From: Ignavibacteriales bacterium | Lineage (GTDB): Bacteria; Bacteroidota; Ignavibacteria; Ignavibacteriales; Ignavibacteriaceae | NCBI GenBank assembly: GCA_015709675.1 | Contig: CP054182.1 | Coordinates: 1,591,448 to 1,655,447 of the forward strand | Direction: 5' to 3' | DNA: 64,000 nucleotides | Shown here: in pieces, positions 1 to 64,000 of the stretch | Numbering within the stretch: position 1 is the stretch's first letter | Layout: each line of letters opens with the position of its first letter | Translations under genes and position numbers: made by a program | Notes under the pieces: generated by a model | Told to the model about the DNA's origin: nothing | The model's database searches: none | Seen by the model: the letters and a program-made list of their open reading frames with translations, nothing else

Positions 1-669
1 TTTACGGACTTTATCAATCAGTTCATGCTCGGCGCTGCCTTTGGTGCTGAATGAGAGCATGGCAACAAACGGTTCTTCACCGGTAAGTATCTGATGATTG
101 CGTGCAGTGGAAATGGCAATATCGGCAAGCTGCTCTGCATCCGGATTGGGGACAACCGCGCAGTCTGCAAAACTGTAGGTAATCTCAGGATAGACCATAA
201 GGAAAAAGCTGGAGACAATCGAAATGCCGGGAGCCATTCCCACGCACTGAATAGCTGCGCGAAGCACATCACCGGTTGAGGCGAATGATCCGGCTACGGA
301 GGCATCAGCCATTCCTTCGGAGACCATCATTGCCCCAAAGAAAAGATCCCTCTTCATTGTCTCTTTTGCCTGCTCAAAGGTAACCCCTTTTGCTTTTCTT
401 TTATTATAGAAGATGTTGGCAAAATCGGTCAGCTTGTCGGACTTTTCATGATCTATGATTCTTACCCCCTGAAGGTTTATTCCTTTTGCTGAGGCATCAT
501 CCCTGATTTTATTCTCATTTCCAAGAATGATAACCTGCACGGTTCCGTTTTTTGTCAGGATCTCAGCGGCTCTGAGCACCCGTTCATCGTGGGACTCGGG
601 GAGCACGACAGTTTTTTTTACTTTTGAAGCTTTTTCTCGTATTTCGGTTAATAATTTCAGTTCTTCCAT
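1..669 (-). CDS. pta: Phosphate acetyltransferase, 3'-truncated by window edge
   Basis: The first 223 codons read from an ATG at 669 with no stop before the window edge, so the C-terminal third is missing. The product begins [19 protein letters not shown] and continues with [27 protein letters not shown] and [13 protein letters not shown], which are hallmark segments of the Pta/PTB family (acetyl-CoA + phosphate to acetyl phosphate + CoA). The N-terminus starts directly in the catalytic domain, so this is the short Pta type without the DRTGG regulatory extension. It would link acetyl-CoA made by the pyruvate:ferredoxin oxidoreductase at 29082 to acetyl phosphate and acetate; that metabolic link is inference. 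An acetate kinase is not visible in the window. Confidence 0.93.
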
Positions 670-813
670 GGTATTTGTCTATTAGTCTGTTAAAAATCGT
701 TACAAATGTAGTCAATTTCACTCATTTTTTGTGCCAATAACCAGTTTACATTCATCCTCTTTTTTAGACCTTTCATCAAATCGTTATTGAAATAAAAAAT
801 CCGGCTGCTTATT

Positions 814-831
814 TTACCTACCGGTAAGTAA
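814..831. promoter_or_regulatory. Probable TetR-family operator upstream of the efflux operon
   Basis: The 18 bases TTACCTACCGGTAAGTAA form a near-perfect inverted repeat centred on ACCGGT, with only one mismatched pair. It ends nine bases before the ATG of the TetR-type regulator at 840. Position and symmetry fit autorepression of the regulator and the efflux genes behind it. The regulator-site pairing is inferred. Confidence 0.65.
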
Positions 832-839
832 GAAATTTT

Positions 840-1433
840 ATGGAAAATTTAGATACGAGGCAAAAAATCCTCCAGGCAGCCGTGGATCTCATCTCTGAAA
901 AGGGATACCACGATGTTTCTGTACGGGAAATTTGTGCCAGAGCCGGAGTCACCAAGCCGGTGCTCTACTACTATTTCAAGGATAAGGAAGATGTTCTTGC
1001 GGAACTCATACAGGAGGGAAACAGACGCTTTCATCATCTGATTGACAAACACATCCTTCCTGATTCCCCGTTTATAAAGCAACTTGAAGGATTGTTTGAG
1101 GTATATATACGCTATACCGAGGAAAATTTCTCTCATATAGCCATTGCCATTAATGTTGAACTTTCTCCCCTGCCGGAGCGGATTAAAACCCTCAGCCGTG
1201 AAAAAACCATAGAAGTTACTGAGCGTATTTTACCTGTGTTCCAGCAGGGAGTAAAAGAAGGGGTATTCAGTCCGTCCGATGATCTTAAAATGCTTGCCGT
1301 CAGCTTTACATCTCCGCTGAGTGTGTTTATCCTTCAGAGTGTCCTGCATCATGATCCAATAGCGCGGATGAAGGAAGACCTCACCGGATATTTTCAATTC
1401 TGGAAAAAACGCTTTCTCCGGGAGAAAGTGTAA
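840..1433 (+). CDS. TetR/AcrR-family transcriptional regulator
   Basis: This 197-residue protein has an N-terminal TetR DNA-binding domain. Residues about 6-55 include RQKILQAAVDLISEKGYHD and the recognition helix region AGVTKPVLYYYFKDKEDVL. The C-terminal part is an alpha-helical ligand-binding and dimerisation domain without close resemblance to a named subgroup. It is followed after 14 bases by a TolC-like gene, then by a membrane fusion protein and an RND pump. It is therefore most likely the local repressor of that efflux system, released by an unknown substrate. An almost perfect palindrome (814-831) sits just before its start. There is no clear Shine-Dalgarno sequence before the ATG. 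Confidence 0.9.
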   Translation: MENLDTRQKILQAAVDLISEKGYHDVSVREICARAGVTKPVLYYYFKDKEDVLAELIQEGNRRFHHLIDKHILPDSPFIKQLEGLFEVYIRYTEENFSHIAIAINVELSPLPERIKTLSREKTIEVTERILPVFQQGVKEGVFSPSDDLKMLAVSFTSPLSVFILQSVLHHDPIARMKEDLTGYFQFWKKRFLREKV

Positions 1434-1447
1434 CAGGAGAAATATAT

Positions 1448-2785
1448 ATGCTAAAAATAACCGCCCTTCTGCTCATGCTGGCTGCCGCACTTCCGGCACA
1501 GGAGGGAAAAATAATCACGCTCACCTGGGATGCGGTGGTGAACCAGTCCCGGCAGGAAAATCTTTCACTAAGAATTAAAAAACTGCAGTATGAACAGCAG
1601 GAATATAAACTGTGGGATGCTTACGCCCTGTTTCTCCCCACGGTGAGGTATCAGGCCGCAGGTGTTTCAAATCTTGAACTGCCGACAATCGTCTTTATGG
1701 GGCAGCAGTTTACCATGGGAACCAAATATACCTTCCAGCACTCGCTTGATTTCACTCTTCCGCTTTTTACCGGCGGCTCACGGTATATAAATCTGCAGCT
1801 GCAAAAAACCCTCAGAAAATCCATGCTCGAAGAACTTAAGGGAAAAGAAGAGGAAGTTGTTCTTCAGGCTCTTCAGGCCTACTTCGGGGTAATGCTTTCG
1901 GAGGGGATATACAACGCTTCGGCTGAAGCGGTAATTACCGCGGAAGAAAATCTCAGGCAGGTTCAGATGTTTTATGATGAGGGATCAGCAACAGAGCTGG
2001 ATCTGCAGAGGGCAAAAGCAATGTATTATTCGGTGCTGCCTCAGAGAGAAAGTGCTGCATCAGGGAAAGTGCTCGCCTTGCAAAATCTGAAGATGCTGCT
2101 TGATATTCCGGCTGAAGACTCTGTTATCGTACCGGACAGTCTTACTGTCAGAGATTTTATGCAGGCATTTGACGAGACGGGTCTGCCGGAGTTCAGAAAA
2201 CTTTCTCTCAGCAGCCGGGCTGAGGTTTTAATGATGCAGGAACAGGTACACGCATCGCGGGAGGCTGAAAACCTTGTTATCTCATCTGCACTTCCCGTAA
2301 TTGCATTATCGGGGAATCTTGCACATCAGGCATTTTCTGATGACAGCAGGATAGGTCCGGATGATTACTCCCGTTCAAAAGCGCTTACCCTTTCAATATC
2401 ATGGCCTCTGTTTGAAGGGGGGCGAAGATTCATCAATTATCAGAACGCACGGCTGCAGACCGAACAGGTAGAACTTCTTCAAAAGCAGACGGAATATATG
2501 ATTACCCTGGAGACTGAACAGAATTACTATAAATGGCAGGAAGCCAAAACCAGTCTCACAAGCAATGAAGAAAGCATGAAACAGGCAAAAGAAAGCCTGC
2601 GTCTTTCACACCTGCTCTACGCTGAAGGGATGAGCACACAGCTAGATGTTCTGAACGCGCAGCTTTTTTATCAGAACAGCAGGGTGCAGTATTTACAGGG
2701 GTTGTATCAGTACACTGTAAGCCAGCTTAATCTGCTCCGCTCCGCAGGAAAACTATTTACTGTATGGAATAACAATGAACGCTAA
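1448..2785 (+). CDS. TolC-like outer-membrane efflux protein
   Basis: The 445-residue product starts with a short signal peptide (cleavage expected after LPAQ near residue 18) and has the two-fold repeated outer-membrane efflux protein (OEP) architecture: long helical segments with two beta-strand insertions. Typical OEP stretches are visible at LTWDAVVNQSRQENLSL, VEQVQMF-like LRQVQMFYDEGSATELDLQ and, in the second half, RLSHLLYAEGMSTQLDVLNA. It would form the outer-membrane channel of the tripartite pump encoded with the next two genes. AGGAG at 1435-1439 gives a reasonable ribosome binding site, nine bases before the ATG. The stop overlaps the next gene by 11 bases, which suggests translational coupling. 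Confidence 0.9.
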   Translation: MLKITALLLMLAAALPAQEGKIITLTWDAVVNQSRQENLSLRIKKLQYEQQEYKLWDAYALFLPTVRYQAAGVSNLELPTIVFMGQQFTMGTKYTFQHSLDFTLPLFTGGSRYINLQLQKTLRKSMLEELKGKEEEVVLQALQAYFGVMLSEGIYNASAEAVITAEENLRQVQMFYDEGSATELDLQRAKAMYYSVLPQRESAASGKVLALQNLKMLLDIPAEDSVIVPDSLTVRDFMQAFDETGLPEFRKLSLSSRAEVLMMQEQVHASREAENLVISSALPVIALSGNLAHQAFSDDSRIGPDDYSRSKALTLSISWPLFEGGRRFINYQNARLQTEQVELLQKQTEYMITLETEQNYYKWQEAKTSLTSNEESMKQAKESLRLSHLLYAEGMSTQLDVLNAQLFYQNSRVQYLQGLYQYTVSQLNLLRSAGKLFTVWNNNER

Positions 2786-3890
2786 AAAATTATCACTATG
2801 TATTTTAACAGCCCTTTCGCTTGTTCTTCCCGCCGGATGCGGAGGAGAAGAAAAAGAAGAAAAAGAAATTTCCGTTCCGGTTAAGATTTATACCGTCCGC
2901 CCGGAGGATCTTTCCCAATATATAAAACTCACCGGAATGGTAACCGCAGCCAAAGACCAGATGGTGTTCAGCAAAACATCCGAACGGATTGAAGAACTGC
3001 TGGTAAAACCGGGAGACCGCATCGCTGAAGGGCAGATTATCGCAAGGCAGTACAGTGCACTATTTAAGCAGACAGCGGATGCCGCGAAAGCCGGAGCGGA
3101 TAATGCAAGAGCACAATATATACTGGCTGAAGCCAACTTTAAAAGAATGGAGCGGCTCTGCTCGCAAAAGGCGATTAGTCCTCAGCAGTTTGAGCAGGCC
3201 GATATGCAGTTTAAGGCTGCAAAGGCGGGTCTTGATGCTGCTGAAGCGCAGTATCTTTCAGCAAAGGAGCAGCTTGAGAACTGCTCAGTTAAAGCACCGT
3301 TTGGCGGCATTGTTGCTGCTGTATATGTAGAGCTTAATCAGATGCTCCCAGCCGGTCAGCCGGTTGCCCAAATTATTGATCCGCGCATGATGAAGGCAAA
3401 AATACGTGTTTCGGCAAAGGATATCCAATCAGTGAAAAAAGGGTATGAGGCTGATATTGTGGTTCCTGTACTTGCGGGAAAAACTTACAAAGGGAGAGTG
3501 GTTAACCTCGATCAGGCAATAGACCCTGTGACCAAGACCTTTGAAGCTGAAATTGTGATTACCAATCCCGATGCAGATTTAAAATCAGGTCTTTATGCAG
3601 AGTTCCTCATCATCTCCCGTACAATCAAGGACGCAGTGATTGTTCCGGAAAACTCGTTACTGAGCCAGACGGCTGTAACGATTAATAAGGAAAAAGGCAC
3701 CCAGCAAAACAGCCGCCGCTATTTCCTTTTTACCGTTGAGCAGGGGCGTGCAAAAATAAAAGAAGTTACAGTAGGGTTAACAAGTGCAGGCAGAGCAGAA
3801 ATAACAAAAGGACTCTCGGTAAATGAACAGGTGATAGTTGTCGGCAATAATATTGTGCAGGATGGCCAGTCAGTTTCAGTGGTAGAGTAA
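2775..3890 (+). CDS. RND efflux periplasmic adaptor (membrane fusion lipoprotein)
   Basis: The 371-residue protein begins with a lipoprotein signal peptide ending in the lipobox LPAGC (Cys about residue 22), followed by an acidic and Lys-rich linker. The rest is the HlyD/AcrA arrangement: a biotinyl-lipoyl-like half motif at VKPGDRIAEGQIIARQ, a helical hairpin (about residues 95-165, rich in Ala/Glu/Gln), the second lipoyl half at CSVKAPFGGIVAAVYVELNQ, and beta-barrel and membrane-proximal domains. It bridges the RND pump in the inner membrane and the TolC-like channel. Its start overlaps the preceding gene and the pump gene follows after 14 bases. Confidence 0.92.
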   Translation: MNAKKLSLCILTALSLVLPAGCGGEEKEEKEISVPVKIYTVRPEDLSQYIKLTGMVTAAKDQMVFSKTSERIEELLVKPGDRIAEGQIIARQYSALFKQTADAAKAGADNARAQYILAEANFKRMERLCSQKAISPQQFEQADMQFKAAKAGLDAAEAQYLSAKEQLENCSVKAPFGGIVAAVYVELNQMLPAGQPVAQIIDPRMMKAKIRVSAKDIQSVKKGYEADIVVPVLAGKTYKGRVVNLDQAIDPVTKTFEAEIVITNPDADLKSGLYAEFLIISRTIKDAVIVPENSLLSQTAVTINKEKGTQQNSRRYFLFTVEQGRAKIKEVTVGLTSAGRAEITKGLSVNEQVIVVGNNIVQDGQSVSVVE

Positions 3891-3904
3891 GGAGTTAGAC
3901 AAAA

Positions 3905-6900
3905 ATGCTTCTCTCTAAATTTTCCATAAAAAGGCGTATCACGATGGTAATGTTTTATGCCATTGTGATTGCATTCTCCTTTTTTGCTTTTACTCAGCTC
4001 AAGGTTGATTTCTTTCCTGATATACAATTCCCGATCGCCGGAGTAATCACCAGTTATCAGGGAGTTGGTCCAAAAGATATAGAGACGATGGTTACCCGTC
4101 CGCTGGAAGAAGCGATATCTTCTGTTAAGAATATTGAGAAGGTTAACTCTCAGTCTTATACCGGCGGCTCGATCATAACGCTTGAGTTTAAATATGGTAC
4201 CGACATGAATCAGGCGGATGCAGACATCAGGAAGAACATTGATCTGATAAGAGACTATCTGCCTGCCGAGGCTTCTGATCCGATGGTGTTTGTATTTGAT
4301 CCCTCGCTCAGTCCGGTAATGTTTATGGGATTGAATTCGGATTATCTGGGTCAGTCAGAACTGCGGAATCTTGCCGTGGAAAAAATTGAGCCGATGCTGG
4401 AACGCATTCCCGGTGTAGCTTCAGTTTCCACCATGGGGGGGCTTGAGCGGCAGATAAATGTATATATGAATCCGGTCCTGCTGGCTTCATTTAATATCTC
4501 ACCGAATGAAGTAACAATGGCGCTCAGATCCGGCAGAGGGATTTCGCCGGGAGGTTCACTTAAAACCGGAGAGAAAAATTACCAGCTTACCCTCATGAGC
4601 GAATATACTGATCTTGAACAGGTGAGAAAGACAACTGTTGGCATCAGAAACGGACTGCCAGTCAGAGTTGAGGATATTGCCGAGGTTGAAGATGGCTTTA
4701 AGGAATCATCTACCGAGGTGCGCGCCGACTATAAAGAGGGTATTTCAATTATCATAAATAAACAGTCTGACGCAAATACCGTACAGACCACTCAGTATAT
4801 CAGGCAGGAACTTCCGAAGATTAATAAGGCGCTTCCACAGGGGACTAATCTGATGGTTATTTTTGATCAGGCGGACTTTATCTCGCGTTCGGTAAATAAC
4901 CTCCGAAACTCGGCGGCAATTGCATTTGTCCTGGCATTTCTGATTATTTATATATTCCTGCGAAACGTAAGGGGCAGTATAATTATGGGGATATCCATGC
5001 CTATTTCCGTAACAGCAACATTTGCAGTACTCTATGCCAGCGATATAACACTGAATATTATATCCATGGCGGGCCTGGCACTTGCGATTGGTATGCTGGT
5101 GGATAATTCCATCGTTGTTCTTGAAAATATCTTCCGCCATAAAGAAATGAAGAAATCACGTGCTGACGCGGCAGAAGACGGAGCCAGCGAGGTAGGTATG
5201 GCTATTACTGCTTCTACACTGACTACGGTAGCGGTATTTCTTCCTGTGCTCTTTGTTCCCAATATCACCGGGCAGTTGTTTAAGGATTTGGTACTCACCA
5301 TAACTTTCAGTCTTCTGGTCTCTCTTGTTGTGGCACTCACGCTGGTCCCGATGATGGCCTCAACCATGCTCGAAGTTGAGCATCCTGATAAAAATACCTT
5401 GTTTGGTCGTCTAAAGCGGAATCTCAGTGTAATCCTTGAGCGCGTTACTGAGATATATCATACTCTGCTCATGAAATCACTTTCCTTAAAGAAAACCATA
5501 CTTGCTGCGGTTACCGTCCTGTTTTTTGTATCTGTGACGCTTGCATATTTTTCAGGGGGTGAATTTCTTCCTAAAAGTGATCAGGGATTTATCAGTCTGC
5601 TCATTGAGGCTCCCGCAGGTTCACCAATTGAGAAATCACGGGTGATAACCTATGAACTGGAAGATATGATTCAGGAAACAATATATCCTGAAGAAATTGA
5701 CAATGTATCATTCTGGTTCGGAAGCAGGGAAGGGCTTGCAGCATTCGGGGCAACAGAAAGCACTATTGAGGCATTTATTAAACTGAAACCGGCAACTCAG
5801 AGGAGCCGCTCCCAGTTTGAAATTCAGGATAGTCTTCGTGCCCGGTTGGACCGGATTCCAGGAATTACGTATATGTTTCAGGAAGGTGGTGCCATTTCAA
5901 ACGAGAAAGCGATTGAGGTGAAAGTCATCGGCTATGATATAGACGGGGCGAAAGCTGTAGCAGAACAGATCAAAGAGAAAATGGCTAAAACTGAGGGTTT
6001 CGTAGATATCGGGCTTAACGTAAAGGCCAGTACACCGGAACTGCAGGTGCATCTGAATAATGATATGCTTAACGCTTACCATCTTACCACGATGCAGGTA
6101 GCTTCCAATATATCTACTGCAATACAGGGCACGGTTGCAGCCCGGATGAGAGAAAAAGGAGATGAATACGATATCCGCGTGCAGTTTGGCAAAGAATTCC
6201 GTAACAGGAAAGAGTCCTTGCAGGAAATTCAGATCAATCTTCCGCTCGGAGGAGCAGTAAAACTGGGTGATCTGGCGGAAATCAAAGAAGAAGCCGCCGC
6301 CCCGACCATCTTCCGTGAAAACCAGAACCGGTTTGTTTCTGTCGGAGCCGGACTGTCAGGACTTGAACTTTCAAAAGCAACGGAAGAGATTGAAAAAATA
6401 ATCAGTCAGACTCCTGTACCGTCTGACTTTCAGGTGGTAATAGGCGGAACCGCTGAAGATCAGCAGGAGGCATTCTTTTACCTGATGCTTGCTTTTATTG
6501 TAGCGGTTTTGCTTGTATATATGATAATGGCCGCGCAGTTTGAGTCGCTTGTCGACCCGGTCATCATCATGATAACGGTGCCTCTTGCGGTTATTGGTGT
6601 GTTTCCGTTTCTTTTCATTACGGGAACATCGGTCAGCGTTATGGCATTGGTCGGCCTGGTAATGCTTGTTGGTATTGCGGTGAACAATGGTATTGTACTG
6701 ATTGATTACATCAACAAACTGAAGCGCGGAGGAATGAGCCTGCTTGATGCCGTGGAAAAGGGCGCGGTTGCAAGAGTCCGCCCGGTGCTTATGACTGCTT
6801 TGACCACCATACTCGGCATGGTTCCCCTTGCTATTGAACTTGGGGAAGGAGCGGAAACCTGGTCGCCGCTGGCCCGTGCGGTTATTGGCGGACTCACTGC

Positions 6901-7015
6901 CACAACGTTGCTTACGCTGATCGTGATCCCTATAATCTATATCATATTTGAACAGACAGGTGAAAAAGTGAAAGCATATATACGGCGAAAAAGAAGTATG
7001 AATTATGAATTCTGA
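3905..7015 (+). CDS. RND-family multidrug efflux pump (HAE1/AcrB type)
   Basis: This 1036-residue inner-membrane transporter has the RND layout: TM1 at the N-terminus (ITMVMFYAIVIAFSFFAF), a large periplasmic loop, TM2-6, a second large periplasmic loop and TM8-12. Family signatures include YQGVGPKDIETMVTRPLEEA and, in TM4, GMLVDNSIVVLENIFRH. In AcrB the proton-relay positions in TM4 are two aspartates; here the pair reads Asp-Asn. A Lys-free TM10 segment, GIAVNNGIVLIDYIN, follows in the second half. The preceding AAGGAG supports the start. A perfect 21-bp tandem duplication overlaps the stop codon, so the last five residues (MNYEF) come from repeat DNA. Substrate is unknown. Confidence 0.93.
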   Translation: MLLSKFSIKRRITMVMFYAIVIAFSFFAFTQLKVDFFPDIQFPIAGVITSYQGVGPKDIETMVTRPLEEAISSVKNIEKVNSQSYTGGSIITLEFKYGTDMNQADADIRKNIDLIRDYLPAEASDPMVFVFDPSLSPVMFMGLNSDYLGQSELRNLAVEKIEPMLERIPGVASVSTMGGLERQINVYMNPVLLASFNISPNEVTMALRSGRGISPGGSLKTGEKNYQLTLMSEYTDLEQVRKTTVGIRNGLPVRVEDIAEVEDGFKESSTEVRADYKEGISIIINKQSDANTVQTTQYIRQELPKINKALPQGTNLMVIFDQADFISRSVNNLRNSAAIAFVLAFLIIYIFLRNVRGSIIMGISMPISVTATFAVLYASDITLNIISMAGLALAIGMLVDNSIVVLENIFRHKEMKKSRADAAEDGASEVGMAITASTLTTVAVFLPVLFVPNITGQLFKDLVLTITFSLLVSLVVALTLVPMMASTMLEVEHPDKNTLFGRLKRNLSVILERVTEIYHTLLMKSLSLKKTILAAVTVLFFVSVTLAYFSGGEFLPKSDQGFISLLIEAPAGSPIEKSRVITYELEDMIQETIYPEEIDNVSFWFGSREGLAAFGATESTIEAFIKLKPATQRSRSQFEIQDSLRARLDRIPGITYMFQEGGAISNEKAIEVKVIGYDIDGAKAVAEQIKEKMAKTEGFVDIGLNVKASTPELQVHLNNDMLNAYHLTTMQVASNISTAIQGTVAARMREKGDEYDIRVQFGKEFRNRKESLQEIQINLPLGGAVKLGDLAEIKEEAAAPTIFRENQNRFVSVGAGLSGLELSKATEEIEKIISQTPVPSDFQVVIGGTAEDQQEAFFYLMLAFIVAVLLVYMIMAAQFESLVDPVIIMITVPLAVIGVFPFLFITGTSVSVMALVGLVMLVGIAVNNGIVLIDYINKLKRGGMSLLDAVEKGAVARVRPVLMTALTTILGMVPLAIELGEGAETWSPLARAVIGGLTATTLLTLIVIPIIYIIFEQTGEKVKAYIRRKRSMNYEF

Positions 7016-7034
7016 AGTATGAATTATGAATTCT
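6993..7034. repeat. Perfect 21-bp tandem duplication across a stop codon
   Basis: Two identical copies (6993-7013 and 7014-7034) of a unit beginning GAAGTATGAATTATGAATTC. The stop codon of the RND pump falls across the junction (TGA at 7013-7015). Related AATTCATA/GAAGTATGAA strings recur between genes near 24238-24275 and 24858-24875, so this looks like a mobile or slippage-prone intergenic repeat. Confidence 0.85.
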
Positions 7035-7103
7035 AAAGCATTGATGAGCTAAAAAATGCAGTTTACTTAAACACATTTTTGGGTGGAAGCAATTGTCATC
7101 TTT

Positions 7104-7163
7104 AAAACCCTGACAATTTTACGGCCCTGACCGGAGATTTTTTTACGGTCAGGGTTTTCTGTT
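7104..7163 (+). terminator. Terminator of the efflux operon with alternative pairings
   Basis: AAAACCCTGAC (7104-7114) can pair with GTCAGGGTTTT (7148-7158). A second internal copy, CCCTGACC (7125-7132), can pair with the same right arm (GGTCAGGG, 7147-7154). Either fold ends in a T-rich stretch, so it can serve as an intrinsic terminator after the pump gene. Confidence 0.65.
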
Positions 7164-7290
7164 TGGGGGAGTTTTACCCCCTAAACGGCTCTTTTTCCCC
7201 TAAAATACCCCCCTTTTTTCGTATCTTTCGCATTGCTTTTTTTATTGTTTATTAAGCCGTTAACACATACATTCACGGTTCTATTTAAAT

Positions 7291-7974
7291 ATGATACAGG
7301 AAAATTTAGTCCGTTTACGGGCTGAAATTGCAGATGCCTGCCGGAAATCGGGAAGGAATCCGGAGTCGGTTAAACTGGTCGGGGTTTCAAAAATGTTCCC
7401 TGTTCCGGTTCTTCAGGAGGCATATGATGCCGGTCTGAGAGTGTTCGGTGAAAATAAACCTCAGGAGTTCCGGGATAAACACCCTCAGCTCCCCGCAGAT
7501 ATCGAGTGGCATCTGATAGGCCACCTGCAGAGCAATAAAGTGAAATATGTTGCCGGCAAGGTTGAACTGATCCACTCTGTGGATTCTGTATCGCTGGCGG
7601 AAGAAATTAATAAAGTGGCGTCCAGGTCGGGCATCGTTCAGAAAATTCTGATAGAGGTGAATACCAGCGGCGAGGAGTCCAAAATAGGGCTTCACACCTT
7701 TCAGGAAGTCAGTGAATTAGCCCGGAAGATAGCCGGAATGAGTTCACTCGATTTGCGCGGACTGATGACCATTGGTCCCAATACCGCTGATGAGGATGCG
7801 ATCAGAATGGCATTTGCCGGACTGAGGGGAATGACTGAGAAACTCAATCAGGACGGTTTCCGGCTGGTTGAACTTTCGATGGGGATGACGCAGGATTTTG
7901 AAATTGCAATTGAAGAAGGTGCCACCATTATCCGGATCGGTACCGCGCTCTTCGGAGCCAGAAATTATAAATAA
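7291..7974 (+). CDS. yggS: YggS/PLPBP-family pyridoxal-phosphate homeostasis protein
   Basis: The 227-residue protein is a fold-type III PLP-binding protein of the YggS/YlmE/PROSC family. The PLP-binding lysine is in [11 protein letters not shown] (Lys34), followed by the conserved [12 protein letters not shown] and [16 protein letters not shown] blocks. Near the C-terminus, [28 protein letters not shown] binds the cofactor phosphate. The family controls free PLP level and has no known enzymatic reaction. It is six bases from a DivIVA-domain gene. The orthologue ylmE lies upstream of divIVA in Bacillus, so this pairing is an old gene order. Confidence 0.95.
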
Positions 7975-7980
7975 AGGATC

Positions 7981-8517
7981 ATGAGAACAACACCATCAAA
8001 TATCAGGCAGCAGGAGTTTAATAAAACTCTGCGCGGGTATGACCCCGAGGAAGTGAAGGGCTACCTGAATGGTCTGGCTGAGGAACTTGATGAGATTCTC
8101 ACCGAAAACGAGCGGCTTAAGGGGCAGCTTAACGATGCTCTGCAAAAATTAGCCGAATACCGGAAAATGGAGAAAAGTCTCCAGGAAACTGTTGTCCGAG
8201 TGCAGGAAAACTCACAGCGGGCTCTGGAATCAACCCGGAAACAGGCATCCCTGATTATGAAGGAAGCTGAGATAAAAGCTAATCAGATGGTTGAGCGGGC
8301 AAGGGAAACGGCAAATGAAATCCGGAATTCCATTATTCACCTCCGTGAGGAGCGTGATCTGATAGTTTCGCGGCTAAAGGCCATCGTTTCCTCGCAGGCT
8401 AATCTGCTTGATTTGAAGGTTGAAAAAGCGGGAGAAGAAGTAAAAACCGAAAAGAAAACTTCACAGACCCGCCAGATAGAAATTAATATTGATGATTTAC
8501 TCGATAAACTGTTATGA
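7981..8517 (+). CDS. divIVA: DivIVA-domain coiled-coil protein
   Basis: The 178-residue product begins with the DivIVA/GpsB N-terminal signature: IRQQEFNKTLRGYDPEEVKGYLN (split here: TPSNIRQQEFNKTLRGYD then PEEVKGYLN), followed by a long coiled coil (about residues 30-140). The C-terminus carries a short acidic helix, IEINIDDLLDKLL, preceded by a Lys-rich linker. DivIVA proteins recognise curved or polar membrane and recruit division or pole factors; a role here is inferred from the domain only. It sits between yggS and a purine nucleoside phosphorylase gene that overlaps its stop by four bases. DivIVA is classic in Firmicutes and Actinobacteria and less often discussed in diderms, which makes its conserved neighbourhood notable. 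Confidence 0.88.
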   Translation: MRTTPSNIRQQEFNKTLRGYDPEEVKGYLNGLAEELDEILTENERLKGQLNDALQKLAEYRKMEKSLQETVVRVQENSQRALESTRKQASLIMKEAEIKANQMVERARETANEIRNSIIHLREERDLIVSRLKAIVSSQANLLDLKVEKAGEEVKTEKKTSQTRQIEINIDDLLDKLL

Positions 8518-9335
8518 AGCCCCTTTCACAGAAATTGGCTGACACCCTCGAGGTGATCAGAAAGCGCAGTCAGGAGTCTTTTCCCGTCGGAATCATTCTG
8601 GGCACCGGCCTTGGCGGACTGGTAAAAGAAATTACCGTTGAGCATGAGATTGATTATGCTGAACTTCCTCATTTTCCTCTTTCTACCGTTGAATCTCACA
8701 AAGGTAAACTGATTCTCGGTAAAATTCGCAGCCGTAATGTAGTTGCGATGCAGGGAAGATTCCATTATTATGAGGGATATTCCATGCAGCAAATTACTTT
8801 TCCGGTAAGGGTCATGAAGCGTCTCGGCGTTGAGAATCTTTTAGTCTCAAACGCCTGCGGCGGTATGAATCCTCTTTACCGCAGAGGGGATATCATGCTC
8901 ATGAATGATCATATTAATCTTCTTGGTGATAATCCGCTTATTGGACCCAATGAAGATGAGTTTGGTCCCCGTTTCCCGGATATGAGCGAACCCTATTCTC
9001 AGAAGCTTATCGCACTTGCGGAGGAAGTCGCGCTTGAAAACAAAATTAAACTCCACAAGGGTGTCTATGTTGCAGTCCCGGGACCAAATCTTGAGACAAG
9101 AGCTGAATACCGTTTCCTGAGGACAATAGGAGCGGATGTGGTAGGAATGTCAACAGTGCCGGAAAATATTGTGGCGAATCACTCGGGTATTAAAGTTCTT
9201 GGCCTGAGTATCATTACTGATGAGTGCTTTCCTGAATCGCTGCAGCCGGTTCATCTTGAAGACGTAATTGCAGCCGCGATGAGCGCTGAACCCAAAATGA
9301 CTCTGATTATGAAAGAAGTAATAAAGAGACTCTGA
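8514..9335 (+). CDS. Purine nucleoside phosphorylase (trimeric PNP/MTAP family)
   Basis: The 273-residue enzyme cleaves purine nucleosides with phosphate. It shows the phosphate loop GIILGTGLGGL, the conserved SHKGKLILG and MQGRFHYYEGYSM segments, SNACGGMNP, and VPGPNLETRAEYR followed by GADVVGMSTVPENIVANH. These are diagnostic of the trimeric PNP family. At the position of human Asn243, which reads ITN in 6-oxopurine-specific enzymes, this protein reads ITD (SIITDECF); Asp there is known to favour 6-aminopurines in engineered and MTAP-like enzymes, so specificity is uncertain. The start overlaps the divIVA stop (ATGA) and its own stop overlaps the next gene by one base. Confidence 0.9.
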   Translation: MKPLSQKLADTLEVIRKRSQESFPVGIILGTGLGGLVKEITVEHEIDYAELPHFPLSTVESHKGKLILGKIRSRNVVAMQGRFHYYEGYSMQQITFPVRVMKRLGVENLLVSNACGGMNPLYRRGDIMLMNDHINLLGDNPLIGPNEDEFGPRFPDMSEPYSQKLIALAEEVALENKIKLHKGVYVAVPGPNLETRAEYRFLRTIGADVVGMSTVPENIVANHSGIKVLGLSIITDECFPESLQPVHLEDVIAAAMSAEPKMTLIMKEVIKRL

Positions 9336-9946
9336 TGGATAATAAACTGGCATCGTACGCAGCCCCTGTTGCCCTTTCTCTCCTGATGTTCTTTTCGAAC
9401 TTCATGGATACGGATATATTCCGCATGGGAGAAAACAACTTTGCGATCTGGTTTGTGATGTCAGTATTCTGTTTTGTTGCCGGCTGGTTCATTGATAAAA
9501 CATTTACCTGGCAGCGGGGCGGCAAACTGCTTTTCGGGCTGATTGTTGCGACTACCGTTGCAAGCAACATTCTGATTATCTGGTTTAGTGAGTATTTTAC
9601 ATCAGGCAGTCTGATGAGTGAAAATATCATTCTGTTCAGTCTGCGCAATGTGTTCCTCGGCTCAATGGGTTTTTTTGGAATGAGTGTGGCTGAGGTTCTG
9701 CGTATGGAGCAGGATCTGCGCATTACGCGTGAAAAACTGAAAGTATATGAAGCGACTATTAAGGATGTGAAGAAAGAATCAGAGCTGATTATTAAGGATG
9801 CAGAAATTAAGGCAATGAAAATAACAGCTGAAGCTGAACTGATTGCTAAAAGCGCCGAGCTGAAAAAAGAACGGATTGAAAAAGAACTCAGAGAGTTCAT
9901 TCAGATTGAAAAAGAATTAATCAAAAAATACGAAGGTAATAGTTAA
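9335..9946 (+). CDS. Unknown membrane protein with C-terminal coiled coil
   Basis: I do not recognise a family for this 203-residue protein. Residues about 9-25, 35-52, 65-85 and 100-120 look like four transmembrane helices. The remaining ~80 residues are a charged, Ala/Glu/Lys-rich helix (for example IIKDAEIKAMKITAEAEL), a strong coiled-coil candidate facing the cytoplasm. It is translationally coupled to the PNP gene and lies 16 bases before ileS. In the matching Gram-positive cluster a small membrane protein (YlmG/YggT) also occurs near divIVA, but this sequence does not resemble YggT. A role with the DivIVA-like coiled coil is possible but only inferred from position. Confidence 0.7.
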   Translation: MDNKLASYAAPVALSLLMFFSNFMDTDIFRMGENNFAIWFVMSVFCFVAGWFIDKTFTWQRGGKLLFGLIVATTVASNILIIWFSEYFTSGSLMSENIILFSLRNVFLGSMGFFGMSVAEVLRMEQDLRITREKLKVYEATIKDVKKESELIIKDAEIKAMKITAEAELIAKSAELKKERIEKELREFIQIEKELIKKYEGNS

Positions 9947-9962
9947 AGGTCCCTGTCCCTCT

Positions 9963-12900
9963 ATGTTTAAGCATAACCCTGAAAAAATATCGTATCCTCA
10001 GATTGAACAGCAGATAAGCGAATTCTGGAAGAAACATAACATCTTCGAGAAGAGCATTACTGAAAGAAGCGAAGAAAAGTCATATACATTTTATGAAGGC
10101 CCTCCCACAGCAAACGGCAAGCCGGGTATTCATCATGTAATGGCACGCTCACTGAAGGATATTATCTGCCGTTATAAAACGCTGCGCGGATTTCAGGTGC
10201 ACAGAAAAGCAGGTTGGGATACACACGGCCTTCCCGTTGAAATAGAAGTTGAAAAAACCCTCGGCATAAAGAGCAAGGATCAGATCCCTGCTTTTGGAGT
10301 GGATAAATATAACGCTGCCTGCCGGGAATCGGTTTTCACCTATAAGGATTTATGGGAAAAGATGACCGAACGGATGGGTTACTGGATCAACCTGGATGAT
10401 GCATATATTACCTGCACCAATGAGTATATTGAATCGGTCTGGTGGTCGCTGAAGACCCTCTTTGAAAAGGGACTGATATATAAAGATTATAAGATTGTTC
10501 CGCAGTGCCCCCGTTCTGAGACCGTTCTTTCCTCTCATGAACTGGCGCTTGGTTACAAAATGACCAAGGACCCCTCAGTCTATGCACTCTTCAGAATGAA
10601 GGAGAGTGAAGACTATATCCTTGTCTGGACGACTACTCCCTGGACGCTTATTTCAAATGTCGCGCTGGCATTCGGTTCAAATGTTGATTATGTAAAAGTC
10701 CTTCACAAGGAAAAGAAAATCATCCTCGCAAAAGCCCGTCTTTCTGTACTTGACGGAGAGTATGAAATACTTGAAGAGTTCAAAGGGGCTTCAATGGAGC
10801 ATAAGGAATACGAGCAGCTCCTGCCGTATATACCCGCTCAGAAGAAGGCGTTTTATATTGTTCTGGGTGATTTTGTAAGCACTGAAGACGGTACCGGTAT
10901 AGTTCACATCGCACCGGCATTCGGCGCCGATGACTATGAAATCTCTAAGAAATACGGCCTGCCGATGATGCAGCCGGTACGTTCGAACGGAACGTTTAAT
11001 CATGAAGTGCCTGATTTTGAAGGAGTGTTTTTTAAGGACGCAGATAGCGGCATCCTGAAGAAGATGAAAGCCGAAGGAAAGCTCTATAAGAAAGAAACCA
11101 TTGAACACTCATACCCCTTCAGCTGGCGGTTTGATGATGTGCCGGTTCTCTATTACGCCAGGGAATCATGGTTTATAAGAACCACTTCGGTTGCTGACCG
11201 GATGGTTGAACTGAATGCTACAATTAACTGGTATCCTCCTGAAACCGGAAGCGGAAGATTCGGCAACTGGCTGGGGGAAAACAAGGACTGGGCTCTTTCC
11301 CGCGACCGTTTCTGGGCAACACCGCTGCCGATATGGCTGAGTGAAGACGGAGATATGTTCGCTGTCGGAAGTATAGAAGAACTGAAACAGGGTTTTATAT
11401 ATGAAGGCGATAAGAAGATTCCGGTCAGTGAAGTTCAGGAGATTGATCTTCACAAACCGTTTATAGACAAAGTTTTCTTTGAAAAGAACGGTAAGATTTA
11501 TAAAAGAACTCCTGAACTGATTGATGTATGGTATGATTCGGGAGCAATGCCCTTTGCTCAGTACCACTATCCGTTCGAGAATAAGGAATGGTTTGAAGCC
11601 AACTTCCCGGCGGATTATATATCCGAAGGAATTGACCAGACCCGCGGATGGTTCTATACCCTCCATGCAATCTCAACCATGCTGTTTGACAAGGTTGCGT
11701 ACCGCAATGTTCTGGTAAATGATCTGATACTGGATAAGGACGGACGCAAAATGTCCAAATCGAAGGGAAACACGGTTGATCCCTTTATGCTGTTTGACAA
11801 ATACGGTGCTGATGCTACACGCTGGTATCTGATTATAAACAGTCCGCCATGGAAACCAACACTGTTTAATGAAGAGGACCTTGCGGAAAACCAGCGGAAG
11901 TTCTTCGGAACACTGATGAATACCTATTCTTTCTTTGCAATGTATGCAAATATTGATAAGTTTACCTTTGCGGAAGAACTGATTCCGTACGAACAGCGTC
12001 CGGAAACTGACCGTTGGATAATTTCCAAGCTCAACACGGTAACCGCTGAATATCTGCGGCTGATGGATGAGTATGATATCACCAAGGCAGCACGACTTGT
12101 CTCGAACTTTACTATAGATCAGGTTTCAAACTGGTATGTTCGCCGTTCGCGCCGCAGGTTCTGGAAATCGGAAATGAACCAGAATAAGCTTGCCGCGTAT
12201 CAGACGCTGTATGAGGTTCTGGAAAGAATAACCAAACTGATCGCGCCGATTACGCCGTTTATCGCTGAGGATATATATCAGAGTTTAAACAGCATTACAA
12301 AGCATGAAAAGTATGAATCGGTTCACCTGGCATTGTTTGAGCAGCCGGAGTATTTTGATCTCGCGCTCGAAGAAAAAATGGAAACAGCACAGCAGGTGGT
12401 CTCCATGACCCGGGGTATGAGAGCAAAACTGAATTTAAAGATACGCCAGCCACTCAGGAAACTGATGGTTGCCGTTGATCCTTCAAAGGCAGACGCTCTG
12501 CGCACCATGGAAGAGGTGGTGCTGGAAGAACTGAATATCAAAGAACTTCAGATTCTTTCAGATGATTCAGGTATTGTAAGCAAATCCGCGAAGCCGAACT
12601 TTAAGGCAATCGGACCTAAATTCGGCAAACAGGTAAATCAGGTTGCAGGTATGATTAAGGAACTTCCTGCTGATCAGGTTGCAAAACTTGACAAAGGAGA
12701 AAGTATAGAGATTCTCCTGAATGGTGCTGCCATTACGGTCACTCCGGCTGATGTTGAGATTATCAGTTCGGATATTAAAGGATGGTCAGTTGAGTCGGAT
12801 AACGGTGTAACCGTTGCTCTTGACACGGAACTGACTGAAGAACTTATCGCTGAAGGACTTTCACGCGAGTTTGTAAACCGCGTTCAGAATATGAGAAAGG

Positions 12901-13106
12901 ATGCCGGTTTTGAAGTAACCGACCGCATCCGCATTATATATACTGCCGACGAACAGCTGGTGAAAGCTGTTGAGCAGTTTAAGGAAAATATTGCATCTGA
13001 AACCCTTGCCGCTGAAGTGCTGCAAAGCGCTGAAGCTAACGGCGGATACCGCCAGTCATGGGTGATTGATAAACTAAATACTGAAATAGAAATACACAGA
13101 ATTTAA
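9963..13106 (+). CDS. ileS: Isoleucyl-tRNA synthetase, eukaryote-like (type 2)
   Basis: The 1047-residue class I synthetase attaches isoleucine to tRNA-Ile. It contains the HIGH-type signature in GPPTANGKPGIHHVMARS, AGWDTHGLPVEIEVEKTLGI, the CP1 editing domain (VWTTTPWTLISNVALAF), the KMSKS loop DGRKMSKSKGNTVDPF and an anticodon-binding domain. The spelling of these blocks and the long C-terminal region without a terminal Cys4 zinc finger match the IleRS2 class found in eukaryotes and in some bacteria including Bacteroidetes. IleRS2 enzymes are generally tolerant of mupirocin; whether this one is cannot be told from sequence. A stem-loop follows the stop. Confidence 0.97.
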   Translation: MFKHNPEKISYPQIEQQISEFWKKHNIFEKSITERSEEKSYTFYEGPPTANGKPGIHHVMARSLKDIICRYKTLRGFQVHRKAGWDTHGLPVEIEVEKTLGIKSKDQIPAFGVDKYNAACRESVFTYKDLWEKMTERMGYWINLDDAYITCTNEYIESVWWSLKTLFEKGLIYKDYKIVPQCPRSETVLSSHELALGYKMTKDPSVYALFRMKESEDYILVWTTTPWTLISNVALAFGSNVDYVKVLHKEKKIILAKARLSVLDGEYEILEEFKGASMEHKEYEQLLPYIPAQKKAFYIVLGDFVSTEDGTGIVHIAPAFGADDYEISKKYGLPMMQPVRSNGTFNHEVPDFEGVFFKDADSGILKKMKAEGKLYKKETIEHSYPFSWRFDDVPVLYYARESWFIRTTSVADRMVELNATINWYPPETGSGRFGNWLGENKDWALSRDRFWATPLPIWLSEDGDMFAVGSIEELKQGFIYEGDKKIPVSEVQEIDLHKPFIDKVFFEKNGKIYKRTPELIDVWYDSGAMPFAQYHYPFENKEWFEANFPADYISEGIDQTRGWFYTLHAISTMLFDKVAYRNVLVNDLILDKDGRKMSKSKGNTVDPFMLFDKYGADATRWYLIINSPPWKPTLFNEEDLAENQRKFFGTLMNTYSFFAMYANIDKFTFAEELIPYEQRPETDRWIISKLNTVTAEYLRLMDEYDITKAARLVSNFTIDQVSNWYVRRSRRRFWKSEMNQNKLAAYQTLYEVLERITKLIAPITPFIAEDIYQSLNSITKHEKYESVHLALFEQPEYFDLALEEKMETAQQVVSMTRGMRAKLNLKIRQPLRKLMVAVDPSKADALRTMEEVVLEELNIKELQILSDDSGIVSKSAKPNFKAIGPKFGKQVNQVAGMIKELPADQVAKLDKGESIEILLNGAAITVTPADVEIISSDIKGWSVESDNGVTVALDTELTEELIAEGLSREFVNRVQNMRKDAGFEVTDRIRIIYTADEQLVKAVEQFKENIASETLAAEVLQSAEANGGYRQSWVIDKLNTEIEIHRI

Positions 13107-13112
13107 TACAGA

Positions 13113-13145
13113 GGCGGCTGCAGCATAACTGCATCCGCCGGTTTA
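13113..13145 (+). terminator. Stem-loop after ileS, possible terminator
   Basis: GGCGGCTGCAG (13113-13123) and CTGCATCCGCC (13129-13139) form an 11-bp stem with one mismatch and a five-base loop, followed by GGTTTATT. It could terminate or attenuate transcription between ileS and the DksA-like gene. Confidence 0.55.
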
Positions 13146-13175
13146 TTCATTCATAATAAATAAACGGAGTTTGAC

Positions 13176-14012
13176 ATGGCTAAAAAAGCAGCTTCCTCCA
13201 AAGAGACAGTAAAATCCAAAGCAGCTAAAAGTCCCGAAAAGACTGAGGTAAAAAAATCATCGGCGGCTAAATCAGCGAAATCCGCTGCGAAAACACCGAA
13301 GTTGAAAAAAATTGCGGAGGAAACCGTCCCGAAGAAGAAGTCTGCGGTACATGCCATGGCTGAAAAAGCAAAAGGTTCAAAAACAGCAATGAAAGAGACA
13401 AAAAAAGAAACAAAGGAAACAAAGAAGAAAACTGCGGATGAGACTGAAAAGCCAAAAGCCGCAAGAGCTTCTAAGAAAACCGCTGAGCCGAAAGAAACAA
13501 AAAAATCGGCGAAGAAAACGGAAACCGCGGCAGAAGCCCCAAAGGCACCGGAACCGGTAAAATCTGAAGTTCCTCCCAAACGCCCGATCGTGCTCACCAA
13601 AAAGTATGAAAAAGAAGATCTGGAGTATTTCAGAGCTTTGATACTTGATAAACGGGCTGAGATTGTACGCCAGATTCAGAATCTGCAGGAACAGATGAAA
13701 GACCCTACAACCGGTGAATATATAAATGAGAATTCCCCCTATTCACTCCACATGGCGGAGCAGGGTACCGATGCCATGGAGCGGGAGAAAACGTATTTAT
13801 ATATACAGCGCGAGACAAAGTTCTTAACCTATCTGGATGATGCACTCGAAAGAATTGATGCCGGAACCTACGGCGTATGTATTGAGTGTATTGATGAGCC
13901 AAAACATCTTTGCCCGACCTGTCCTCTTATTTCAAAACAGCGGCTGGAGGCAGTGCCTCACAGCAAACTCTGCGTTGAAATAAAGAAACTGCAGGAAAAA
14001 ACCAGAAGATAA
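13176..14012 (+). CDS. DksA/TraR-like protein with Lys/Ala-rich N-terminal extension
   Basis: The 278-residue protein has two parts. Residues 1 to about 135 are low-complexity Lys/Ala/Glu/Thr/Pro sequence, like histone H1 or a DNA-binding tail. Residues about 140-278 are a DksA/TraR domain: a coiled coil starting YEKEDLEYFRALILDKRAE, the acidic-tip region and a C-terminal zinc-finger region with RLEAVPHSKLC. The usual CxxC...CxxC is altered: the first pair is CIEC, then an inserted CPTC about eight residues on, and the final pair is CVEI, which lacks its last Cys. It may bind zinc through CIEC-CPTC. A member of this family (ylyA) also lies between ileS and lspA in Bacillus. CGGAG at 13165-13169 supports the start. 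Confidence 0.85.
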   Translation: MAKKAASSKETVKSKAAKSPEKTEVKKSSAAKSAKSAAKTPKLKKIAEETVPKKKSAVHAMAEKAKGSKTAMKETKKETKETKKKTADETEKPKAARASKKTAEPKETKKSAKKTETAAEAPKAPEPVKSEVPPKRPIVLTKKYEKEDLEYFRALILDKRAEIVRQIQNLQEQMKDPTTGEYINENSPYSLHMAEQGTDAMEREKTYLYIQRETKFLTYLDDALERIDAGTYGVCIECIDEPKHLCPTCPLISKQRLEAVPHSKLCVEIKKLQEKTRR

Positions 14013-14038
14013 GAACGGTATAAAGGGTACTTCAGCGT

Positions 14039-14842
14039 TTGCGTGTATTATATCTGACATTAGCCACGGTTTTTATTGACCAGGCAGCCAAATTAGCAGT
14101 TAAAGGATTCAGAATACCGTTTCTTGATTTTGAATACTTTGGTATGTATCATGGGCAGTCCATACCCGTTCTGGGTAACTTCTTCATGCTTACCTTTGTT
14201 GAAAATCCGGGAATGGCATTCGGCATTGATCTGAACTCAACAGCCAAACCATGGTTATCCATCTTCTCGGTTGTTGCCAGCATCGGTCTGTTTTTCTATC
14301 TTTACTCAGTAAGGAAACAGAGTCTGAGCATGAGAATTGCTCTGGCTCTTATCCTTGGCGGAGCGATCGGTAATCTTATAGACCGCTGTTTTTATGGAGT
14401 GTTCTATGGGTATGCACCATTACTCTATGGCAAAGTTGTGGATTTCTTCAATTTTAATTTTTTTGATGTAACGCTCTTCGGACAGACCTATGACCGCTTC
14501 CCGATATTCAATATCGCGGATGCTGCAGTATCAGTAGGAGTATTTATCCTGTTGATATTTTACAAGCAGCATCAGGAAGAACTTGAACTCCGGGAAGAAG
14601 CTGAAAAAATCCGCGCTGAAGACGCCAGAGCATCCGCTGTTGCTGATGAACCTGCACCTGAAGACGCTTATTATGACGGAGAAATTCCGGAAGATTTAAA
14701 GGAAACAAACCCGGGTATAAACTACGGAAATCCCGACCGCGAAGGCCGCGGTGAAGTAGAGATACCGACCACCTCTGACAATATACAAGTTGTGAAGCCG
14801 CAAAATGGCGAATCTGATAACAGAAAAGATATTCAGATTTAA
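14039..14842 (+). CDS. lspA: Lipoprotein signal peptidase with acidic C-terminal tail
   Basis: LspA cleaves the signal peptide from prolipoproteins in the inner membrane. Conserved elements are FIDQAAKL near residue 12, VENPGMAFG (about 54-62), GGAIGNLIDR with catalytic Asp115, VVDFFNF and FNIADAAVSVG with catalytic Asp161. Four transmembrane helices are evident. The family is usually about 160-180 residues; this protein has 267 because of an 80-residue hydrophilic, strongly acidic tail after TM4. The start is a TTG, with AAAGGG about 12 bases before it and an in-frame stop at 14021, so no ATG is available upstream. The 3' end overlaps the next gene by 38 bases. Confidence 0.93.
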   Translation: MRVLYLTLATVFIDQAAKLAVKGFRIPFLDFEYFGMYHGQSIPVLGNFFMLTFVENPGMAFGIDLNSTAKPWLSIFSVVASIGLFFYLYSVRKQSLSMRIALALILGGAIGNLIDRCFYGVFYGYAPLLYGKVVDFFNFNFFDVTLFGQTYDRFPIFNIADAAVSVGVFILLIFYKQHQEELELREEAEKIRAEDARASAVADEPAPEDAYYDGEIPEDLKETNPGINYGNPDREGRGEVEIPTTSDNIQVVKPQNGESDNRKDIQI

Positions 14843-15815
14843 CCTCCCTGACGGAAAGAAAAAAGAAAGAATTGATCTTTTTCTTGCCAACTCCATTGAG
14901 AACGCAACACGTACCAGGATTCAGAAACTGATTGAAGCGGGCTATGTAACCGTTAACGCAAAGGTTATTAAGTCCAATTATAAAGTAGCTCCGCGAGACT
15001 ATATTGAAGTCAGTATTCCGGTATCTCCCCGCCCTGAATTTCCCGAACCTGAAGATATACCCATCGAGGTAGTATTTGAAGATGAATATATTATTATTGT
15101 AAACAAAGGGCCGGGCATGGCGGTGCATCCCTCACTGGGGAATTACAGCGGAACTCTGGTGCACGCTCTGCTGCACCACACTCAGAAGCTCAGTGCTGCC
15201 AACACTCCGGGTAGACCCGGAATTGTTCACCGGATTGACAAAGATACCAGCGGACTTGTGATTGTGGCAAAGGATAATTACACCCATTCCCATCTTGCAT
15301 CACAGTTCAGCCGCCATACCATTGACCGTGAGTATCAGGCGATTGTGTGGGGACTCCCCGATGCTGATTCCGGAACAATTGATACCTATATATGCCGCAG
15401 CAAAAAGGACAGGAAAAAATTTACAGCATCCGTAGATGAGGGGAAACGGGCTATTACTCATTATGAAGTTCTGCAGCGGTTTGAGTTTGCATCACTGGTT
15501 AAACTGAAATTAAAAACCGGACGTACCCATCAGATACGCGTCCATATGGCGCATATAGGCCATCCCGTCTTCGGTGATGCTTTTTACGGGGGCCGGGCTG
15601 TTATATACGGATCGCAGCTGCCAAAAATAAAGCAGCGGGTTGCCAACCTCCTTGATGTGGTTCAGAGGCAGGCGCTGCATGCTAAAACGCTTGGCTTTGT
15701 GCATCCGGTTACCAAAGAACACCTGATATTTGACTCCAGACTGCCTAAAGATATGCAATACTTGCTGGATGAAATATCATCAACCTATAAAGAAGACTAT
15801 GATACAGATATATAA
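14805..15815 (+). CDS. RluD-family 23S rRNA/tRNA pseudouridine synthase
   Basis: The 336-residue protein combines an N-terminal S4 RNA-binding domain (about residues 22-75, IDLFLANSIENATRTRIQKL) with a RluA/RluD catalytic domain. The catalytic aspartate lies in VHRIDKDTSGLVIVAK (Asp145). Other conserved pieces are VVNKGPGMAVHPS-like IIIVNKGPGMAVHPS and LKTGRTHQIRVHMAHIGHPV. It converts uridine to pseudouridine in structured RNA; the exact site cannot be assigned. It overlaps lspA upstream and cysS downstream. The lspA-rluD-type adjacency is the same as lspA-ylyB in Bacillus. Confidence 0.93.
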   Translation: MANLITEKIFRFNLPDGKKKERIDLFLANSIENATRTRIQKLIEAGYVTVNAKVIKSNYKVAPRDYIEVSIPVSPRPEFPEPEDIPIEVVFEDEYIIIVNKGPGMAVHPSLGNYSGTLVHALLHHTQKLSAANTPGRPGIVHRIDKDTSGLVIVAKDNYTHSHLASQFSRHTIDREYQAIVWGLPDADSGTIDTYICRSKKDRKKFTASVDEGKRAITHYEVLQRFEFASLVKLKLKTGRTHQIRVHMAHIGHPVFGDAFYGGRAVIYGSQLPKIKQRVANLLDVVQRQALHAKTLGFVHPVTKEHLIFDSRLPKDMQYLLDEISSTYKEDYDTDI

Positions 15816-17196
15816 TACCCTTACCAGAAAAAAAGAAGAGTTTCGCCCGATAACCGGCGGAGAAGTGAAGTTTTATGTTTGCGGCCCGACTGTATATGAT
15901 TATTTTCACATAGGCAACGGACGTTCCTTTATCAATGCTGATTTCATCCGCCGCTACCTTGAATATCGCGGTTATAAAGTTACTTTTATCATGAATGTAA
16001 CTGATGTTGATGATAAGATTATCAAAAAAGCCAATGCCGAAGGTGTGGAATCAGCCGTCATTGCGGCTAAATATACTCAGGCATTTTTTGAAGACCTGGC
16101 AAAACTGGGAGTAAAACCCGCGACTGTGCATCCTAAAGCTACCGAGCACATGAAGGAGATTATTGATATTATAAAAAGGCTTGAAGAAAAGGGAGTTGCT
16201 TATAATGTAAAGGGTGATGTGTTTTATGATATATCCAGGTTTAACGGCTACGGGAAACTCAGCGGCAAAAACATAGATGAACTTGAAGCCGGATCCCGTG
16301 TTGAAGTGAATGAAATAAAAAAGCACCCGCTGGATTTTTCACTATGGAAGAGTGCAAAACCGGGAGAGCCCTTCTGGGAAAGTCCCTGGGGAAATGGACG
16401 TCCCGGCTGGCATATTGAGTGCTCGGCAATGAGCTCGAAGCATCTTGGCGAAACGTTTGATATACACGCAGGGGGAAGTGACCTCATTTTCCCTCATCAT
16501 GAAAATGAAATCGCGCAGAGCGAGGCATGCTTTGGAAAAACCTTCGCGAATTACTGGATTCACTTTGGTTTTCTGAATATTGATAATACAAAAATGTCCA
16601 AGTCGCTTGGCAACTTCTTTACCGTTCGTGAAATCCTGGAAAAGTATCCGGCCGCAGCAATCCGGCTCTTTTTTGCTCAGACACACTTTTCCGTGCAGCT
16701 CAACTTCACTCAGGAAGCACTGGAAGCCGCGGCAAAGGGAAGTGAAAAGATGCAGAATCTGAAAGACTCACTTGCTTCGTACATACAGACGGCTCCGGAA
16801 AACGGGTCAGTATTCCCGGTGGATGAATACCGCGCAAAGTTTAATGAAGCGATGGATGATAATTTTAATACGCCTAATGCTGTTGCATTACTGTTTGATT
16901 TCATCCGGGATGTAAACCGTCATCTGGACAAAGAAGAAAAGCTTTCAAAAGTTTCAGCGGCAGAAGTGCTTAAATTTTTTGATGAAACTGCAGGCGGTGT
17001 TCTCGGTCTTTTTGCTGCCAGGGAAACTGGAAACTCCGGCAGAGAGGATGATGTTATCCGTCTGCTGCTTGAGATACGCAGCGATCTGAAAAAGGAAAAA
17101 AACTACCGGCTTTCCGATGTCATCCGTGACCGGTTAAAAGAGATTGGCATAGAGATCAGAGATTCTAAAGAAGGCACCACCTTCCGTAAACTCTGA
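15799..17196 (+). CDS. cysS: Cysteinyl-tRNA synthetase
   Basis: The 465-residue class I synthetase charges tRNA-Cys. The ATG at 15799 gives MIQIYNTLTRKKEEF, the normal family N-terminus; an upstream in-frame ATG at 15730 would add 23 unrelated residues inside the previous gene and was rejected. Features are FYVCGPTVYDYFHIGNGRS with the HIGN form of HIGH and the first zinc cysteine, the second zinc cysteine in WHIECSAMS, DIHAGGSDLIFPHHENEIAQ with zinc-binding His, and the KMSKS loop NTKMSKSLGNFF. The start overlaps the preceding gene by 17 bases. Confidence 0.97.
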   Translation: MIQIYNTLTRKKEEFRPITGGEVKFYVCGPTVYDYFHIGNGRSFINADFIRRYLEYRGYKVTFIMNVTDVDDKIIKKANAEGVESAVIAAKYTQAFFEDLAKLGVKPATVHPKATEHMKEIIDIIKRLEEKGVAYNVKGDVFYDISRFNGYGKLSGKNIDELEAGSRVEVNEIKKHPLDFSLWKSAKPGEPFWESPWGNGRPGWHIECSAMSSKHLGETFDIHAGGSDLIFPHHENEIAQSEACFGKTFANYWIHFGFLNIDNTKMSKSLGNFFTVREILEKYPAAAIRLFFAQTHFSVQLNFTQEALEAAAKGSEKMQNLKDSLASYIQTAPENGSVFPVDEYRAKFNEAMDDNFNTPNAVALLFDFIRDVNRHLDKEEKLSKVSAAEVLKFFDETAGGVLGLFAARETGNSGREDDVIRLLLEIRSDLKKEKNYRLSDVIRDRLKEIGIEIRDSKEGTTFRKL

Positions 17197-17204
17197 AACA
17201 GAAA

Positions 17205-17894
17205 ATGAGCACTCAGCATATTACGCACTTTGAACTTGACGGCAGGGAACTCCCCTGCAGAATACGCCGCAGCACAAGGGCGAAGTATATATCGCTGAGA
17301 ATCACTCCGGCAGGGGAACTGGAACTGATTCTCCCCGGCAAGGCCCGTCCGGAAGACGGTCTGAAACTGCTGGAAAAGAATAAGGAGTGGGTGCGTGCCA
17401 GAAAAAAGCTTCTGAAAAGCGATGCTGATGAGTATTATTACCTCGGAAAAAAACTTTCGGTGCTGCGCTCTTTTTCAGAAGACATCACTGATCATGAGAT
17501 CCGACTGAAGGGAGAACAGTTTCTTATTAAAAGTCCGGCGGCATCACGGATGAGCGTGCAGTCGGTGTATAACGGATTTATCCGATACCGCGCTGAGCGT
17601 TATCTCCTTCAGAGGGCTGAGGAACTTGCCTCAAAAAATGGTTTTGAAGTAGAGCGGTTTACCCTGAGAAAACAAAAATCGCGGTGGGGAAGCTGTTCAT
17701 CTTCAAAAAGAATTTCACTCAATGTGAACCTGATGAAATGTCCCGAAAACATTATAGATTATGTGATATTCCATGAACTCTGCCATCTGCGGTTTATGGA
17801 TCATTCTGAAAGATTCTGGAATGAAGTGCGCAAGTATGTTCCCGATTACCGGAAACTGCGGCGTCAGTTAAAATTTTACGCGAAAGTGAATTAA
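17205..17894 (+). CDS. YgjP/SprT-like zinc metalloprotein (DUF45/WLM type)
   Basis: The 229-residue protein belongs to the YgjP-type family of putative metallopeptidases. The zinc site is HELCHLRFMDHSERFW (HExxH, third His four residues after a Met-Asp). Upstream of it is the family's RKQKSRWGSCSSSKRISLN stretch. No signal peptide is present, so it is cytoplasmic. Biochemical activity of the family is poorly defined. It lies eight bases after cysS and two bases before era, in the same operon-like run. Confidence 0.85.
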   Translation: MSTQHITHFELDGRELPCRIRRSTRAKYISLRITPAGELELILPGKARPEDGLKLLEKNKEWVRARKKLLKSDADEYYYLGKKLSVLRSFSEDITDHEIRLKGEQFLIKSPAASRMSVQSVYNGFIRYRAERYLLQRAEELASKNGFEVERFTLRKQKSRWGSCSSSKRISLNVNLMKCPENIIDYVIFHELCHLRFMDHSERFWNEVRKYVPDYRKLRRQLKFYAKVN

Positions 17895-17896
17895 TC

Positions 17897-18817
17897 ATGT
17901 CTGATATACAGGATCAGCCCAAACATAAAGCCGGTTACGCTGCCATAGTGGGGCTCCCGAATGCCGGAAAATCAACTCTGATGAATGCTCTGCTGGGACA
18001 GAAGCTTTCCATCACGAGCAAAAAACCCCAGACTACCCGGAAGAAAATTGCAGGTATTCTGAGCGAGGAGATGTATCAGATCATATTTCTTGATACACCC
18101 GGTATTCTTGATCCCAAATATCTGCTTCAGGAGAGGATGAGCCGCTTCATAGAGTATTCTGTTTCGGATGCTGATATACTTCTTTTCATCTTTGACGCGC
18201 AGGGTGTTAAATCCGCAAAGCGGCTTTTTGAAGAAAACTTTAGCGGTATTCTTGAGCGGAGCAGAAAAAAGAAAAAAATTCTGCTGCTGAATAAAACCGA
18301 TCTGGTTACACCTGAGATTATACAGGATGGAATCCGTTTTGCGGAGGAGAACTATAGGTTTGATGAAATTATTCCGGTTTCAGCGCTTGAAAAAGTCGGG
18401 CTTGAACTGGTGCTTGAGAAAATTCTTCACTACCTCCCGGAACACCCGAAGTATTTTGATGATGACCGGATTGCCGAAGAAACCGAGCGGTTCTTTGTGT
18501 CGGAAATTATCCGTGAAAAGATTTTTGAGCTTTATAAGGAAGAAGTTCCCTATAGCTGCGAAGTTGGCATTGAGGAGTTCAAAGAGCGGGCTGAGGGGAA
18601 AGATTATATATCAGCCGTAATTTTTGTTGAAAAGGAGAGCCAGAAACCGATTCTGATAGGCAAGCAGGGACTCCTGATTAAAAAACTGGGAGAGCTTTCA
18701 CGTGCTGATATTGAAGCGTTCCATGGCAAGCCGGTATATCTTGAACTGCGTGTGAAGGTGCGCGAAAACTGGCGTTCAGATGAGTATCTTTTAAGGCAGA
18801 TGGGTTATGAACCCTGA
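17897..18817 (+). CDS. era: GTPase Era
   Basis: Era is a GTPase that binds the 3' end of 16S rRNA during 30S assembly. The 306-residue protein has G1 GLPNAGKSTLMNALLG, the switch region KKPQTTRKKIAGI, G3 DTPG, G4 NKTD, and a C-terminal KH domain including the motif LIGKQGLLIKKLGELSR. Length is normal. Its stop overlaps the start of the EamA transporter gene by 11 bases. Confidence 0.96.
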   Translation: MSDIQDQPKHKAGYAAIVGLPNAGKSTLMNALLGQKLSITSKKPQTTRKKIAGILSEEMYQIIFLDTPGILDPKYLLQERMSRFIEYSVSDADILLFIFDAQGVKSAKRLFEENFSGILERSRKKKKILLLNKTDLVTPEIIQDGIRFAEENYRFDEIIPVSALEKVGLELVLEKILHYLPEHPKYFDDDRIAEETERFFVSEIIREKIFELYKEEVPYSCEVGIEEFKERAEGKDYISAVIFVEKESQKPILIGKQGLLIKKLGELSRADIEAFHGKPVYLELRVKVRENWRSDEYLLRQMGYEP

Positions 18818-19739
18818 TCAGCAGCAGAAAACACCTCAGTTAAAGGCAGAGTTTTTCCTTCTGCTGACCGCGCTACTCTGGGGCGGAACATTTTCCATGA
18901 TCAAGAGTGTACTGGATGATGTTTCTCCCATGGTGTTTGTCTCAATGCGCTTTGCCCTGGCATCGGTTATTCTCTTCTCTATTTTCAGGTCATCATTCAC
19001 CAATCTGAAGAGGCACAACTTTACTGAAGGAGCAGTTCTCGGATTTTTGCTTTTTGCCGGTTTTATAACACAGACTATCGGACTCAAAGATACCACGGCT
19101 ACTAAATCAGCATTTATCACTGGAACCTTTGTTGTGCTTACGCCAATATTTCAGGTAATCATAGAGAAAAGAATGCCTACATTGGTAAACATCATAGGCA
19201 TCATTGTGGTCTTTACCGGAATTGCATTTTTATCTTCAGCCGGGGAGTCTCCACTGTCGGTATTTACTGAACTCGGCAGCAACTTTACGTTTGGTGATTT
19301 CCTGACGTTCCTCTGCGCGGTGTTTTATGCCTTATATATAGTCTATCTTGATATGATCAGCGCCCGGCACGATTACCGTTTCCTTACATTTTTCCAGATA
19401 CTGGTAACCTTTGTGCTGGCAGTCTTCTCAGCATTCGTTCTTGATTTCAGCGGGATTGAAACCGCGGAACTTACACTTAATAACGGCGTTATCGGCGCGG
19501 TACTTTATACAGCTATTTTTGCAACGATTATTACCACGCTGCTCCAGACAAGATTCCAAAGGGCGGTTACTCCGACCAAAGCGGGCATTATATTTTCATT
19601 TGAACCAATTTTTGCTGCTATTTTTGCGTACTTCTTTTTGTCTGAAGTCCCCGGTATGCTGGGTGTGATCGGCGGAGCGCTGATTGTAGGCGGAATCATT
19701 TTTACTGAAGTTGCAGGCCGGAAGGAGAGCTCAGACTGA
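18807..19739 (+). CDS. EamA-type drug/metabolite transporter (DMT superfamily)
   Basis: The 310-residue integral membrane protein has about ten hydrophobic helices and the two-fold EamA repeat. The first repeat contains LLTALLWGGTFSMIKSVLDD and MRFALASVILF; the second ends with PTKAGIIFSFEPIFAAIFAY. Members export small metabolites or amino acids; the substrate cannot be predicted. It overlaps era and abuts the acylphosphatase gene by one base (TGATG). Confidence 0.9.
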   Translation: MNPDQQQKTPQLKAEFFLLLTALLWGGTFSMIKSVLDDVSPMVFVSMRFALASVILFSIFRSSFTNLKRHNFTEGAVLGFLLFAGFITQTIGLKDTTATKSAFITGTFVVLTPIFQVIIEKRMPTLVNIIGIIVVFTGIAFLSSAGESPLSVFTELGSNFTFGDFLTFLCAVFYALYIVYLDMISARHDYRFLTFFQILVTFVLAVFSAFVLDFSGIETAELTLNNGVIGAVLYTAIFATIITTLLQTRFQRAVTPTKAGIIFSFEPIFAAIFAYFFLSEVPGMLGVIGGALIVGGIIFTEVAGRKESSD

Positions 19740-20020
19740 TGAAAAATATTGTAGGATATACGGTTCTGGTTGAGGGGCTTGTTCAGGGTGTTGGTTTCCG
19801 CTATTTTGTGAGAACCAATGCAGAGCGTTATAACATTAAAGGATTTGTAAAAAACCTGAACAGCGGTGATGTTTATATCGAGGCAGAAGGAACGGAGCAG
19901 ACAATGCAGGAGTTTCTTCAGCAGGTTAAACGCGGGCCAAGGGTAGCACATGTACGGAAAATGACGGTGGAGAAAATGGAAGAACTGAAAAATTTTACGA
20001 AGTTTGAGGTAACGTTTTGA
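19739..20020 (+). CDS. acyP: Acylphosphatase
   Basis: This 93-residue enzyme hydrolyses acyl phosphates such as acetyl phosphate and 1,3-bisphosphoglycerate. The catalytic Arg is in VQGVGFRYFVR (Arg21) and the catalytic Asn in GFVKNLNSGDVYIEAEG (Asn39). It overlaps the next gene by four bases and the previous by one, so it lies inside a coupled operon. Confidence 0.95.
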   Translation: MKNIVGYTVLVEGLVQGVGFRYFVRTNAERYNIKGFVKNLNSGDVYIEAEGTEQTMQEFLQQVKRGPRVAHVRKMTVEKMEELKNFTKFEVTF

Positions 20021-20499
20021 ATATACGTATTGGCAACGGATTTGATATACACCGCACGGCAGCGGGAAGAAAACTCTTCCTCGGCGGTGTGCAAATTCCA
20101 TCTGAATTCGGGCTTGACGGTCACTCGGATGCGGATGCACTGCTTCATGCTTTGTGTGACTCCCTGCTCGGCGCTCTCGCGCTCGGAGATATAGGACTCC
20201 ACTTTCCGAATACGGATGAACGGTACCGGGGCATCGACAGCAAAAGACTCCTCAGCCATGTCTATGAACTGGTTAAGGAAAAAGGCTACCGGCTGATAAA
20301 TACCGATATTATGGTTATATGCGAGCGGCCAAAGCTTCTTCCGTATATACAGCAGATGAGGGAAACCATAGCCGCTATTCTGGAATGCACGCCTGACCGT
20401 GTATCGGTGAAAGCAACCACCAACGAAAAGCTGGGGTCGCTTGGACGGGGTGAGGGGATTGCGGTATATGCTGTATCACTCCTTGAACAGGCCTTCTGA
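20017..20499 (+). CDS. ispF: 2-C-methyl-D-erythritol 2,4-cyclodiphosphate synthase
   Basis: IspF makes the cyclic diphosphate intermediate of the MEP isoprenoid pathway. The 160-residue protein starts at a TTG overlapping the previous stop (TTGA), giving IRIGNGFDIHR with the metal ligands Asp10 and His12; the third metal ligand is in GLDGHSDADALLHA (His44). GDIGLHFPNTDERYRG and the C-terminal KATTNEKLGSLGRGEGI are also characteristic. The TTG start is preferred because no ATG occurs before the conserved N-terminus. Confidence 0.96.
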   Translation: MNIRIGNGFDIHRTAAGRKLFLGGVQIPSEFGLDGHSDADALLHALCDSLLGALALGDIGLHFPNTDERYRGIDSKRLLSHVYELVKEKGYRLINTDIMVICERPKLLPYIQQMRETIAAILECTPDRVSVKATTNEKLGSLGRGEGIAVYAVSLLEQAF

Positions 20500-21134
20500 T
20501 GTTTGAGTATCTTCTCACTTCAGTCTCGCAGCTTCCACCGGCATCAATCTATCTAATCCTGTTTGCGCTTCCGCTGATTGAGAATCTTTTTCCCCCTTCC
20601 CCGAGTGATGTGATTGTTGTTCTTTGCGGATCGATAATCGCCACCGGAGGCATAGATTATCTCCCCGCGCTTATAATAACGATACTCGGAAGTGAAACGG
20701 GATTTCTTATTCTGTACTATCTCGGAGTGCAGACGGATAAAAAAATCATTCAGGCCGGTAAGCTTCGTTTTATTTCGAATGAGTCGCTTCTCAGCGCGGA
20801 GAACTGGTTCAGGCGGTTTGGTTTCTGGCTGATTATTTTTAACAGATTCTTCCCCGGGCTTCGCTCAGTGATTGCATATTTTGCCGGAGTGAGCGAACTG
20901 CCGGTGCGCAATACGGTAATCTATTCCACTATCAGCGCGTTTCTCTGGAATACCATGCTTATCACCATGGGCTTTTATCTTGGTAATAATATCGAAGCGA
21001 TTGACAGCTTTTTCTCAACCTATACCAATATTTTCCTTGTACTGCTTGGCGGGGCAGTTGCTTACTGGCTGGTGAACTATATCCGCAATAAACGGAATAA
21101 AAAGGCTGGAGGAGAGGAATCGAACCATGACTGA
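20499..21134 (+). CDS. DedA-family membrane protein
   Basis: The 211-residue protein carries the DedA/VTT signatures ENLFPPSPSDVIVVLCG, with the re-entrant loop acidic residue, and FNRFFPGLRSVIAYFAGV, plus several transmembrane helices. DedA proteins are thought to act as lipid scramblases or undecaprenyl-phosphate flippases; a precise role here is unknown. It overlaps lnt by eight bases and ispF by one. Confidence 0.92.
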   Translation: MFEYLLTSVSQLPPASIYLILFALPLIENLFPPSPSDVIVVLCGSIIATGGIDYLPALIITILGSETGFLILYYLGVQTDKKIIQAGKLRFISNESLLSAENWFRRFGFWLIIFNRFFPGLRSVIAYFAGVSELPVRNTVIYSTISAFLWNTMLITMGFYLGNNIEAIDSFFSTYTNIFLVLLGGAVAYWLVNYIRNKRNKKAGGEESNHD

Positions 21135-22773
21135 AAACAACGTAATCAACGTTGGAAAGGAAGATAAGTCAAAACGGAAAGCAAGAATCCGGCTGGTACT
21201 TTCCGGCGCGCTTTTCGGACTGGCATTTTCGCCGGTGCCGTTTCCCTTTACTCTGTTCTTTTTTCTCTATCCCTTCCTCAGCATCATTGAAAAGGAGGAA
21301 AAGGGTAGGGAGATCTATAAATCATTTTATCTGATGATGCTCTCGGCATCGTTTGTACTGGTTTACTGGGTCGGAGCGTTTACCGAAATGAAGGATCATT
21401 TTCTGATGATATCGGGAGTGGTTCTTTTCTTTTTTAACGCGATGTATCTTTCTTTTCAGGCACTGCTTTATATACCCGTGAGAAAGCGGTTCGGCAGCAG
21501 AACCGCAATTCTGCTTCTGCCGGTATTCTGGTCGGTGAATGATCTTTTTTATATGTGGGGGGATTTTAGTTTTCCCTGGATAAGCGCCGGACACGCCGCC
21601 TCGAATTTTAATTCCTTTATTCAGATCGCGGATATTATCGGCTCTCCCGGCATCGGACTGCTGGTGCTGTATATCAACGTATTTTTCTACTTTGCCGTAA
21701 AGAAATTCAGAGAAGGGGGAGGATACGCCAACCGTTTCTCCTGGGCGACGGGGGTTCTGATTATTATTCCGCTTCTCTATTCTGCGTTTCCTCTGCCTCA
21801 GTCATCAGGAAAAACACTTTCGGTCGGTTTAATTCAGCCGGATTTAGACCCCTATGATAAATGGGCTGGTGATAATCTGGATGCTATTATGGAAGATTAT
21901 TTCTCCCTGTCCGACCAGGCAATTCAGGGGGGGGCTGAGATGCTCGTCTGGCCGGAGACAGCACTGCCGGCTTATATATTCAGCGGTGCGTATCCCGCTG
22001 AAGCACAGAAGATTTATGATTATGTTGAGCGGACGCAAATACCCCTTCTGACCGGTATGCCTGACCTGGTTTATTACGGAAAAGAAAACGCGCCGCCTCA
22101 TTCGAAGTTTAATGAACAGATGGATTATTACTACCGTACGCACAACGCGGCGTTTCTGATTCAGCCCGGAGGCAAACCGGTGCAGCGTTACGGTAAGATG
22201 AAGTTGGTCCCCTTTGGCGAGAAAATACCCCTGGCGGATAAAATTCCTATTATCGGAAAATTCATTAAGTGGGGGGTAGGTATCTCCGGCTGGAACGAGG
22301 GGATAGATACCACCCTTCTGACAGTAACACGGGAATCTGAATCAGGCAAAGAACTTTTGTCTGATTCAGTATCAATCACCCCCCTGATCTGCTATGAGTC
22401 TGTCTATCCGGTGCATACTGCTGAGTTTTCGAAGAGGGGTGCAAATCTCATAGCTGTGGTGACTAATGACTCCTGGTACGGCAATACCAGCGGACCCTAT
22501 CAGCACCGGGATTTTGCAAAACTACGCGCTGTGGAAAACCGCCTTCCGGTGATCCGGGCCGCAAACGGGGGAATAAGCTGCCTGATAAACAGCAGAGGTG
22601 AACTGAAAGCTTCCCTTTCCATGTACACACGTGACTACCTGGTCGTGGACGCAGAACTGGGTGCAGGAGGCACCATTTACAACCGATACGCTGAAGTTAT
22701 CCCTTGGATGCTCTGGATTATTGCGATATCAGCGGTTCTGATGAGTTTTTTCAGCCGGAAGAAGGCGGAATAA
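21127..22773 (+). CDS. lnt: Apolipoprotein N-acyltransferase
   Basis: Lnt adds the third acyl chain to lipoproteins in the inner membrane. The 548-residue protein has an N-terminal multi-helix membrane part (residues about 18-215) and a periplasmic nitrilase-like domain. Catalytic Glu, Lys and Cys are visible in LVWPETALPAY, YGKMKLVPFGEKIP and PLICYESVYP. A last transmembrane helix closes the protein. With lspA earlier in the same run it covers two steps of lipoprotein maturation. It ends the long plus-strand gene run. Confidence 0.95.
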   Translation: MTENNVINVGKEDKSKRKARIRLVLSGALFGLAFSPVPFPFTLFFFLYPFLSIIEKEEKGREIYKSFYLMMLSASFVLVYWVGAFTEMKDHFLMISGVVLFFFNAMYLSFQALLYIPVRKRFGSRTAILLLPVFWSVNDLFYMWGDFSFPWISAGHAASNFNSFIQIADIIGSPGIGLLVLYINVFFYFAVKKFREGGGYANRFSWATGVLIIIPLLYSAFPLPQSSGKTLSVGLIQPDLDPYDKWAGDNLDAIMEDYFSLSDQAIQGGAEMLVWPETALPAYIFSGAYPAEAQKIYDYVERTQIPLLTGMPDLVYYGKENAPPHSKFNEQMDYYYRTHNAAFLIQPGGKPVQRYGKMKLVPFGEKIPLADKIPIIGKFIKWGVGISGWNEGIDTTLLTVTRESESGKELLSDSVSITPLICYESVYPVHTAEFSKRGANLIAVVTNDSWYGNTSGPYQHRDFAKLRAVENRLPVIRAANGGISCLINSRGELKASLSMYTRDYLVVDAELGAGGTIYNRYAEVIPWMLWIIAISAVLMSFFSRKKAE

Positions 22774-23035
22774 TAAGGATTTTAAGAAAAAAAACAGCAT
22801 TTTTAGCGGGCTACCCCCTCTTGATTACGAGTCAAAAACTTTGTAGTTTCGCTAAGTTAAAACAGAAAAAAGGGTTCATTTTTTACTGTTTTAGAGTTTT
22901 CAAAAGAAAATGTAAATAGCGGTGAATCACCCGTAAACTGGTTCTCCCCCGGCAAGGTTCAGGCCGGGAAAACAGACTCTCCGCAGATTTACACTTAACA
23001 TATTTTATATACACTTTTTCCGCAGAGAGGTTCGG
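22774..23035. other. Non-coding gap between lnt and T9SS cargo gene
   Basis: I see no gene in these 262 bases. They are AT-rich before 22920 and contain a long poly-A/T-interrupted stretch, then a more GC-rich leader upstream of 23036. No strong intrinsic terminator was found; a promoter for the secreted-protein gene must lie here but I cannot place it with confidence. Confidence 0.5.
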
Positions 23036-24145
23036 ATGAAGAAGTTTTTATTTATAGTTGTTGCTTTATTCTCTAGTCTTTACCCCCAGTGGGGTCTTTT
23101 TGACTTAGACCGTAGTTGGATAAGTATTAACTTTGACGGATCGGTAAGTGCTTATCGTATGTGGAATGGTGGAGTAGCCAATCCTGGATTTAACGAAGCC
23201 AATCTTGGTACATTCACATCAAATACACAAACTTTAGCAATTGCTAACTGGGATATCAAGACTTGGAGAAATTTTGGTAGCGATGTAACGGGTGTAGATA
23301 TGAAATATAGAGTTTATAAGCAAGGATCTACTCCTGGTAGTTACTCTAGTACTGGGGGGGGGTGGATTCAGGATATAAATAGTTCAGATCAGAAATGGGG
23401 AAAATTGACTAGCACATCGATTAACATTTCGAGCTTGGAATCCAGTGCTACTTACGTAATCGAAGTATATATTGAAGTTTATGGAACGAATCCAAATGAA
23501 ACAAAATATGATAATGGTACAAGTGGTAGTAACTATAAAGCTACATTTACCACTACCTCTGCTTTTCCCGTTGAACTCACTTCCTTTAATGGCAAAGTTG
23601 TAAACGGAAAAATTAACCTCAACTGGAATACAGCAACCGAAGTGAACAACTACGGATTTGAAGTTGAACGTGCTAAGGCAGTAAGCGGCAGCCAGAATGT
23701 GCAGTTTGCAAAGGTTGGATTTGTTGAAGGCAACGGCAACAGCAACTCACCAAAGAGTTATTCCTTCACTGATGCAAATGTTACCGCAGGCAAATATATC
23801 TACCGTCTGAAACAGATTGACACAGATGGCCAGTTTGAATACAGCCAGGAAATTGAAGTATCGGTTGATAATCTTATTAACGGCTATGTGCTTGAGCAGA
23901 ATTTTCCGAATCCGTTTAACCCGTCAACCAGCATTAAGTTTGGTTTCCAGACGGACACCAGAGCAGAGGTCAAGGTATATAACGTAATCGGAGCTGAGGT
24001 TGCAACCCTCTTCAACGGTATGGCAGATGCAGGCAGAATTTACGAAGTAACCTTTGACGCAAGCGGTCTGGCAAGCGGAACCTACTTCTATAAATTAGTC
24101 ACACCGGACAAAACCGATGTCCGCAAGATGATTTTAATGAAGTGA
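23036..24145 (+). CDS. Secreted protein with T9SS type A sorting domain
   Basis: The 369-residue protein has an N-terminal signal peptide (KKFLFIVVALFSSLYPQ), an unrecognised region to about residue 180, and a linker beginning FPVELTSFNGKVVNGKINLNW that is common in Ignavibacteria secreted proteins. It ends with a T9SS sorting domain (LEQNFPNPFNPSTSIKFGF ... GLASGTYFYKLVTPDKT). It should be exported across the inner membrane by Sec and across the outer membrane by T9SS. The first ~540 bases are AT-richer (about 38% GC by hand count) than the rest (about 44%), suggesting a replaced or acquired N-terminal domain. A run of nine G at 23354-23362 lies inside the coding sequence. A terminator follows. 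Confidence 0.88.
   Translation: MKKFLFIVVALFSSLYPQWGLFDLDRSWISINFDGSVSAYRMWNGGVANPGFNEANLGTFTSNTQTLAIANWDIKTWRNFGSDVTGVDMKYRVYKQGSTPGSYSSTGGGWIQDINSSDQKWGKLTSTSINISSLESSATYVIEVYIEVYGTNPNETKYDNGTSGSNYKATFTTTSAFPVELTSFNGKVVNGKINLNWNTATEVNNYGFEVERAKAVSGSQNVQFAKVGFVEGNGNSNSPKSYSFTDANVTAGKYIYRLKQIDTDGQFEYSQEIEVSVDNLINGYVLEQNFPNPFNPSTSIKFGFQTDTRAEVKVYNVIGAEVATLFNGMADAGRIYEVTFDASGLASGTYFYKLVTPDKTDVRKMILMK
23354..23362 (+). repeat. Nine-base poly-G tract inside a coding sequence
   Basis: Nine consecutive G residues encode part of a Thr-Gly-Gly-Gly-Trp stretch in the surface-exported protein. Tracts of this length are prone to slipped-strand length change, which would frameshift everything downstream including the sorting domain. 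Confidence 0.85.
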
Positions 24146-24163
24146 TATTATTCATATAAACAG

Positions 24164-24196
24164 AAAACCCCGCCAATAAGAGCGGGGTTTTTTGTT
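24164..24196 (+). terminator. Intrinsic terminator after T9SS cargo gene
   Basis: AAAACCCCGC (24164-24173) pairs perfectly with GCGGGGTTTT (24182-24191) around an eight-base loop, followed by TTGTTTT. It is 18 bases after the stop. Confidence 0.9.
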
Positions 24197-24262
24197 TTAT
24201 AGGGTGCCAACTCTTGGCGCTTTGTGCGAGTTCTTAAATTTAGTCAATTCATACTTCATACT

Positions 24263-24721
24263 TCAAAATTGATACTTGTTTTTCAGGTACTGCGTTCTGT
24301 AAGTGAAGATCTGTTCAACCTGTTTCTTTACAAACCAGCCGCCGAAAAGGTCGCCGATAAATCCGAGCGGTAACTTATAATGCACAATGTCAGTCATTTC
24401 CACACCGCCTTCAACCGGTTTAAAAATGTGCTGATGATGCCAGAATGCATAAGGCCCAAAGCGCTGTTCATCAACAAAGAATTTCCTGTCCTCAATGTGA
24501 GTAATCTCGGTTACCCAGTGAAGCGGTATGCCGAGTACGGGGTGGACTTTATACTCGATAATCAGTCCCTGATACATTTTATCAGGTACTTCTGATAGTA
24601 TCTTGAAATTTAGATGTTTTGGGGTTACTTCGTTAAGATTTCTCGGGGTGGCGAAGAACTCCCATGCTTCCTCAAGGGAAACCGGAATAGTGATAGTTGA
24701 TTTTAGTTTGTGAATTTTCAT
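24263..24721 (-). CDS. SRPBCC-fold (START/Bet v1-like) protein
   Basis: The 152-residue protein has the SRPBCC helix-grip pattern: an N-terminal strand (KLKSTITIPVSLEEAWEFF), helix with ATPRNLNEVTPKHLNFK, the middle GLIIEYKVHPVLGIPLHWVTEI and YAFWHHQHIFKPVEGGVEMTDIVHY. This version is the group often annotated as 'cell division inhibitor-like' or ligand-binding SRPBCC. A function cannot be given. It is monocistronic and faces away from the preceding T9SS gene. Confidence 0.8.
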   Translation of the reverse strand: MKIHKLKSTITIPVSLEEAWEFFATPRNLNEVTPKHLNFKILSEVPDKMYQGLIIEYKVHPVLGIPLHWVTEITHIEDRKFFVDEQRFGPYAFWHHQHIFKPVEGGVEMTDIVHYKLPLGFIGDLFGGWFVKKQVEQIFTYRTQYLKNKYQF

Positions 24722-24833
24722 TGCGTTTCTAATTATTGTAATAGCTATCGATGTAACATTTTGATGCGGAAGAAGGTTTCAGAAGAAGAGATTTTTAACG
24801 CAAAGTCCGCTAAGTTTCATTTTGTTTTCGTAC

Positions 24834-24853
24834 AGACAGATGACAATCTGTCT
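24834..24853. repeat. REP-like hairpin repeat, copy 1
   Basis: AGACAGAT and ATCTGTCT form a perfect 8-bp stem with loop GACA. The flank TTCGTAC directly before it is shared with copy 2. Confidence 0.8.
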
Positions 24854-24893
24854 TTGAGTTATGAAGTATGAATTTATCCACTTTAATTCGTAC

Positions 24894-24913
24894 AGACAAA
24901 TGACAATCTGTCT
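24894..24913. repeat. REP-like hairpin repeat, copy 2
   Basis: Same 20-base hairpin as copy 1 with a single change in the left arm (AGACAAAT), preceded by the same TTCGTAC flank. Confidence 0.78.
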
Positions 24914-24949
24914 CACCAGCGCCATGATTTTTAAGCTCGCAAAATGGAA

Positions 24950-24995
24950 TGCGGATTATACGAATGCTTCTCAGCGCGGATTTATACGGATCGAA
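24950..24995. repeat. Dispersed CGCGGAT-type repeat, copy A
   Basis: Contains GCGGATTATACGAATGCT followed by CAGCGCGGATTTATACGGAT. A related unit with the same order of blocks occurs at 59364-59412, 34 kb away. Confidence 0.6.
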
Positions 24996-25054
24996 CCCCG
25001 GGAAAATCTCCCGCAGATTTCGCAGATGACCGCAGATAAAAGATTGATTCGAAC

Positions 25055-25074
25055 AGACAGATGATAATCTGTCT
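25055..25074. repeat. REP-like hairpin repeat, copy 3
   Basis: AGACAGAT and ATCTGTCT again form a perfect stem; the loop is GATA instead of GACA. Confidence 0.78.
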
Positions 25075-25108
25075 CCCCCCGAAAAAATAGCACAAAGACG
25101 CGATGCAA

Positions 25109-25142
25109 ACAAAAAAGCCGGAGCGTTTTACGGCTCCGGCTT
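25109..25142 (-). terminator. Intrinsic terminator after ahcY
   Basis: AAGCCGGAGC (25115-25124) pairs perfectly with GCTCCGGCTT (25133-25142). On the minus strand the stem is followed by a run of six T. It lies 27 bases beyond the ahcY stop. Confidence 0.92.
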
Positions 25143-25169
25143 CATTGATTCTATTATCAGTGGGTCAGA

Positions 25170-26495
25170 TTAATAGCGGTAGTATTCCGGCTTGTATGGT
25201 CCGTCAACAGTTACTCCGATATATTCTGCCTGCTTGGGGTTCAGCTCTTCGAGCTCAACTCCGATCTTTTTCAGATGGAGGCGTGCAACCTGCTCATCCA
25301 GCTTCTTTGGAAGAGTATATACTTTATTCTCATAAGAAGCGTGGTTCTTCCACAGTTCAAGCTGTGCAAGCACCTGATTGGTGAATGAGTTGCTCATCAC
25401 GAATGAGGGATGCCCCATTGCGCAGCCAAGGTTTACCAGGCGGCCTTCAGCAAGCACGATGATATCCTTGCCGTCAACGGTGTATTTATCAACCTGCGGC
25501 TTGATGGTATCTTTAGTGTTACCGTAGTTCTCGTTCAGCCATGCCATGTCAATCTCATTGTCAAAGTGACCGATGTTGCAGACAACAGCTTTATCTTTCA
25601 TTGCCTTGAAGTGCTCTCCGGTAACGATATCACAGTTTCCGGTAGCGGTAACAATGATGTCGCATTCAGGAATAGCGGTGGAAAGTTTCTTTACTTCATA
25701 ACCTTCCATTGCTGCCTGCAGAGCGCAGATGGGGTCAATTTCGGTAACGATAACGCGGACACCTGCATGACGCAGTGAGTCAGCGGAACCTTTGCCTACA
25801 TCACCGTAACCGCAGACAACGGCGACTTTGCCTGCAAGCATCAGGTCGGTAGCGCGTCTGATAGCATCAACCAGTGACTCGCGGCAGCCGTATTTGTTGT
25901 CGAACTTTGACTTGGTCACGGAATCGTTAACATTGAATGCCGGCATCGGGAGGGTGCCGTTTTTCATTCTTTCATACAGGCGGTGAACACCGGTGGTGGT
26001 TTCTTCGCTGAGTCCTTTAATACCTGCAACCAGTTCCGGATATTTGTCCAGAACCATATTGGTCAGATCGCCGCCGTCATCCAGAATCATGTTCAGGGGT
26101 TTGCGGTCTGGCCCGAAGAAAAGGGTCTGCTCAATGCACCAGTCAAACTCTTCAGCGTTCATACCTTTCCAGGCATAAACGGGAATGCCTTTTGCAGCCA
26201 GAGCGGCAGCGGCATGATCCTGAGTTGAGAAAATGTTGCATGATGACCAGGTTACATCAGCGCCGAGCTCGATGAGGGTCTCAATCAGGACGGCTGTCTG
26301 AATGGTCATGTGGAGGCATCCGGCAATGCGGGCGCCCTTAAGGGGTTTAATCTTTCCGTATTCTTCGCGCAGAGCCATCAGGCCGGGCATTTCAGCTTCT
26401 GCCAGAGTGATTTCCTTGCGGCCCCACTCTGCCAGGGAGATATCCTTCACCTTATATGGCAGATAGGTTACTTCTTTATCGAGTGTTGAACTCAT
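25170..26495 (-). CDS. ahcY: Adenosylhomocysteinase
   Basis: The 441-residue NAD-dependent enzyme splits S-adenosylhomocysteine into adenosine and homocysteine. Recognisable parts are [17 protein letters not shown] near the N-terminus, the substrate region [17 protein letters not shown], the NAD-binding loop [17 protein letters not shown], and the C-terminal YKPEYYRY that reaches into the neighbouring subunit. It is 24 bases downstream of metK on the same strand, so the two steps of the activated-methyl cycle are co-transcribed. AAGGA precedes the ATG. A terminator follows. Confidence 0.97.
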
Positions 26496-26519
26496 TTCTG
26501 TCCTTCTTTTTCGTTGTTA

Positions 26520-27662
26520 TTAAGCATATTTTCTAAACACCGGAACAAGGTCAAGTTGTTCCCAGGTGAAGTCTTTATCGTTTCTTCCGAAGTGTCCATA
26601 AGCAACTGTCTTCTGGTAAATCGGTCTTCTCAACTTTAATCTGGTGATAATTCCTTTCGGAGTCAGATCAACTTCTTTGTCAATCATTTTAGCGATTTCA
26701 GTATCGGGGATAACTCCGGTGCCTTTGGTATCAACAAAGATGGAAACCGGCTGTGCAACTCCGATAGCATAAGCAAGCTGAACCAGGCACTCTTTTGCGA
26801 GTCCGGCAGCTACTACGTTCTTTGCAACGTGGCGTGCTGCGTAGGTTGCGCTTCTGTCCACTTTTGAGGGGTCTTTACCTGAGAATGCACCGCCGCCGTG
26901 GGGAGCCCATCCGCCGTAGGTATCAACAATGATTTTTCTTCCGGTCAGGCCGCTGTCTCCGTGAGGTCCGCCGATGACGAAGTTTCCGGTCGGGTTTACA
27001 AAGTATTTTGTCTTTTTGTCGAGCAGGCGGGCAGGGATTACTTTCTTGATGATGTTTTCGATCACATCAGCTTTAATCTGTTTCTGCTTTACTGAAGGGT
27101 CATGCTGGGTTGATACTACAACCGCATCAACACGGACCGGCTTTTTATTATCATCATACTCAACGGTCACCTGTGATTTTGAGTCAGGACGGAGGTATGG
27201 CATGGGGGAGTTTTTCATGCGGCGTACATCAGCAAGCTTTTTTACGATCTGATGTGCGTAGGTAATCGGCATCGGCATCAGTTCTTTTGTCTGATCGCAT
27301 GCATAACCGAACATGATACCCTGGTCTCCTGCTCCGCCGGTGTCAACGCCCATGGCGATATCGGGGGACTGAGTGTGAAGGGTATTGATAATACCGCAGG
27401 AATCAGCTTCAAACATATATTCAGCTTTTGTGTAGCCTATTTTTTTAACGGTATCGCGTACGATCTGCTGCAGATCAATCCATGCTTTGGTTGTAACCTC
27501 ACCGCCCACAACTACAAGGCCTGTGGTCACGAAGGTTTCGCATGCGACGCGCGCTGCCGGATCCTGCGCCAGGATGGCATCAAGCACGCCGTCTGATATT
27601 GCATCACTTACTTTATCGGGATGTCCTTCAGAGACCGACTCAGAGGTGAAGAGAAATGACAT
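26520..27662 (-). CDS. metK: S-adenosylmethionine synthetase
   Basis: MetK makes SAM from methionine and ATP. The 380-residue protein shows the methionine/ATP-binding [20 protein letters not shown], the central [12 protein letters not shown] and the C-terminal [21 protein letters not shown]. Length and motif order are normal. It is preceded by AAGGAAAACAC before ATG and lies 24 bases after a sugar nucleotidyltransferase gene on the same strand. There is no room for a SAM riboswitch in front of it. Confidence 0.97.
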
Positions 27663-27686
27663 GTGTTTTCCTTTTTGTTATATATA

Positions 27687-28664
27687 TTAATTGAAATCTA
27701 TCTCGGTGGAATCGCCTGAATTCAGCTTGCGATACCGCCCTTTAATAATACTGTTTGAGCCGAGCAGGGAGTCCGTAAGGATGGAACTTCTGATCTCGGC
27801 ATTGTCCGCCACGATGGAATTTTTTACGATCGAATCGGAGATGGTAACTCCGTCCCCGATAGAAACATAAGGTCCGATAACCGAGTTTGTTACCATGGCT
27901 GATTCGGATATATAAACCGGTTCATTGATGACCACCCCCGGCAGTGCATATTGTTTTTCATTCTGTGAAAGCAAGAAGCGATTGGTTTCAAGCAGAGTTT
28001 CCGGCTTTCCGCAGTCATACCATCCTTCAACGGCAAAAGCGCCCATCGGCTCACCCCGGTCAATCATCATCATCAGTGCATCGGTAAGCTGAAACTCACC
28101 CCGGGTGCGGATATTGTTGACGATAAGATTGTGCAGGCACTCCGCCAGCAGTTTAGGATTCTTAATGTAATAAAGTCCTACAAGAGCAAGATTAGAAACC
28201 GGCTCCTGAGGTTTTTCAACAAGTTTATAAATCCTCCCGCTGTTCATCAGGGCAACACCAAAGCGGCGGGGGTCTTCAACGGATTTAACTCCAAGCGCGC
28301 TGGTCTTTAAGCTGAACACATTCGCCAGATTCACATCAAAGATGGTATCGCCGAGGATGATAAAAAGCTCTTCATCATCAAAGGTCGGAGCGGCTGTATA
28401 TATAGCATGCCCCAGCCCCTCAGGCACTTTCTGCTCAACGAATGCAGCATCTATCTGCGGGTAGTTTTTACTCACGTAGTCCTGTATCATATCACCCAGA
28501 TGGCCCCAGATAAAGGTTGCTCTGGTTATTCCTTCAGCCAGCAGCTTGTCAAGGATATGACCAAGTATCGGCTTACCCCCTACATTGAGGAGAACCTTCG
28601 GCGTGGTATGGGTATGTGGCTTTAATCTGCTGCCGATTCCGGCAACCGGTATGATAGCCCGCAT
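27687..28664 (-). CDS. Sugar-phosphate nucleotidyltransferase with left-handed beta-helix
   Basis: The protein (about 325 residues from the ATG at 28664) starts with MRAIIPVAGIGSRLKPHT, the nucleotide-binding loop of NTP transferases, followed by TPKVLLNVGGKPIL. Residues to about 230 form the transferase domain. The C-terminal 90 residues are hexapeptide-repeat sequence (VINEPVYISESAMVTNS and onward), a left-handed beta-helix. Relatives activate glucose-1-phosphate, mannose-1-phosphate or N-acetylglucosamine-1-phosphate; the sugar is not predictable. A longer start at 28694 exists, but AAAGGAG lies just before 28664 and the family begins there. It heads the metK-ahcY gene set. Confidence 0.88.
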   Translation of the reverse strand: MRAIIPVAGIGSRLKPHTHTTPKVLLNVGGKPILGHILDKLLAEGITRATFIWGHLGDMIQDYVSKNYPQIDAAFVEQKVPEGLGHAIYTAAPTFDDEELFIILGDTIFDVNLANVFSLKTSALGVKSVEDPRRFGVALMNSGRIYKLVEKPQEPVSNLALVGLYYIKNPKLLAECLHNLIVNNIRTRGEFQLTDALMMMIDRGEPMGAFAVEGWYDCGKPETLLETNRFLLSQNEKQYALPGVVINEPVYISESAMVTNSVIGPYVSIGDGVTISDSIVKNSIVADNAEIRSSILTDSLLGSNSIIKGRYRKLNSGDSTEIDFN

Positions 28665-29081
28665 GCGCTCCTTTATAATAAAGACAAAACTCAAATTTAC
28701 CGAAATTCCCAGTCAGGAACAAGACAGCTTTCATTAGTAATTAGGAGTGAGTAATTAGTAATTCAGGTATGTACAATTAACAATGTACAATGTACACGGA
28801 GCCGGGAAAGGTCTTAAGCAAGTAAGCGGGAATTCCTTTTCAAATACCGGCTACTAAGCAAACCAAAGATATTGAATTATCATTCACGCCACCATCCCAG
28901 GAGTGTCCCCACTGTCCCCAACTATAATCTTCTGCTGAATTTCTCAACTTTTTCTCATTTCCTGAAAAAGAAAATAAGGCGAAAAGAGGTAAAAATGCCC
29001 GTTTTTTGAAGATTTTATACTTGGTACAATAATTGCACTCAGGGTGCAGATAATGAACTAACTTATTAACCGGATGATGAA
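28665..29081. other. Divergent intergenic region with AATTA/TGTACAAT repeats
   Basis: About 417 bases separate the divergent nucleotidyltransferase and nifJ genes. Positions 28734-28798 are a patchwork of short direct repeats (TTAGTAATTAGGAGTGAG, then AGTAATTAGTAATTCAGG, then GTACAATTAACAATGTACAATGTAC). Both promoters must lie here but I could not identify consensus elements with confidence. No gene or RNA was recognised. Confidence 0.6.
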
Positions 29082-32000
29082 ATGGACAGAAAAAAAGTAA
29101 CCATTGACGGTAATGAAGCCGCGGCGTACGTGGCTTACAATACCAATGAAGTAATAGCAATTTACCCGATCACCCCCTCCTCAAATATGGGCGAGTGGTG
29201 CGATCAGTGGTCCTCAGAAAACAAACAGAATATTTGGGGTGAAGTACCATCAGTAACCGAAATGCAGTCAGAAGGGGGAGCAGCCGGAGCAGTTCACGGA
29301 GCACTCCAGAGCGGCGCACTCACCACTACCTTCACTGCATCACAAGGCCTCCTCCTGATGATTCCAAACATGTACAAGATTGCCGGCGAGCTAACCCCGA
29401 CCGTTTTTCATGTATCAGCAAGAGCCCTCGCTGCCCAGGCCCTTTCAATCTTTGGCGATCACAGTGACGTAATGTCAACCCGCCAGACCGGATTTGCAAT
29501 GCTCGCCTCCAACTCAGTACAGGAAGTTATGGACTTCGCTCTGATTGCTCAGGCAGCTACCTTAAAAGCACGCATTCCATTTCTTCACTTCTTCGATGGA
29601 TTCCGCACCTCCCATGAAGTGATGAAAATTGAACAGCTCACCAAAGAAGACATGAAATTCATGATGGATGAGCAGCTTATCTTTGAGCATCGTCAGAGAG
29701 CACTCAGCCCTGACCATCCGGTTATGCGCGGTACCGCACAGAACCCTGATGTCTATTTCCAGGGAAGGGAAACCGTTAATCCGTTCTACAATGCATGCCC
29801 CGGCATCGTTCAGGAAACTATGGATAAGTTCGCCGGACTTACCGGAAGACAGTATAACCTGTTCGAATACTATGGTCCGCAGGATGCTGAACGCATCATT
29901 ATCGTTATGGGATCAGGGGCAACCGCGATCGAAGAAGTGGTTGATTATATGAGCGCGCGGGAAGAAAAAGTCGGTGTACTTAAAGTCCGTCTTTACAGAC
30001 CTTTCTCAATCAAACATTTTATTAACACACTCCCCAAGACCACAAAGTTCATCACCGTACTCGACCGCTGCAAAGAGCCGGGCGCTGCTGAACCTCTCTA
30101 TCTTGATGTGGTGAATGCAGTAACAGAATCATTCAACGAAGGAACCCTCCCGTTTGCATTCCCGAAAATCACCGGCGGCAGATACGGCCTCTCATCAAAG
30201 GAATTTACTCCTGCGATGATTAAAGCTGTTTATGATGAAATGAAAAAACCGGCACCGAAGAATCACTTCACGGTTGGTATCATTGATGATGTTACCTTCA
30301 CCAGTCTTGATTTTGATCCTGCATTCTCCGTTGAAGCTCCTGAAACATTCAGAGGCAAGTTCTACGGACTCGGCGCTGATGGTACCGTCGGTGCTAACAA
30401 GAACTCAATCAAAATCATAGGCGAGGGCACTGACTACTATGCTCAGGGTTACTTCGTCTATGACTCAAAGAAATCAGGATCAACAACTGTATCACATCTC
30501 CGTTTCGGTCCTAAGGAAATCAAATCATCCTATCTGATCAGCACATCAAACTTTGTTGCATGCCATCAGCAGGTATTCCTCGAGAAGATGGATATGCTCA
30601 GCGATGCCATGGAAGGCGCAACATTCCTTCTTAATACAAAAGTTGCTCCTGAGCATGTCTGGGAAACACTTCCTGAAAAAGTTCAGACTGATCTCATCAA
30701 TAAAAAAATGAAGCTCTTTGTAATTGATGCTTATAAAGTTGCTGATGAAGTAGGACTCGGCGGAAGAATCAATTCCGTGATGCAGACATGCTTCTTTGCT
30801 ATATCAAAGATTTTTGATAAAGAAGCCGCAATAGAACTGATTAAAACTGCTATCAAGAAAACCTATGGCGCAAAAGGCGATAAGGTTGTTCAAATGAACT
30901 TCATGGCGGTTGATAAAACGATTGAACATCTCTTTGAAGTTCCGGTACCTGAAAAAGTAACCAGCAAGATTGCTCTTCTGCCGGCAGTATCCGGGAAGAA
31001 TGTTCCATCATTTGTAATGGATGTAACCGCAAAGATTATCGAAGGCAAGGGTGACCTGCTGCCGGTAAGCAAAATGCCGATAGACGGTACATATCCTCTT
31101 GCAACTTCAAAGTGGGAAAAAAGAAATATCGCTCTCGAAGTTCCTGAATGGGATGCAGATGTATGTATACAGTGTAACAAATGCGTTATCGTTTGCCCGC
31201 ATGCAACCATCCGCTCCAAGGTATATGATCCGGCAGCACTTGAAGGTGCTCCTGAAACATTCAAGGCAGTGAACTTCAAGTCAAAGGAATACGGCGAAGG
31301 CATGAAGTATTCGCTTCAGGTAGCAGTTGAAGACTGTACCGGATGCGGACTCTGCGTTGATGTCTGCCCTGCAAAGAATAAGAGAGAGCCGAAGTATAAA
31401 GCAATCAACATGGTTGAACAGCTTCCGCTGCGTGAAAAAGAGCGTGCTAACTGGGACTTCTTCCTCTCCATTCCTGATATTGACAGACGGCATATCAATA
31501 CAGCCAATGTCAAAGATTCACAGTTCCTCGAGCCGCTGTTTGAGTTCTCAGGCGCATGTTCCGGCTGCGGAGAAACTCCTTATGTAAAACTGGTGAGCCA
31601 GCTGTTCGGTGACCGTGCGCTTATAGCAAACGCAACCGGATGTTCCTCTATTTACGGAGGCAACCTGCCAACAACTCCCTGGGCAGTGAATAAAGACGGC
31701 AGAGGCCCTGCATGGTCAAACTCACTCTTTGAGGATAACGCTGAATTCGGACTTGGTTTCAGACTCGCGGTTGACAAACACAACCTGCAGGCACAAAACC
31801 TTCTCAAAAAGCACGCATCACTGCTGGGCGAAGCCCTTGTTCAGTCAATTCTGGATGCTCCGCAGAAAACCGAATCCGATATATATGAGCAGAGGGAACG
31901 CGTTGCTGAACTCAAAGGCAAACTCGCCGGCATCCTCAGCAACGGTTACGATCCGGCAATAAAAGGCGAACTGGAGCACATTGTTTCTCTTGCTGATTAT

Positions 32001-32675
32001 CTGGTGAAGAAATCAGTCTGGATCATGGGCGGTGACGGATGGGCTTATGACATCGGTTACGGCGGACTTGATCATGTGATTGCATCCGGCAAGAATGTAA
32101 ACATCCTCGTCCTTGATACTGAAGTATACAGCAACACCGGCGGACAGTGCTCAAAGGCAACCCCGCGCGGAGCAGTCGCCAAGTTCGCTGCAGGCGGCAA
32201 GCCCGGCAACAAGAAAGACCTGGCTCTGATGGCAATGAACTACGGCAATGTATATGTTGCCAAGATTGCAATGGGTTCAAACGATGCGCAGACCGTAAAG
32301 GCAATCCTTGAAGCTGAAGCATACGACGGACCTTCCATCATCATCGCATACAGTCACTGTATTGCTCACGGTATCAACATGGCAACCGCTATGAAGAATC
32401 AGAAAGCCGCAGTTGACACTGGCTACTGGCCGCTCTTCAGATATAATCCTGAAACCGAAGAAGGAAAGAATCCGTTTAAGCTGGATTCAAAAGCTCCGAA
32501 GATGGCATTCAGAGATTATGCATACATGGAAACCCGCTATAAGATGCTCACCAAGAGTCATCCTCAGGTAGCTGAACAGCTTATGAAGGAAGCTCAGGAG
32601 GATGTCGTCCGTAAGTGGAAGATCTATGAAGAGATGGCTGCAGAACCGGCCGCAAAAAAAGATGAAGTTAAATAA
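29082..32675 (+). CDS. nifJ: Pyruvate:ferredoxin (flavodoxin) oxidoreductase, single-chain
   Basis: The 1197-residue homodimeric enzyme interconverts pyruvate + CoA and acetyl-CoA + CO2 with ferredoxin. From the N-terminus: the alpha domain starting DGNEAAAYVAYNTNEVIAIYPITP, the gamma domain with GLGADGTVGANKNSIKIIG, a two-[4Fe-4S] ferredoxin domain (CIQCNKCVIVCP and CTGCGLCVDVCP), and the thiamine diphosphate domain with CSGCGETPYVKL, GDGWAYDIGYGG and VLDTEVYSNTGGQCSKATP. The presence suggests anaerobic or microaerobic pyruvate metabolism. It is followed by a DHOD-like gene. Confidence 0.97.
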   Translation: MDRKKVTIDGNEAAAYVAYNTNEVIAIYPITPSSNMGEWCDQWSSENKQNIWGEVPSVTEMQSEGGAAGAVHGALQSGALTTTFTASQGLLLMIPNMYKIAGELTPTVFHVSARALAAQALSIFGDHSDVMSTRQTGFAMLASNSVQEVMDFALIAQAATLKARIPFLHFFDGFRTSHEVMKIEQLTKEDMKFMMDEQLIFEHRQRALSPDHPVMRGTAQNPDVYFQGRETVNPFYNACPGIVQETMDKFAGLTGRQYNLFEYYGPQDAERIIIVMGSGATAIEEVVDYMSAREEKVGVLKVRLYRPFSIKHFINTLPKTTKFITVLDRCKEPGAAEPLYLDVVNAVTESFNEGTLPFAFPKITGGRYGLSSKEFTPAMIKAVYDEMKKPAPKNHFTVGIIDDVTFTSLDFDPAFSVEAPETFRGKFYGLGADGTVGANKNSIKIIGEGTDYYAQGYFVYDSKKSGSTTVSHLRFGPKEIKSSYLISTSNFVACHQQVFLEKMDMLSDAMEGATFLLNTKVAPEHVWETLPEKVQTDLINKKMKLFVIDAYKVADEVGLGGRINSVMQTCFFAISKIFDKEAAIELIKTAIKKTYGAKGDKVVQMNFMAVDKTIEHLFEVPVPEKVTSKIALLPAVSGKNVPSFVMDVTAKIIEGKGDLLPVSKMPIDGTYPLATSKWEKRNIALEVPEWDADVCIQCNKCVIVCPHATIRSKVYDPAALEGAPETFKAVNFKSKEYGEGMKYSLQVAVEDCTGCGLCVDVCPAKNKREPKYKAINMVEQLPLREKERANWDFFLSIPDIDRRHINTANVKDSQFLEPLFEFSGACSGCGETPYVKLVSQLFGDRALIANATGCSSIYGGNLPTTPWAVNKDGRGPAWSNSLFEDNAEFGLGFRLAVDKHNLQAQNLLKKHASLLGEALVQSILDAPQKTESDIYEQRERVAELKGKLAGILSNGYDPAIKGELEHIVSLADYLVKKSVWIMGGDGWAYDIGYGGLDHVIASGKNVNILVLDTEVYSNTGGQCSKATPRGAVAKFAAGGKPGNKKDLALMAMNYGNVYVAKIAMGSNDAQTVKAILEAEAYDGPSIIIAYSHCIAHGINMATAMKNQKAAVDTGYWPLFRYNPETEEGKNPFKLDSKAPKMAFRDYAYMETRYKMLTKSHPQVAEQLMKEAQEDVVRKWKIYEEMAAEPAAKKDEVK

Positions 32676-32694
32676 GTAAATCATTTGTCCGGAC

Positions 32695-32727
32695 AACGGG
32701 GCATCCATCATCATCCGGAGCCCCGTT
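32695..32727 (+). other. Intercistronic hairpin between nifJ and DHOD-like gene
   Basis: AACGGGGC (32695-32702) pairs with GCCCCGTT (32720-32727). No T-run follows, so it is more likely a processing or partial attenuation hairpin than a full terminator. Confidence 0.5.
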
Positions 32728-32759
32728 CCGGAGATATATAAAACTATTGCGAGGAAACA

Positions 32760-33752
32760 ATGAGTGATCTTAAAACAACATATCTGGGACTGGACCTGAA
32801 AAATCCGCTGGTCCCTTCGGCCGGGCCTCTTTCACGCGATCTGCAGAATATCCGCCACATGGAAGATGCAGGAGCGGCAGCCGTGGTCTTTTATTCCATT
32901 TTTGAGGAACAGCTTGAGCACGAAAGTCTTGAACTCTTCCACCACACAACACATCATGCTGAAAGCTATGCTGAGGCGACATCCTATTTCCCTGAAACCG
33001 TAGAGTTCAAGTTTGGTCCGGATGAATATCTGAATCAGATCCGCCGCGCAAAGGAATCGGTTTCGATTCCGGTGATCGGCTCTCTGAACGGAAAATCAGT
33101 CGGCGGCTGGGTTGAATACGCAAAGCAGATTCAGCAGGCAGGCGCTGATGCTCTTGAACTGAATATATACCGCCTTGCAGCGGATATGAACCTGAGCGGT
33201 GCTGAGGTTGAAAAAGAATATGTGGAAATCGTAAAAGCTGTAGCCGGAGGAGTAACCATCCCTGTTTCAGTTAAGATAGGCCCGTTCTTCAGCAGCATAC
33301 CGAATATGGCAAAGCAGCTTGAAGAGGCAGGTGCTAAAGGACTGGTGCTCTTTAACCGTTTCTATCAGCCGGATATTGATCTGGAAAATCTTGAAGTAGT
33401 GCCGAATGTACTGCTCAGCACCCCGATGGCAATGCGACTTCCGCTCAGATGGATTGCGCTGCTGCATGGCAGAGTAGGTCTTGATCTGGCTGCAACCAGC
33501 GGTATCTATACCGAAAAAGACGTGCTGAAGATGCTCATGGCTGGTGCTAATGTAACCATGATGCTCTCTTCACTGCTCAAATTTGGTATTCATCATATTG
33601 CTGATGTTCTGGCAAAGATGAAATACTGGATGGAAGTAAATGAGTATGAATCAGTAGAACAGATGAGAGGCAGCATGAGTTATATCAAGTCTCCTGATCC
33701 GTCACAGTTTGAACGTGCTAACTATATGAAAGCGCTTCAGTCATATAAATAA
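32760..33752 (+). CDS. Dihydroorotate dehydrogenase-like FMN protein
   Basis: The 330-residue protein is a TIM-barrel related to dihydroorotate dehydrogenase and begins DLKTTYLGLDLKNPLVPSAG. It also carries IPVIGSLNGKSVGGWVEYA, DALELNIY, VSVKIGPFFSS and GLVLFNRFYQPDID, where DHODs bind FMN and substrate. The Cys or Ser base loop typical of true PyrD is not evident, so it may not act in pyrimidine synthesis. It directly follows nifJ, a recurrent neighbourhood in this group of bacteria, suggesting a redox role linked to pyruvate oxidation; that is inference. A strong terminator follows. Confidence 0.85.
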   Translation: MSDLKTTYLGLDLKNPLVPSAGPLSRDLQNIRHMEDAGAAAVVFYSIFEEQLEHESLELFHHTTHHAESYAEATSYFPETVEFKFGPDEYLNQIRRAKESVSIPVIGSLNGKSVGGWVEYAKQIQQAGADALELNIYRLAADMNLSGAEVEKEYVEIVKAVAGGVTIPVSVKIGPFFSSIPNMAKQLEEAGAKGLVLFNRFYQPDIDLENLEVVPNVLLSTPMAMRLPLRWIALLHGRVGLDLAATSGIYTEKDVLKMLMAGANVTMMLSSLLKFGIHHIADVLAKMKYWMEVNEYESVEQMRGSMSYIKSPDPSQFERANYMKALQSYK

Positions 33753-33773
33753 TCATAGCTGATTATTTTAGGA

Positions 33774-33813
33774 GCCCCTGGCGTTAACACATCCGTCAGG
33801 GGCATTTTTATTT
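33774..33813 (+). terminator. Intrinsic terminator after nifJ/DHOD-like genes
   Basis: GCCCCTG (33774-33780) pairs with CAGGGGC (33797-33803), extended inward by GCG/CCGT partial pairing, followed by ATTTTTATTT. Confidence 0.88.
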
Positions 33814-33965
33814 AATGAACAATTTACAATGAAAAATGAAGAATGCTCGAAGCTGGCTTTAGCCGGCAGGTTAAAATTAATGCCTGATCTCATTTATAAG
33901 ATTTATCCCCATAGCCCCAAGTTTCCTCACTGTTCCCATAAGTTTTCGCACCCACCCAGTTATAA

Positions 33966-33998
33966 ACAAAAAACCCGCCTTATTGAGGGGCGGGTTTT
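33966..33998 (-). terminator. Intrinsic terminator after DUF2911 gene
   Basis: AAAACCCGCC (33970-33979) pairs with GGCGGGTTTT (33989-33998). On the minus strand a T-run follows, 23 bases past the stop of the DUF2911 gene. It could also act in the other direction. Confidence 0.88.
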
Positions 33999-34020
33999 GA
34001 GCTCAATATATTAAGAAACT

Positions 34021-34857
34021 TTACTTCTTCCACTCAGCAAGAAGTTTTTTCATATCTTCAAAATCAAACGGAGCCGGTTTCATTGCTTCACCCATGCGGA
34101 TTGCTTTTTCCATAAACATAACCGCATCTCCTTTTTTGCCCATCTTCTCAAGGATTCTTGCCTTCATCCGTACATTCCAGTAGCTTTCCTGAACGCCGAT
34201 AGATTTATCAATCCAGTTGAGTGCTTCATTCAGGTCCATTCCGTTGTTGAATATATATGATGCATAAGAAAGGGGAGTGTTGGCTGAGAAATTTTTATTC
34301 ACTCTTTCTTTGATAAGATCTCTTGTCTTAAACTGAACAGTGAAACTCACTTTCAGCTTTTCCCATGAAAGACTGATCTCGGCAGTGCTGTCGGTCAGTT
34401 CAGCCACATCAAAAGCGAGGCGCTCGGTGTGGTCGGCAGTAACTACCGGAACAGCGGTCAGGCGCATGGCATCATTTTCCTGTTTGTAGCCGTAACTGCC
34501 ATTCAGATTATTGTCTTTGCTGAGGATAAGAGTCCACTCTTTTTCACCGGGTATGGTGTGGAATCCGTAAGTAGCCGCGGGAAGTTCTTTGCCATTGATG
34601 GTTACCGGATCGGAGAACTTAATAGTGGTGTTGGCATTAGCTCCGGCACGCCACATCTGGCCGTAAGGTACCAGTCCGCCCCAGATTTTGCGTCCTTTTA
34701 CAGCAGGCCGGGACCAGGTAACAACTACCTCAGAAACTCCAACATTCTGGCTTAAAGTGGCTTTTGGGCTGGAAGCAGGAGTAATAAGCTGAGCAAAGGA
34801 TGGGTCAGCTGCCAGAACGATCAACGCCAGCAGCACTCCGGAAAAAAGATTTTTCAT
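34021..34857 (-). CDS. DUF2911 domain secreted protein with C-terminal TPR-like part
   Basis: The 278-residue protein has a signal peptide (KNLFSGVLLALIVLAADPSFAQ) and then the DUF2911 domain, recognised by VVVTWSRPAVKGRKIWGG, VPYGQMWRAGANANTTIKF and GFHTIPGEKEWTLILSKD. The last ~80 residues are helical and TPR-like (NWIDKSIGVQESYWNVRMKA, MGKKGDAVMFMEKAIRMGE). DUF2911 proteins are exported and common in Bacteroidetes; their function is unknown. It is a single-gene unit with its own terminator. Confidence 0.88.
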   Translation of the reverse strand: MKNLFSGVLLALIVLAADPSFAQLITPASSPKATLSQNVGVSEVVVTWSRPAVKGRKIWGGLVPYGQMWRAGANANTTIKFSDPVTINGKELPAATYGFHTIPGEKEWTLILSKDNNLNGSYGYKQENDAMRLTAVPVVTADHTERLAFDVAELTDSTAEISLSWEKLKVSFTVQFKTRDLIKERVNKNFSANTPLSYASYIFNNGMDLNEALNWIDKSIGVQESYWNVRMKARILEKMGKKGDAVMFMEKAIRMGEAMKPAPFDFEDMKKLLAEWKK

Positions 34858-35182
34858 GTGTGCACCTTCTTTTAGTTTTAAAAATTTCAGGCGGAAATAT
34901 AGCCCTAAAATAGCTTTTTCCTAAGGTCATTGGGGAGAACCATGCATGGTTAGTAAGTTCATCAGGTTCTATAACAAGGTACGTTTTATACTAATTCCTT
35001 GGATAAGCACCAGCCGGTCAGTGATTGAACTTTGCGTTCCTTTGCGATGTACTCTGCGTACTTTGCGTTGAAACTCTTTTAGTGTCTCGGATTGCGGGTT
35101 TAGAATCCCATAGTTTGCATTTCATTCATACCCCATTTTCCGTAAATTGAGCCATTCATTTTTCACTTATTGAGGGCACACG
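34858..35182. other. Divergent intergenic region with TTTGCG repeats
   Basis: These 325 bases separate the divergent DUF2911 and subtilase genes. Positions 35030-35075 contain direct repeats of TTTGCG with spacers (CTTTGCGTTCCTTTGCGATG, then ACTTTGCGTTG), a type of dispersed intergenic element also hinted at by AACGCAAAG near 24798. No gene was found. A CCATGCATGG palindrome is at about 34940-34949. Confidence 0.6.
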
Positions 35183-38014
35183 ATGCTTTTGCGTTTTTTT
35201 ATCGCTTTGTTACTTATTCCGTTTTTCTCCGCATCCGGACAGGTTCAGCAGAGAGTTCTTGAATCTAACGGGACCAAATATCTCAGCGGAGAGCTTATTA
35301 TTAAATTAAAAGTTGCACCGGTTTCCTCAATGGGTAAGGTTCAGCTGCCGCTAAGTATTGCTGAACGGTTCAGCGTGCTGGGAGTTAAGGATGCGGCTCA
35401 ATTTTACCGGGGGAGCGGAATTGAAGCAAAGAACTCCGGATTTGACCGGATTGTGGTTATCCGCTATGAGAACACTTCAATTGACCCGCTTTATTTTGCG
35501 CAGAAGATAAAATCGCTTCCGGAAATTGAATGGGCAGAACCACGGTACATATACGAAACCTCCTACACTCCTAACGATCCTTCCCTCAATAATCAGTATG
35601 CTCTCACACGGATTCAGGCGGCCGCTGCATGGGATATTTCCAAAGGAGATACCTCAGTTTTTGTTGGCATTGTTGACACCGGAGTTGACTGGGATCATCC
35701 CGATCTTCAGGCAAATATGAAAATCAACTGGAATGAAATTCCCAATAACGGGCTGGATGATGATAATAATGGTTTTGTGGATGACCGCATCGGCTGGGAC
35801 TTTGGCGGACTGAACGGAACTCCTGATAATAATCCGATGGAAGACCGCCCCGACCATGGGTCTCACGTTGCCGGTATATCAGCAGCGGTTACTGATAACG
35901 GAGTTGGCATTGCATCTATCGGCTTTAAGGTAAATTGGCTCGCGGTAAAAACATCACAGGATGATAACCGTAATCCGCAGGGGCAGCCATATGTAGTTTA
36001 CGGCTATGAAGGAATTACTTATGCCGCTGATATGGGGGCTCAGGTGATAAACTGCAGCTGGGGCGGAAGCGGTTATTCAATACTGGGACAGGAAGTGATT
36101 AACTATGCCATGATAAAAGGTTCTCTGGTGGTTGCTGCTGCCGGTAACAGCAACTCCCCGGCTGCTCATTATCCTTCAGGATACCGGGGCGTTCTCTCGG
36201 TTGCATCAACCGGTTCAAGCGATCTGAAATCCGGTTTCTCCAATTACGGAACCACGGTGGATGTTTCAGCCCCCGGTGAGGGTATATACAACACCTGGCA
36301 GAATGACGGTTATGCATATTTAAGCGGTACATCAATGGCTTCTCCGCTTGCGGCCGGACTTGCAGCGCTGGTCTTCTCACACTTCCCGGGTATCACCCCG
36401 GAGCAGGTGGGTGAACGGCTCCGCGTAACAGGTGATGATATCAGCACGCAGAATCCTTCATATATAAACCAGCTTGGCAGAAGAATTAATGCCCTTAAAG
36501 CACTGAATACGGCAAACCCTGTTTCCGCGCGCTCAGTATCATATATATTTGAGGATGCTTCGGGTGACGGTATTATTACCAGCGGTGAGCAGGTAACTCT
36601 TCGTGTGGCATTTAAAAATATTCTTTCTGCAGCTTCATCACTCGTTATTGGTCTTGAAAATAAAAACGGCACGGCAAACGTGGTAAATACCACACTCTTT
36701 GCAGGTAGCGTTGGTGCAGGAGTTGAATTCACTACCGGAACAACGCCCTATACTTTTACCGTAAATAATGTTGGGGCAAATGCCGAGCTGTTATTTGTGC
36801 TTAATTATCTTGAAAACAATCAGGTTATCGGATATGAATGGCTGAGCGTTACGGCAAACCCGACTTATGCAACTCAGGCAGTAAATAATATCGCTCTCAC
36901 CGTAACCAGCAAAGGCACCCTCGCCTATAACAACTATCCGACCAACACCCAGGGGAACGGATTTAAATATATGGGGAGCCAGAATCATATGTTTGAGGGA
37001 GCATTGATTCTTGGGACAAGTGCAACAAAAATTTCAGACGCAGCACGAAACAGTTCCGGCAGCGTGCAGGTTGCAGATTTTGCTGTGGAATCCCCGTTCA
37101 TTATGCAGATACCCGGCGCTGCCGCGGATGCACAGGGGAGCTCACGATTTAATGACAACAATGCCGGCGCTAATAAAATCGGTATCACCACAACGCTTAC
37201 TTCATTCTCCTATTCAACAGCTCCCCACGATGATTATATCATCCTGCGTTATGAACTGAAAAATACCAATGCTTCAGCGGTCACGGGACTTTACGCAGGA
37301 CTATTCTTTGACTGGGATATGGTTGACGGCAGCGGCGCGGATGATTATACCGCATGGGATACCGCCGGCTCTCTCGGTTATGTATATCATATCGGAGGGA
37401 ACCCAAATACCTATACCGGCGTGGGGCTTGTTTCAGCAGGCAGTGCCGGCTTCCGGGGTATTCTGAACCCTGGCGGTGACCCGGGCGGCTTCAGTATATA
37501 TGACGGTTTCACGGATGCTGAAAAATGGCAGTCAATTTCAGGCGGACTCGCAAAGCCCCAGGCAGGAGGGGGTGATATTTCCCATGTCATCTCTGCCGGT
37601 CCTTATAATATACCTGCAGGAGAAAGCGTTACCGTTGCCTTTGCGATAGCAGCCGGACAGAATGTAACTGATCTTCGCAACGAACTTGCTTTAGCAAGGA
37701 GCAAGTATCAGGAGATTCTGACCTCAGCAGAGGAAGTGATTACTCAGCCGCTTACTTATGAACTGAGTCAGAATTACCCGAATCCTTTTAATCCTTCAAC
37801 GGTTATACAATTTCAGATTCCTGAAGCCGGAAATGTATCATTAAAAGTATATGATATCACCGGAAGGGAAGTAAAAACGCTGGTAAATGAATATATGCAA
37901 TCCGGAACCTGGCAGGCATCATTTGACGGAACCGGTCTTGCAAGCGGAGTGTACTTTTATGAAATTAAAGTCAATAGCTTCATTCAAAACAGAAAGATGA
38001 TTCTGTTGAAATAA
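35183..38014 (+). CDS. Secreted subtilisin-like (S8) serine protease with T9SS sorting domain
   Basis: The 943-residue protein has a signal peptide (to about residue 19), a pro-domain-like region (about 25-125) and an S8 peptidase domain. The catalytic triad is Asp165 in VGIVDTGVDWDHPDL, His225 in DRPDHGSHVAGI and Ser384 in SGTSMASPLAAGLAAL; the oxyanion Asn322 is in AAAGNSNSP. A long beta-rich region follows, ending with a T9SS sorting domain (LSQNYPNPFNPSTVIQFQI ... GLASGVYFYEIKVN). It should be secreted and released or anchored at the cell surface, probably for protein degradation. The gene is followed by a short region with a possible gene remnant. Confidence 0.95.
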   Translation: MLLRFFIALLLIPFFSASGQVQQRVLESNGTKYLSGELIIKLKVAPVSSMGKVQLPLSIAERFSVLGVKDAAQFYRGSGIEAKNSGFDRIVVIRYENTSIDPLYFAQKIKSLPEIEWAEPRYIYETSYTPNDPSLNNQYALTRIQAAAAWDISKGDTSVFVGIVDTGVDWDHPDLQANMKINWNEIPNNGLDDDNNGFVDDRIGWDFGGLNGTPDNNPMEDRPDHGSHVAGISAAVTDNGVGIASIGFKVNWLAVKTSQDDNRNPQGQPYVVYGYEGITYAADMGAQVINCSWGGSGYSILGQEVINYAMIKGSLVVAAAGNSNSPAAHYPSGYRGVLSVASTGSSDLKSGFSNYGTTVDVSAPGEGIYNTWQNDGYAYLSGTSMASPLAAGLAALVFSHFPGITPEQVGERLRVTGDDISTQNPSYINQLGRRINALKALNTANPVSARSVSYIFEDASGDGIITSGEQVTLRVAFKNILSAASSLVIGLENKNGTANVVNTTLFAGSVGAGVEFTTGTTPYTFTVNNVGANAELLFVLNYLENNQVIGYEWLSVTANPTYATQAVNNIALTVTSKGTLAYNNYPTNTQGNGFKYMGSQNHMFEGALILGTSATKISDAARNSSGSVQVADFAVESPFIMQIPGAAADAQGSSRFNDNNAGANKIGITTTLTSFSYSTAPHDDYIILRYELKNTNASAVTGLYAGLFFDWDMVDGSGADDYTAWDTAGSLGYVYHIGGNPNTYTGVGLVSAGSAGFRGILNPGGDPGGFSIYDGFTDAEKWQSISGGLAKPQAGGGDISHVISAGPYNIPAGESVTVAFAIAAGQNVTDLRNELALARSKYQEILTSAEEVITQPLTYELSQNYPNPFNPSTVIQFQIPEAGNVSLKVYDITGREVKTLVNEYMQSGTWQASFDGTGLASGVYFYEIKVNSFIQNRKMILLK

Positions 38015-38017
38015 TTT

Positions 38018-38156
38018 TTAGGTTGCTCTTTTAAGAGATGTTGCAATCGCTCAGGTGGATGAGTTTATATATCCGGAAACTTTTGCGGTTGCAACATTTC
38101 GGGGAGGTAAGGAAGGATGGGTATACAATATTAACAGCAAGGGCATGAATGATTGA
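38018..38156 (+). pseudogene. Possible C-terminal gene remnant without start codon
   Basis: After the subtilase stop, an open frame of about 45 codons reads ...AIAQVDEFIYPETFAV followed by ATFRGGKEGWVYNINSKG, which looks protein-like, and ends at a TGA at 38154-38156. It lacks a usable start codon. A 12-base imperfect inverted repeat (38039-38050 with 38085-38096) overlaps it. No family was recognised and chance cannot be excluded. Confidence 0.2.
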
Positions 38157-38173
38157 GACAAATTATCCATTTA

Positions 38174-38578
38174 CTATTCGTCAGTTGGTATACAACTCCT
38201 CAGACGCAGGTACTTTTCAAATGGTAAATAATCTTTATCCTTATGAAGCAACTCAAAATTGTGTTGTATACAAAAGGTGGCAATTATAACGTCCACAGTT
38301 TTCCTGATGGTAATTCCTTGTTTTCTTAAAAATCTGAAATTTTTGGCGCTTTTGATTGCCATTTTAGTACCACCTATTGAATAGACCGGGAAGCTTGAAA
38401 GTGCTCGGAGGGCGGTGTTATAAGCCCTGTCTTCTTTGAATCCCTGCAAAACCTCAAGTAATACGTAGTCGCCCAAACAAACAACTCCTGATTCAAGTAG
38501 TGAATCCAAAAAATCAGTGTGAAGGTTAGAGTTTCCATTGAAATAATCTATCCAGACTGAGGAGTCAACAAAAATCAT
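38174..38578 (-). CDS. vapC: VapC-type PIN-domain toxin
   Basis: The 134-residue PIN-domain ribonuclease has the expected acidic active-site residues: Asp5 in IFVDSSVWID, Glu42 in LLEVLQGF, Asp96 in KTVDVIIATF and Asp114/116 near the C-terminus. VapC toxins cut tRNA or rRNA when their antitoxin is lost. The start overlaps the antitoxin stop by four bases, typical of a vapBC operon. Confidence 0.9.
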   Translation of the reverse strand: MIFVDSSVWIDYFNGNSNLHTDFLDSLLESGVVCLGDYVLLEVLQGFKEDRAYNTALRALSSFPVYSIGGTKMAIKSAKNFRFLRKQGITIRKTVDVIIATFCIQHNFELLHKDKDYLPFEKYLRLRSCIPTDE

Positions 38579-38769
38579 TTTGCTGATCTCATATCGTCAA
38601 GATCACCTTCCCAATGTAATTTACCTCTAAGTTCCCTTATTTTGGATTGTGCTTTAACTGATATGAGGAGTTTTAGTGCCTGCTCAACGACCTCTCTCTT
38701 AGTTTTTAAACCAGTACTTTTAAGTGCACGCTCCATCAGTTTGTCGTCAATAACAATATTTGTTCTCAT
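38575..38769 (-). CDS. vapB: VapB-type antitoxin
   Basis: The 64-residue protein begins MRTNIVIDDKLMERALKSTG, the ribbon-helix-helix DNA-binding pattern of the VapB family, and continues TKREVVEQALKLLI. The C-terminal tail should wrap the PIN toxin. It sits directly upstream of the toxin gene. GGAAG lies seven bases before the ATG on the minus strand. An inverted repeat at 38785-38811 is the likely autoregulatory operator. Confidence 0.9.
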   Translation of the reverse strand: MRTNIVIDDKLMERALKSTGLKTKREVVEQALKLLISVKAQSKIRELRGKLHWEGDLDDMRSAK

Positions 38770-38784
38770 GATTCTACTTCCTTG

Positions 38785-38811
38785 TGTGTATTAATTGACG
38801 AAATATACACA
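38785..38811 (-). promoter_or_regulatory. Probable VapBC operator
   Basis: TGTGTAT (38785-38791) and ATACACA (38805-38811) are perfect inverted arms separated by 13 bases, located 16 bases upstream of the antitoxin ATG. Spacing and place fit binding of a ribbon-helix-helix antitoxin over the promoter. Confidence 0.6.
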
Positions 38812-38853
38812 TCCTGTTTAATTCATGCAAATCCTTAATTTTACTCCAAACAA

Positions 38854-38886
38854 AAAACCCCGGCTCACACAGGTGACCGGGGTTTT
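38854..38886 (-). terminator. Intrinsic terminator after acyl-CoA/ACP synthetase
   Basis: AAAACCCCGG (38854-38863) pairs perfectly with CCGGGGTTTT (38877-38886). On the minus strand a T-run follows, 24 bases after the synthetase stop. Confidence 0.9.
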
Positions 38887-38909
38887 CTGTTTATTGTATT
38901 TTAATCAGT

Positions 38910-40430
38910 TTAGTTTGCCTGAACGATATCCCTCACACGGTCGGTGATGGTCTTAAAGTCAATCTTTCCGCTGCCGAGTTTTGGCATTTCCGGAAGGACG
39001 ACAAACCGGCTTGGCATTTCAATATTGGAAAGATGCTCAGCCATTTTTTTCAGGGTTTCTTTCTCATCAATCTGCTGTGTTACTGCAGCAACGATCCTTG
39101 CTCCGCGTATCGGGTCTGGTACTTCCACTACGCAGCACTCGGTATCAGGCGGCAGGAGTTTTTCGAGAACGCTTTCAACCTTGATGAGTGATACTATCTC
39201 TCCGCCTATTTTAAGGAAGCGTTTCAGGCGGCCTACATGCCAGATATATCCGTCGGAATCCATGTAGCCCATGTCACCCGTATCATACCAGCCATGGCGG
39301 ATGCTGAGTGAGGTTTGTTCAAAATCATCGAAATATCCTTTCATCACATTGTCCCCTTTAACAAGGATTTTTCCGATTTCGCCTACTTTGCACTCCTCTC
39401 CGGTTTCATAGTGCTCAATGCGGACTTTTACTCCGTCAATCGGTCTGCCCACACTGCCGGGTCTGTTAAACTCGTGGGTATTTACGGTAATCGCCGGTGA
39501 GGTTTCTGTAGCGCCGTAAGCTTCCAGCAGAACTTTATTATGCTTGGTCATGAATGCTTCACGGAGAGCATCGGGGCATTTATCAGCGCCTGAGAGCATT
39601 ATTCTTACGGTATCAAAATCACCCGGTTTTGAGGCACGCAGATAACCCCAGAAGAAGGTCGGGGTTCCTGCCATAAGAGTGACTTTTTCTTCGCGGACGA
39701 TATCGCACACTGTTTTGAAGTCCAGCGGGTTTGCGTAGGTAACAAGAGTGATTCCCATAGAAAGCGGAACCCAAAGGTTTGCGGTCTGACCGAATACATG
39801 GAAGTAGGGGAGATTCGCAAGGAAGATATCATCCGATGAGAAGGTATATGCTTTTATGAGAGCGTTATAATTCTGGCTGATATTCTTGTGGGTAAGCTGC
39901 ACACCCTTCGGATCTTTTTCGCTTCCTGAGGTGAAGAGAATCATCAGATTATCATCTTCACTTCCCTGATGGATGCTCTTGATTATTGCTTCTGCAGGCA
40001 TGGCTGCTTTGAGTGCAGCGCCAAGTTTATCAAAAAGTGAAATGCCATCCCGGATGTCCTCTAGGTAAACCATTCCGTCTATGTGCGGGCATTTTATTTT
40101 TTCAAGAAGCGCGCGGGAAGTGATAATGGTCTTAAATGCGCATTTCTTCTGTGCGTATTCGCAGTTTTTATCTGCCTTTGTTGAATAATTAATCATCACC
40201 GGCACTCTTCCGCTCATGAGCGTTCCAAGTATGGCAAGAACTGATCCGGCTGAATTCGGGAGCATAATCCCCAGGAACCCGGGATCGTACTGCTGGAATT
40301 TTTTAGCAAAGATGAGAGAACCAATAAGCGCCCGTTTATATGGCACCCGTGCATTGGTTGTACGGTCGGCTATTGCCAGCTTTTTTTCATATTTCTTGGC
40401 AACTCTGACGAATTGGTGGTGGAATAACAT
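38910..40430 (-). CDS. AMP-forming acyl-CoA/acyl-ACP synthetase
   Basis: The 506-residue ANL-superfamily enzyme activates a fatty acid with ATP. The P-loop-like motif is MILFTSGSEKDPKGVQLTHKN, later YGATETSPAITVN, DTGDMGYMDSDGYIWHVGR with the hinge, and LKRFLKIGGEIVSL. The C-terminal catalytic Lys is in GSGKIDFKT. The sequence resembles the ligase half of Aas and long-chain acyl-CoA synthetases, so it may load acyl carrier protein or CoA; the acceptor cannot be decided. It is a single-gene unit. Confidence 0.88.
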   Translation of the reverse strand: MLFHHQFVRVAKKYEKKLAIADRTTNARVPYKRALIGSLIFAKKFQQYDPGFLGIMLPNSAGSVLAILGTLMSGRVPVMINYSTKADKNCEYAQKKCAFKTIITSRALLEKIKCPHIDGMVYLEDIRDGISLFDKLGAALKAAMPAEAIIKSIHQGSEDDNLMILFTSGSEKDPKGVQLTHKNISQNYNALIKAYTFSSDDIFLANLPYFHVFGQTANLWVPLSMGITLVTYANPLDFKTVCDIVREEKVTLMAGTPTFFWGYLRASKPGDFDTVRIMLSGADKCPDALREAFMTKHNKVLLEAYGATETSPAITVNTHEFNRPGSVGRPIDGVKVRIEHYETGEECKVGEIGKILVKGDNVMKGYFDDFEQTSLSIRHGWYDTGDMGYMDSDGYIWHVGRLKRFLKIGGEIVSLIKVESVLEKLLPPDTECCVVEVPDPIRGARIVAAVTQQIDEKETLKKMAEHLSNIEMPSRFVVLPEMPKLGSGKIDFKTITDRVRDIVQAN

Positions 40431-40867
40431 TCCTCGACTCCTTTTTATTATTTTTGTTAAAGTTCATCTGACAACTGAACTACATGAGAGGGGCGGACAT
40501 AGCTATCCTATTGAAAGAAGACCCTCCTGCCGGAAATCTTCAAATCCGGCACAGCCATATTACTTATTTCGGCTGAATTACCAAAAATAATAGTGCAAAA
40601 CAGCCAAAGTGAATAAAAAAATTATCCTGACAGGGGTAATGTCATTAATTATATCTGCCCGGCATTGCCTTTGTTTATTATCAAAGGCGATATGGTATTT
40701 TTTATCAACTGCCCGTTTTTTAATTAAAAGCGATCTCTTATAAAACCTTGATTTACAAAGACTTATGGGCTCCCATCAGCTTTCGTCATATTGCCGATTT
40801 AACTTTTATTTAACGCAAAAATTTCTTAAATAGTAATCATTGATTACGTAAATAATGAGGTTTTTCT
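40431..40867. other. AT-rich divergent intergenic region with hairpins
   Basis: These 437 bases between the divergent acyl synthetase and ilvE hold no recognisable gene. Two perfect seven-base stems are present: TGCCGGA/TCCGGCA (40528-40551) and GCCTTTG/CAAAGGC (40667-40688). A 15-base palindrome precedes ilvE (separate entry). No convincing consensus promoter was found. Confidence 0.55.
40833..40847 (+). promoter_or_regulatory. Palindromic site 20 bases before ilvE
   Basis: GTAATCATTGATTAC is a perfect seven-base inverted repeat around one central base, 20 bases upstream of the ATG. It may be an operator overlapping the leader; the binding protein is unknown. Confidence 0.4.
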
Positions 40868-41953
40868 ATGAACAATATTAAATATGAAATAAAGACCCGT
40901 ACCGGAGAAATCCGCTTACCGGAATCACTCGGTTTTGGACAGATTTTTACCGACCACGTCTTTGAAATGGATTACTCCCCCGCCAGCGGCTGGCATAATG
41001 CAGTTATAAGACCCCTCTCTGAAATGTCTATTCATCCTGCCACGATGTTCATCCATTATGGACAGGCACTCTTCGAAGGAATGAAAGCATTCCGTCATAA
41101 AAATAATGACGTTATGCTCTTCCGTCCGGACAAGCACTTTATCCGGCTTAACAATTCTGCAAGAAGACTTTGCATGCCGGAGATTGATGTTAATTTCGCG
41201 ACTGACGCTCTCAAGGAGCTGGTTTCCATTGAGAAGGAATGGATTCCCAGAAAAGAAGGAGAAGCCCTGTATATCCGTCCCTTTATGTTCGGGCTTGATC
41301 CGGTACTCGGTGTTAAACCGGCACAGAACTATAAGTTTATCATAATGCTTTCTCCGGTTGGTGCTTACTATCCGGAAGGATTCAAACCGGTAAAGATTCT
41401 TGTGCAGGATGACTACGTCCGCGCGGTTCGTAAAGGTATGGGTGAAGTAAAAACACCCGGAAATTATGCTGCAAGTCTTCTCGCAAGTGAAATGGCCCGC
41501 AAGCAGGGCTACACACAGGTGCTTTGGCTTGACGGTGTTGAGCAAAAGTACATTGAAGAAGTCGGAACCATGAATATCTTCATCACCTTTAAGGATGAAG
41601 TAGCAACACCAAAATTAACCGGAGGAATACTGCCCGGCATAACAAGAATGTCTGTTCTTCACATGCTCAGAGACTGGGGCATGAATGTTAATGAACGGCT
41701 GATAAGTCTGGATGAATTTATCACCCGCTTTGACAAAGGTGAGGTTGAGGGTGTATTTGGCACCGGAACAGCCGCAATTATTTCATCAGTCGGTGAACTG
41801 AAATATAAAGACCGGAAAATGGTTATTAATAACGGTGAACCCGGCACATTAGCACATAAGCTGTTTGACACTCTTACCGGCATGCACTCCGGAAAAATTG
41901 CAGACCCATACGGATGGCTGGTACCGGTTCAGCAGGAGGTTACCGTCTCTTAA
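40868..41953 (+). CDS. ilvE: Branched-chain amino acid aminotransferase (BCAT II type)
   Basis: The 361-residue PLP enzyme transaminates leucine, isoleucine and valine. It shows MFIHYGQALFEGMKAFRHK and, around the PLP lysine region, VRKGMGEVKTPGNYAASLL, VLWLDGVEQKYIEEVGTMNIF, GGILPGITRMSVLHM and VFGTGTAAIISSVGELKY. Length fits class II BCAT. TGAGG lies about ten bases before the ATG. Its stop codon shares bases with the start of the alkaline phosphatase gene (TAATG), so the two are co-transcribed. Confidence 0.94.
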   Translation: MNNIKYEIKTRTGEIRLPESLGFGQIFTDHVFEMDYSPASGWHNAVIRPLSEMSIHPATMFIHYGQALFEGMKAFRHKNNDVMLFRPDKHFIRLNNSARRLCMPEIDVNFATDALKELVSIEKEWIPRKEGEALYIRPFMFGLDPVLGVKPAQNYKFIIMLSPVGAYYPEGFKPVKILVQDDYVRAVRKGMGEVKTPGNYAASLLASEMARKQGYTQVLWLDGVEQKYIEEVGTMNIFITFKDEVATPKLTGGILPGITRMSVLHMLRDWGMNVNERLISLDEFITRFDKGEVEGVFGTGTAAIISSVGELKYKDRKMVINNGEPGTLAHKLFDTLTGMHSGKIADPYGWLVPVQQEVTVS

Positions 41954-43044
41954 TGCGATTTCGTTTTTTTGTTGTTCTTGTTTTTTTTGTTGCGGTTGCA
42001 TACAGCATAAATGCCCAGCAGCAAAAGAAACCTAAAAATATCATAATTATCATCGGGGACGGCATGGGGCTGAATCAGGTAACTTCGGAAATCATCTTTA
42101 ACAGAGAGGATACTCCTTTCAAGAAGTTTACGGATGTTGGAATGTCAGTTACCTGTGCAGCCGATGCTTTAATTACTGATTCCGCTGCCGGCGGTACGGC
42201 AATCGCGACCGGTCATAAAACCTATAATGGGGCCATTGCGGTTGATACCATTAAACAGCCGGTTGAATCCGTTTTTACGTATGCTGTCATGAATAAGAAA
42301 AAAGCAGCAGGACTGGTTACCACGGCCCCTATTACCGATGCAACACCGGCGGTATTTTTCGCCCATGCTGAAAGCAGAAAAATGCATACCGATATTGCTC
42401 AGCAGCTGGTGAATGCTCCCGCTCACGTAGTCATTGGCGGAGGAAGAAAATACTTCCTGCCCAAAGATCAGGGCGGGGTGAGAACTGACGGAGTGAATCT
42501 TATTCAATCCCTTAGCGATAAAGGATATTTTTATTCCTCAGAGTATATCACCGAAGGATATAAACCAAACTCAAAACTCTGGATGCTGCTTGATACCAAT
42601 TCCATTTCAAAAGCTGGCACCCGGCCTTACAAACTTGGTGATCTTGCTATGACCGCTATAGGACAGTTAAAAAATCACAAAGATGGTTTTGTCCTGATGG
42701 TGGAAAGCACACACACCGATTATGCAGGGCACGCAAATGATCCTGTTCATCTGAAAGCAGAGATGGAAGAGTTCGCGGACCTGGTTAACCGGATGCTTGC
42801 ATATATCGAGAAGGATGGAAACACTCTGCTGGTTGTAACTGCTGATCATGAAACGGGCGGAATGTCACTGGTGCATCCGAAAGATAAATCCCAGCCGATT
42901 GAATATGCTTATACCACAAAAGGTCATTCAGCCGGAATGGTTGGCGTCTGGGCAAAAGGACCGGGGAGTGATATCTTCAGGGGAGTCTATGAGAACAACG
43001 AAATAGGAAAAAAACTCTTCTCCATCGCCAGAAGCTGGAAATAA
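41953..43044 (+). CDS. Exported alkaline phosphatase
   Basis: The 363-residue protein (from ATG 41953) has a signal peptide ending near AYSINAQ and is an alkaline phosphatase-superfamily enzyme. Metal and nucleophile motifs are IIIIGDGMGLNQV (Asp36), ITDSAAGGTAIATGHKT with nucleophile Ser78, VESTHTDYAGHAND, VTADHETGG and KGHSAGMVGVWAKG. An earlier in-frame ATG (41914) lies inside ilvE and would bury the signal peptide, so it was rejected. It would release phosphate from exported substrates in the periplasm. No phosphate-regulon operator was identified. Confidence 0.93.
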   Translation: MRFRFFVVLVFFVAVAYSINAQQQKKPKNIIIIIGDGMGLNQVTSEIIFNREDTPFKKFTDVGMSVTCAADALITDSAAGGTAIATGHKTYNGAIAVDTIKQPVESVFTYAVMNKKKAAGLVTTAPITDATPAVFFAHAESRKMHTDIAQQLVNAPAHVVIGGGRKYFLPKDQGGVRTDGVNLIQSLSDKGYFYSSEYITEGYKPNSKLWMLLDTNSISKAGTRPYKLGDLAMTAIGQLKNHKDGFVLMVESTHTDYAGHANDPVHLKAEMEEFADLVNRMLAYIEKDGNTLLVVTADHETGGMSLVHPKDKSQPIEYAYTTKGHSAGMVGVWAKGPGSDIFRGVYENNEIGKKLFSIARSWK

Positions 43045-43052
43045 TTCTTTAA

Positions 43053-43090
43053 CGGAGGCCGCACCCCGCGGTCTCCGGTATTATTATTTG
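43053..43090 (+). terminator. Stem-loop after alkaline phosphatase
   Basis: CGGAGGCCGC (43053-43062) pairs with GCGGTCTCCG (43068-43077) with one G-T pair, followed by GTATTATTATTT. Nearly the same stem occurs after the third sensor gene (49409-49440). Confidence 0.75.
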
Positions 43091-43277
43091 CCCGGCAGTA
43101 CACATAACTTTATACCCTTTGTCCTAATAACAAATCAGCATTTACCTGATTTAACCCCTTCTTCTCTTAGCTCCCCGGCTTGAATTAACGCTTGCCTAAT
43201 TTGTTTTTGCAGTAAAACCGTTAATCACAAAATTCACAAACGATTTATTTATTTATAATTAAGTTATGTAGAGTTTG

Positions 43278-45194
43278 ATGGTTAAGTGGTTTGAACTGCG
43301 TCCGATTTCCACTCAAGTCTTTAATAAGTACTTAATCTCCTTTCTGATAATAATGATAATTATTATCGGGATTCTCTATGCGCTCAAAGTTAACGGATTC
43401 AAATCGTTTTCAGAGAGTACTTTTCTCTCTTATCAAAAGCAAACATCACTTCTCGATTCTCTTTCTTCCGCTGAAAAGTCATTGTTCAGCGAATACCTCA
43501 GAGCAGCAATAGTAGAAGGCAAGGCTGATATTTCACAAACCAAACCAGCCATGATCAGTGATCTGGATAAGATTGACAGTTTGCTGGCTCAGATTTCTGT
43601 AAAATTAAATAAAGAATATGCGCGGACGTTACATAAGAAGATAAAGAGTTCTTTTACTGATTTCAGAGCGAATATCGGAACTTTGGATTCTCCTGCTAAT
43701 GATATCCAGAGTAAGGAGATTCTAAGATTACATTATGCTGAACTTTCAAAAAATTATCTGTCCCGCCAAATCAGCCTGAATTACCTCAAAAAAGAATTTC
43801 TTTCAGAATGCTTACAGGAACATTCCAGCGCGAATGCATCATACATGGTATCCTCCCTGTGGTTTCTTTTACTTGCGGCATTTATCATTTTGATCTTCTT
43901 ATTTCTTGTATTCTTAATCGGGAAATTGCATGCTGAAATGCAGCAATTAAGTTCAATCCTTAAAAATGAAGTTGTAAAAAGAAAAAGAGATCAGGAGGAA
44001 AATCTTAAAACCAGAGAAAACTATGAGAAAACAGACCGGCAAAGAACAGAATTTATTGAAAAGTTTTGCGGGTCTTTAACAAAGTCCTTAGCTGAAGATT
44101 CAGCACAATCAAGGACTGTAACCGGCTTTACAAGAACAGAAAAAACCGGAAAAATAAAAGAAACCGCGCACCCGTCAAATCAAAGATTAATACATACCAT
44201 TAATCTTGTTTCGAAAATATACAGGAAAAACACATCGTTCTTTCTCGCAAAATTCGTATCACAGGATATTGTGCCCATCTTGAACGAACTTGCCCATAAT
44301 TTCAGAAAAGCTGCAGAAGAAATGTCGCTGCAGTTTACTTATAAAACCGATTATTCAGAAGTCATCATTGAGACGGATAAAGAAATTTTCACTCTGGTTT
44401 TCGAAAGTCTGATACATAATGTGTTTTATCAGATGAGGGAGGGGAGTGTCATACTTGAAGTACAATCCGCAAGAACATACCGGGGAGGCTGTGAGATAAT
44501 CATTTCAGTTACAGCCGCCGGGGCTCAAATTGACAATTTTCATGGGGATGGTCTTTGGAGCGGCAAAACGGAGGTAAGCAATAATGCAGGAAGCCTGAGC
44601 AGTGATCTAGGAGTGGGACTGCCTGTAATTAAAAAATTTGTTAAAAGACTGGGGGGTAATGTGACTATGACGCGGAAGGAAAACCAAAGTATTGTTTTTA
44701 ATGTGAGGTTTGATGTTAAGGAAGAAAATCTGACTGCGTCAGATGAAACAGTAACTCATATTAACCCGGATCAATGGCAGATCCTTGAACCCAGGGATTA
44801 TAAAAAACTGTCCATCCTTTATGTTGAGGATGACGAATTAATCGGAAATTATGTCGCATCGCTTCTATCCGGTATATCGAATATTGATCTTGCGCCAGAT
44901 TCACAGACCGCACTCAGCCTTATCAGAAGTTCAATATACGATATTATCCTTATGGATATACATCTTGGAAATGATTCCGCGGACGGATTAACGCTCACAA
45001 AAAAATTACGGAATTTAGAGGCCTATAAAAACACACCGATTATTTGTATCACCGCTTTTACCATGCAGGGCGACAAAGAAGCATTTCTTGAGCAGGGATG
45101 TTCCCAGTATCTGGCCAAGCCATTCAGCCCGGAACAGTTATTCCGTGAGATTGATAAGGCAGTAAGACAAATGGCGCTGGTGCATAGCAAATAA
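43278..45194 (+). CDS. Sensor paralogue 1: degenerate kinase core with intact receiver
   Basis: The 638-residue protein has TM1 (about residues 19-38), an extracytoplasmic helical domain and TM2 (about 191-214), then a cytoplasmic core and a receiver. Where a histidine kinase has SHELR the sequence reads FCGSL (Gly265 in place of His). The N-box (FESLIHNVFYQMREGS) is degraded and the DTG ATP-binding motif is replaced by TAAG. The receiver (residues about 510-630) is complete: acidic pair in LYVEDDELI, phospho-acceptor Asp560 in IILMDIHLG, ITAF and AKPF. It is the first of four tandem paralogues and cannot be an active kinase by sequence. A TTG three bases upstream is an alternative start. Coding DNA here is AT-richer than in the last paralogue. 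Confidence 0.88.
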   Translation: MVKWFELRPISTQVFNKYLISFLIIMIIIIGILYALKVNGFKSFSESTFLSYQKQTSLLDSLSSAEKSLFSEYLRAAIVEGKADISQTKPAMISDLDKIDSLLAQISVKLNKEYARTLHKKIKSSFTDFRANIGTLDSPANDIQSKEILRLHYAELSKNYLSRQISLNYLKKEFLSECLQEHSSANASYMVSSLWFLLLAAFIILIFLFLVFLIGKLHAEMQQLSSILKNEVVKRKRDQEENLKTRENYEKTDRQRTEFIEKFCGSLTKSLAEDSAQSRTVTGFTRTEKTGKIKETAHPSNQRLIHTINLVSKIYRKNTSFFLAKFVSQDIVPILNELAHNFRKAAEEMSLQFTYKTDYSEVIIETDKEIFTLVFESLIHNVFYQMREGSVILEVQSARTYRGGCEIIISVTAAGAQIDNFHGDGLWSGKTEVSNNAGSLSSDLGVGLPVIKKFVKRLGGNVTMTRKENQSIVFNVRFDVKEENLTASDETVTHINPDQWQILEPRDYKKLSILYVEDDELIGNYVASLLSGISNIDLAPDSQTALSLIRSSIYDIILMDIHLGNDSADGLTLTKKLRNLEAYKNTPIICITAFTMQGDKEAFLEQGCSQYLAKPFSPEQLFREIDKAVRQMALVHSK

Positions 45195-45460
45195 TATGAT
45201 GCCGGGTGTGTAAATAAAATTCGCTGATATCAGTATAAAAATGTTATGTCATTTCTCGTAGTGAATGATTATTTGCGGAGTATTTTTCCCGTTTACCTCT
45301 CTCAAAGATGCGTTCATTATTTGTCGCAACATGCTGTTGCCTGCATCATCCTGTGACACTTTACCTGCTTTCTTTTTGAAAACGTGACAATTCCTGTTTT
45401 TTTAACATTAATCCTTAAGGTTTGTGTGTGCTTGCACTTCCATCGTATTTTAGAACGTTG

Positions 45461-47380
45461 ATGGGTAATACCCGTCTGCTTAAATATTCATATGTCCTGC
45501 TTGGTCTGTTAATTATGACTTTGTCAGCCCTGCTGATCTTCTATACAAATAGTGTAAGTGATCATAATAAAGCCGGGAGTATGGAAATACAAATAAACTC
45601 CAGATTAATGGATTCCCTCGAATACTATGAAGATCTTACCTTCCAAAGGGCTCTGAATGCTTTGCTCGAGAAGGATAGCGGCATTTCATTACTTTTTGAC
45701 GGGGTGTTTGAAAACTATTTTATAAGTATGGAAAATCTTTTACGGGATTTTACAGACGCGGAATTAAAGGATGAAACGAGATCCTTTTTACAAAATACTC
45801 AAAGTAATCAGAAGCAATTGAGAGAAAAAATATTTGCTTTATTGCTTGAGCAGCAGTTTTCGAATGACAAATCATCAGTAGGATATTATGTCGGCAGATT
45901 ATCCGAAATACATTTTACGCATAAAGCTGCAACGGAAGAACTGCGCGGAAATTATCTGGCCAAATTTTCTGAATTAAATGCAAAATCCGCTGATATGTTC
46001 ACATTGTTATCGGCATTTTTGTATGTGATCGGTGTTCTCATCTTATTGCTTTTCATAATTACCGGACTTCTGTTAAGACGGATATTGATCGCAAATCAAC
46101 AGCAGAATATACTTCTGGTCAATGAAAAGTTGAAACTGAAAAACATTCAAAGAGAATTAATTGAGGCTAAATCTGATTTACTCGAAACAGAACGCTATAA
46201 ATCTGTTTTTTCGACAATCATCAGCAGTGAATTCAGGATAAAGATGGCGGAAATTCTTGAATGCTCGGAGCAATTAATTAATGATACGGACAGTAAAACA
46301 ACTGAAACCGGGCAATTAATAAGACATTCTGCAAGCAGCTTAGTTCAAAAATTTAACCACAATCTAAGAGTATGGCAGATAAGTTCAAATTACCGGAAAA
46401 TTACCTATGCAATGCAAGATGTAATTGAGATCGTTAAAGAAGTAAAAATCAAACATGAGGATTTTGCCAGGAGTAAGCACCTGCAATTTTCTCTGATTAC
46501 AGATTACCGCGAAGTGAATCTGGATACCGACAGAGAAATGCTTTCTCTAGTGATCGAGAATCTTGTTCATAATGCCATCAATTATACAACCTCTGGCAGT
46601 GTGGAACTTGGGGTTAAAACGGCCAAATCACTCAGAGGCGGTATCGAAGTTATACTATCAGTCAGAGACACGGGAATGGGGATATCACCGTCTGTTCTGA
46701 GCAGCATATTCGATAATGTCCCAAACAAAAATGCGGATGATGATAATCTGATTTTTGGTTTGCAGTTAAGCAAAAAACTGGTGGAATATCTCGGAGGGAA
46801 ATTTCTCATCAAAAGCATCCCGGATTTCGGGTCACTTTTTGAGGTCAGATTCGGTGTCAGCCCCGAGGGTATTATCCCTGATAACAAGCCTGTAACTCAT
46901 CTTGAACCTGAAATTACACTGCTTCTTGAACCGCTCAATAACCGGAAACTACGAATACTTTATGTTGAGGATGAAAGCTTAATCGGAGATTTTGTTTCAA
47001 AAATTATTGCTCCGATTGCATCAATTGATATTGCCGTTGATTCTAAGACTGCATTGCAGTTTGCCTTAAGAAAAAAGTATGATATGATTTTTATGGATAT
47101 CAATCTTGGACCCGACTCGCTTGATGGCATGTCTGTTACACGCGAAATCCGTGAATATGAATATTATAAACATACTCCGGTTATTTGTATTACTGCCTTT
47201 GATCAGCCGGGGGATAAAGCTGCCTTTCTTGAGTTTGGGTTCTCTCAGTATTTGCCCAAACCCTTTACAGCCCCGCAACTATTTGCGGAAATTGAAAAGG
47301 CAATAGAAGTTATTAAAAGACATGAACAGGAACTGAAAATGGAAAGCGCATTTTTACGTATCTCTGCCGGAACAGAATGA
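45461..47380 (+). CDS. Sensor paralogue 2: kinase core without His, intact receiver
   Basis: The 639-residue protein keeps the family plan: KYSY before TM1 (about 11-28), helical extracytoplasmic domain, TM2 (about 180-205), transmitter and receiver. The phospho-accepting His is replaced by Ser256 (IISSEFRIKMAEIL against MSHELRTPMTGIL in paralogue 4). The N-box (IENLVHNAINYTTSG) and DTGMGIS are kept, but the ATP lid and G2 box (GTGLGL elsewhere) have shrunk to NLIFGLQL. The receiver has LYVEDESLI, Asp546 in IFMDINLG, ITAF and PKPF. It probably cannot autophosphorylate. The ATG at 45461 is chosen because KYSY then aligns with the other paralogues; a TTG at 45422 would add 13 residues. Confidence 0.88.
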   Translation: MGNTRLLKYSYVLLGLLIMTLSALLIFYTNSVSDHNKAGSMEIQINSRLMDSLEYYEDLTFQRALNALLEKDSGISLLFDGVFENYFISMENLLRDFTDAELKDETRSFLQNTQSNQKQLREKIFALLLEQQFSNDKSSVGYYVGRLSEIHFTHKAATEELRGNYLAKFSELNAKSADMFTLLSAFLYVIGVLILLLFIITGLLLRRILIANQQQNILLVNEKLKLKNIQRELIEAKSDLLETERYKSVFSTIISSEFRIKMAEILECSEQLINDTDSKTTETGQLIRHSASSLVQKFNHNLRVWQISSNYRKITYAMQDVIEIVKEVKIKHEDFARSKHLQFSLITDYREVNLDTDREMLSLVIENLVHNAINYTTSGSVELGVKTAKSLRGGIEVILSVRDTGMGISPSVLSSIFDNVPNKNADDDNLIFGLQLSKKLVEYLGGKFLIKSIPDFGSLFEVRFGVSPEGIIPDNKPVTHLEPEITLLLEPLNNRKLRILYVEDESLIGDFVSKIIAPIASIDIAVDSKTALQFALRKKYDMIFMDINLGPDSLDGMSVTREIREYEYYKHTPVICITAFDQPGDKAAFLEFGFSQYLPKPFTAPQLFAEIEKAIEVIKRHEQELKMESAFLRISAGTE

Positions 47381-47456
47381 CTTAACAAATTATAATAGTG
47401 ACGTAACCGGTTTATCTGACTCTGTAAATGATGTTTATTACTAAAAGAGGTTTATT

Positions 47457-49388
47457 ATGTCCGATCTGTTAAAGCTGTTTAAATATTCGCGCATCGTTAA
47501 GTACTCTTATCTCACCGTTCTTGCTTTGGTGCTTGTAAGTTATACCGCTTCTTACCTTGCGGTGTCGGGGATAGAAGAGCATCATAATGAGCAGGAATTA
47601 ATGTATGCGACGATTCCTGAAATTCTTACTAAGGCAGAACAGTCTGAGGAGCAAGTATATATGATTGCTCTCTGCGAGCTGATGGAGGGACATACTACAT
47701 ACAGCGAGAACAACAGACAAATGATTACTATTGAGTTTGAACGCCAGGCGAACCTCTGGTCGCAGATTTACACACTGTCGGGTTCATTGCATTTACAAAA
47801 AATATCAGACTCAACTCAAACAGCAAGGGTTTCATACAGAGAAACTATAAGACAGCTTTTAGCCAAGAATACTCCGGGAATAGATGCTGATCAACGTATA
47901 ATGCTCGCAGGAAGCCTTTCTGCAAAATATTCCGAGATGCGCAAAACTTCGGAAGATTTACGAAGTCTTTATCAGGTTAAACTTGCCTCGCTTCATGAGA
48001 GTGAAAGAGAACATCTCGCGGGACATATAGCATGGTATAACGTGCTTGTACTGATCACTATTCCGGTACTTATTTATCTCGGATTTGTACTCAGGAGTGT
48101 GTTCAGGGGTCTTGAGATGCAAAATCAAAAACTGACAGGTGAGATATCAGAAAGGAAAAAAATTCAGGATGAACTTACAATTGCAAAAGAAACTGCCGAA
48201 GAAGCAAACCGCCTTAAAACTGCAATACTGGCAAATATGAGCCATGAGTTAAGGATACCCATGACCGGAATTCTGGGATACGCGGAACTTATTCTGATGG
48301 AAGCACCGAATGACGATATTTGTGAAATGGCTGAAAGACTGAAGTACTCAGCAAACCGCCTTATGACAACTCTCAATCTGATAATAAATCTTTCCCGTGT
48401 TGAATCCGGCAGACAGGTGGTAATACATACAAAAGAAGACCTTTTGGAAATTATTCGTCTTGTCTGTAAGAAGCAAAATGATTTTGCCTCAGGCAAATCA
48501 CTCTATCTCACAATTAAAACTGATTTTATTGCTGTATTCTGCGAAATTGACCGGCAGATGGTTTTCCAGATTATTGAAAACCTGGTCAATAATGCCATTA
48601 AATATACTGAGAAAGGAGGAGTGGTAGTTGAATTATCGTCCGAACAAATTACTGATAATTTTCATGAGGTAATTATCAGGGTCACAGATACCGGTATTGG
48701 TATCAAACCGGAACATATTAATCAAATTTGGGAGCACTTCAGGCAGGCCAGTGAAGGTTACACCAGAAGTTATGAGGGTAACGGTCTGGGTCTGACATTG
48801 AGTAGAAAATATACTGAGCGCCTTAACGGACGGATATCGGTAAAAAGTACCCCTGGTGAGGGTTCAACATTCGAACTGCGTTTTCCTGCTCTTAAGGAAA
48901 ATATCGTAAAAAGAATAGTTATGCGTCCTGTATTTAAGGAAACTGATACCGGTCTGAAAGTGAACCGGAAACCGCTCCTTCTTCTGGTGGAGGACGATCA
49001 AATGTGTGCTGATCTGGCGGCAAGAACTGTTGCTCAAATTTGCAGGATTGATCTTGCTCCTGACTCAGTGACCGCCCTGACGCTTATCAAGAAACATAAG
49101 TATGATATTATCATTATGGATATTAATCTTGGTTTTAAATCTCTTGACGGAATTACCACTACGCAGTTAATCCGGCAAATTGAGGGCTATCAGGAAACAC
49201 CCATCATTTGTGTTACAGCGTTCACCATGCCTGGAGACAAAGAAGCATTTCTTGAAAGCGGATGCACGCAATATCTTGCAAAACCTTATACATCAGAACA
49301 ACTCCTTGCCGAAATTGAAGCCGCAATGGGTATAATAAAGGCACAAGAACAATATCAGGGAAGCAGCCGGAGAATCGCGAAGGATTAA
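47457..49388 (+). CDS. Sensor paralogue 3: hybrid histidine kinase
   Basis: The 643-residue hybrid kinase has TM1 (about 16-36), an extracytoplasmic four-helix-like domain with the shared EQSEEQVYM string, TM2 (about 192-212), a coiled linker (KKIQDELTIAKETAEEANR), and a canonical core. The H-box is ANMSHELRIPMTGILGYAEL (His263), N-box IENLVNNAIKYTEKGG, G1 DTGIGI and G2 EGNGLGLTLS. The receiver has LLVEDDQMC and Asp555 in IIMDINLG. It should autophosphorylate and pass the phosphoryl group to its own receiver. No separate output regulator or Hpt domain lies nearby. Stem-loop after the stop. Confidence 0.93.
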   Translation: MSDLLKLFKYSRIVKYSYLTVLALVLVSYTASYLAVSGIEEHHNEQELMYATIPEILTKAEQSEEQVYMIALCELMEGHTTYSENNRQMITIEFERQANLWSQIYTLSGSLHLQKISDSTQTARVSYRETIRQLLAKNTPGIDADQRIMLAGSLSAKYSEMRKTSEDLRSLYQVKLASLHESEREHLAGHIAWYNVLVLITIPVLIYLGFVLRSVFRGLEMQNQKLTGEISERKKIQDELTIAKETAEEANRLKTAILANMSHELRIPMTGILGYAELILMEAPNDDICEMAERLKYSANRLMTTLNLIINLSRVESGRQVVIHTKEDLLEIIRLVCKKQNDFASGKSLYLTIKTDFIAVFCEIDRQMVFQIIENLVNNAIKYTEKGGVVVELSSEQITDNFHEVIIRVTDTGIGIKPEHINQIWEHFRQASEGYTRSYEGNGLGLTLSRKYTERLNGRISVKSTPGEGSTFELRFPALKENIVKRIVMRPVFKETDTGLKVNRKPLLLLVEDDQMCADLAARTVAQICRIDLAPDSVTALTLIKKHKYDIIIMDINLGFKSLDGITTTQLIRQIEGYQETPIICVTAFTMPGDKEAFLESGCTQYLAKPYTSEQLLAEIEAAMGIIKAQEQYQGSSRRIAKD

Positions 49389-49408
49389 ACAGGTGATGCT
49401 GTTTTTTG

Positions 49409-49440
49409 CCGGAGGCCGCACTCCGCGGTCTCCGGGTTTT
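49409..49440 (+). terminator. Intrinsic terminator after sensor paralogue 3
   Basis: CCGGAGGCCGC (49409-49419) pairs with GCGGTCTCCGG (49425-49435), followed by GTTTTAG. The stem is almost identical to that at 43053, so the two flank the first three sensor genes. Confidence 0.85.
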
Positions 49441-49613
49441 AGATAATTTTTATGTATCTGCCCTATTTATTCTTCTTTAGTCTTCTGTTACTATCGCCTG
49501 CCTCATATGTCTTGCCTTATAGAAGCCGAAAAATTAGTTTAAGTAAGCTCGTATTAAATTTATAATGCAAAGGTCAGTTCAGGGACTGAACTGCTCTCAT
49601 AATCGTGATAGGC

Positions 49614-51506
49614 ATGAAGACAAGAATTTTCCTTAACGCTTCCAGCTCCATTAAATATTCTTATTTGCTCCTCCTCCTGATGATTCTGGCGGCAGGCCTT
49701 CTTTCTTTCTATATCCTGAAAGAATTTGATAAACATATCACTGAGCATGATCAGTTATCAGTAACCCATTTTGAGCTGTTTCATTCTCTTGCCAGATCGG
49801 AAGAGCAGGTTTACCTCATGAGTTTTAATGCGATGACGGACAGCGTAGGGTTTCACTCGGGCATTTATGAGGAACAAATTGCAAATGAATTTCTCCGGCA
49901 GAGTGAAATTATACGGCAGCTTTCAGCAATTACCTCTACCACGGCGAAAATAAAACTGCTTCGTGAGAGCAAACTGCTGATCAGCTCTTACCGGGAAGAG
50001 ATATATACGATCCTCAGAAAATTCCGGGAGAAGAAATCAGGTAATCAGCCGGAGGATTTCACAGGGGATTTGTTTTCTATATATAACAAGCATAAGATGG
50101 CATCCGCGGATATCAGGAAGGAATATGCACTGCAGCTTGCTGAAATGAATAGAGCTGAAGGGAAGGATCTTTCCCGGCTTTATTACTGGCATCTTGCTTC
50201 GGGTGCTCTCCTGATCATTCTGATTGTACTTTTCGGTAATTTCCTCAGAAAGATATACACCGGAATGCAGACGCAGAACAGGATGCTCCTTAACGAGATT
50301 GAAAACAGGGAAAAAATAGAAGAGAGACTCATCAGCGCGAAAGAAGCTGCTGAGGAGGCTAACAGGCTTAAAACCTCTTTTCTGGCCAATATGAGCCATG
50401 AACTAAGAACACCTATGACCGGCATTCTTGGGTATTCCGAACTGCTTGTTCTTGAAGCGCATACAAACGAACTTAAAGAGATGGCCCTTACGGTAAGAGA
50501 TTCAGCTCAGCGTCTGATGCGTACACTGAACCTTATTCTTGATCTTTCACGTATTGATTCAGGGAAGCTGAATATAACCCGCACTCACGCAGATCTGGTG
50601 GAAATGATCAATGCCGTATGCGTTAAAATGGACACTATGGCAAGAAAAAAATCTCTGTACCTTCGTGTCAGGTCAGACTATGAATCAGTTTATTGCGAAA
50701 CAGATCAGCAGATGTTTACCCAGATTATTGAAAACCTGATAAATAACGCGATAAAATATACTGAGGTTGGAGGCGTTGAGGTTGAAATAACATCTGAGGA
50801 TATTGCCGGCGGAAGACGTGATGCGGTTATTACCGTTAAGGATACCGGCATTGGCATTGATGAAAAACATCTTGACCTGATTTGGGAAGATTTCAGGCAG
50901 GCAAGCGAAGGGCATGACAGAAGTTTTGAGGGGACAGGACTCGGGCTTTCGATAACGAAAAAATTTGTTGAGCGGCTTAACGGAAAAATTCAGGTTACAA
51001 GCACTCCCGGCGTCGGATCAAAGTTTGAGATTCGTTTCGGAGTCTTTGCTGAAAACCTGATTCTCCGCAGTCCGGTAAGGCATGCACTGGCAGAACAGCG
51101 CGGTGATTTTACTACAGGCAATGGCAGCAAACATAACATCCTCTATGTGGAGGATGATGATGGAATAGCGACTCTTGTTGCCAGATGTCTTGCGTCTGAT
51201 TATCATGTTGATCATGCACGCAATTCTGAGACAGCACTCAGACTGGTTAAGCAGAACAAGTATGACATAATCCTAATGGATATCAATCTTGGTATTGCCT
51301 CACAGGATGGCATTACAACTACGCAGATGATCCGCAAACTGGACAGTTACAAAAATACTCCGGTTATTTGTATCACTGCATTTTCCATGTCAGGTGACCG
51401 GGAAGCATTCCTTGCTGCCGGATGCACGCAGTATATATCAAAGCCCTTTACCAACGATCAGCTCATCGCGGAGGTGGAGAAGGCAGCAAAAACCATCCGT
51501 TCTTAG
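49614..51506 (+). CDS. Sensor paralogue 4: hybrid histidine kinase
   Basis: The 630-residue hybrid kinase has the shared KYSY before TM1 (about 16-34), the RSEEQVYLMSFNAMTD string in the extracytoplasmic domain, TM2 (about 192-210), a coiled linker and a fully canonical core: ANMSHELRTPMTGILGYSEL (His262), IENLINNAIKYTEVGG, DTGIGIDE and EGTGLGLSIT. The receiver has LYVEDDDGI, Asp556 in IILMDINLG, ITAF and SKPF. It is closest to paralogue 3. GTG at 49605 is an alternative start; the ATG at 49614 is preferred. Terminators and gaps of 76-266 bases separate the paralogues, so each may have its own promoter. Confidence 0.93.
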   Translation: MKTRIFLNASSSIKYSYLLLLLMILAAGLLSFYILKEFDKHITEHDQLSVTHFELFHSLARSEEQVYLMSFNAMTDSVGFHSGIYEEQIANEFLRQSEIIRQLSAITSTTAKIKLLRESKLLISSYREEIYTILRKFREKKSGNQPEDFTGDLFSIYNKHKMASADIRKEYALQLAEMNRAEGKDLSRLYYWHLASGALLIILIVLFGNFLRKIYTGMQTQNRMLLNEIENREKIEERLISAKEAAEEANRLKTSFLANMSHELRTPMTGILGYSELLVLEAHTNELKEMALTVRDSAQRLMRTLNLILDLSRIDSGKLNITRTHADLVEMINAVCVKMDTMARKKSLYLRVRSDYESVYCETDQQMFTQIIENLINNAIKYTEVGGVEVEITSEDIAGGRRDAVITVKDTGIGIDEKHLDLIWEDFRQASEGHDRSFEGTGLGLSITKKFVERLNGKIQVTSTPGVGSKFEIRFGVFAENLILRSPVRHALAEQRGDFTTGNGSKHNILYVEDDDGIATLVARCLASDYHVDHARNSETALRLVKQNKYDIILMDINLGIASQDGITTTQMIRKLDSYKNTPVICITAFSMSGDREAFLAAGCTQYISKPFTNDQLIAEVEKAAKTIRS

Positions 51507-52043
51507 CAGCACAGTGGGATTATGTACACGCCGATGCAGGTCTCAGTAAGGAGGTTCTTGTACCGCTGTTATATGCAGATTACCCGAAGCACGGAACTGC
51601 TTTTCTAAATTACTATCATCTCGAAACCTGAATGATGCAGGTTGAGCCAGGGACAAAACTTTTCTATTCTTTTTAATCTCTTGGCATCATTCCGGATTTC
51701 ACCACCTGCGGCTTCTGAGGTCTCGCTCCGGTTTTGTAATACTCCGGGGGATCCGGCCGCTGAACTGATCTCATCTGATTTAAGGCCTGCAGTCATTTGC
51801 TACGGTTTTCCCTTTTCAATGTCAGCTTTCATCCGGGATATTTTTCCTGAAAGCAAACGCCAGCTCTGAGCATACATCCTCTTCAGAGTTCATAAAGACC
51901 CACTCCTTGATTACCGTTTTAAGATTCCGCTCCGAATGAGAGGTTAAACCTAGGCGGGTTCCATACCTTCGGACCGGTCTTGTTCCCTTTCCATTCGCTG
52001 GCAGTTCAGTCCGCAAAAAAATAAAAATTTATTTTAAAAAGAC
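51507..52043. other. Unexplained 540-base stretch before lexA
   Basis: No recognisable gene, RNA or repeat was identified between sensor 4 and the lexA promoter. Open frames on both strands are short, lack family signatures and are interrupted. GC content is gene-like over much of it (51650-52010), which may point to a decayed gene, probably on the minus strand, but no homology was recognised. Confidence 0.4.
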
Positions 52044-52072
52044 TTGACAGGTGTACATCTGTTCACTATGTT
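52044..52072 (+). promoter_or_regulatory. Sigma70-type promoter of lexA
   Basis: TTGACA at 52044-52049 and TATGTT at 52067-52072 are separated by exactly 17 bases. This is the clearest promoter in the window and lies 28 bases before the lexA ATG. An inverted repeat overlaps the -10 element. Confidence 0.75.
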
Positions 52073-52083
52073 AGTGGTGAACA
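52060..52083. promoter_or_regulatory. Probable LexA operator (TGTTCAC-N10-GTGAACA)
   Basis: TGTTCAC (52060-52066) and GTGAACA (52077-52083) are perfect inverted arms flanking the -10 box of the lexA promoter. GAAC/GTTC cores are known in LexA boxes of several phyla, so autoregulation by LexA is likely; this exact spacing is inferred from one site only. Confidence 0.65.
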
Positions 52084-52099
52084 AATTATCACTATTGGA

Positions 52100-52756
52100 A
52101 TGAAACAGGAAATAACACTTCGTCAGAAAGAAATTCTCGGATTCATCGCAGAATTCGGCCAGGAAAACGGATATCCCCCTTCGCTGAGGGATATTGCAAA
52201 TCATTTTGGCATTGCCTCAACCAATGGAGTTTCAGGTCATCTGGAAGCATTGGTAAATAAGAATTTTCTCTCGAAGGAGAGCAATTCCAGCCGGGCACTC
52301 GCTATTACCGATAAAGGATGGCAGGTTCTTGGTTTGGAAAATCAGCAGACCGAGCGGGATGAAGAAAACCCTTATAGTCTGCCTCTGCTCGGCCGTGTTG
52401 CAGCAGGTTTCCCGATAATGCATTATGATAATATAGAAGGTTCCGTGGTGGTTGATCCCTCCATGATGCGGGAACGGAAAGACAGCTTTGCTCTTAAAGT
52501 TAAGGGCGATAGTATGATTAACGCCGGGATATTTGAAGGTGATATCGTTGTGGTTCACAAACAGCTCTTCGCCTCAAATGGTGATATCGTAGTAGCACAG
52601 ATTGACGGTGAGGTGACCGTTAAAACCTATTTAAGAAAAAATAATCAGATCATACTGCTCCCCGCTAACGAGAAGTATGAACCGATTGTAATCGGTCAGA
52701 ACAGTAATTTTACCCTGATTGGCAAGGTTACCGGCGTAACCCGGTGCCTGAATTAA
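52100..52756 (+). CDS. lexA: LexA repressor, SOS regulator
   Basis: The 218-residue protein has an N-terminal winged-helix domain (LRQKEILGFIAEFGQENGYP, then SLRDIANHFGIAS) and a C-terminal self-cleavage domain. The scissile Ala-Gly is Ala102-Gly103 in LLGRVAAGFPIM; the catalytic serine is Ser138 in VKGDSMINAGIFEGD and the lysine Lys175 in GEVTVKTYLRK. LexA represses DNA-damage genes until activated RecA promotes its cleavage. It has its own promoter and operator and is followed after 14 bases by a mini-WYL-like gene. Confidence 0.96.
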   Translation: MKQEITLRQKEILGFIAEFGQENGYPPSLRDIANHFGIASTNGVSGHLEALVNKNFLSKESNSSRALAITDKGWQVLGLENQQTERDEENPYSLPLLGRVAAGFPIMHYDNIEGSVVVDPSMMRERKDSFALKVKGDSMINAGIFEGDIVVVHKQLFASNGDIVVAQIDGEVTVKTYLRKNNQIILLPANEKYEPIVIGQNSNFTLIGKVTGVTRCLN

Positions 52757-52770
52757 GGAAGGAGAAGGCA

Positions 52771-53019
52771 ATGAAGTCAATGATTTTTTCAGAAGCAATT
52801 GAGAAAAGGAGAAAAGTAAACTTCTTTTATGATGATCTGCTGATTGAAATTGAGCCATATTTTCTGGCAATGGACAAGTTTGGCCACAAAGTGGTGTATG
52901 GTAAAGTAACTGGCACGGATGCGGTTAGGAAGTTTGAATTTTTCAAAATCAGCAATCTGCGTGTTCTGCTCCAGGGTTTTGCTCCGGCACTGCCGCTCTA
53001 CACCGGCACATATAATTGA
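52771..53019 (+). CDS. Mini WYL-like domain protein
   Basis: This 82-residue protein fits a single WYL-type beta domain: SEAIEKRRKVNFFYDDLL, then IEPYFLAMDKFGHKVVYG, then RKFEFFKISNLRVL. WYL domains bind nucleic acids or nucleotide-like ligands and usually sit behind a DNA-binding domain; here it stands alone. The ATG at 52771 follows GGAAGGAG, and an in-frame ATG at 52744 overlapping lexA was rejected. The position directly behind lexA suggests co-expression in the damage response. The family call is by pattern only. Confidence 0.6.
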   Translation: MKSMIFSEAIEKRRKVNFFYDDLLIEIEPYFLAMDKFGHKVVYGKVTGTDAVRKFEFFKISNLRVLLQGFAPALPLYTGTYN

Positions 53020-53033
53020 AAAAGAGGTGTGAC

Positions 53034-53498
53034 ATGAATAATTCAAGAGACCGTTTCAGAGTTGTTTTTTCAGTACCAAAGAAGGACAGGATTGATGATC
53101 TTGCCTGGCATTTGATGACCAGAGGATACATTATTACCCAAAGAAAATTCGGCAGATACCTTTCCGATCCCCCGAAGGTTGCCGGTTATGATGTGGATCT
53201 GATCGGCAAAAAGGGAAAGGACTATTTGATTGGGCTGATTGTGGACTCGGATGATAACTTCACAAAAGAGTTTATCGAAAAAGTTGAGATACTTTGCGCC
53301 AGGAAGACAAAATACACCTATCGCCCGGTTCCGCTCTATCTTTCGGTTGCCACGGACCGGCTTAATGAACTGAGGAAAGCACTCTCAGCAATCAGCGAGG
53401 AATTACGGAAGAACATCAGAATCCACGTTTATACTTCCGCGCAGCTTCCGAGCCTGTTTTCAGAAGAAAGCCAGCGTTCCAAGGCATTCATCAACTAA
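53034..53498 (+). CDS. Unknown 154-residue protein in lexA operon
   Basis: No family was recognised. From the ATG at 53034 the protein begins MNNSRDRFRVVFSVPKKDR and contains GYDVDLIGKKGKDYLIGLIV, a strand-turn-strand pattern resembling the core of PD-(D/E)XK nucleases but without the second acidic residue and lysine. The second half (YRPVPLYLSVATDRLNELRK) is alpha/beta. It follows the mini-WYL gene closely with AGAGGTG before the start; a TTG at 53016 is a weaker alternative. Structured, possibly terminating DNA follows. Confidence 0.6.
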   Translation: MNNSRDRFRVVFSVPKKDRIDDLAWHLMTRGYIITQRKFGRYLSDPPKVAGYDVDLIGKKGKDYLIGLIVDSDDNFTKEFIEKVEILCARKTKYTYRPVPLYLSVATDRLNELRKALSAISEELRKNIRIHVYTSAQLPSLFSEESQRSKAFIN

Positions 53499-53511
53499 AC
53501 TTCACATACCC

Positions 53512-53612
53512 GGTCCGCCGGAATTCTCCACAACCGGCGGGCCTCTCCTCTTATCCCGAACCCCCGAAGGCCGTTTTTCGTCCGCAAAAGCGGTTTTTCA
53601 GGGGGCTTTTTT
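53512..53612 (+). terminator. Terminator region after the lexA gene set
   Basis: GGTCCGCCGG (53512-53521) pairs with CCGGCGGGCC (53534-53543), followed by TCTCCTCTT. A second structured element (CCCCC at 53561 with GGGGG at 53601) is followed by CTTTTTT. Together they likely end transcription before uppS. Confidence 0.65.
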
Positions 53613-53702
53613 CCCTTCAAAAATTAGCCGAAGTTCCGTAATTTAAAAGTTTGATTAGAGTATTTTGGCAAAGTATCATCAGTCGGTTTCTAAAGCCAGT
53701 TA

Positions 53703-54482
53703 ATGAAAAATAAGACAGAAGAACAACAGAAGTACGGGCTGCCTCGTGACGCGGTTATCCCGGAACATATAGCCATCATAATGGATGGAAACGGAAGATG
53801 GGCCAAAAGCAAAGGTCTTCCGAGAATCGCCGGTCACCATGCCGGGGTTGACTCAGTCAGGGAAATTGTTGAAGTGGCTGCTGAAATCGGGGTAAAATAC
53901 CTTACTCTCTATACCTTTTCTACAGAAAACTGGAAGCGTCCGAAGGATGAAGTTTCTACACTTATGACCCTCCTTGTCCGGACTCTGAGAAAAGAAATAA
54001 ATGAACTTCACAAGAATAATGTCCGTCTTAATACCATCGGAGATTTCAGCATGCTCCCTGAAAAGGTGCAGGAGGAATTCACTGATGCAATTGAGAGAAC
54101 TGCCGGTAACAGCCGGTTAAATCTTAATCTCGCCCTCAGTTACAGCGGAAGATGGGAGATCATCGAAGCAGTAAGAAAAATTGCTGCTGATGCCGCGGCC
54201 GGTACTATCACACCGGCGCAGGTTAACGATCAGCTTTTTTCTTCTTATCTGACAACAAGCGGAATGCCTGATCCTGAACTTCTGATCCGCACCAGCGGTG
54301 AATTCAGGGTGAGCAATTTCCTCCTCTGGCAGATAGCGTATTCTGAGATATATATATGCAGCACCTACTGGCCTGAATTCAGAAAACAGAACCTGATAGA
54401 GGCCATTCTCGATTTCCAGAAGCGGGAAAGAAGGTTCGGCAAGGTAAGCGAGCAGTTACAGAATGAAACTAAAAGGAATTGA
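53703..54482 (+). CDS. uppS: Isoprenyl transferase (undecaprenyl diphosphate synthase)
   Basis: The 259-residue cis-prenyltransferase makes the C55 lipid carrier for cell-wall and polysaccharide synthesis. It contains IAIIMDGNGRWAKSKGLPR with Asp28 and Arg32, RIAGHHAGVDSVREIV, YTFSTENWKRPKDEV and LLIRTSGEFRVSNFLLWQ. Its stop directly abuts the bamA start, starting an envelope-biogenesis operon. Confidence 0.96.
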   Translation: MKNKTEEQQKYGLPRDAVIPEHIAIIMDGNGRWAKSKGLPRIAGHHAGVDSVREIVEVAAEIGVKYLTLYTFSTENWKRPKDEVSTLMTLLVRTLRKEINELHKNNVRLNTIGDFSMLPEKVQEEFTDAIERTAGNSRLNLNLALSYSGRWEIIEAVRKIAADAAAGTITPAQVNDQLFSSYLTTSGMPDPELLIRTSGEFRVSNFLLWQIAYSEIYICSTYWPEFRKQNLIEAILDFQKRERRFGKVSEQLQNETKRN

Positions 54483-56966
54483 ATGTTTTTAAACTTTTCT
54501 AAACGTGCAGTGTTTTTGATTGTGCTGCTGATGTTCAGTGCAGCGGAAACAAACGCTCAGAAAGTATATAAAATACTCGGCGTCTCTGTGCAGGGGAACA
54601 AAAGTGCCGACGCAAAAACCATTATTGCTAATACCGGACTCCGGGTCGGAGATGAAATCCGTATTCCGGGAGATCAGACTCTCAATGCAATCAAGCAGCT
54701 TTGGTCACTCAATATTTTCAGTGATGTGCAGATTATCATTGAGAAAGAAGTTGGTGACGGCGTTTTTCTGGTAGTCAAAGTTGATGAATATCCCCGTATC
54801 GAAAAAGTTGCTTTCGAGGGGTATGACCATTTTGATGAAGATGAACTTCAGACCAAAGTAACCTTCATCAGAGGCCAGATTCTTAAGCCGCAGGAAGTTG
54901 AACGCCTTAAACTCCGCCTCAATGCTTATTATGAAGAAGACGGATTTTTTAACGCCCAGTTCACCACCAAATATTACAGTTACTTCACTGCTGATACATC
55001 AAAAAACTATATTAATGTAGTCTGGCGCAACGATGCAGACCTCTCAGAAGAATATGTTGTTGAATATGAGAGAGATGACATAACGTACTCAAATCTTATT
55101 GAACGAATTAAAGACAGAAAACTGCTTATGGTTGTGGTTGATGAAAACAGCCGCAGCACCGTAAGAAAAATTCTGTTTGAAGGAAATGATTTTTTCGCGG
55201 ACGATGATCTGAAAGCTGAACTTGAAGAAACCGTTGAAGCAAGATGGTGGAAGTTCTGGTCCCTTTCACGGTTTGACAAGAAAAAATATGAAGAGGATAA
55301 AACCAAAATTCTTCAGTTCTATCAGAGGAACGGATTCAGGGACGCTGAAGTACTGGGAGACAGTATTATCTATTCTGATGATAAAGAAGATGTTCAGATT
55401 ATTATCCGGGTTTATGAAGGTCCCCAGTATAAAATCCGCAATATTACCTGGGAAGGCAATAAAATATATACCACTGAAACGCTTAATGAACGGCTCGCCT
55501 TTAAGCCGGGAGATATTTACGATCTCGAACGCTTTAACCAGAATCTTCGTCAGAATGAAAAGCAGAATGACATCGCCTCTCTCTATCTGGACAATGGTTA
55601 CCTGACATTCAACCTGCGCACAACCGAAACAAAAATTGGCGCGGATTCCATAGATATTCTTATCCAGGTAAGTGAGCGCAATCAGTTTAAGATCGGCCGT
55701 GTTGACATAACCGGCAATGATAAGACAAAGGATAAAGTTATCCGCCGTGAATTATATACCGTACCCGGAGACTTTTTCAACCGCGCAATGATGCTCCGCA
55801 GCCTGCAGCAGCTTGCAAACCTGCAGTATTTTAATGTGGAAAAGATTTATCAGGAAGGTGTTGATTATAACCTGGCTAATGACAGCACGGTGAATGTTTC
55901 CTTTAAGGTTGAGGAAAAATCAAGCGATTATCTGAATGCATCGGTTGGTTACAGCGGCAGTTTCGGATTCAGCGGAGCGGTAGGAGTAACCCTTACGAAC
56001 TTCTCTATTGCTGAACCTTTCAGTCTTGGCGGAGGACAGATCCTCAGCTTTAACTGGCAGTTTGGTGTGGGAAGCATATATCGTACATTCTCCCTTGGAT
56101 TCACTGAACCATGGCTGATGGATTCACCTACGCTTATCGGGGCGGATATATTTGACACACGCCAGCAGTATATCTATGATCTGCGGCAGTCAGGTGCAAC
56201 TGTGCGCCTCGGCAGACGCCTGAGATGGCCGGATGATTACTTCTATGCAAGCACATTCTTCCGCTTCCAGGGTAATAATGTTATAGATGGCGGAGGATAT
56301 TACCGTATCGGTAAAACCAATCAGTTTACCCTTGGATTCGGATTGCAGCGTAAGAACGTAGATAATCCTATCTTTCCGTCGCTTGGTTCCTCCATGTCTC
56401 TGGATGCTGAAATTTCAGGCGGACCATTTCTGCCGGGAAGCGTTGATTTTTACAAAGTCAACTTTAAGCTTGAATGGTATAAGCGCCTCTTTAACTCAAA
56501 CAAGTTTGCATTTTATACTGTTGCTGATTTAGGTTATCTGGAAGAAATTGTAGCAGGTACTCCTATTCAGCCGTTTGAATTTTTCTACATGGGAGGCAAC
56601 GGGCTTGTAATTGCAACCGTGCCGCTCCGCGGATATGATGACCGGAGCATTGGTCCCAAAGATATTAACGGAAACGTAAGAGACGGCCGAGTCTATTCAA
56701 GATATACTGCTGAACTCCGTTTCGCTGTTGCTCTTGAACCGATTCCGCTCTATCTCCTCACCTTTGCCGAAGCGGGTAATGTGTATGAGGATATCAACAG
56801 CGCTGATATTTTTAATCTGAAGCGCTCTATCGGCTTCGGAGCCCGTCTGCTTATCAATCCGATTGGACTGATCGGTTTTGATATGGGTTATGGTTTTGAC
56901 AGAAAAGCAATTGACGGTAAAGATCCGGCATGGCTTTTCCACTTCCAGTTTGGCAAAGCATTTTAA
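54483..56966 (+). CDS. bamA: Outer-membrane assembly factor BamA
   Basis: BamA inserts beta-barrel proteins into the outer membrane. The 827-residue protein has a signal peptide (to about residue 26), a series of POTRA domains to about residue 420 (for example VQGNKSADAKTIIANTGLRV and FEGNDFFADDDLKAELEE), and a C-terminal 16-strand barrel (from about 480) ending in FHFQFGKAF, with the terminal aromatic residue expected for barrel recognition. It is followed by two Skp-like chaperone genes and lpxD, a common order. Confidence 0.95.
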   Translation: MFLNFSKRAVFLIVLLMFSAAETNAQKVYKILGVSVQGNKSADAKTIIANTGLRVGDEIRIPGDQTLNAIKQLWSLNIFSDVQIIIEKEVGDGVFLVVKVDEYPRIEKVAFEGYDHFDEDELQTKVTFIRGQILKPQEVERLKLRLNAYYEEDGFFNAQFTTKYYSYFTADTSKNYINVVWRNDADLSEEYVVEYERDDITYSNLIERIKDRKLLMVVVDENSRSTVRKILFEGNDFFADDDLKAELEETVEARWWKFWSLSRFDKKKYEEDKTKILQFYQRNGFRDAEVLGDSIIYSDDKEDVQIIIRVYEGPQYKIRNITWEGNKIYTTETLNERLAFKPGDIYDLERFNQNLRQNEKQNDIASLYLDNGYLTFNLRTTETKIGADSIDILIQVSERNQFKIGRVDITGNDKTKDKVIRRELYTVPGDFFNRAMMLRSLQQLANLQYFNVEKIYQEGVDYNLANDSTVNVSFKVEEKSSDYLNASVGYSGSFGFSGAVGVTLTNFSIAEPFSLGGGQILSFNWQFGVGSIYRTFSLGFTEPWLMDSPTLIGADIFDTRQQYIYDLRQSGATVRLGRRLRWPDDYFYASTFFRFQGNNVIDGGGYYRIGKTNQFTLGFGLQRKNVDNPIFPSLGSSMSLDAEISGGPFLPGSVDFYKVNFKLEWYKRLFNSNKFAFYTVADLGYLEEIVAGTPIQPFEFFYMGGNGLVIATVPLRGYDDRSIGPKDINGNVRDGRVYSRYTAELRFAVALEPIPLYLLTFAEAGNVYEDINSADIFNLKRSIGFGARLLINPIGLIGFDMGYGFDRKAIDGKDPAWLFHFQFGKAF

Positions 56967-56991
56967 TACAATAACAATAAGGAACTCATTC

Positions 56992-57519
56992 GTGAAAAAC
57001 ACAATTAAACTGGTTCTCCTGACTGTTCTGCTTTCCGCAGGATCATTGTTCGCACAGACCCAGAAAACAGGATATGTTGATTCTGAAGTAATCCTGAAAC
57101 AGTTCTCTGAAGCTATTAAAGCTCAGGGTGAACTTGATGCAATTATCGAAAAGTGGAATGCTGAAATTGACAGCATGACCTATAATCTTCAGCAGGCATA
57201 TCAGAACTATCAGAAGCAGTCCGGCAATATGAAAGAAGATAAAAAGCTTGAAGAACAGCAGAAACTGGTTCAGCAGCAGCAGATGATTGAGGAATACAGA
57301 AGATCAAAATTTGCACAGGGAACCGGAGAAATCTACAAAAAACAGGATGAGCTTCTGAAACCGGTGAAGGAAAAAATCTTTAAGGCAATCGAAGGTGTAG
57401 CAAAAGATGAAGGAATGCACTTTGTGTTTGACAAGACCGGTGAGATTCTGCTTCTTTATGCAGATTCCCAGTTCGATATTACCTATAAAGTACTCGACCG
57501 CCTTAAGAGAGGCAAATAA
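56992..57519 (+). CDS. OmpH/Skp-family periplasmic chaperone 1
   Basis: The product (175 residues) starts at a GTG with AAGGAA upstream; this start gives a clean signal peptide (KNTIKLVLLTVLLSAGSLFAQ is too long to quote as motif but ends near residue 21). Then GYVDSEVILKQF, a long Gln/Glu/Lys-rich coiled coil and LLKPVKEKIFKAIEGVAKDEG identify OmpH/Skp, which escorts unfolded outer-membrane proteins to BamA. An upstream in-frame ATG lies inside bamA and was rejected. The next gene is a paralogue. Confidence 0.9.
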   Translation: MKNTIKLVLLTVLLSAGSLFAQTQKTGYVDSEVILKQFSEAIKAQGELDAIIEKWNAEIDSMTYNLQQAYQNYQKQSGNMKEDKKLEEQQKLVQQQQMIEEYRRSKFAQGTGEIYKKQDELLKPVKEKIFKAIEGVAKDEGMHFVFDKTGEILLLYADSQFDITYKVLDRLKRGK

Positions 57520-57543
57520 GTTTAACCATACAGGAATATTCCT

Positions 57544-58053
57544 ATGAAAACTTTGTCATATATTACCGCGCTCCTGTTCGTGTGGACAGGACTTCTCTCA
57601 GCTCAGATTACCATCGGCTATGTTGATTCAGATACCGTTCTGGATAAACTCCCCGATGCGCAGGATGCCCGCCAGCAGCTTGATCAGATTATACAGGAAT
57701 GGCAGGGGGAACTGCAAAAACTTGAACGGGAGTGGAAGACAAAGTATGAAGATTATGACAAGCGCCGCCTGATTCTTACTGATGACGCACGGATGCAGAT
57801 TGAGGCGGAGCTTGTAAAAATGGAACAGAAGATTGTTGAATACCGCGAAAAGAAATTCGGTACCAACGGCGAACTTTTCACCAAACAGGATGAACTGATG
57901 AAACCGGTACAAAACAGGGTATTTAATGCAATCACCCAGGTCGCCAAAGAACTGGATCTGGATTTTGTATTTGACCGGAGCGGAGGTGTTCTGGTTCTCT
58001 ATGCTAAAGAAGAGCATGACATTACCGCTAAAGTGCTGGAAAAATTAAAATAA
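57544..58053 (+). CDS. OmpH/Skp-family periplasmic chaperone 2
   Basis: The 169-residue paralogue has its own signal peptide (ending SAQ near residue 21), the start GYVDSDTVLDKLPDAQDAR, a coiled coil with RQQLDQIIQEWQGELQKLER, and DELMKPVQNRVFNAITQVAK before the C-terminus FVFDRSGGVLVLYA. Tandem OmpH genes behind bamA are common in this group. It is 11 bases before lpxD. Confidence 0.9.
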   Translation: MKTLSYITALLFVWTGLLSAQITIGYVDSDTVLDKLPDAQDARQQLDQIIQEWQGELQKLEREWKTKYEDYDKRRLILTDDARMQIEAELVKMEQKIVEYREKKFGTNGELFTKQDELMKPVQNRVFNAITQVAKELDLDFVFDRSGGVLVLYAKEEHDITAKVLEKLK

Positions 58054-58064
58054 GGAGTTGAAGT

Positions 58065-59105
58065 ATGATCACCGCGGGCCAGGCTGCTGAACTAACCGGT
58101 GCGGTTATTACAGGTTCGGCTGAAACAGTAATTCACAGGCTTGCTAAAATTGAAGATGCCGGGAGCGGTGATCTCTCCTTTCTTGAAAGGGATATATACG
58201 CAAAGTACCATGAAACCACCGGTGCTTCTGTCCTTTTTGTTAAGCCCGGCTTTACAAAATCCCGTCCTGAAATAACCTATCTTGAGGTTAAAAATCCTTA
58301 TCTTTCATTTGTAGCCGTCCTTAACCGGTTTTTTGCTCCGGAGTTTAAGCTGACAGGAATTTCTCCCTCCGCATATATTGATCCAACGGCGAAAATTGGT
58401 GCAAACTGTGCAATAGGCCAGAATGTAGTAATTGAAGCAAATTGTGTTATCGGAGATAACACAAAGATTTTTCACAATACGGTTATCAGCCGTGATACAA
58501 AAATCGGAAATAATGCTCTTATATTCCAAAATGTTTCTATACGGGAAGAATGCATCATAGGAAACAATGTCATTCTGCAGCCCGGAGTGGTGATCGGCGG
58601 AGACGGCTTCGGATTTGTTCCTGACAGCAAAGGCGTATATAATAAAGTCTGGCAAAAAGGTAATGTCATCATTGAAGATGATGTTGAAATTGGCGCGAAT
58701 ACCTGCATTGACCGTGCGGCAATGGGTTCAACCATAGTCCGCAAAGGAGTGAAAATGGATAACATGGTCCAGATTGCTCACGGTGCTGAAATTGGCGAAA
58801 ACTCAGTCCTCTCCGCGTTGTCAGGTGTTGCCGGAAGTTCAATTCTCGGAAAGAATTGTATAGTGGCGGCACAGGTTGGTATAGCCGATCATCTGCGAGT
58901 AACCGATGGAGCTATTATCCTGGCTCAGTCGGGGGTATCAAGATCTATAGACAAACCGGGAATGTACTTTGGATATCCGGCCAAGGAGCATCGTCTGGCA
59001 CAGAGACTCGAAGTACATACCAGAAATCTTCCTGAGTATGCTGACCGGATTAAAGCTCTTGAAAAGAAAATAGCAGAACTTGAAGAGAAACTGGGAAGCA
59101 AATAA
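58065..59105 (+). CDS. lpxD: UDP-3-O-acylglucosamine N-acyltransferase
   Basis: LpxD adds the second acyl chain in lipid A synthesis. The 346-residue protein has an N-terminal uridine-binding domain (LAKIEDAGSGDLSFLER) and a left-handed beta-helix of hexapeptide repeats (for example GANCAIGQNVVIEANCVIG), with the catalytic His in MVQIAHGAEIGENSVL. The last ~40 residues form a coiled-coil helix. AAGGAG precedes the ATG. Presence indicates a lipopolysaccharide-containing outer membrane. Confidence 0.96.
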   Translation: MITAGQAAELTGAVITGSAETVIHRLAKIEDAGSGDLSFLERDIYAKYHETTGASVLFVKPGFTKSRPEITYLEVKNPYLSFVAVLNRFFAPEFKLTGISPSAYIDPTAKIGANCAIGQNVVIEANCVIGDNTKIFHNTVISRDTKIGNNALIFQNVSIREECIIGNNVILQPGVVIGGDGFGFVPDSKGVYNKVWQKGNVIIEDDVEIGANTCIDRAAMGSTIVRKGVKMDNMVQIAHGAEIGENSVLSALSGVAGSSILGKNCIVAAQVGIADHLRVTDGAIILAQSGVSRSIDKPGMYFGYPAKEHRLAQRLEVHTRNLPEYADRIKALEKKIAELEEKLGSK

Positions 59106-59136
59106 TTGCAAACCTGTCAGAAATAGTACCATAAAA

Positions 59137-59304
59137 ATGAAAAAAGTAGTTAAGAAACTTACAAGAGAAGAAGCGGAGCAGGAAGAAATCAGATTCTACA
59201 AAAGTCTGACTCCTGAAGAGAGAGTATACATGGTTCAGGATTTACGGGAACAGTATATAAGAGAAAACAATTTAGAGGAAGAATATGTAATAGCAAAAAA
59301 GTGA
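59137..59304 (+). CDS. Orphan 55-residue charged small protein
   Basis: The protein, starting at the ATG at 59137, reads KKVVKKLTREEAEQEEIRF followed by YKSLTPEERVYMVQDLREQY. It has no signal peptide or membrane segment and is mostly helical. Small proteins of this LTPEER-LREQY type are often found just before nucleotidyltransferase-like genes and may be antitoxin-like, but no partner follows here; the next 235 bases are non-coding with repeats. An upstream in-frame ATG overlapping lpxD was rejected. Function unknown. Confidence 0.65.
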   Translation: MKKVVKKLTREEAEQEEIRFYKSLTPEERVYMVQDLREQYIRENNLEEEYVIAKK

Positions 59305-59363
59305 TTACGGAAATTGTACAGAGTAACTAAAAAACCAGGGAAGTTCTAACGAGTTTGATTGTA

Positions 59364-59412
59364 CGCGGATCTTAAACAGATGCTGAAGCAGCGCGGATTT
59401 TAGCGGATCGGA
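59364..59412. repeat. Dispersed CGCGGAT-type repeat, copy B
   Basis: ACGCGGATCTTAAACAGATG followed by CTGAAGCAGCGCGGATTTTA and GCGGATCGG matches the layout of the unit at 24950-24995. The two lie in different intergenic gaps. Confidence 0.6.
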
Positions 59413-59539
59413 AATCAAATTTACAATAAACAGTTTACACGGAGGAATAATAATGCAGTGACATTAAAAACTTTCCGCTATACTTCGGGGATTTTTATTC
59501 TTTCTGCTATCTGCTTTTATATTTTTACTCCAATGAAAT

Positions 59540-60319
59540 TCAATCAATCCGGAACAGCGGCTTGAATTCCGGTTCAGTCATATCCTCAGTATAATATACT
59601 TTCTCTAAAAACAATCCTGATGGAGGTGCTGTATATGGAGCTACCACCTGGGCATCCCTGTTGGCCATCGCATCCTTAAGAAAAGTAACTCCCGCATTTC
59701 CTCTTCCCACTTCAACTGCAGCGCCGATAATCCTTCTGACCATTTTCCAGAGAAAGTGATCAGCTTTCAGCCGGATGATAATCATCTCTCCGAATTTACC
59801 TGTCTGAATATCCAGTATCTCCGCCCGTGAATCTTCTCCCTCGGTATCAACCTGCGAGAAGGCAAAAAAATCATGACGGCCCTTAAGAAAATTGAGTGAT
59901 TCGGCAATCCTTTCGTGATTCAGCGGATCCTTCACCCACCAGATGTAATCCTTGTAAAAACCGCTCGGACGGGAAGAAATCTGATATATATAGCTGCGGG
60001 CTACGGCACTGTAACGGGCATGAAATTTAGGCGATACGGGTTCTATGGATCTCACCACAATATCAGCGGGAAGAAGATCATTCACTCTGAAAAGGAAATT
60101 TCTCATGTCAGGGCCTTTCAGAATTTCCAGATGTGCTATCTGCGCAAGAGCATGAACACCTGCGTCAGTGCGGCCTGAGCCCTGCATGTCAATCTTATCC
60201 TTCGGGAAGAGCTTGCGAAGCGCTTCAAATAATGTGCCTTGCACTGTTTTTACATCTTTTTGCACCTGCCATCCCTGATAGCGTGTCCCCTTATATTCTA
60301 TGGTCAGTTTATATCTCAT
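59540..60319 (-). CDS. truA: tRNA pseudouridine(38-40) synthase TruA
   Basis: The 259-residue enzyme modifies uridines 38-40 of the tRNA anticodon arm. The catalytic aspartate is in GSGRTDAGVHALAQIAH (Asp52). Other TruA landmarks are YKGTRYQGWQVQ, FHARYSAVARSYIYQI and LKADHFLWKMVRRIIGA. It lies six bases after queD on the same strand in a tRNA-modification gene set. Confidence 0.96.
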   Translation of the reverse strand: MRYKLTIEYKGTRYQGWQVQKDVKTVQGTLFEALRKLFPKDKIDMQGSGRTDAGVHALAQIAHLEILKGPDMRNFLFRVNDLLPADIVVRSIEPVSPKFHARYSAVARSYIYQISSRPSGFYKDYIWWVKDPLNHERIAESLNFLKGRHDFFAFSQVDTEGEDSRAEILDIQTGKFGEMIIIRLKADHFLWKMVRRIIGAAVEVGRGNAGVTFLKDAMANRDAQVVAPYTAPPSGLFLEKVYYTEDMTEPEFKPLFRID

Positions 60320-60325
60320 GGTAAC

Positions 60326-60739
60326 TCAGAATTCAACAGATGCTGTTGCAGAGGCATCGGCAGTTTCATAAATACTGACTCCTATGCCGTTAATATTAGC
60401 AGGCAGTCCGGACTTTCTGAGTTCTTCGATAAAATAGAGAGCAAGATTTTCTGCAGTGGAGTGAAAAGGCACCACTTCATGTTTCGAATTGAGTTTTTTG
60501 AAGAACTGAATAACTTCGGTATCCGAGTCAGCAAGAATGAATGCATGATCAAGCCGGTTAAGCAGCGGCTGCATAACCTTATCAATATCATAAAAATCAA
60601 TCAGGATGCCGTTTTCATCCGGAGTTCCTTCAAGTGTTATATATGCTTTGTATGAGTGACCGTGCAGGTTTTTGCATAAACCGGGATGAAACGGCAGCCG
60701 GTGCCCCATTTCCCAGTGATATTCTTTGGTGATTTTCAT
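60326..60739 (-). CDS. queD: 6-carboxytetrahydropterin synthase
   Basis: QueD converts 7,8-dihydroneopterin triphosphate to 6-carboxytetrahydropterin in queuosine synthesis. The 137-residue protein has the N-terminal YHWEMGHRLPFHPG with a zinc His, the catalytic Cys and zinc His pair in LCKNLHGHSYKA, and HAFILADSDTEVIQF in the middle. It shares one base with the queE stop/start junction and precedes truA. Confidence 0.95.
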   Translation of the reverse strand: MKITKEYHWEMGHRLPFHPGLCKNLHGHSYKAYITLEGTPDENGILIDFYDIDKVMQPLLNRLDHAFILADSDTEVIQFFKKLNSKHEVVPFHSTAENLALYFIEELRKSGLPANINGIGVSIYETADASATASVEF

Positions 60740-61383
60740 TATACTCCTTTGAGAGAGGGATCCCAGATATATTTATGCATCTGCAATTGAAATCTGACGG
60801 GAAGATTGTCCCGCAGAATCAGATCAACCAGTTCCTTTGGGGTAAAGGAAGAAAAGACGGTTGAAAAAAGCAGTCTGCACTTATCTGTAAGTTGGTGTTG
60901 CTGAATGGTTTCTTTTGCCCAGGTATAGTCCTCTTCAGAGCCTATGACAAACTTCAGTTCATCTGTCTGCTTCAGATATTTGAGATTCTCATACCTGTTC
61001 TTATGCATCATGCCGCTTGAAGGACATTTTAAGTCCATTATCACTGTGACACGGGGATCAATATCCTGAATAGGTAGACTACCTCCGGTTTCAATAAGCA
61101 CAGTGTAACCTTCATCCGAGAGTTCTGTCATCAGCTGATGAACACGTTTCTGTACGAGCGGTTCGCCTCCGGTAATTTCAACAAGGCGGCAGTCATACTT
61201 TTTAATCTCATCTTTTATTTGCTGAAAGGTCATCTCTTTCCCTTCATAAAAAGCGTATTCCGTATCGCAGTAGGTACAGCGCAGGTTACACCAGGTCAGA
61301 CGGATAAAGATGCAGGGAAATCCTGCATAGGTACTTTCCCCCTGAACTGAATAATAGATTTCGTTGATATTGAGTGAGTGCAT
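60739..61383 (-). CDS. queE: 7-carboxy-7-deazaguanine synthase
   Basis: QueE is a radical SAM enzyme that makes the 7-deazaguanine core. The [4Fe-4S] cysteines are Cys32, Cys36 and Cys39 in TWCNLRCTYCDTEY, after YSVQGESTYAGFPCIFIRL. VEITGGEPLVQK binds SAM. The 214-residue length is normal. queC and queF are not in the window, so only part of the pathway is here. It is the first gene of queE-queD-truA, 95 bases after the MFS transporter gene on the same strand. Confidence 0.95.
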   Translation of the reverse strand: MHSLNINEIYYSVQGESTYAGFPCIFIRLTWCNLRCTYCDTEYAFYEGKEMTFQQIKDEIKKYDCRLVEITGGEPLVQKRVHQLMTELSDEGYTVLIETGGSLPIQDIDPRVTVIMDLKCPSSGMMHKNRYENLKYLKQTDELKFVIGSEEDYTWAKETIQQHQLTDKCRLLFSTVFSSFTPKELVDLILRDNLPVRFQLQMHKYIWDPSLKGV

Positions 61384-61478
61384 AATAATTGGTTTTTCCG
61401 GTGCAAAGATACGGAAAAAGAGGATAAAGAGCCGGCAGAATGCCTGCAGACAATGATAATTACCCTGAGAGGATTTTC

Positions 61479-62558
61479 TTAAGTTTGGGCACCTGCCTGC
61501 CTCTCTACCAAATGCAGGCCCCAGATAACTGCCGCAAGTGACACAGTTATGAACAGGGGAATCAAGAAGGCAGACTCAGCGATGAAAGCAGTCATCCTCA
61601 AGTAATGGGGAAGTGCGCCCACAGCAATGGCAAGTCCGAATGCTATTGAAGCGGTCAGACCAGCACGGCCGGGGAGTCCTGAAGCAAGAATTCTTATGGC
61701 TGCCGGAGAGGAGGCCTGCAGAAAAAATATTCCGGCGTAAAGACTGATTCTTGACTGCTCATGAAAGGTAAGCAGGATAATGGCCGCAATAAGTGAGGTA
61801 TAGAGCCAGATTTTTTTGCCGGCAAAATCCGCCAGAAAACCGCCGGCAAGTTTACCCGAAGCGGCACTAAGGGCAAGAGGTATCAATATGGCGATTTCAC
61901 CTGCTGTAATATACTGAAAGATATTCCACACTGCAGAGCGAAAAGCAATGGCAAGCAGCACGGCAATCATAATGATATCATGCCCGTCAGGAATAAAGGA
62001 TTGCTTTGGAGGCGGTTCCTGAATTTTTCCGTTTTTCAGGACACCTGTCAGTGCAGCTGAGAGCAAAAAGAGGACTATCAGTTCGGCGGTGGGAAAAAGT
62101 CCGAGCCACGATATATACCCGCCGAGTGCAAGCCCCAGTACACCCGGAGAGGAGAATAAACCGATATAACCGGATTTATGATCATCCGCCGTTATAGACA
62201 GGGAGCCGCCTCCGACATGGAACACTGAAGACCCCAACCCGCTCAGAATGATTGCAGTCCATGGAGAAAAAGTGAAAACAATAAGCCCGCCAATAGCAGA
62301 GAGAATACCTGCATACACATATACTCTGCTCAGCTGATATTTGTCCGAGAGCAGCCCGGCAAGCGGCTGCGAACCAAATGCAAGTACATTATATACAAGC
62401 ACCATCATGCTCAGGTCTTTCCCGGTCGCTGCGGAGGCAGCGGTTCCTATTAACATTCCCGCGGTCAGATCGTTCAGCAGGTGAATAAAGCCAAGCAGTG
62501 CCGGCAGATGCCATACTGACTGCTTAAACCTGATACCGGGGAATGTCGCACTATTCAT
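61479..62558 (-). CDS. MFS transporter
   Basis: The 359-residue protein has about 10-12 hydrophobic helices and MFS signatures: PLAGLLSDKYQLSRVYVYAG after TM2 (motif A), and GLGSSVFHVGGGSLSI in the fourth/fifth helix region. The length is slightly short for MFS. The HVGGGS segment is reminiscent of the fosmidomycin-resistance group but this is weak. The start overlaps the upstream gene by four bases, linking it to two unknown membrane proteins. Substrate unknown. Confidence 0.85.
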   Translation of the reverse strand: MNSATFPGIRFKQSVWHLPALLGFIHLLNDLTAGMLIGTAASAATGKDLSMMVLVYNVLAFGSQPLAGLLSDKYQLSRVYVYAGILSAIGGLIVFTFSPWTAIILSGLGSSVFHVGGGSLSITADDHKSGYIGLFSSPGVLGLALGGYISWLGLFPTAELIVLFLLSAALTGVLKNGKIQEPPPKQSFIPDGHDIIMIAVLLAIAFRSAVWNIFQYITAGEIAILIPLALSAASGKLAGGFLADFAGKKIWLYTSLIAAIILLTFHEQSRISLYAGIFFLQASSPAAIRILASGLPGRAGLTASIAFGLAIAVGALPHYLRMTAFIAESAFLIPLFITVSLAAVIWGLHLVERQAGAQT

Positions 62559-62899
62559 AAAAGCATCTCATAGATAAGCAATCCCGCCCCTGCAGAAAAG
62601 ATATTAGCAAGAAGGGAAATCCTCAGCGCTTCCCTGTAATCACTTCTCAGGAGAAAGCGGAGCAGAAACATCTCAGCTGTTATGACAAGAAGTTCAACCG
62701 CAGTGAAGAATGGAAAAAACCCCAGACTTTCGTAATAAGATGAGTAATAAAATTTATAAAACGCAAGCTGGGCAAGCGGCTGTGTTATTATATTGACTAT
62801 TACAGCGTATCCGGCTGATTGCATCAAAGGGCGTTTAACGGCAAAGATATATACTGCAAATTCAAGCAGCAGAGTAAGCAGCAGTGTGCCGATATTCAT
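62555..62899 (-). CDS. Unknown four-helix membrane protein
   Basis: The 114-residue protein is almost wholly hydrophobic with four predicted transmembrane helices (near 3-20, 28-48, 60-80 and 92-112). No family was recognised. It overlaps both neighbours by four bases (ATGA type), so it is translationally coupled to the 227-residue protein upstream and to the MFS transporter downstream. Confidence 0.7.
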   Translation of the reverse strand: MNIGTLLLTLLLEFAVYIFAVKRPLMQSAGYAVIVNIITQPLAQLAFYKFYYSSYYESLGFFPFFTAVELLVITAEMFLLRFLLRSDYREALRISLLANIFSAGAGLLIYEMLL

Positions 62900-63579
62900 T
62901 CGTTTTTCTTTGCCCGTCTTCTGCGAATAATGATGATCAGTAGTGCGGTAACTCCGGCAAGCGGCAGCAGGAAGTAAAAGATATCACCGGCAAACAACCC
63001 CTCCGGTTCCGGTGCTACATCACCAAGGAGTAAATTTTCTGAATGAAAAAGCCCTGCTTCCGGCTTAAAAGGCATTTCCTTGATTAACTCAGAATCTTCA
63101 TAGATCTTAACGGCTGTTATCGCTGCTTCAAAGCTGCTGTCTTTTAACATGGTAAAAGAAACCGTAAAATACACCTCATCAAAACTGCCGTATTTTTTCT
63201 TAAACACTTTACTTATATCAAGTTCTGTTTTGTGATAACTTATCCCTGATTTTTTAAGCCTGCTGAGAACAGCACTGAGTTCTTCACCTGTTAAGATAAA
63301 ATCACTGACGAGGCTGTCCCTGTTAAATACATATATCACGGGCTTTGCTGAGTTCTTTTTTATCTGAATGTATCTCTGATCAAACAGATTAGTGATTTCA
63401 TCTGCTGATGTATAGTACTCCCTGAATAAATTTGATAATAGAAATATTTTACCGGGGAAAGAATCAACGGCGGAAAAATCAAGAAAATATCTTTTTTCTT
63501 CCGGCTCCCGGGGACGGATGATCACATCCGGCAGCAGAGTGGCGGAAATGAGCAGAAAAAGAAGGATAAATCTGGGCAT
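62896..63579 (-). CDS. Unknown exported protein with C-terminal membrane anchor
   Basis: The 227-residue protein has an N-terminal hydrophobic segment (PRFILLFLLISATLLPDV), a mixed alpha/beta domain (about 30-190) and a C-terminal transmembrane helix (FYFLLPLAGVTALLIIII) followed by an Arg/Lys-rich tail, so the middle domain should face the periplasm. No family was recognised. It is the first gene of a coupled three-gene set with a small membrane protein and an MFS transporter. Confidence 0.7.
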   Translation of the reverse strand: MPRFILLFLLISATLLPDVIIRPREPEEKRYFLDFSAVDSFPGKIFLLSNLFREYYTSADEITNLFDQRYIQIKKNSAKPVIYVFNRDSLVSDFILTGEELSAVLSRLKKSGISYHKTELDISKVFKKKYGSFDEVYFTVSFTMLKDSSFEAAITAVKIYEDSELIKEMPFKPEAGLFHSENLLLGDVAPEPEGLFAGDIFYFLLPLAGVTALLIIIIRRRRAKKNE

Positions 63580-63703
63580 ACAAATCTCAGGATTATGATG
63601 AAGTTTATACCCTATGTTAAGGAAAAAGTTTCAAATAGAATAAGGGGAATGCCGCAGGGGAAACAATTTCCGGCTATTGATCAGCGGGAATGGCGTACTT
63701 TTT

Positions 63704-64000
63704 TTAGTTCAGAGAAATCTGAGGGAACGCTGTGGTTATGGTGTTATGGAAGGCCAGTTCAACAATTTTGGCATCCATAAACCGGCGCATGGGGAAAGTG
63801 GCAAGCAAACGGAAAACATCACCGTCAGATTTGGCGCTCAGAATAATCCAGAGCTTAGTACGGTCCATTGACAACGTATAGCTGTTAATCTTCCCTTCGA
63901 GCATCAGTTTATTTACCTGTTCACGCTGCTGCGGGATAAGAGTCATAAATTCTTCCGTGATGGTGTCCGGCAGATCTATGTCAACCATGTATTGTTTCAT
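63704..64000 (-). CDS. Muconolactone isomerase/YciI-like small protein (edge of window)
   Basis: The 98-residue frame starts with an ATG exactly at the window edge (MKQYMVDIDLPDTITEEF), so an earlier start outside cannot be excluded. LIPQQREQVNKLMLEGKINS, YTLSMDRTKLWIILSAKS and LLATFPMRRFMDAKIVELAF follow the dimeric ferredoxin-like fold of muconolactone-isomerase-like proteins. Catalytic function is unlikely to be muconolactone isomerisation and is unknown. Confidence 0.7.
   Translation of the reverse strand: MKQYMVDIDLPDTITEEFMTLIPQQREQVNKLMLEGKINSYTLSMDRTKLWIILSAKSDGDVFRLLATFPMRRFMDAKIVELAFHNTITTAFPQISLN

Follow-up and report, generated by a model that had tools for sequence, protein, structure and literature searches.

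What does a hybrid histidine kinase do once it has lost the means to phosphorylate itself? The question is raised by four intact hybrid-kinase open reading frames (P1 to P4; 633-652 amino acids), all on the plus strand between 43275 and 51506 of the 64,000-nucleotide stretch of Ignavibacteriales DNA analysed here (the window). The four form one clade and, as the preliminary description had it, share a single layout: two transmembrane helices, a helical extracytoplasmic domain, a transmitter and a receiver. The features of the locus, with residues numbered from the ATG, are as follows.

43045 to 52014, no strand: lineage-specific insert separating the alkaline phosphatase gene from lexA
43053 to 43077, plus strand: T1, terminator-like hairpin that follows the alkaline phosphatase gene and lies at the insert's left edge, in the first copy (43045-43078) of a 34-nt direct repeat
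43278 to 45194 (open reading frame 43275/43278-45194), plus strand: P1, putative hybrid pseudokinase, receiver Asp560 intact; His site occupied by Gly265, G1 Asp and F box both lost
45461 to 47380 (open reading frame 45422/45461-47380), plus strand: P2, putative hybrid pseudokinase, receiver Asp546 intact; Ser256 at the His site, DTG retained, ATP lid shortened
47457 to 49388, plus strand: P3, hybrid kinase with His263, intact N, G1, F and G2 boxes and intact receiver Asp555; Ile instead of Thr at H+4
49409 to 49435, plus strand: T2, terminator-like hairpin between P3 and P4, in the second copy (49402-49435) of the direct repeat, 6357 bp from the first
49614 to 51506 (open reading frame 49605/49614-51506), plus strand: P4, fully canonical hybrid kinase with His262, HELRTP and intact receiver Asp556

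Differences among the four proteins are apparent in the transmitter. Only P3 and P4 match the Pfam HisKA domain, and the HATPase_c score drops from 98 bits in P3 and 91 in P4 to 52 in P2 and 20 in P1, the last falling below the cut-off of 26.4 bits; the receiver is matched in all four (63-82 bits). The His site is occupied by H262 in P4, H263 in P3, S256 in P2 and G265 in P1. All four ATP-binding boxes (N, G1, F and G2) are complete in P3 and P4, with the G1 Asp (D411 and D410, respectively), the F-box Phe and the GxG of the ATP lid in place. P2 keeps the G1 Asp (D403), has Val at the F-box Phe position, and is without the F box and most of G2, the lid GxG being deleted. P1 has A413 at the G1 Asp position and Lys at that of the F-box Phe. 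The Mg-Asn of the N box is retained throughout (N378 in P4, N379 in P3, N371 in P2 and N381 in P1), as are the acid pair, Asp, Thr and Lys of the receiver.

These residues agree with much of the preliminary description: the His-site assignments are exact with ATG numbering, the collapsed lid of P2 and the missing DTG of P1 are confirmed, and the receivers are intact. Its reading of P1 can be refined, in that N381 and part of G2 (G445 and G447) persist. It had also called both P3 and P4 canonical, which stands for P4 and fails for P3 at one position, H+4. The H+4 residue of HisKA kinases is part of the ExxT/N phosphatase motif; it is Thr in P4 and in 18 of 18 closest outgroups, as against Ile in P3, with Ile in P2 and Lys in P1. 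Because this Thr is replaced, P3 may have kept its kinase function with little phosphatase activity. With a His inside a HisKA match, P3 and P4 are classed as hybrid histidine kinases; P1 and P2 (Gly265, Ser256; no HisKA match) fall outside that class, although each of the four has the receiver that the class also demands. Loss of the phospho-acceptor His affects just one of the 45 other aligned transmitters of the genome (L093), compared to two of four here, which argues against chance as the explanation for P1 and P2.

A tree of 47 hybrid-kinase cores places P1-P4 in one group (support 100/100) and P1 and P2 as sisters (100/99); a tree based on the receiver alone also pairs P1 with P2 (97), and there P1 is no long branch. 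Since the two are sisters in both trees, their His losses may go back to a single event and should not be scored as two. The branching order within the array is less firm: the receiver tree contains a P1-P3 clade with a bootstrap of 91, yet AU tests reject no alternative, and we therefore make no claim that losses ran in the order P4, P3, P2, P1.

The four receivers are 51-57% identical whichever of the six pairs is compared, and are closer to one another than to outgroup receivers. DHp and CA identity is 64% and 57% between P3 and P4, and 15-30% and 25-37% in every pair that includes P1 or P2 (22% and 30% for P1-P4; 15-22% for the P1 DHp). Terminal branch lengths, estimated per domain on one fixed tree with 18 outgroups, make the same contrast: 4.23 for the transmitter of P1 versus 0.33 for its receiver (an approximately 13-fold difference), 1.56 versus 0.53 for P2, 0.54 versus 0.38 for P3 and 0.20 versus 0.25 for P4. 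Transmitter to receiver ratios in the outgroups range from 0.34 to 2.99, with a median of about 0.9 (n = 18). In 40 site bootstraps the 5% point of the P1 transmitter branch exceeds 2.0, and the 95% point of its receiver branch is under 0.53. By this measure the receivers of P1 and P2 evolve like those of active kinases.

Per-domain dN/dS among the paralogues gave no usable ratio because synonymous sites are saturated (pS 0.73-0.80 and dN 0.50-0.82 across all pairs). That neither P1 nor P2 carries a stop or frameshift, in more than 600 codons each and despite this saturation, indicates selection on both as whole open reading frames. Within the CA domain of P1 and P2, second codon positions match more often than third positions (0.60 versus 0.34 for P1-P4, for example), which suggests that the CA fold is retained, the comparison being biased toward this outcome by an alignment built on amino acids. 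Taken together, the sequences make it very probable that P1 and P2 are pseudokinases under receiver constraint rather than products of random decay.

A structure model of P1 (mean pLDDT 82.8) retains the DHp hairpin, the CA core and the receiver; confidence is middling in the DHp (blocks of 61-85) and high in the other two. The unordered parts are the ATP-lid region (432-443), the N-terminus and the linker between CA and receiver. The alignment behind the model includes active relatives, which favours the family fold. On the basis of lost catalytic residues in maintained genes, together for P1 with the fold in this model, P1 and P2 may be assigned to the histidine pseudokinases. The top match among solved structures is ShkA for the models of both P1 and P4, followed for P1 by RetS, including the RetS-GacS complex 7n0e, and for P4 by GacS; the missing lid may explain part of the RetS ranking. 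The DivL structure 4q20 is also among the P1 matches. With the whole P1 model as query, the VIA-align matches were taken up by receivers and gave no information on other parts.

Nowhere are P1 and P2 less conserved than in the extracytoplasmic domain. Periplasmic identity is 25% between P3 and P4 and 13-17% between P1 and the others, where alignment is barely achievable; shuffle z-scores for P1 run from -0.3 to 3, and P1-P4 is no better than shuffled sequence. Of the selection on receiver and sensor proposed in the preliminary description, the receiver half is upheld by identity and short branches, and the sensor half is not; its rejection of random decay fits the fast transmitters, the retained receivers and the absence of stops at saturated divergence. 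The models of P1 and P4 each have four long helices in this domain, and P1 alone gives a weak Pfam match to 4HB_MCP (PF12729; 15.7 bits, below the cut-off of 27). A sensor profile searched against the PDB found designed bundles and weak coiled coils only. Its best matches outside the array, in genome G024, are chemoreceptor-like proteins and were rejected as array relatives.

Besides the array, the insert includes some 500 bp of DNA behind P4 that has no match. The genus has one other genome, G001; there the array is absent, 104 bp separate the alkaline phosphatase gene from lexA, and the remaining parts of the locus are collinear, with nucleotide identities of 77-86%. The array is absent too from the lexA/uppS locus of two family genomes (G007 and G019). 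The sensor profile detected no further member in 59 relatives or in 80 family, 164 order and 395 phylum genomes, and no orthologue was found in GTDB r220 contigs (one scan, from P4), plasmids or viral contigs. An open reading frame of like length in another genome (L017 in G027) was rejected as an orthologue, its N-terminal part being different and reading as a PAS-type sensor. The simplest reading is that the array was gained in this lineage; gain in the genus ancestor with loss in G001 is a possible alternative. Flanking genes compared to G001 have dS of 0.86-2.6 and pS of 0.51-0.73. Because the paralogues differ by more (pS 0.73-0.80), the duplications probably predate the species split, and the array probably arrived largely ready-made. 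No donor was found in the genomes searched.

Repeat and composition set P1-P3 apart from P4. The two copies of the 34-nt repeat are 88% identical and bracket P1-P3; across the 4.2 Mb genome, the 23-nt core is present at these two places and nowhere else. A hairpin related to T1 occupies the corresponding place in G001. As the repeat is far better preserved than the genes, its duplication is probably more recent than theirs. Third-position GC is 0.36-0.38 in P1-P3 versus 0.45 in P4 (mean 0.464, sd 0.038, for 41 other open reading frames in the window). T2 lies between P1-P3 and P4, and one transcript for all four is therefore unsupported; no RNA family was found in the region.

How, then, might the array work? 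P4, and probably P3, would autophosphorylate and supply its own receiver. Autophosphorylation would be beyond P1 and P2, the His being gone in both, with the further loss of the adenine-binding Asp in P1 and most of the ATP lid in P2; their receivers are very probably held functional by selection. A receiver maintained on such a protein would require a donor in trans, and both ancestry (the principle of PMC8175716) and place make P3 and P4 the closest candidates. We propose that P1 and P2 are receiver-bearing pseudokinases that would accept phosphoryl groups from an active kinase or modulate it in some other way, with P3 and P4 the first candidates. The chances that P1 and P2 act in this way, on P3/P4 or on another kinase, seem to us evenly balanced; the partner and the direction of phosphoryl transfer are presumptive, as are mixed dimers of P1-P4 and the signal sensed. 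In a bolder version the four genes, gained as a block, would encode a single mixed receptor cluster; phosphoryl groups would be shared between its two active kinases and its two receiver-only pseudokinases, with the sensors of the pseudokinases setting the signal level as tunable sinks. This we regard as possible but doubtful.

Four receiver positions that govern partner choice in HK853-RR468 read LIYL in P1, LIFI in P2, MCLT in P3 and GILC in P4: the recognition residues of P1 and P2 are alike and differ from those of P3 and P4, so that P3 and P4 need not be the donor. The receivers of P1 and P2 could instead be fed by a kinase or HPt elsewhere and serve as platforms for a different pathway. 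The genome offers material for this, with seven HPt domains, most inside large hybrid kinases, and dozens of other histidine kinase and receiver matches. The four genes are nevertheless adjacent and paralogous, with receivers mutually closer than to outgroups, and no partner is encoded nearby, which makes a donor outside the array rather unlikely.

Phosphorylation of the receiver might also be secondary, the dead transmitter dimerising with or binding another kinase as an allosteric partner. DivL and ChrS demonstrate the principle (PMC5361649, PMC9491836), the P1 model still has the DHp hairpin and the CA fold, and second-position identity in the P1/P2 CA is well above third-position identity. 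Yet the model is guided by homologues, DHp identity of P1 is as low as 15-22% with three of three DHp specificity positions changed, and the conserved part is the receiver, which a DivL-like partner could dispense with; we judge this account unlikely. Ongoing pseudogenisation, with receivers that seem intact through slower decay or gene conversion, would suit the stepwise losses and the AT-richness (GC1 drops from 0.51 in P4 to 0.44 in P1), but it is very improbable given uninterrupted reading frames at a pS of 0.73-0.80 and receiver rates equal to those of the active paralogues. Receiver DNA is 63-71% identical to the P2 copy over the best 129-nt stretch, and recent conversion was rejected.

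The reading of P1 and P2 as acceptors or modulators has precedents. In the Pseudomonas RetS-GacS multikinase network, the RetS receiver can accept phosphoryl groups from a partner kinase (PMC5992135, PMC12189002), and RetS reduces GacS output partly by drawing them onto its own receiver (PMC5992135). RetS retains its His and has phosphatase activity (PMC5992135). Like RetS, P1 and P2 are membrane hybrid sensors related to an active hybrid kinase, and its transmitter is the closest solved one to the P1 model after ShkA; unlike RetS, they have lost both the His (Gly265, Ser256) and the H+4 Thr (Lys in P1, Ile in P2). RetS has two receivers and a different sensor, and its gene is not known to lie in tandem with that of GacS. 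Given the lost His, P1 and P2 would work like RetS-type inhibitory hybrid sensors without belonging to them.

DivL of Caulobacter has a histidine kinase fold with the phospho-acceptor His replaced by Tyr, and modulates another kinase (PMC5361649). P1 and P2 resemble it as His-replaced folds kept in a signalling role; DivL, however, has PAS sensors and senses the separate receiver DivK~P, whereas P1 and P2 conserve an attached one. Plant ethylene receptors of subfamilies I and II likewise mix canonical and diverged histidine kinase domains in one family, some with receivers, and form heteromeric clusters (PMC3485614), but they are eukaryotic, bind ethylene through a transmembrane domain, carry GAF, signal via CTR1 and have unrelated sensors. 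ChrS and HrrS of Corynebacterium are native paralogous kinases that heterodimerise, and an inactive copy of ChrS still alters signalling (PMC9491836); unlike P1 and P2, that variant is a laboratory-evolved truncation, is not hybrid and has no receiver on the kinase.

Proteins of this kind are already known, from histidine pseudokinases and from RetS, DivL and the diverged ethylene receptors. A substituted His is found in about 1% of histidine kinases (PMC5361649), and few bacterial histidine pseudokinases have been studied. What is new is that two active and two inactive hybrid sensors stand in tandem, show such a rate contrast and are present in one genome only among those searched. By placing active and inactive paralogues of the same architecture side by side, with a clear difference in rate between transmitter and receiver, P1-P4 make testable what a hybrid kinase does after losing self-phosphorylation.

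P1–P3, the first three of the four tandem hybrid sensor genes (P1–P4), are enclosed between the two copies of a direct repeat, whose 23-nt core occurs nowhere else in the whole genome. The copies are far better preserved than the genes they enclose. Downstream of P4, the remainder of the insert matched nothing among 41 genomes, the same-genus genome included, and is possibly the leftovers of an inserted element.

43045-43078 and 49402-49435: 34-nt direct repeat, a terminator-like hairpin
51507-52014: insert segment 3' of P4, about 500 bp

At the fourth residue after the phospho-acceptor His site, which is Thr in P4 and in all 18 outgroup hybrid kinases (18/18), P3 has Ile267 (codon 48255-48257) and P2 likewise Ile; this Thr is part of the HisKA phosphatase motif.

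Two further hybrid genes lie outside the P1–P4 array.

L091:852-3539: hybrid kinase
L093:1846-4284, minus strand: hybrid protein from the genome that carries P1–P4

The former retains His, with degraded N box, G1 and G2 (DSGIRI) and a Pfam HisKA score slightly below cut-off. The latter comprises HisKA and three receivers, has Ser at the His site (SSEIRTP) and gave no HATPase_c match; its product is predicted to be a second, unrelated inactive hybrid protein.
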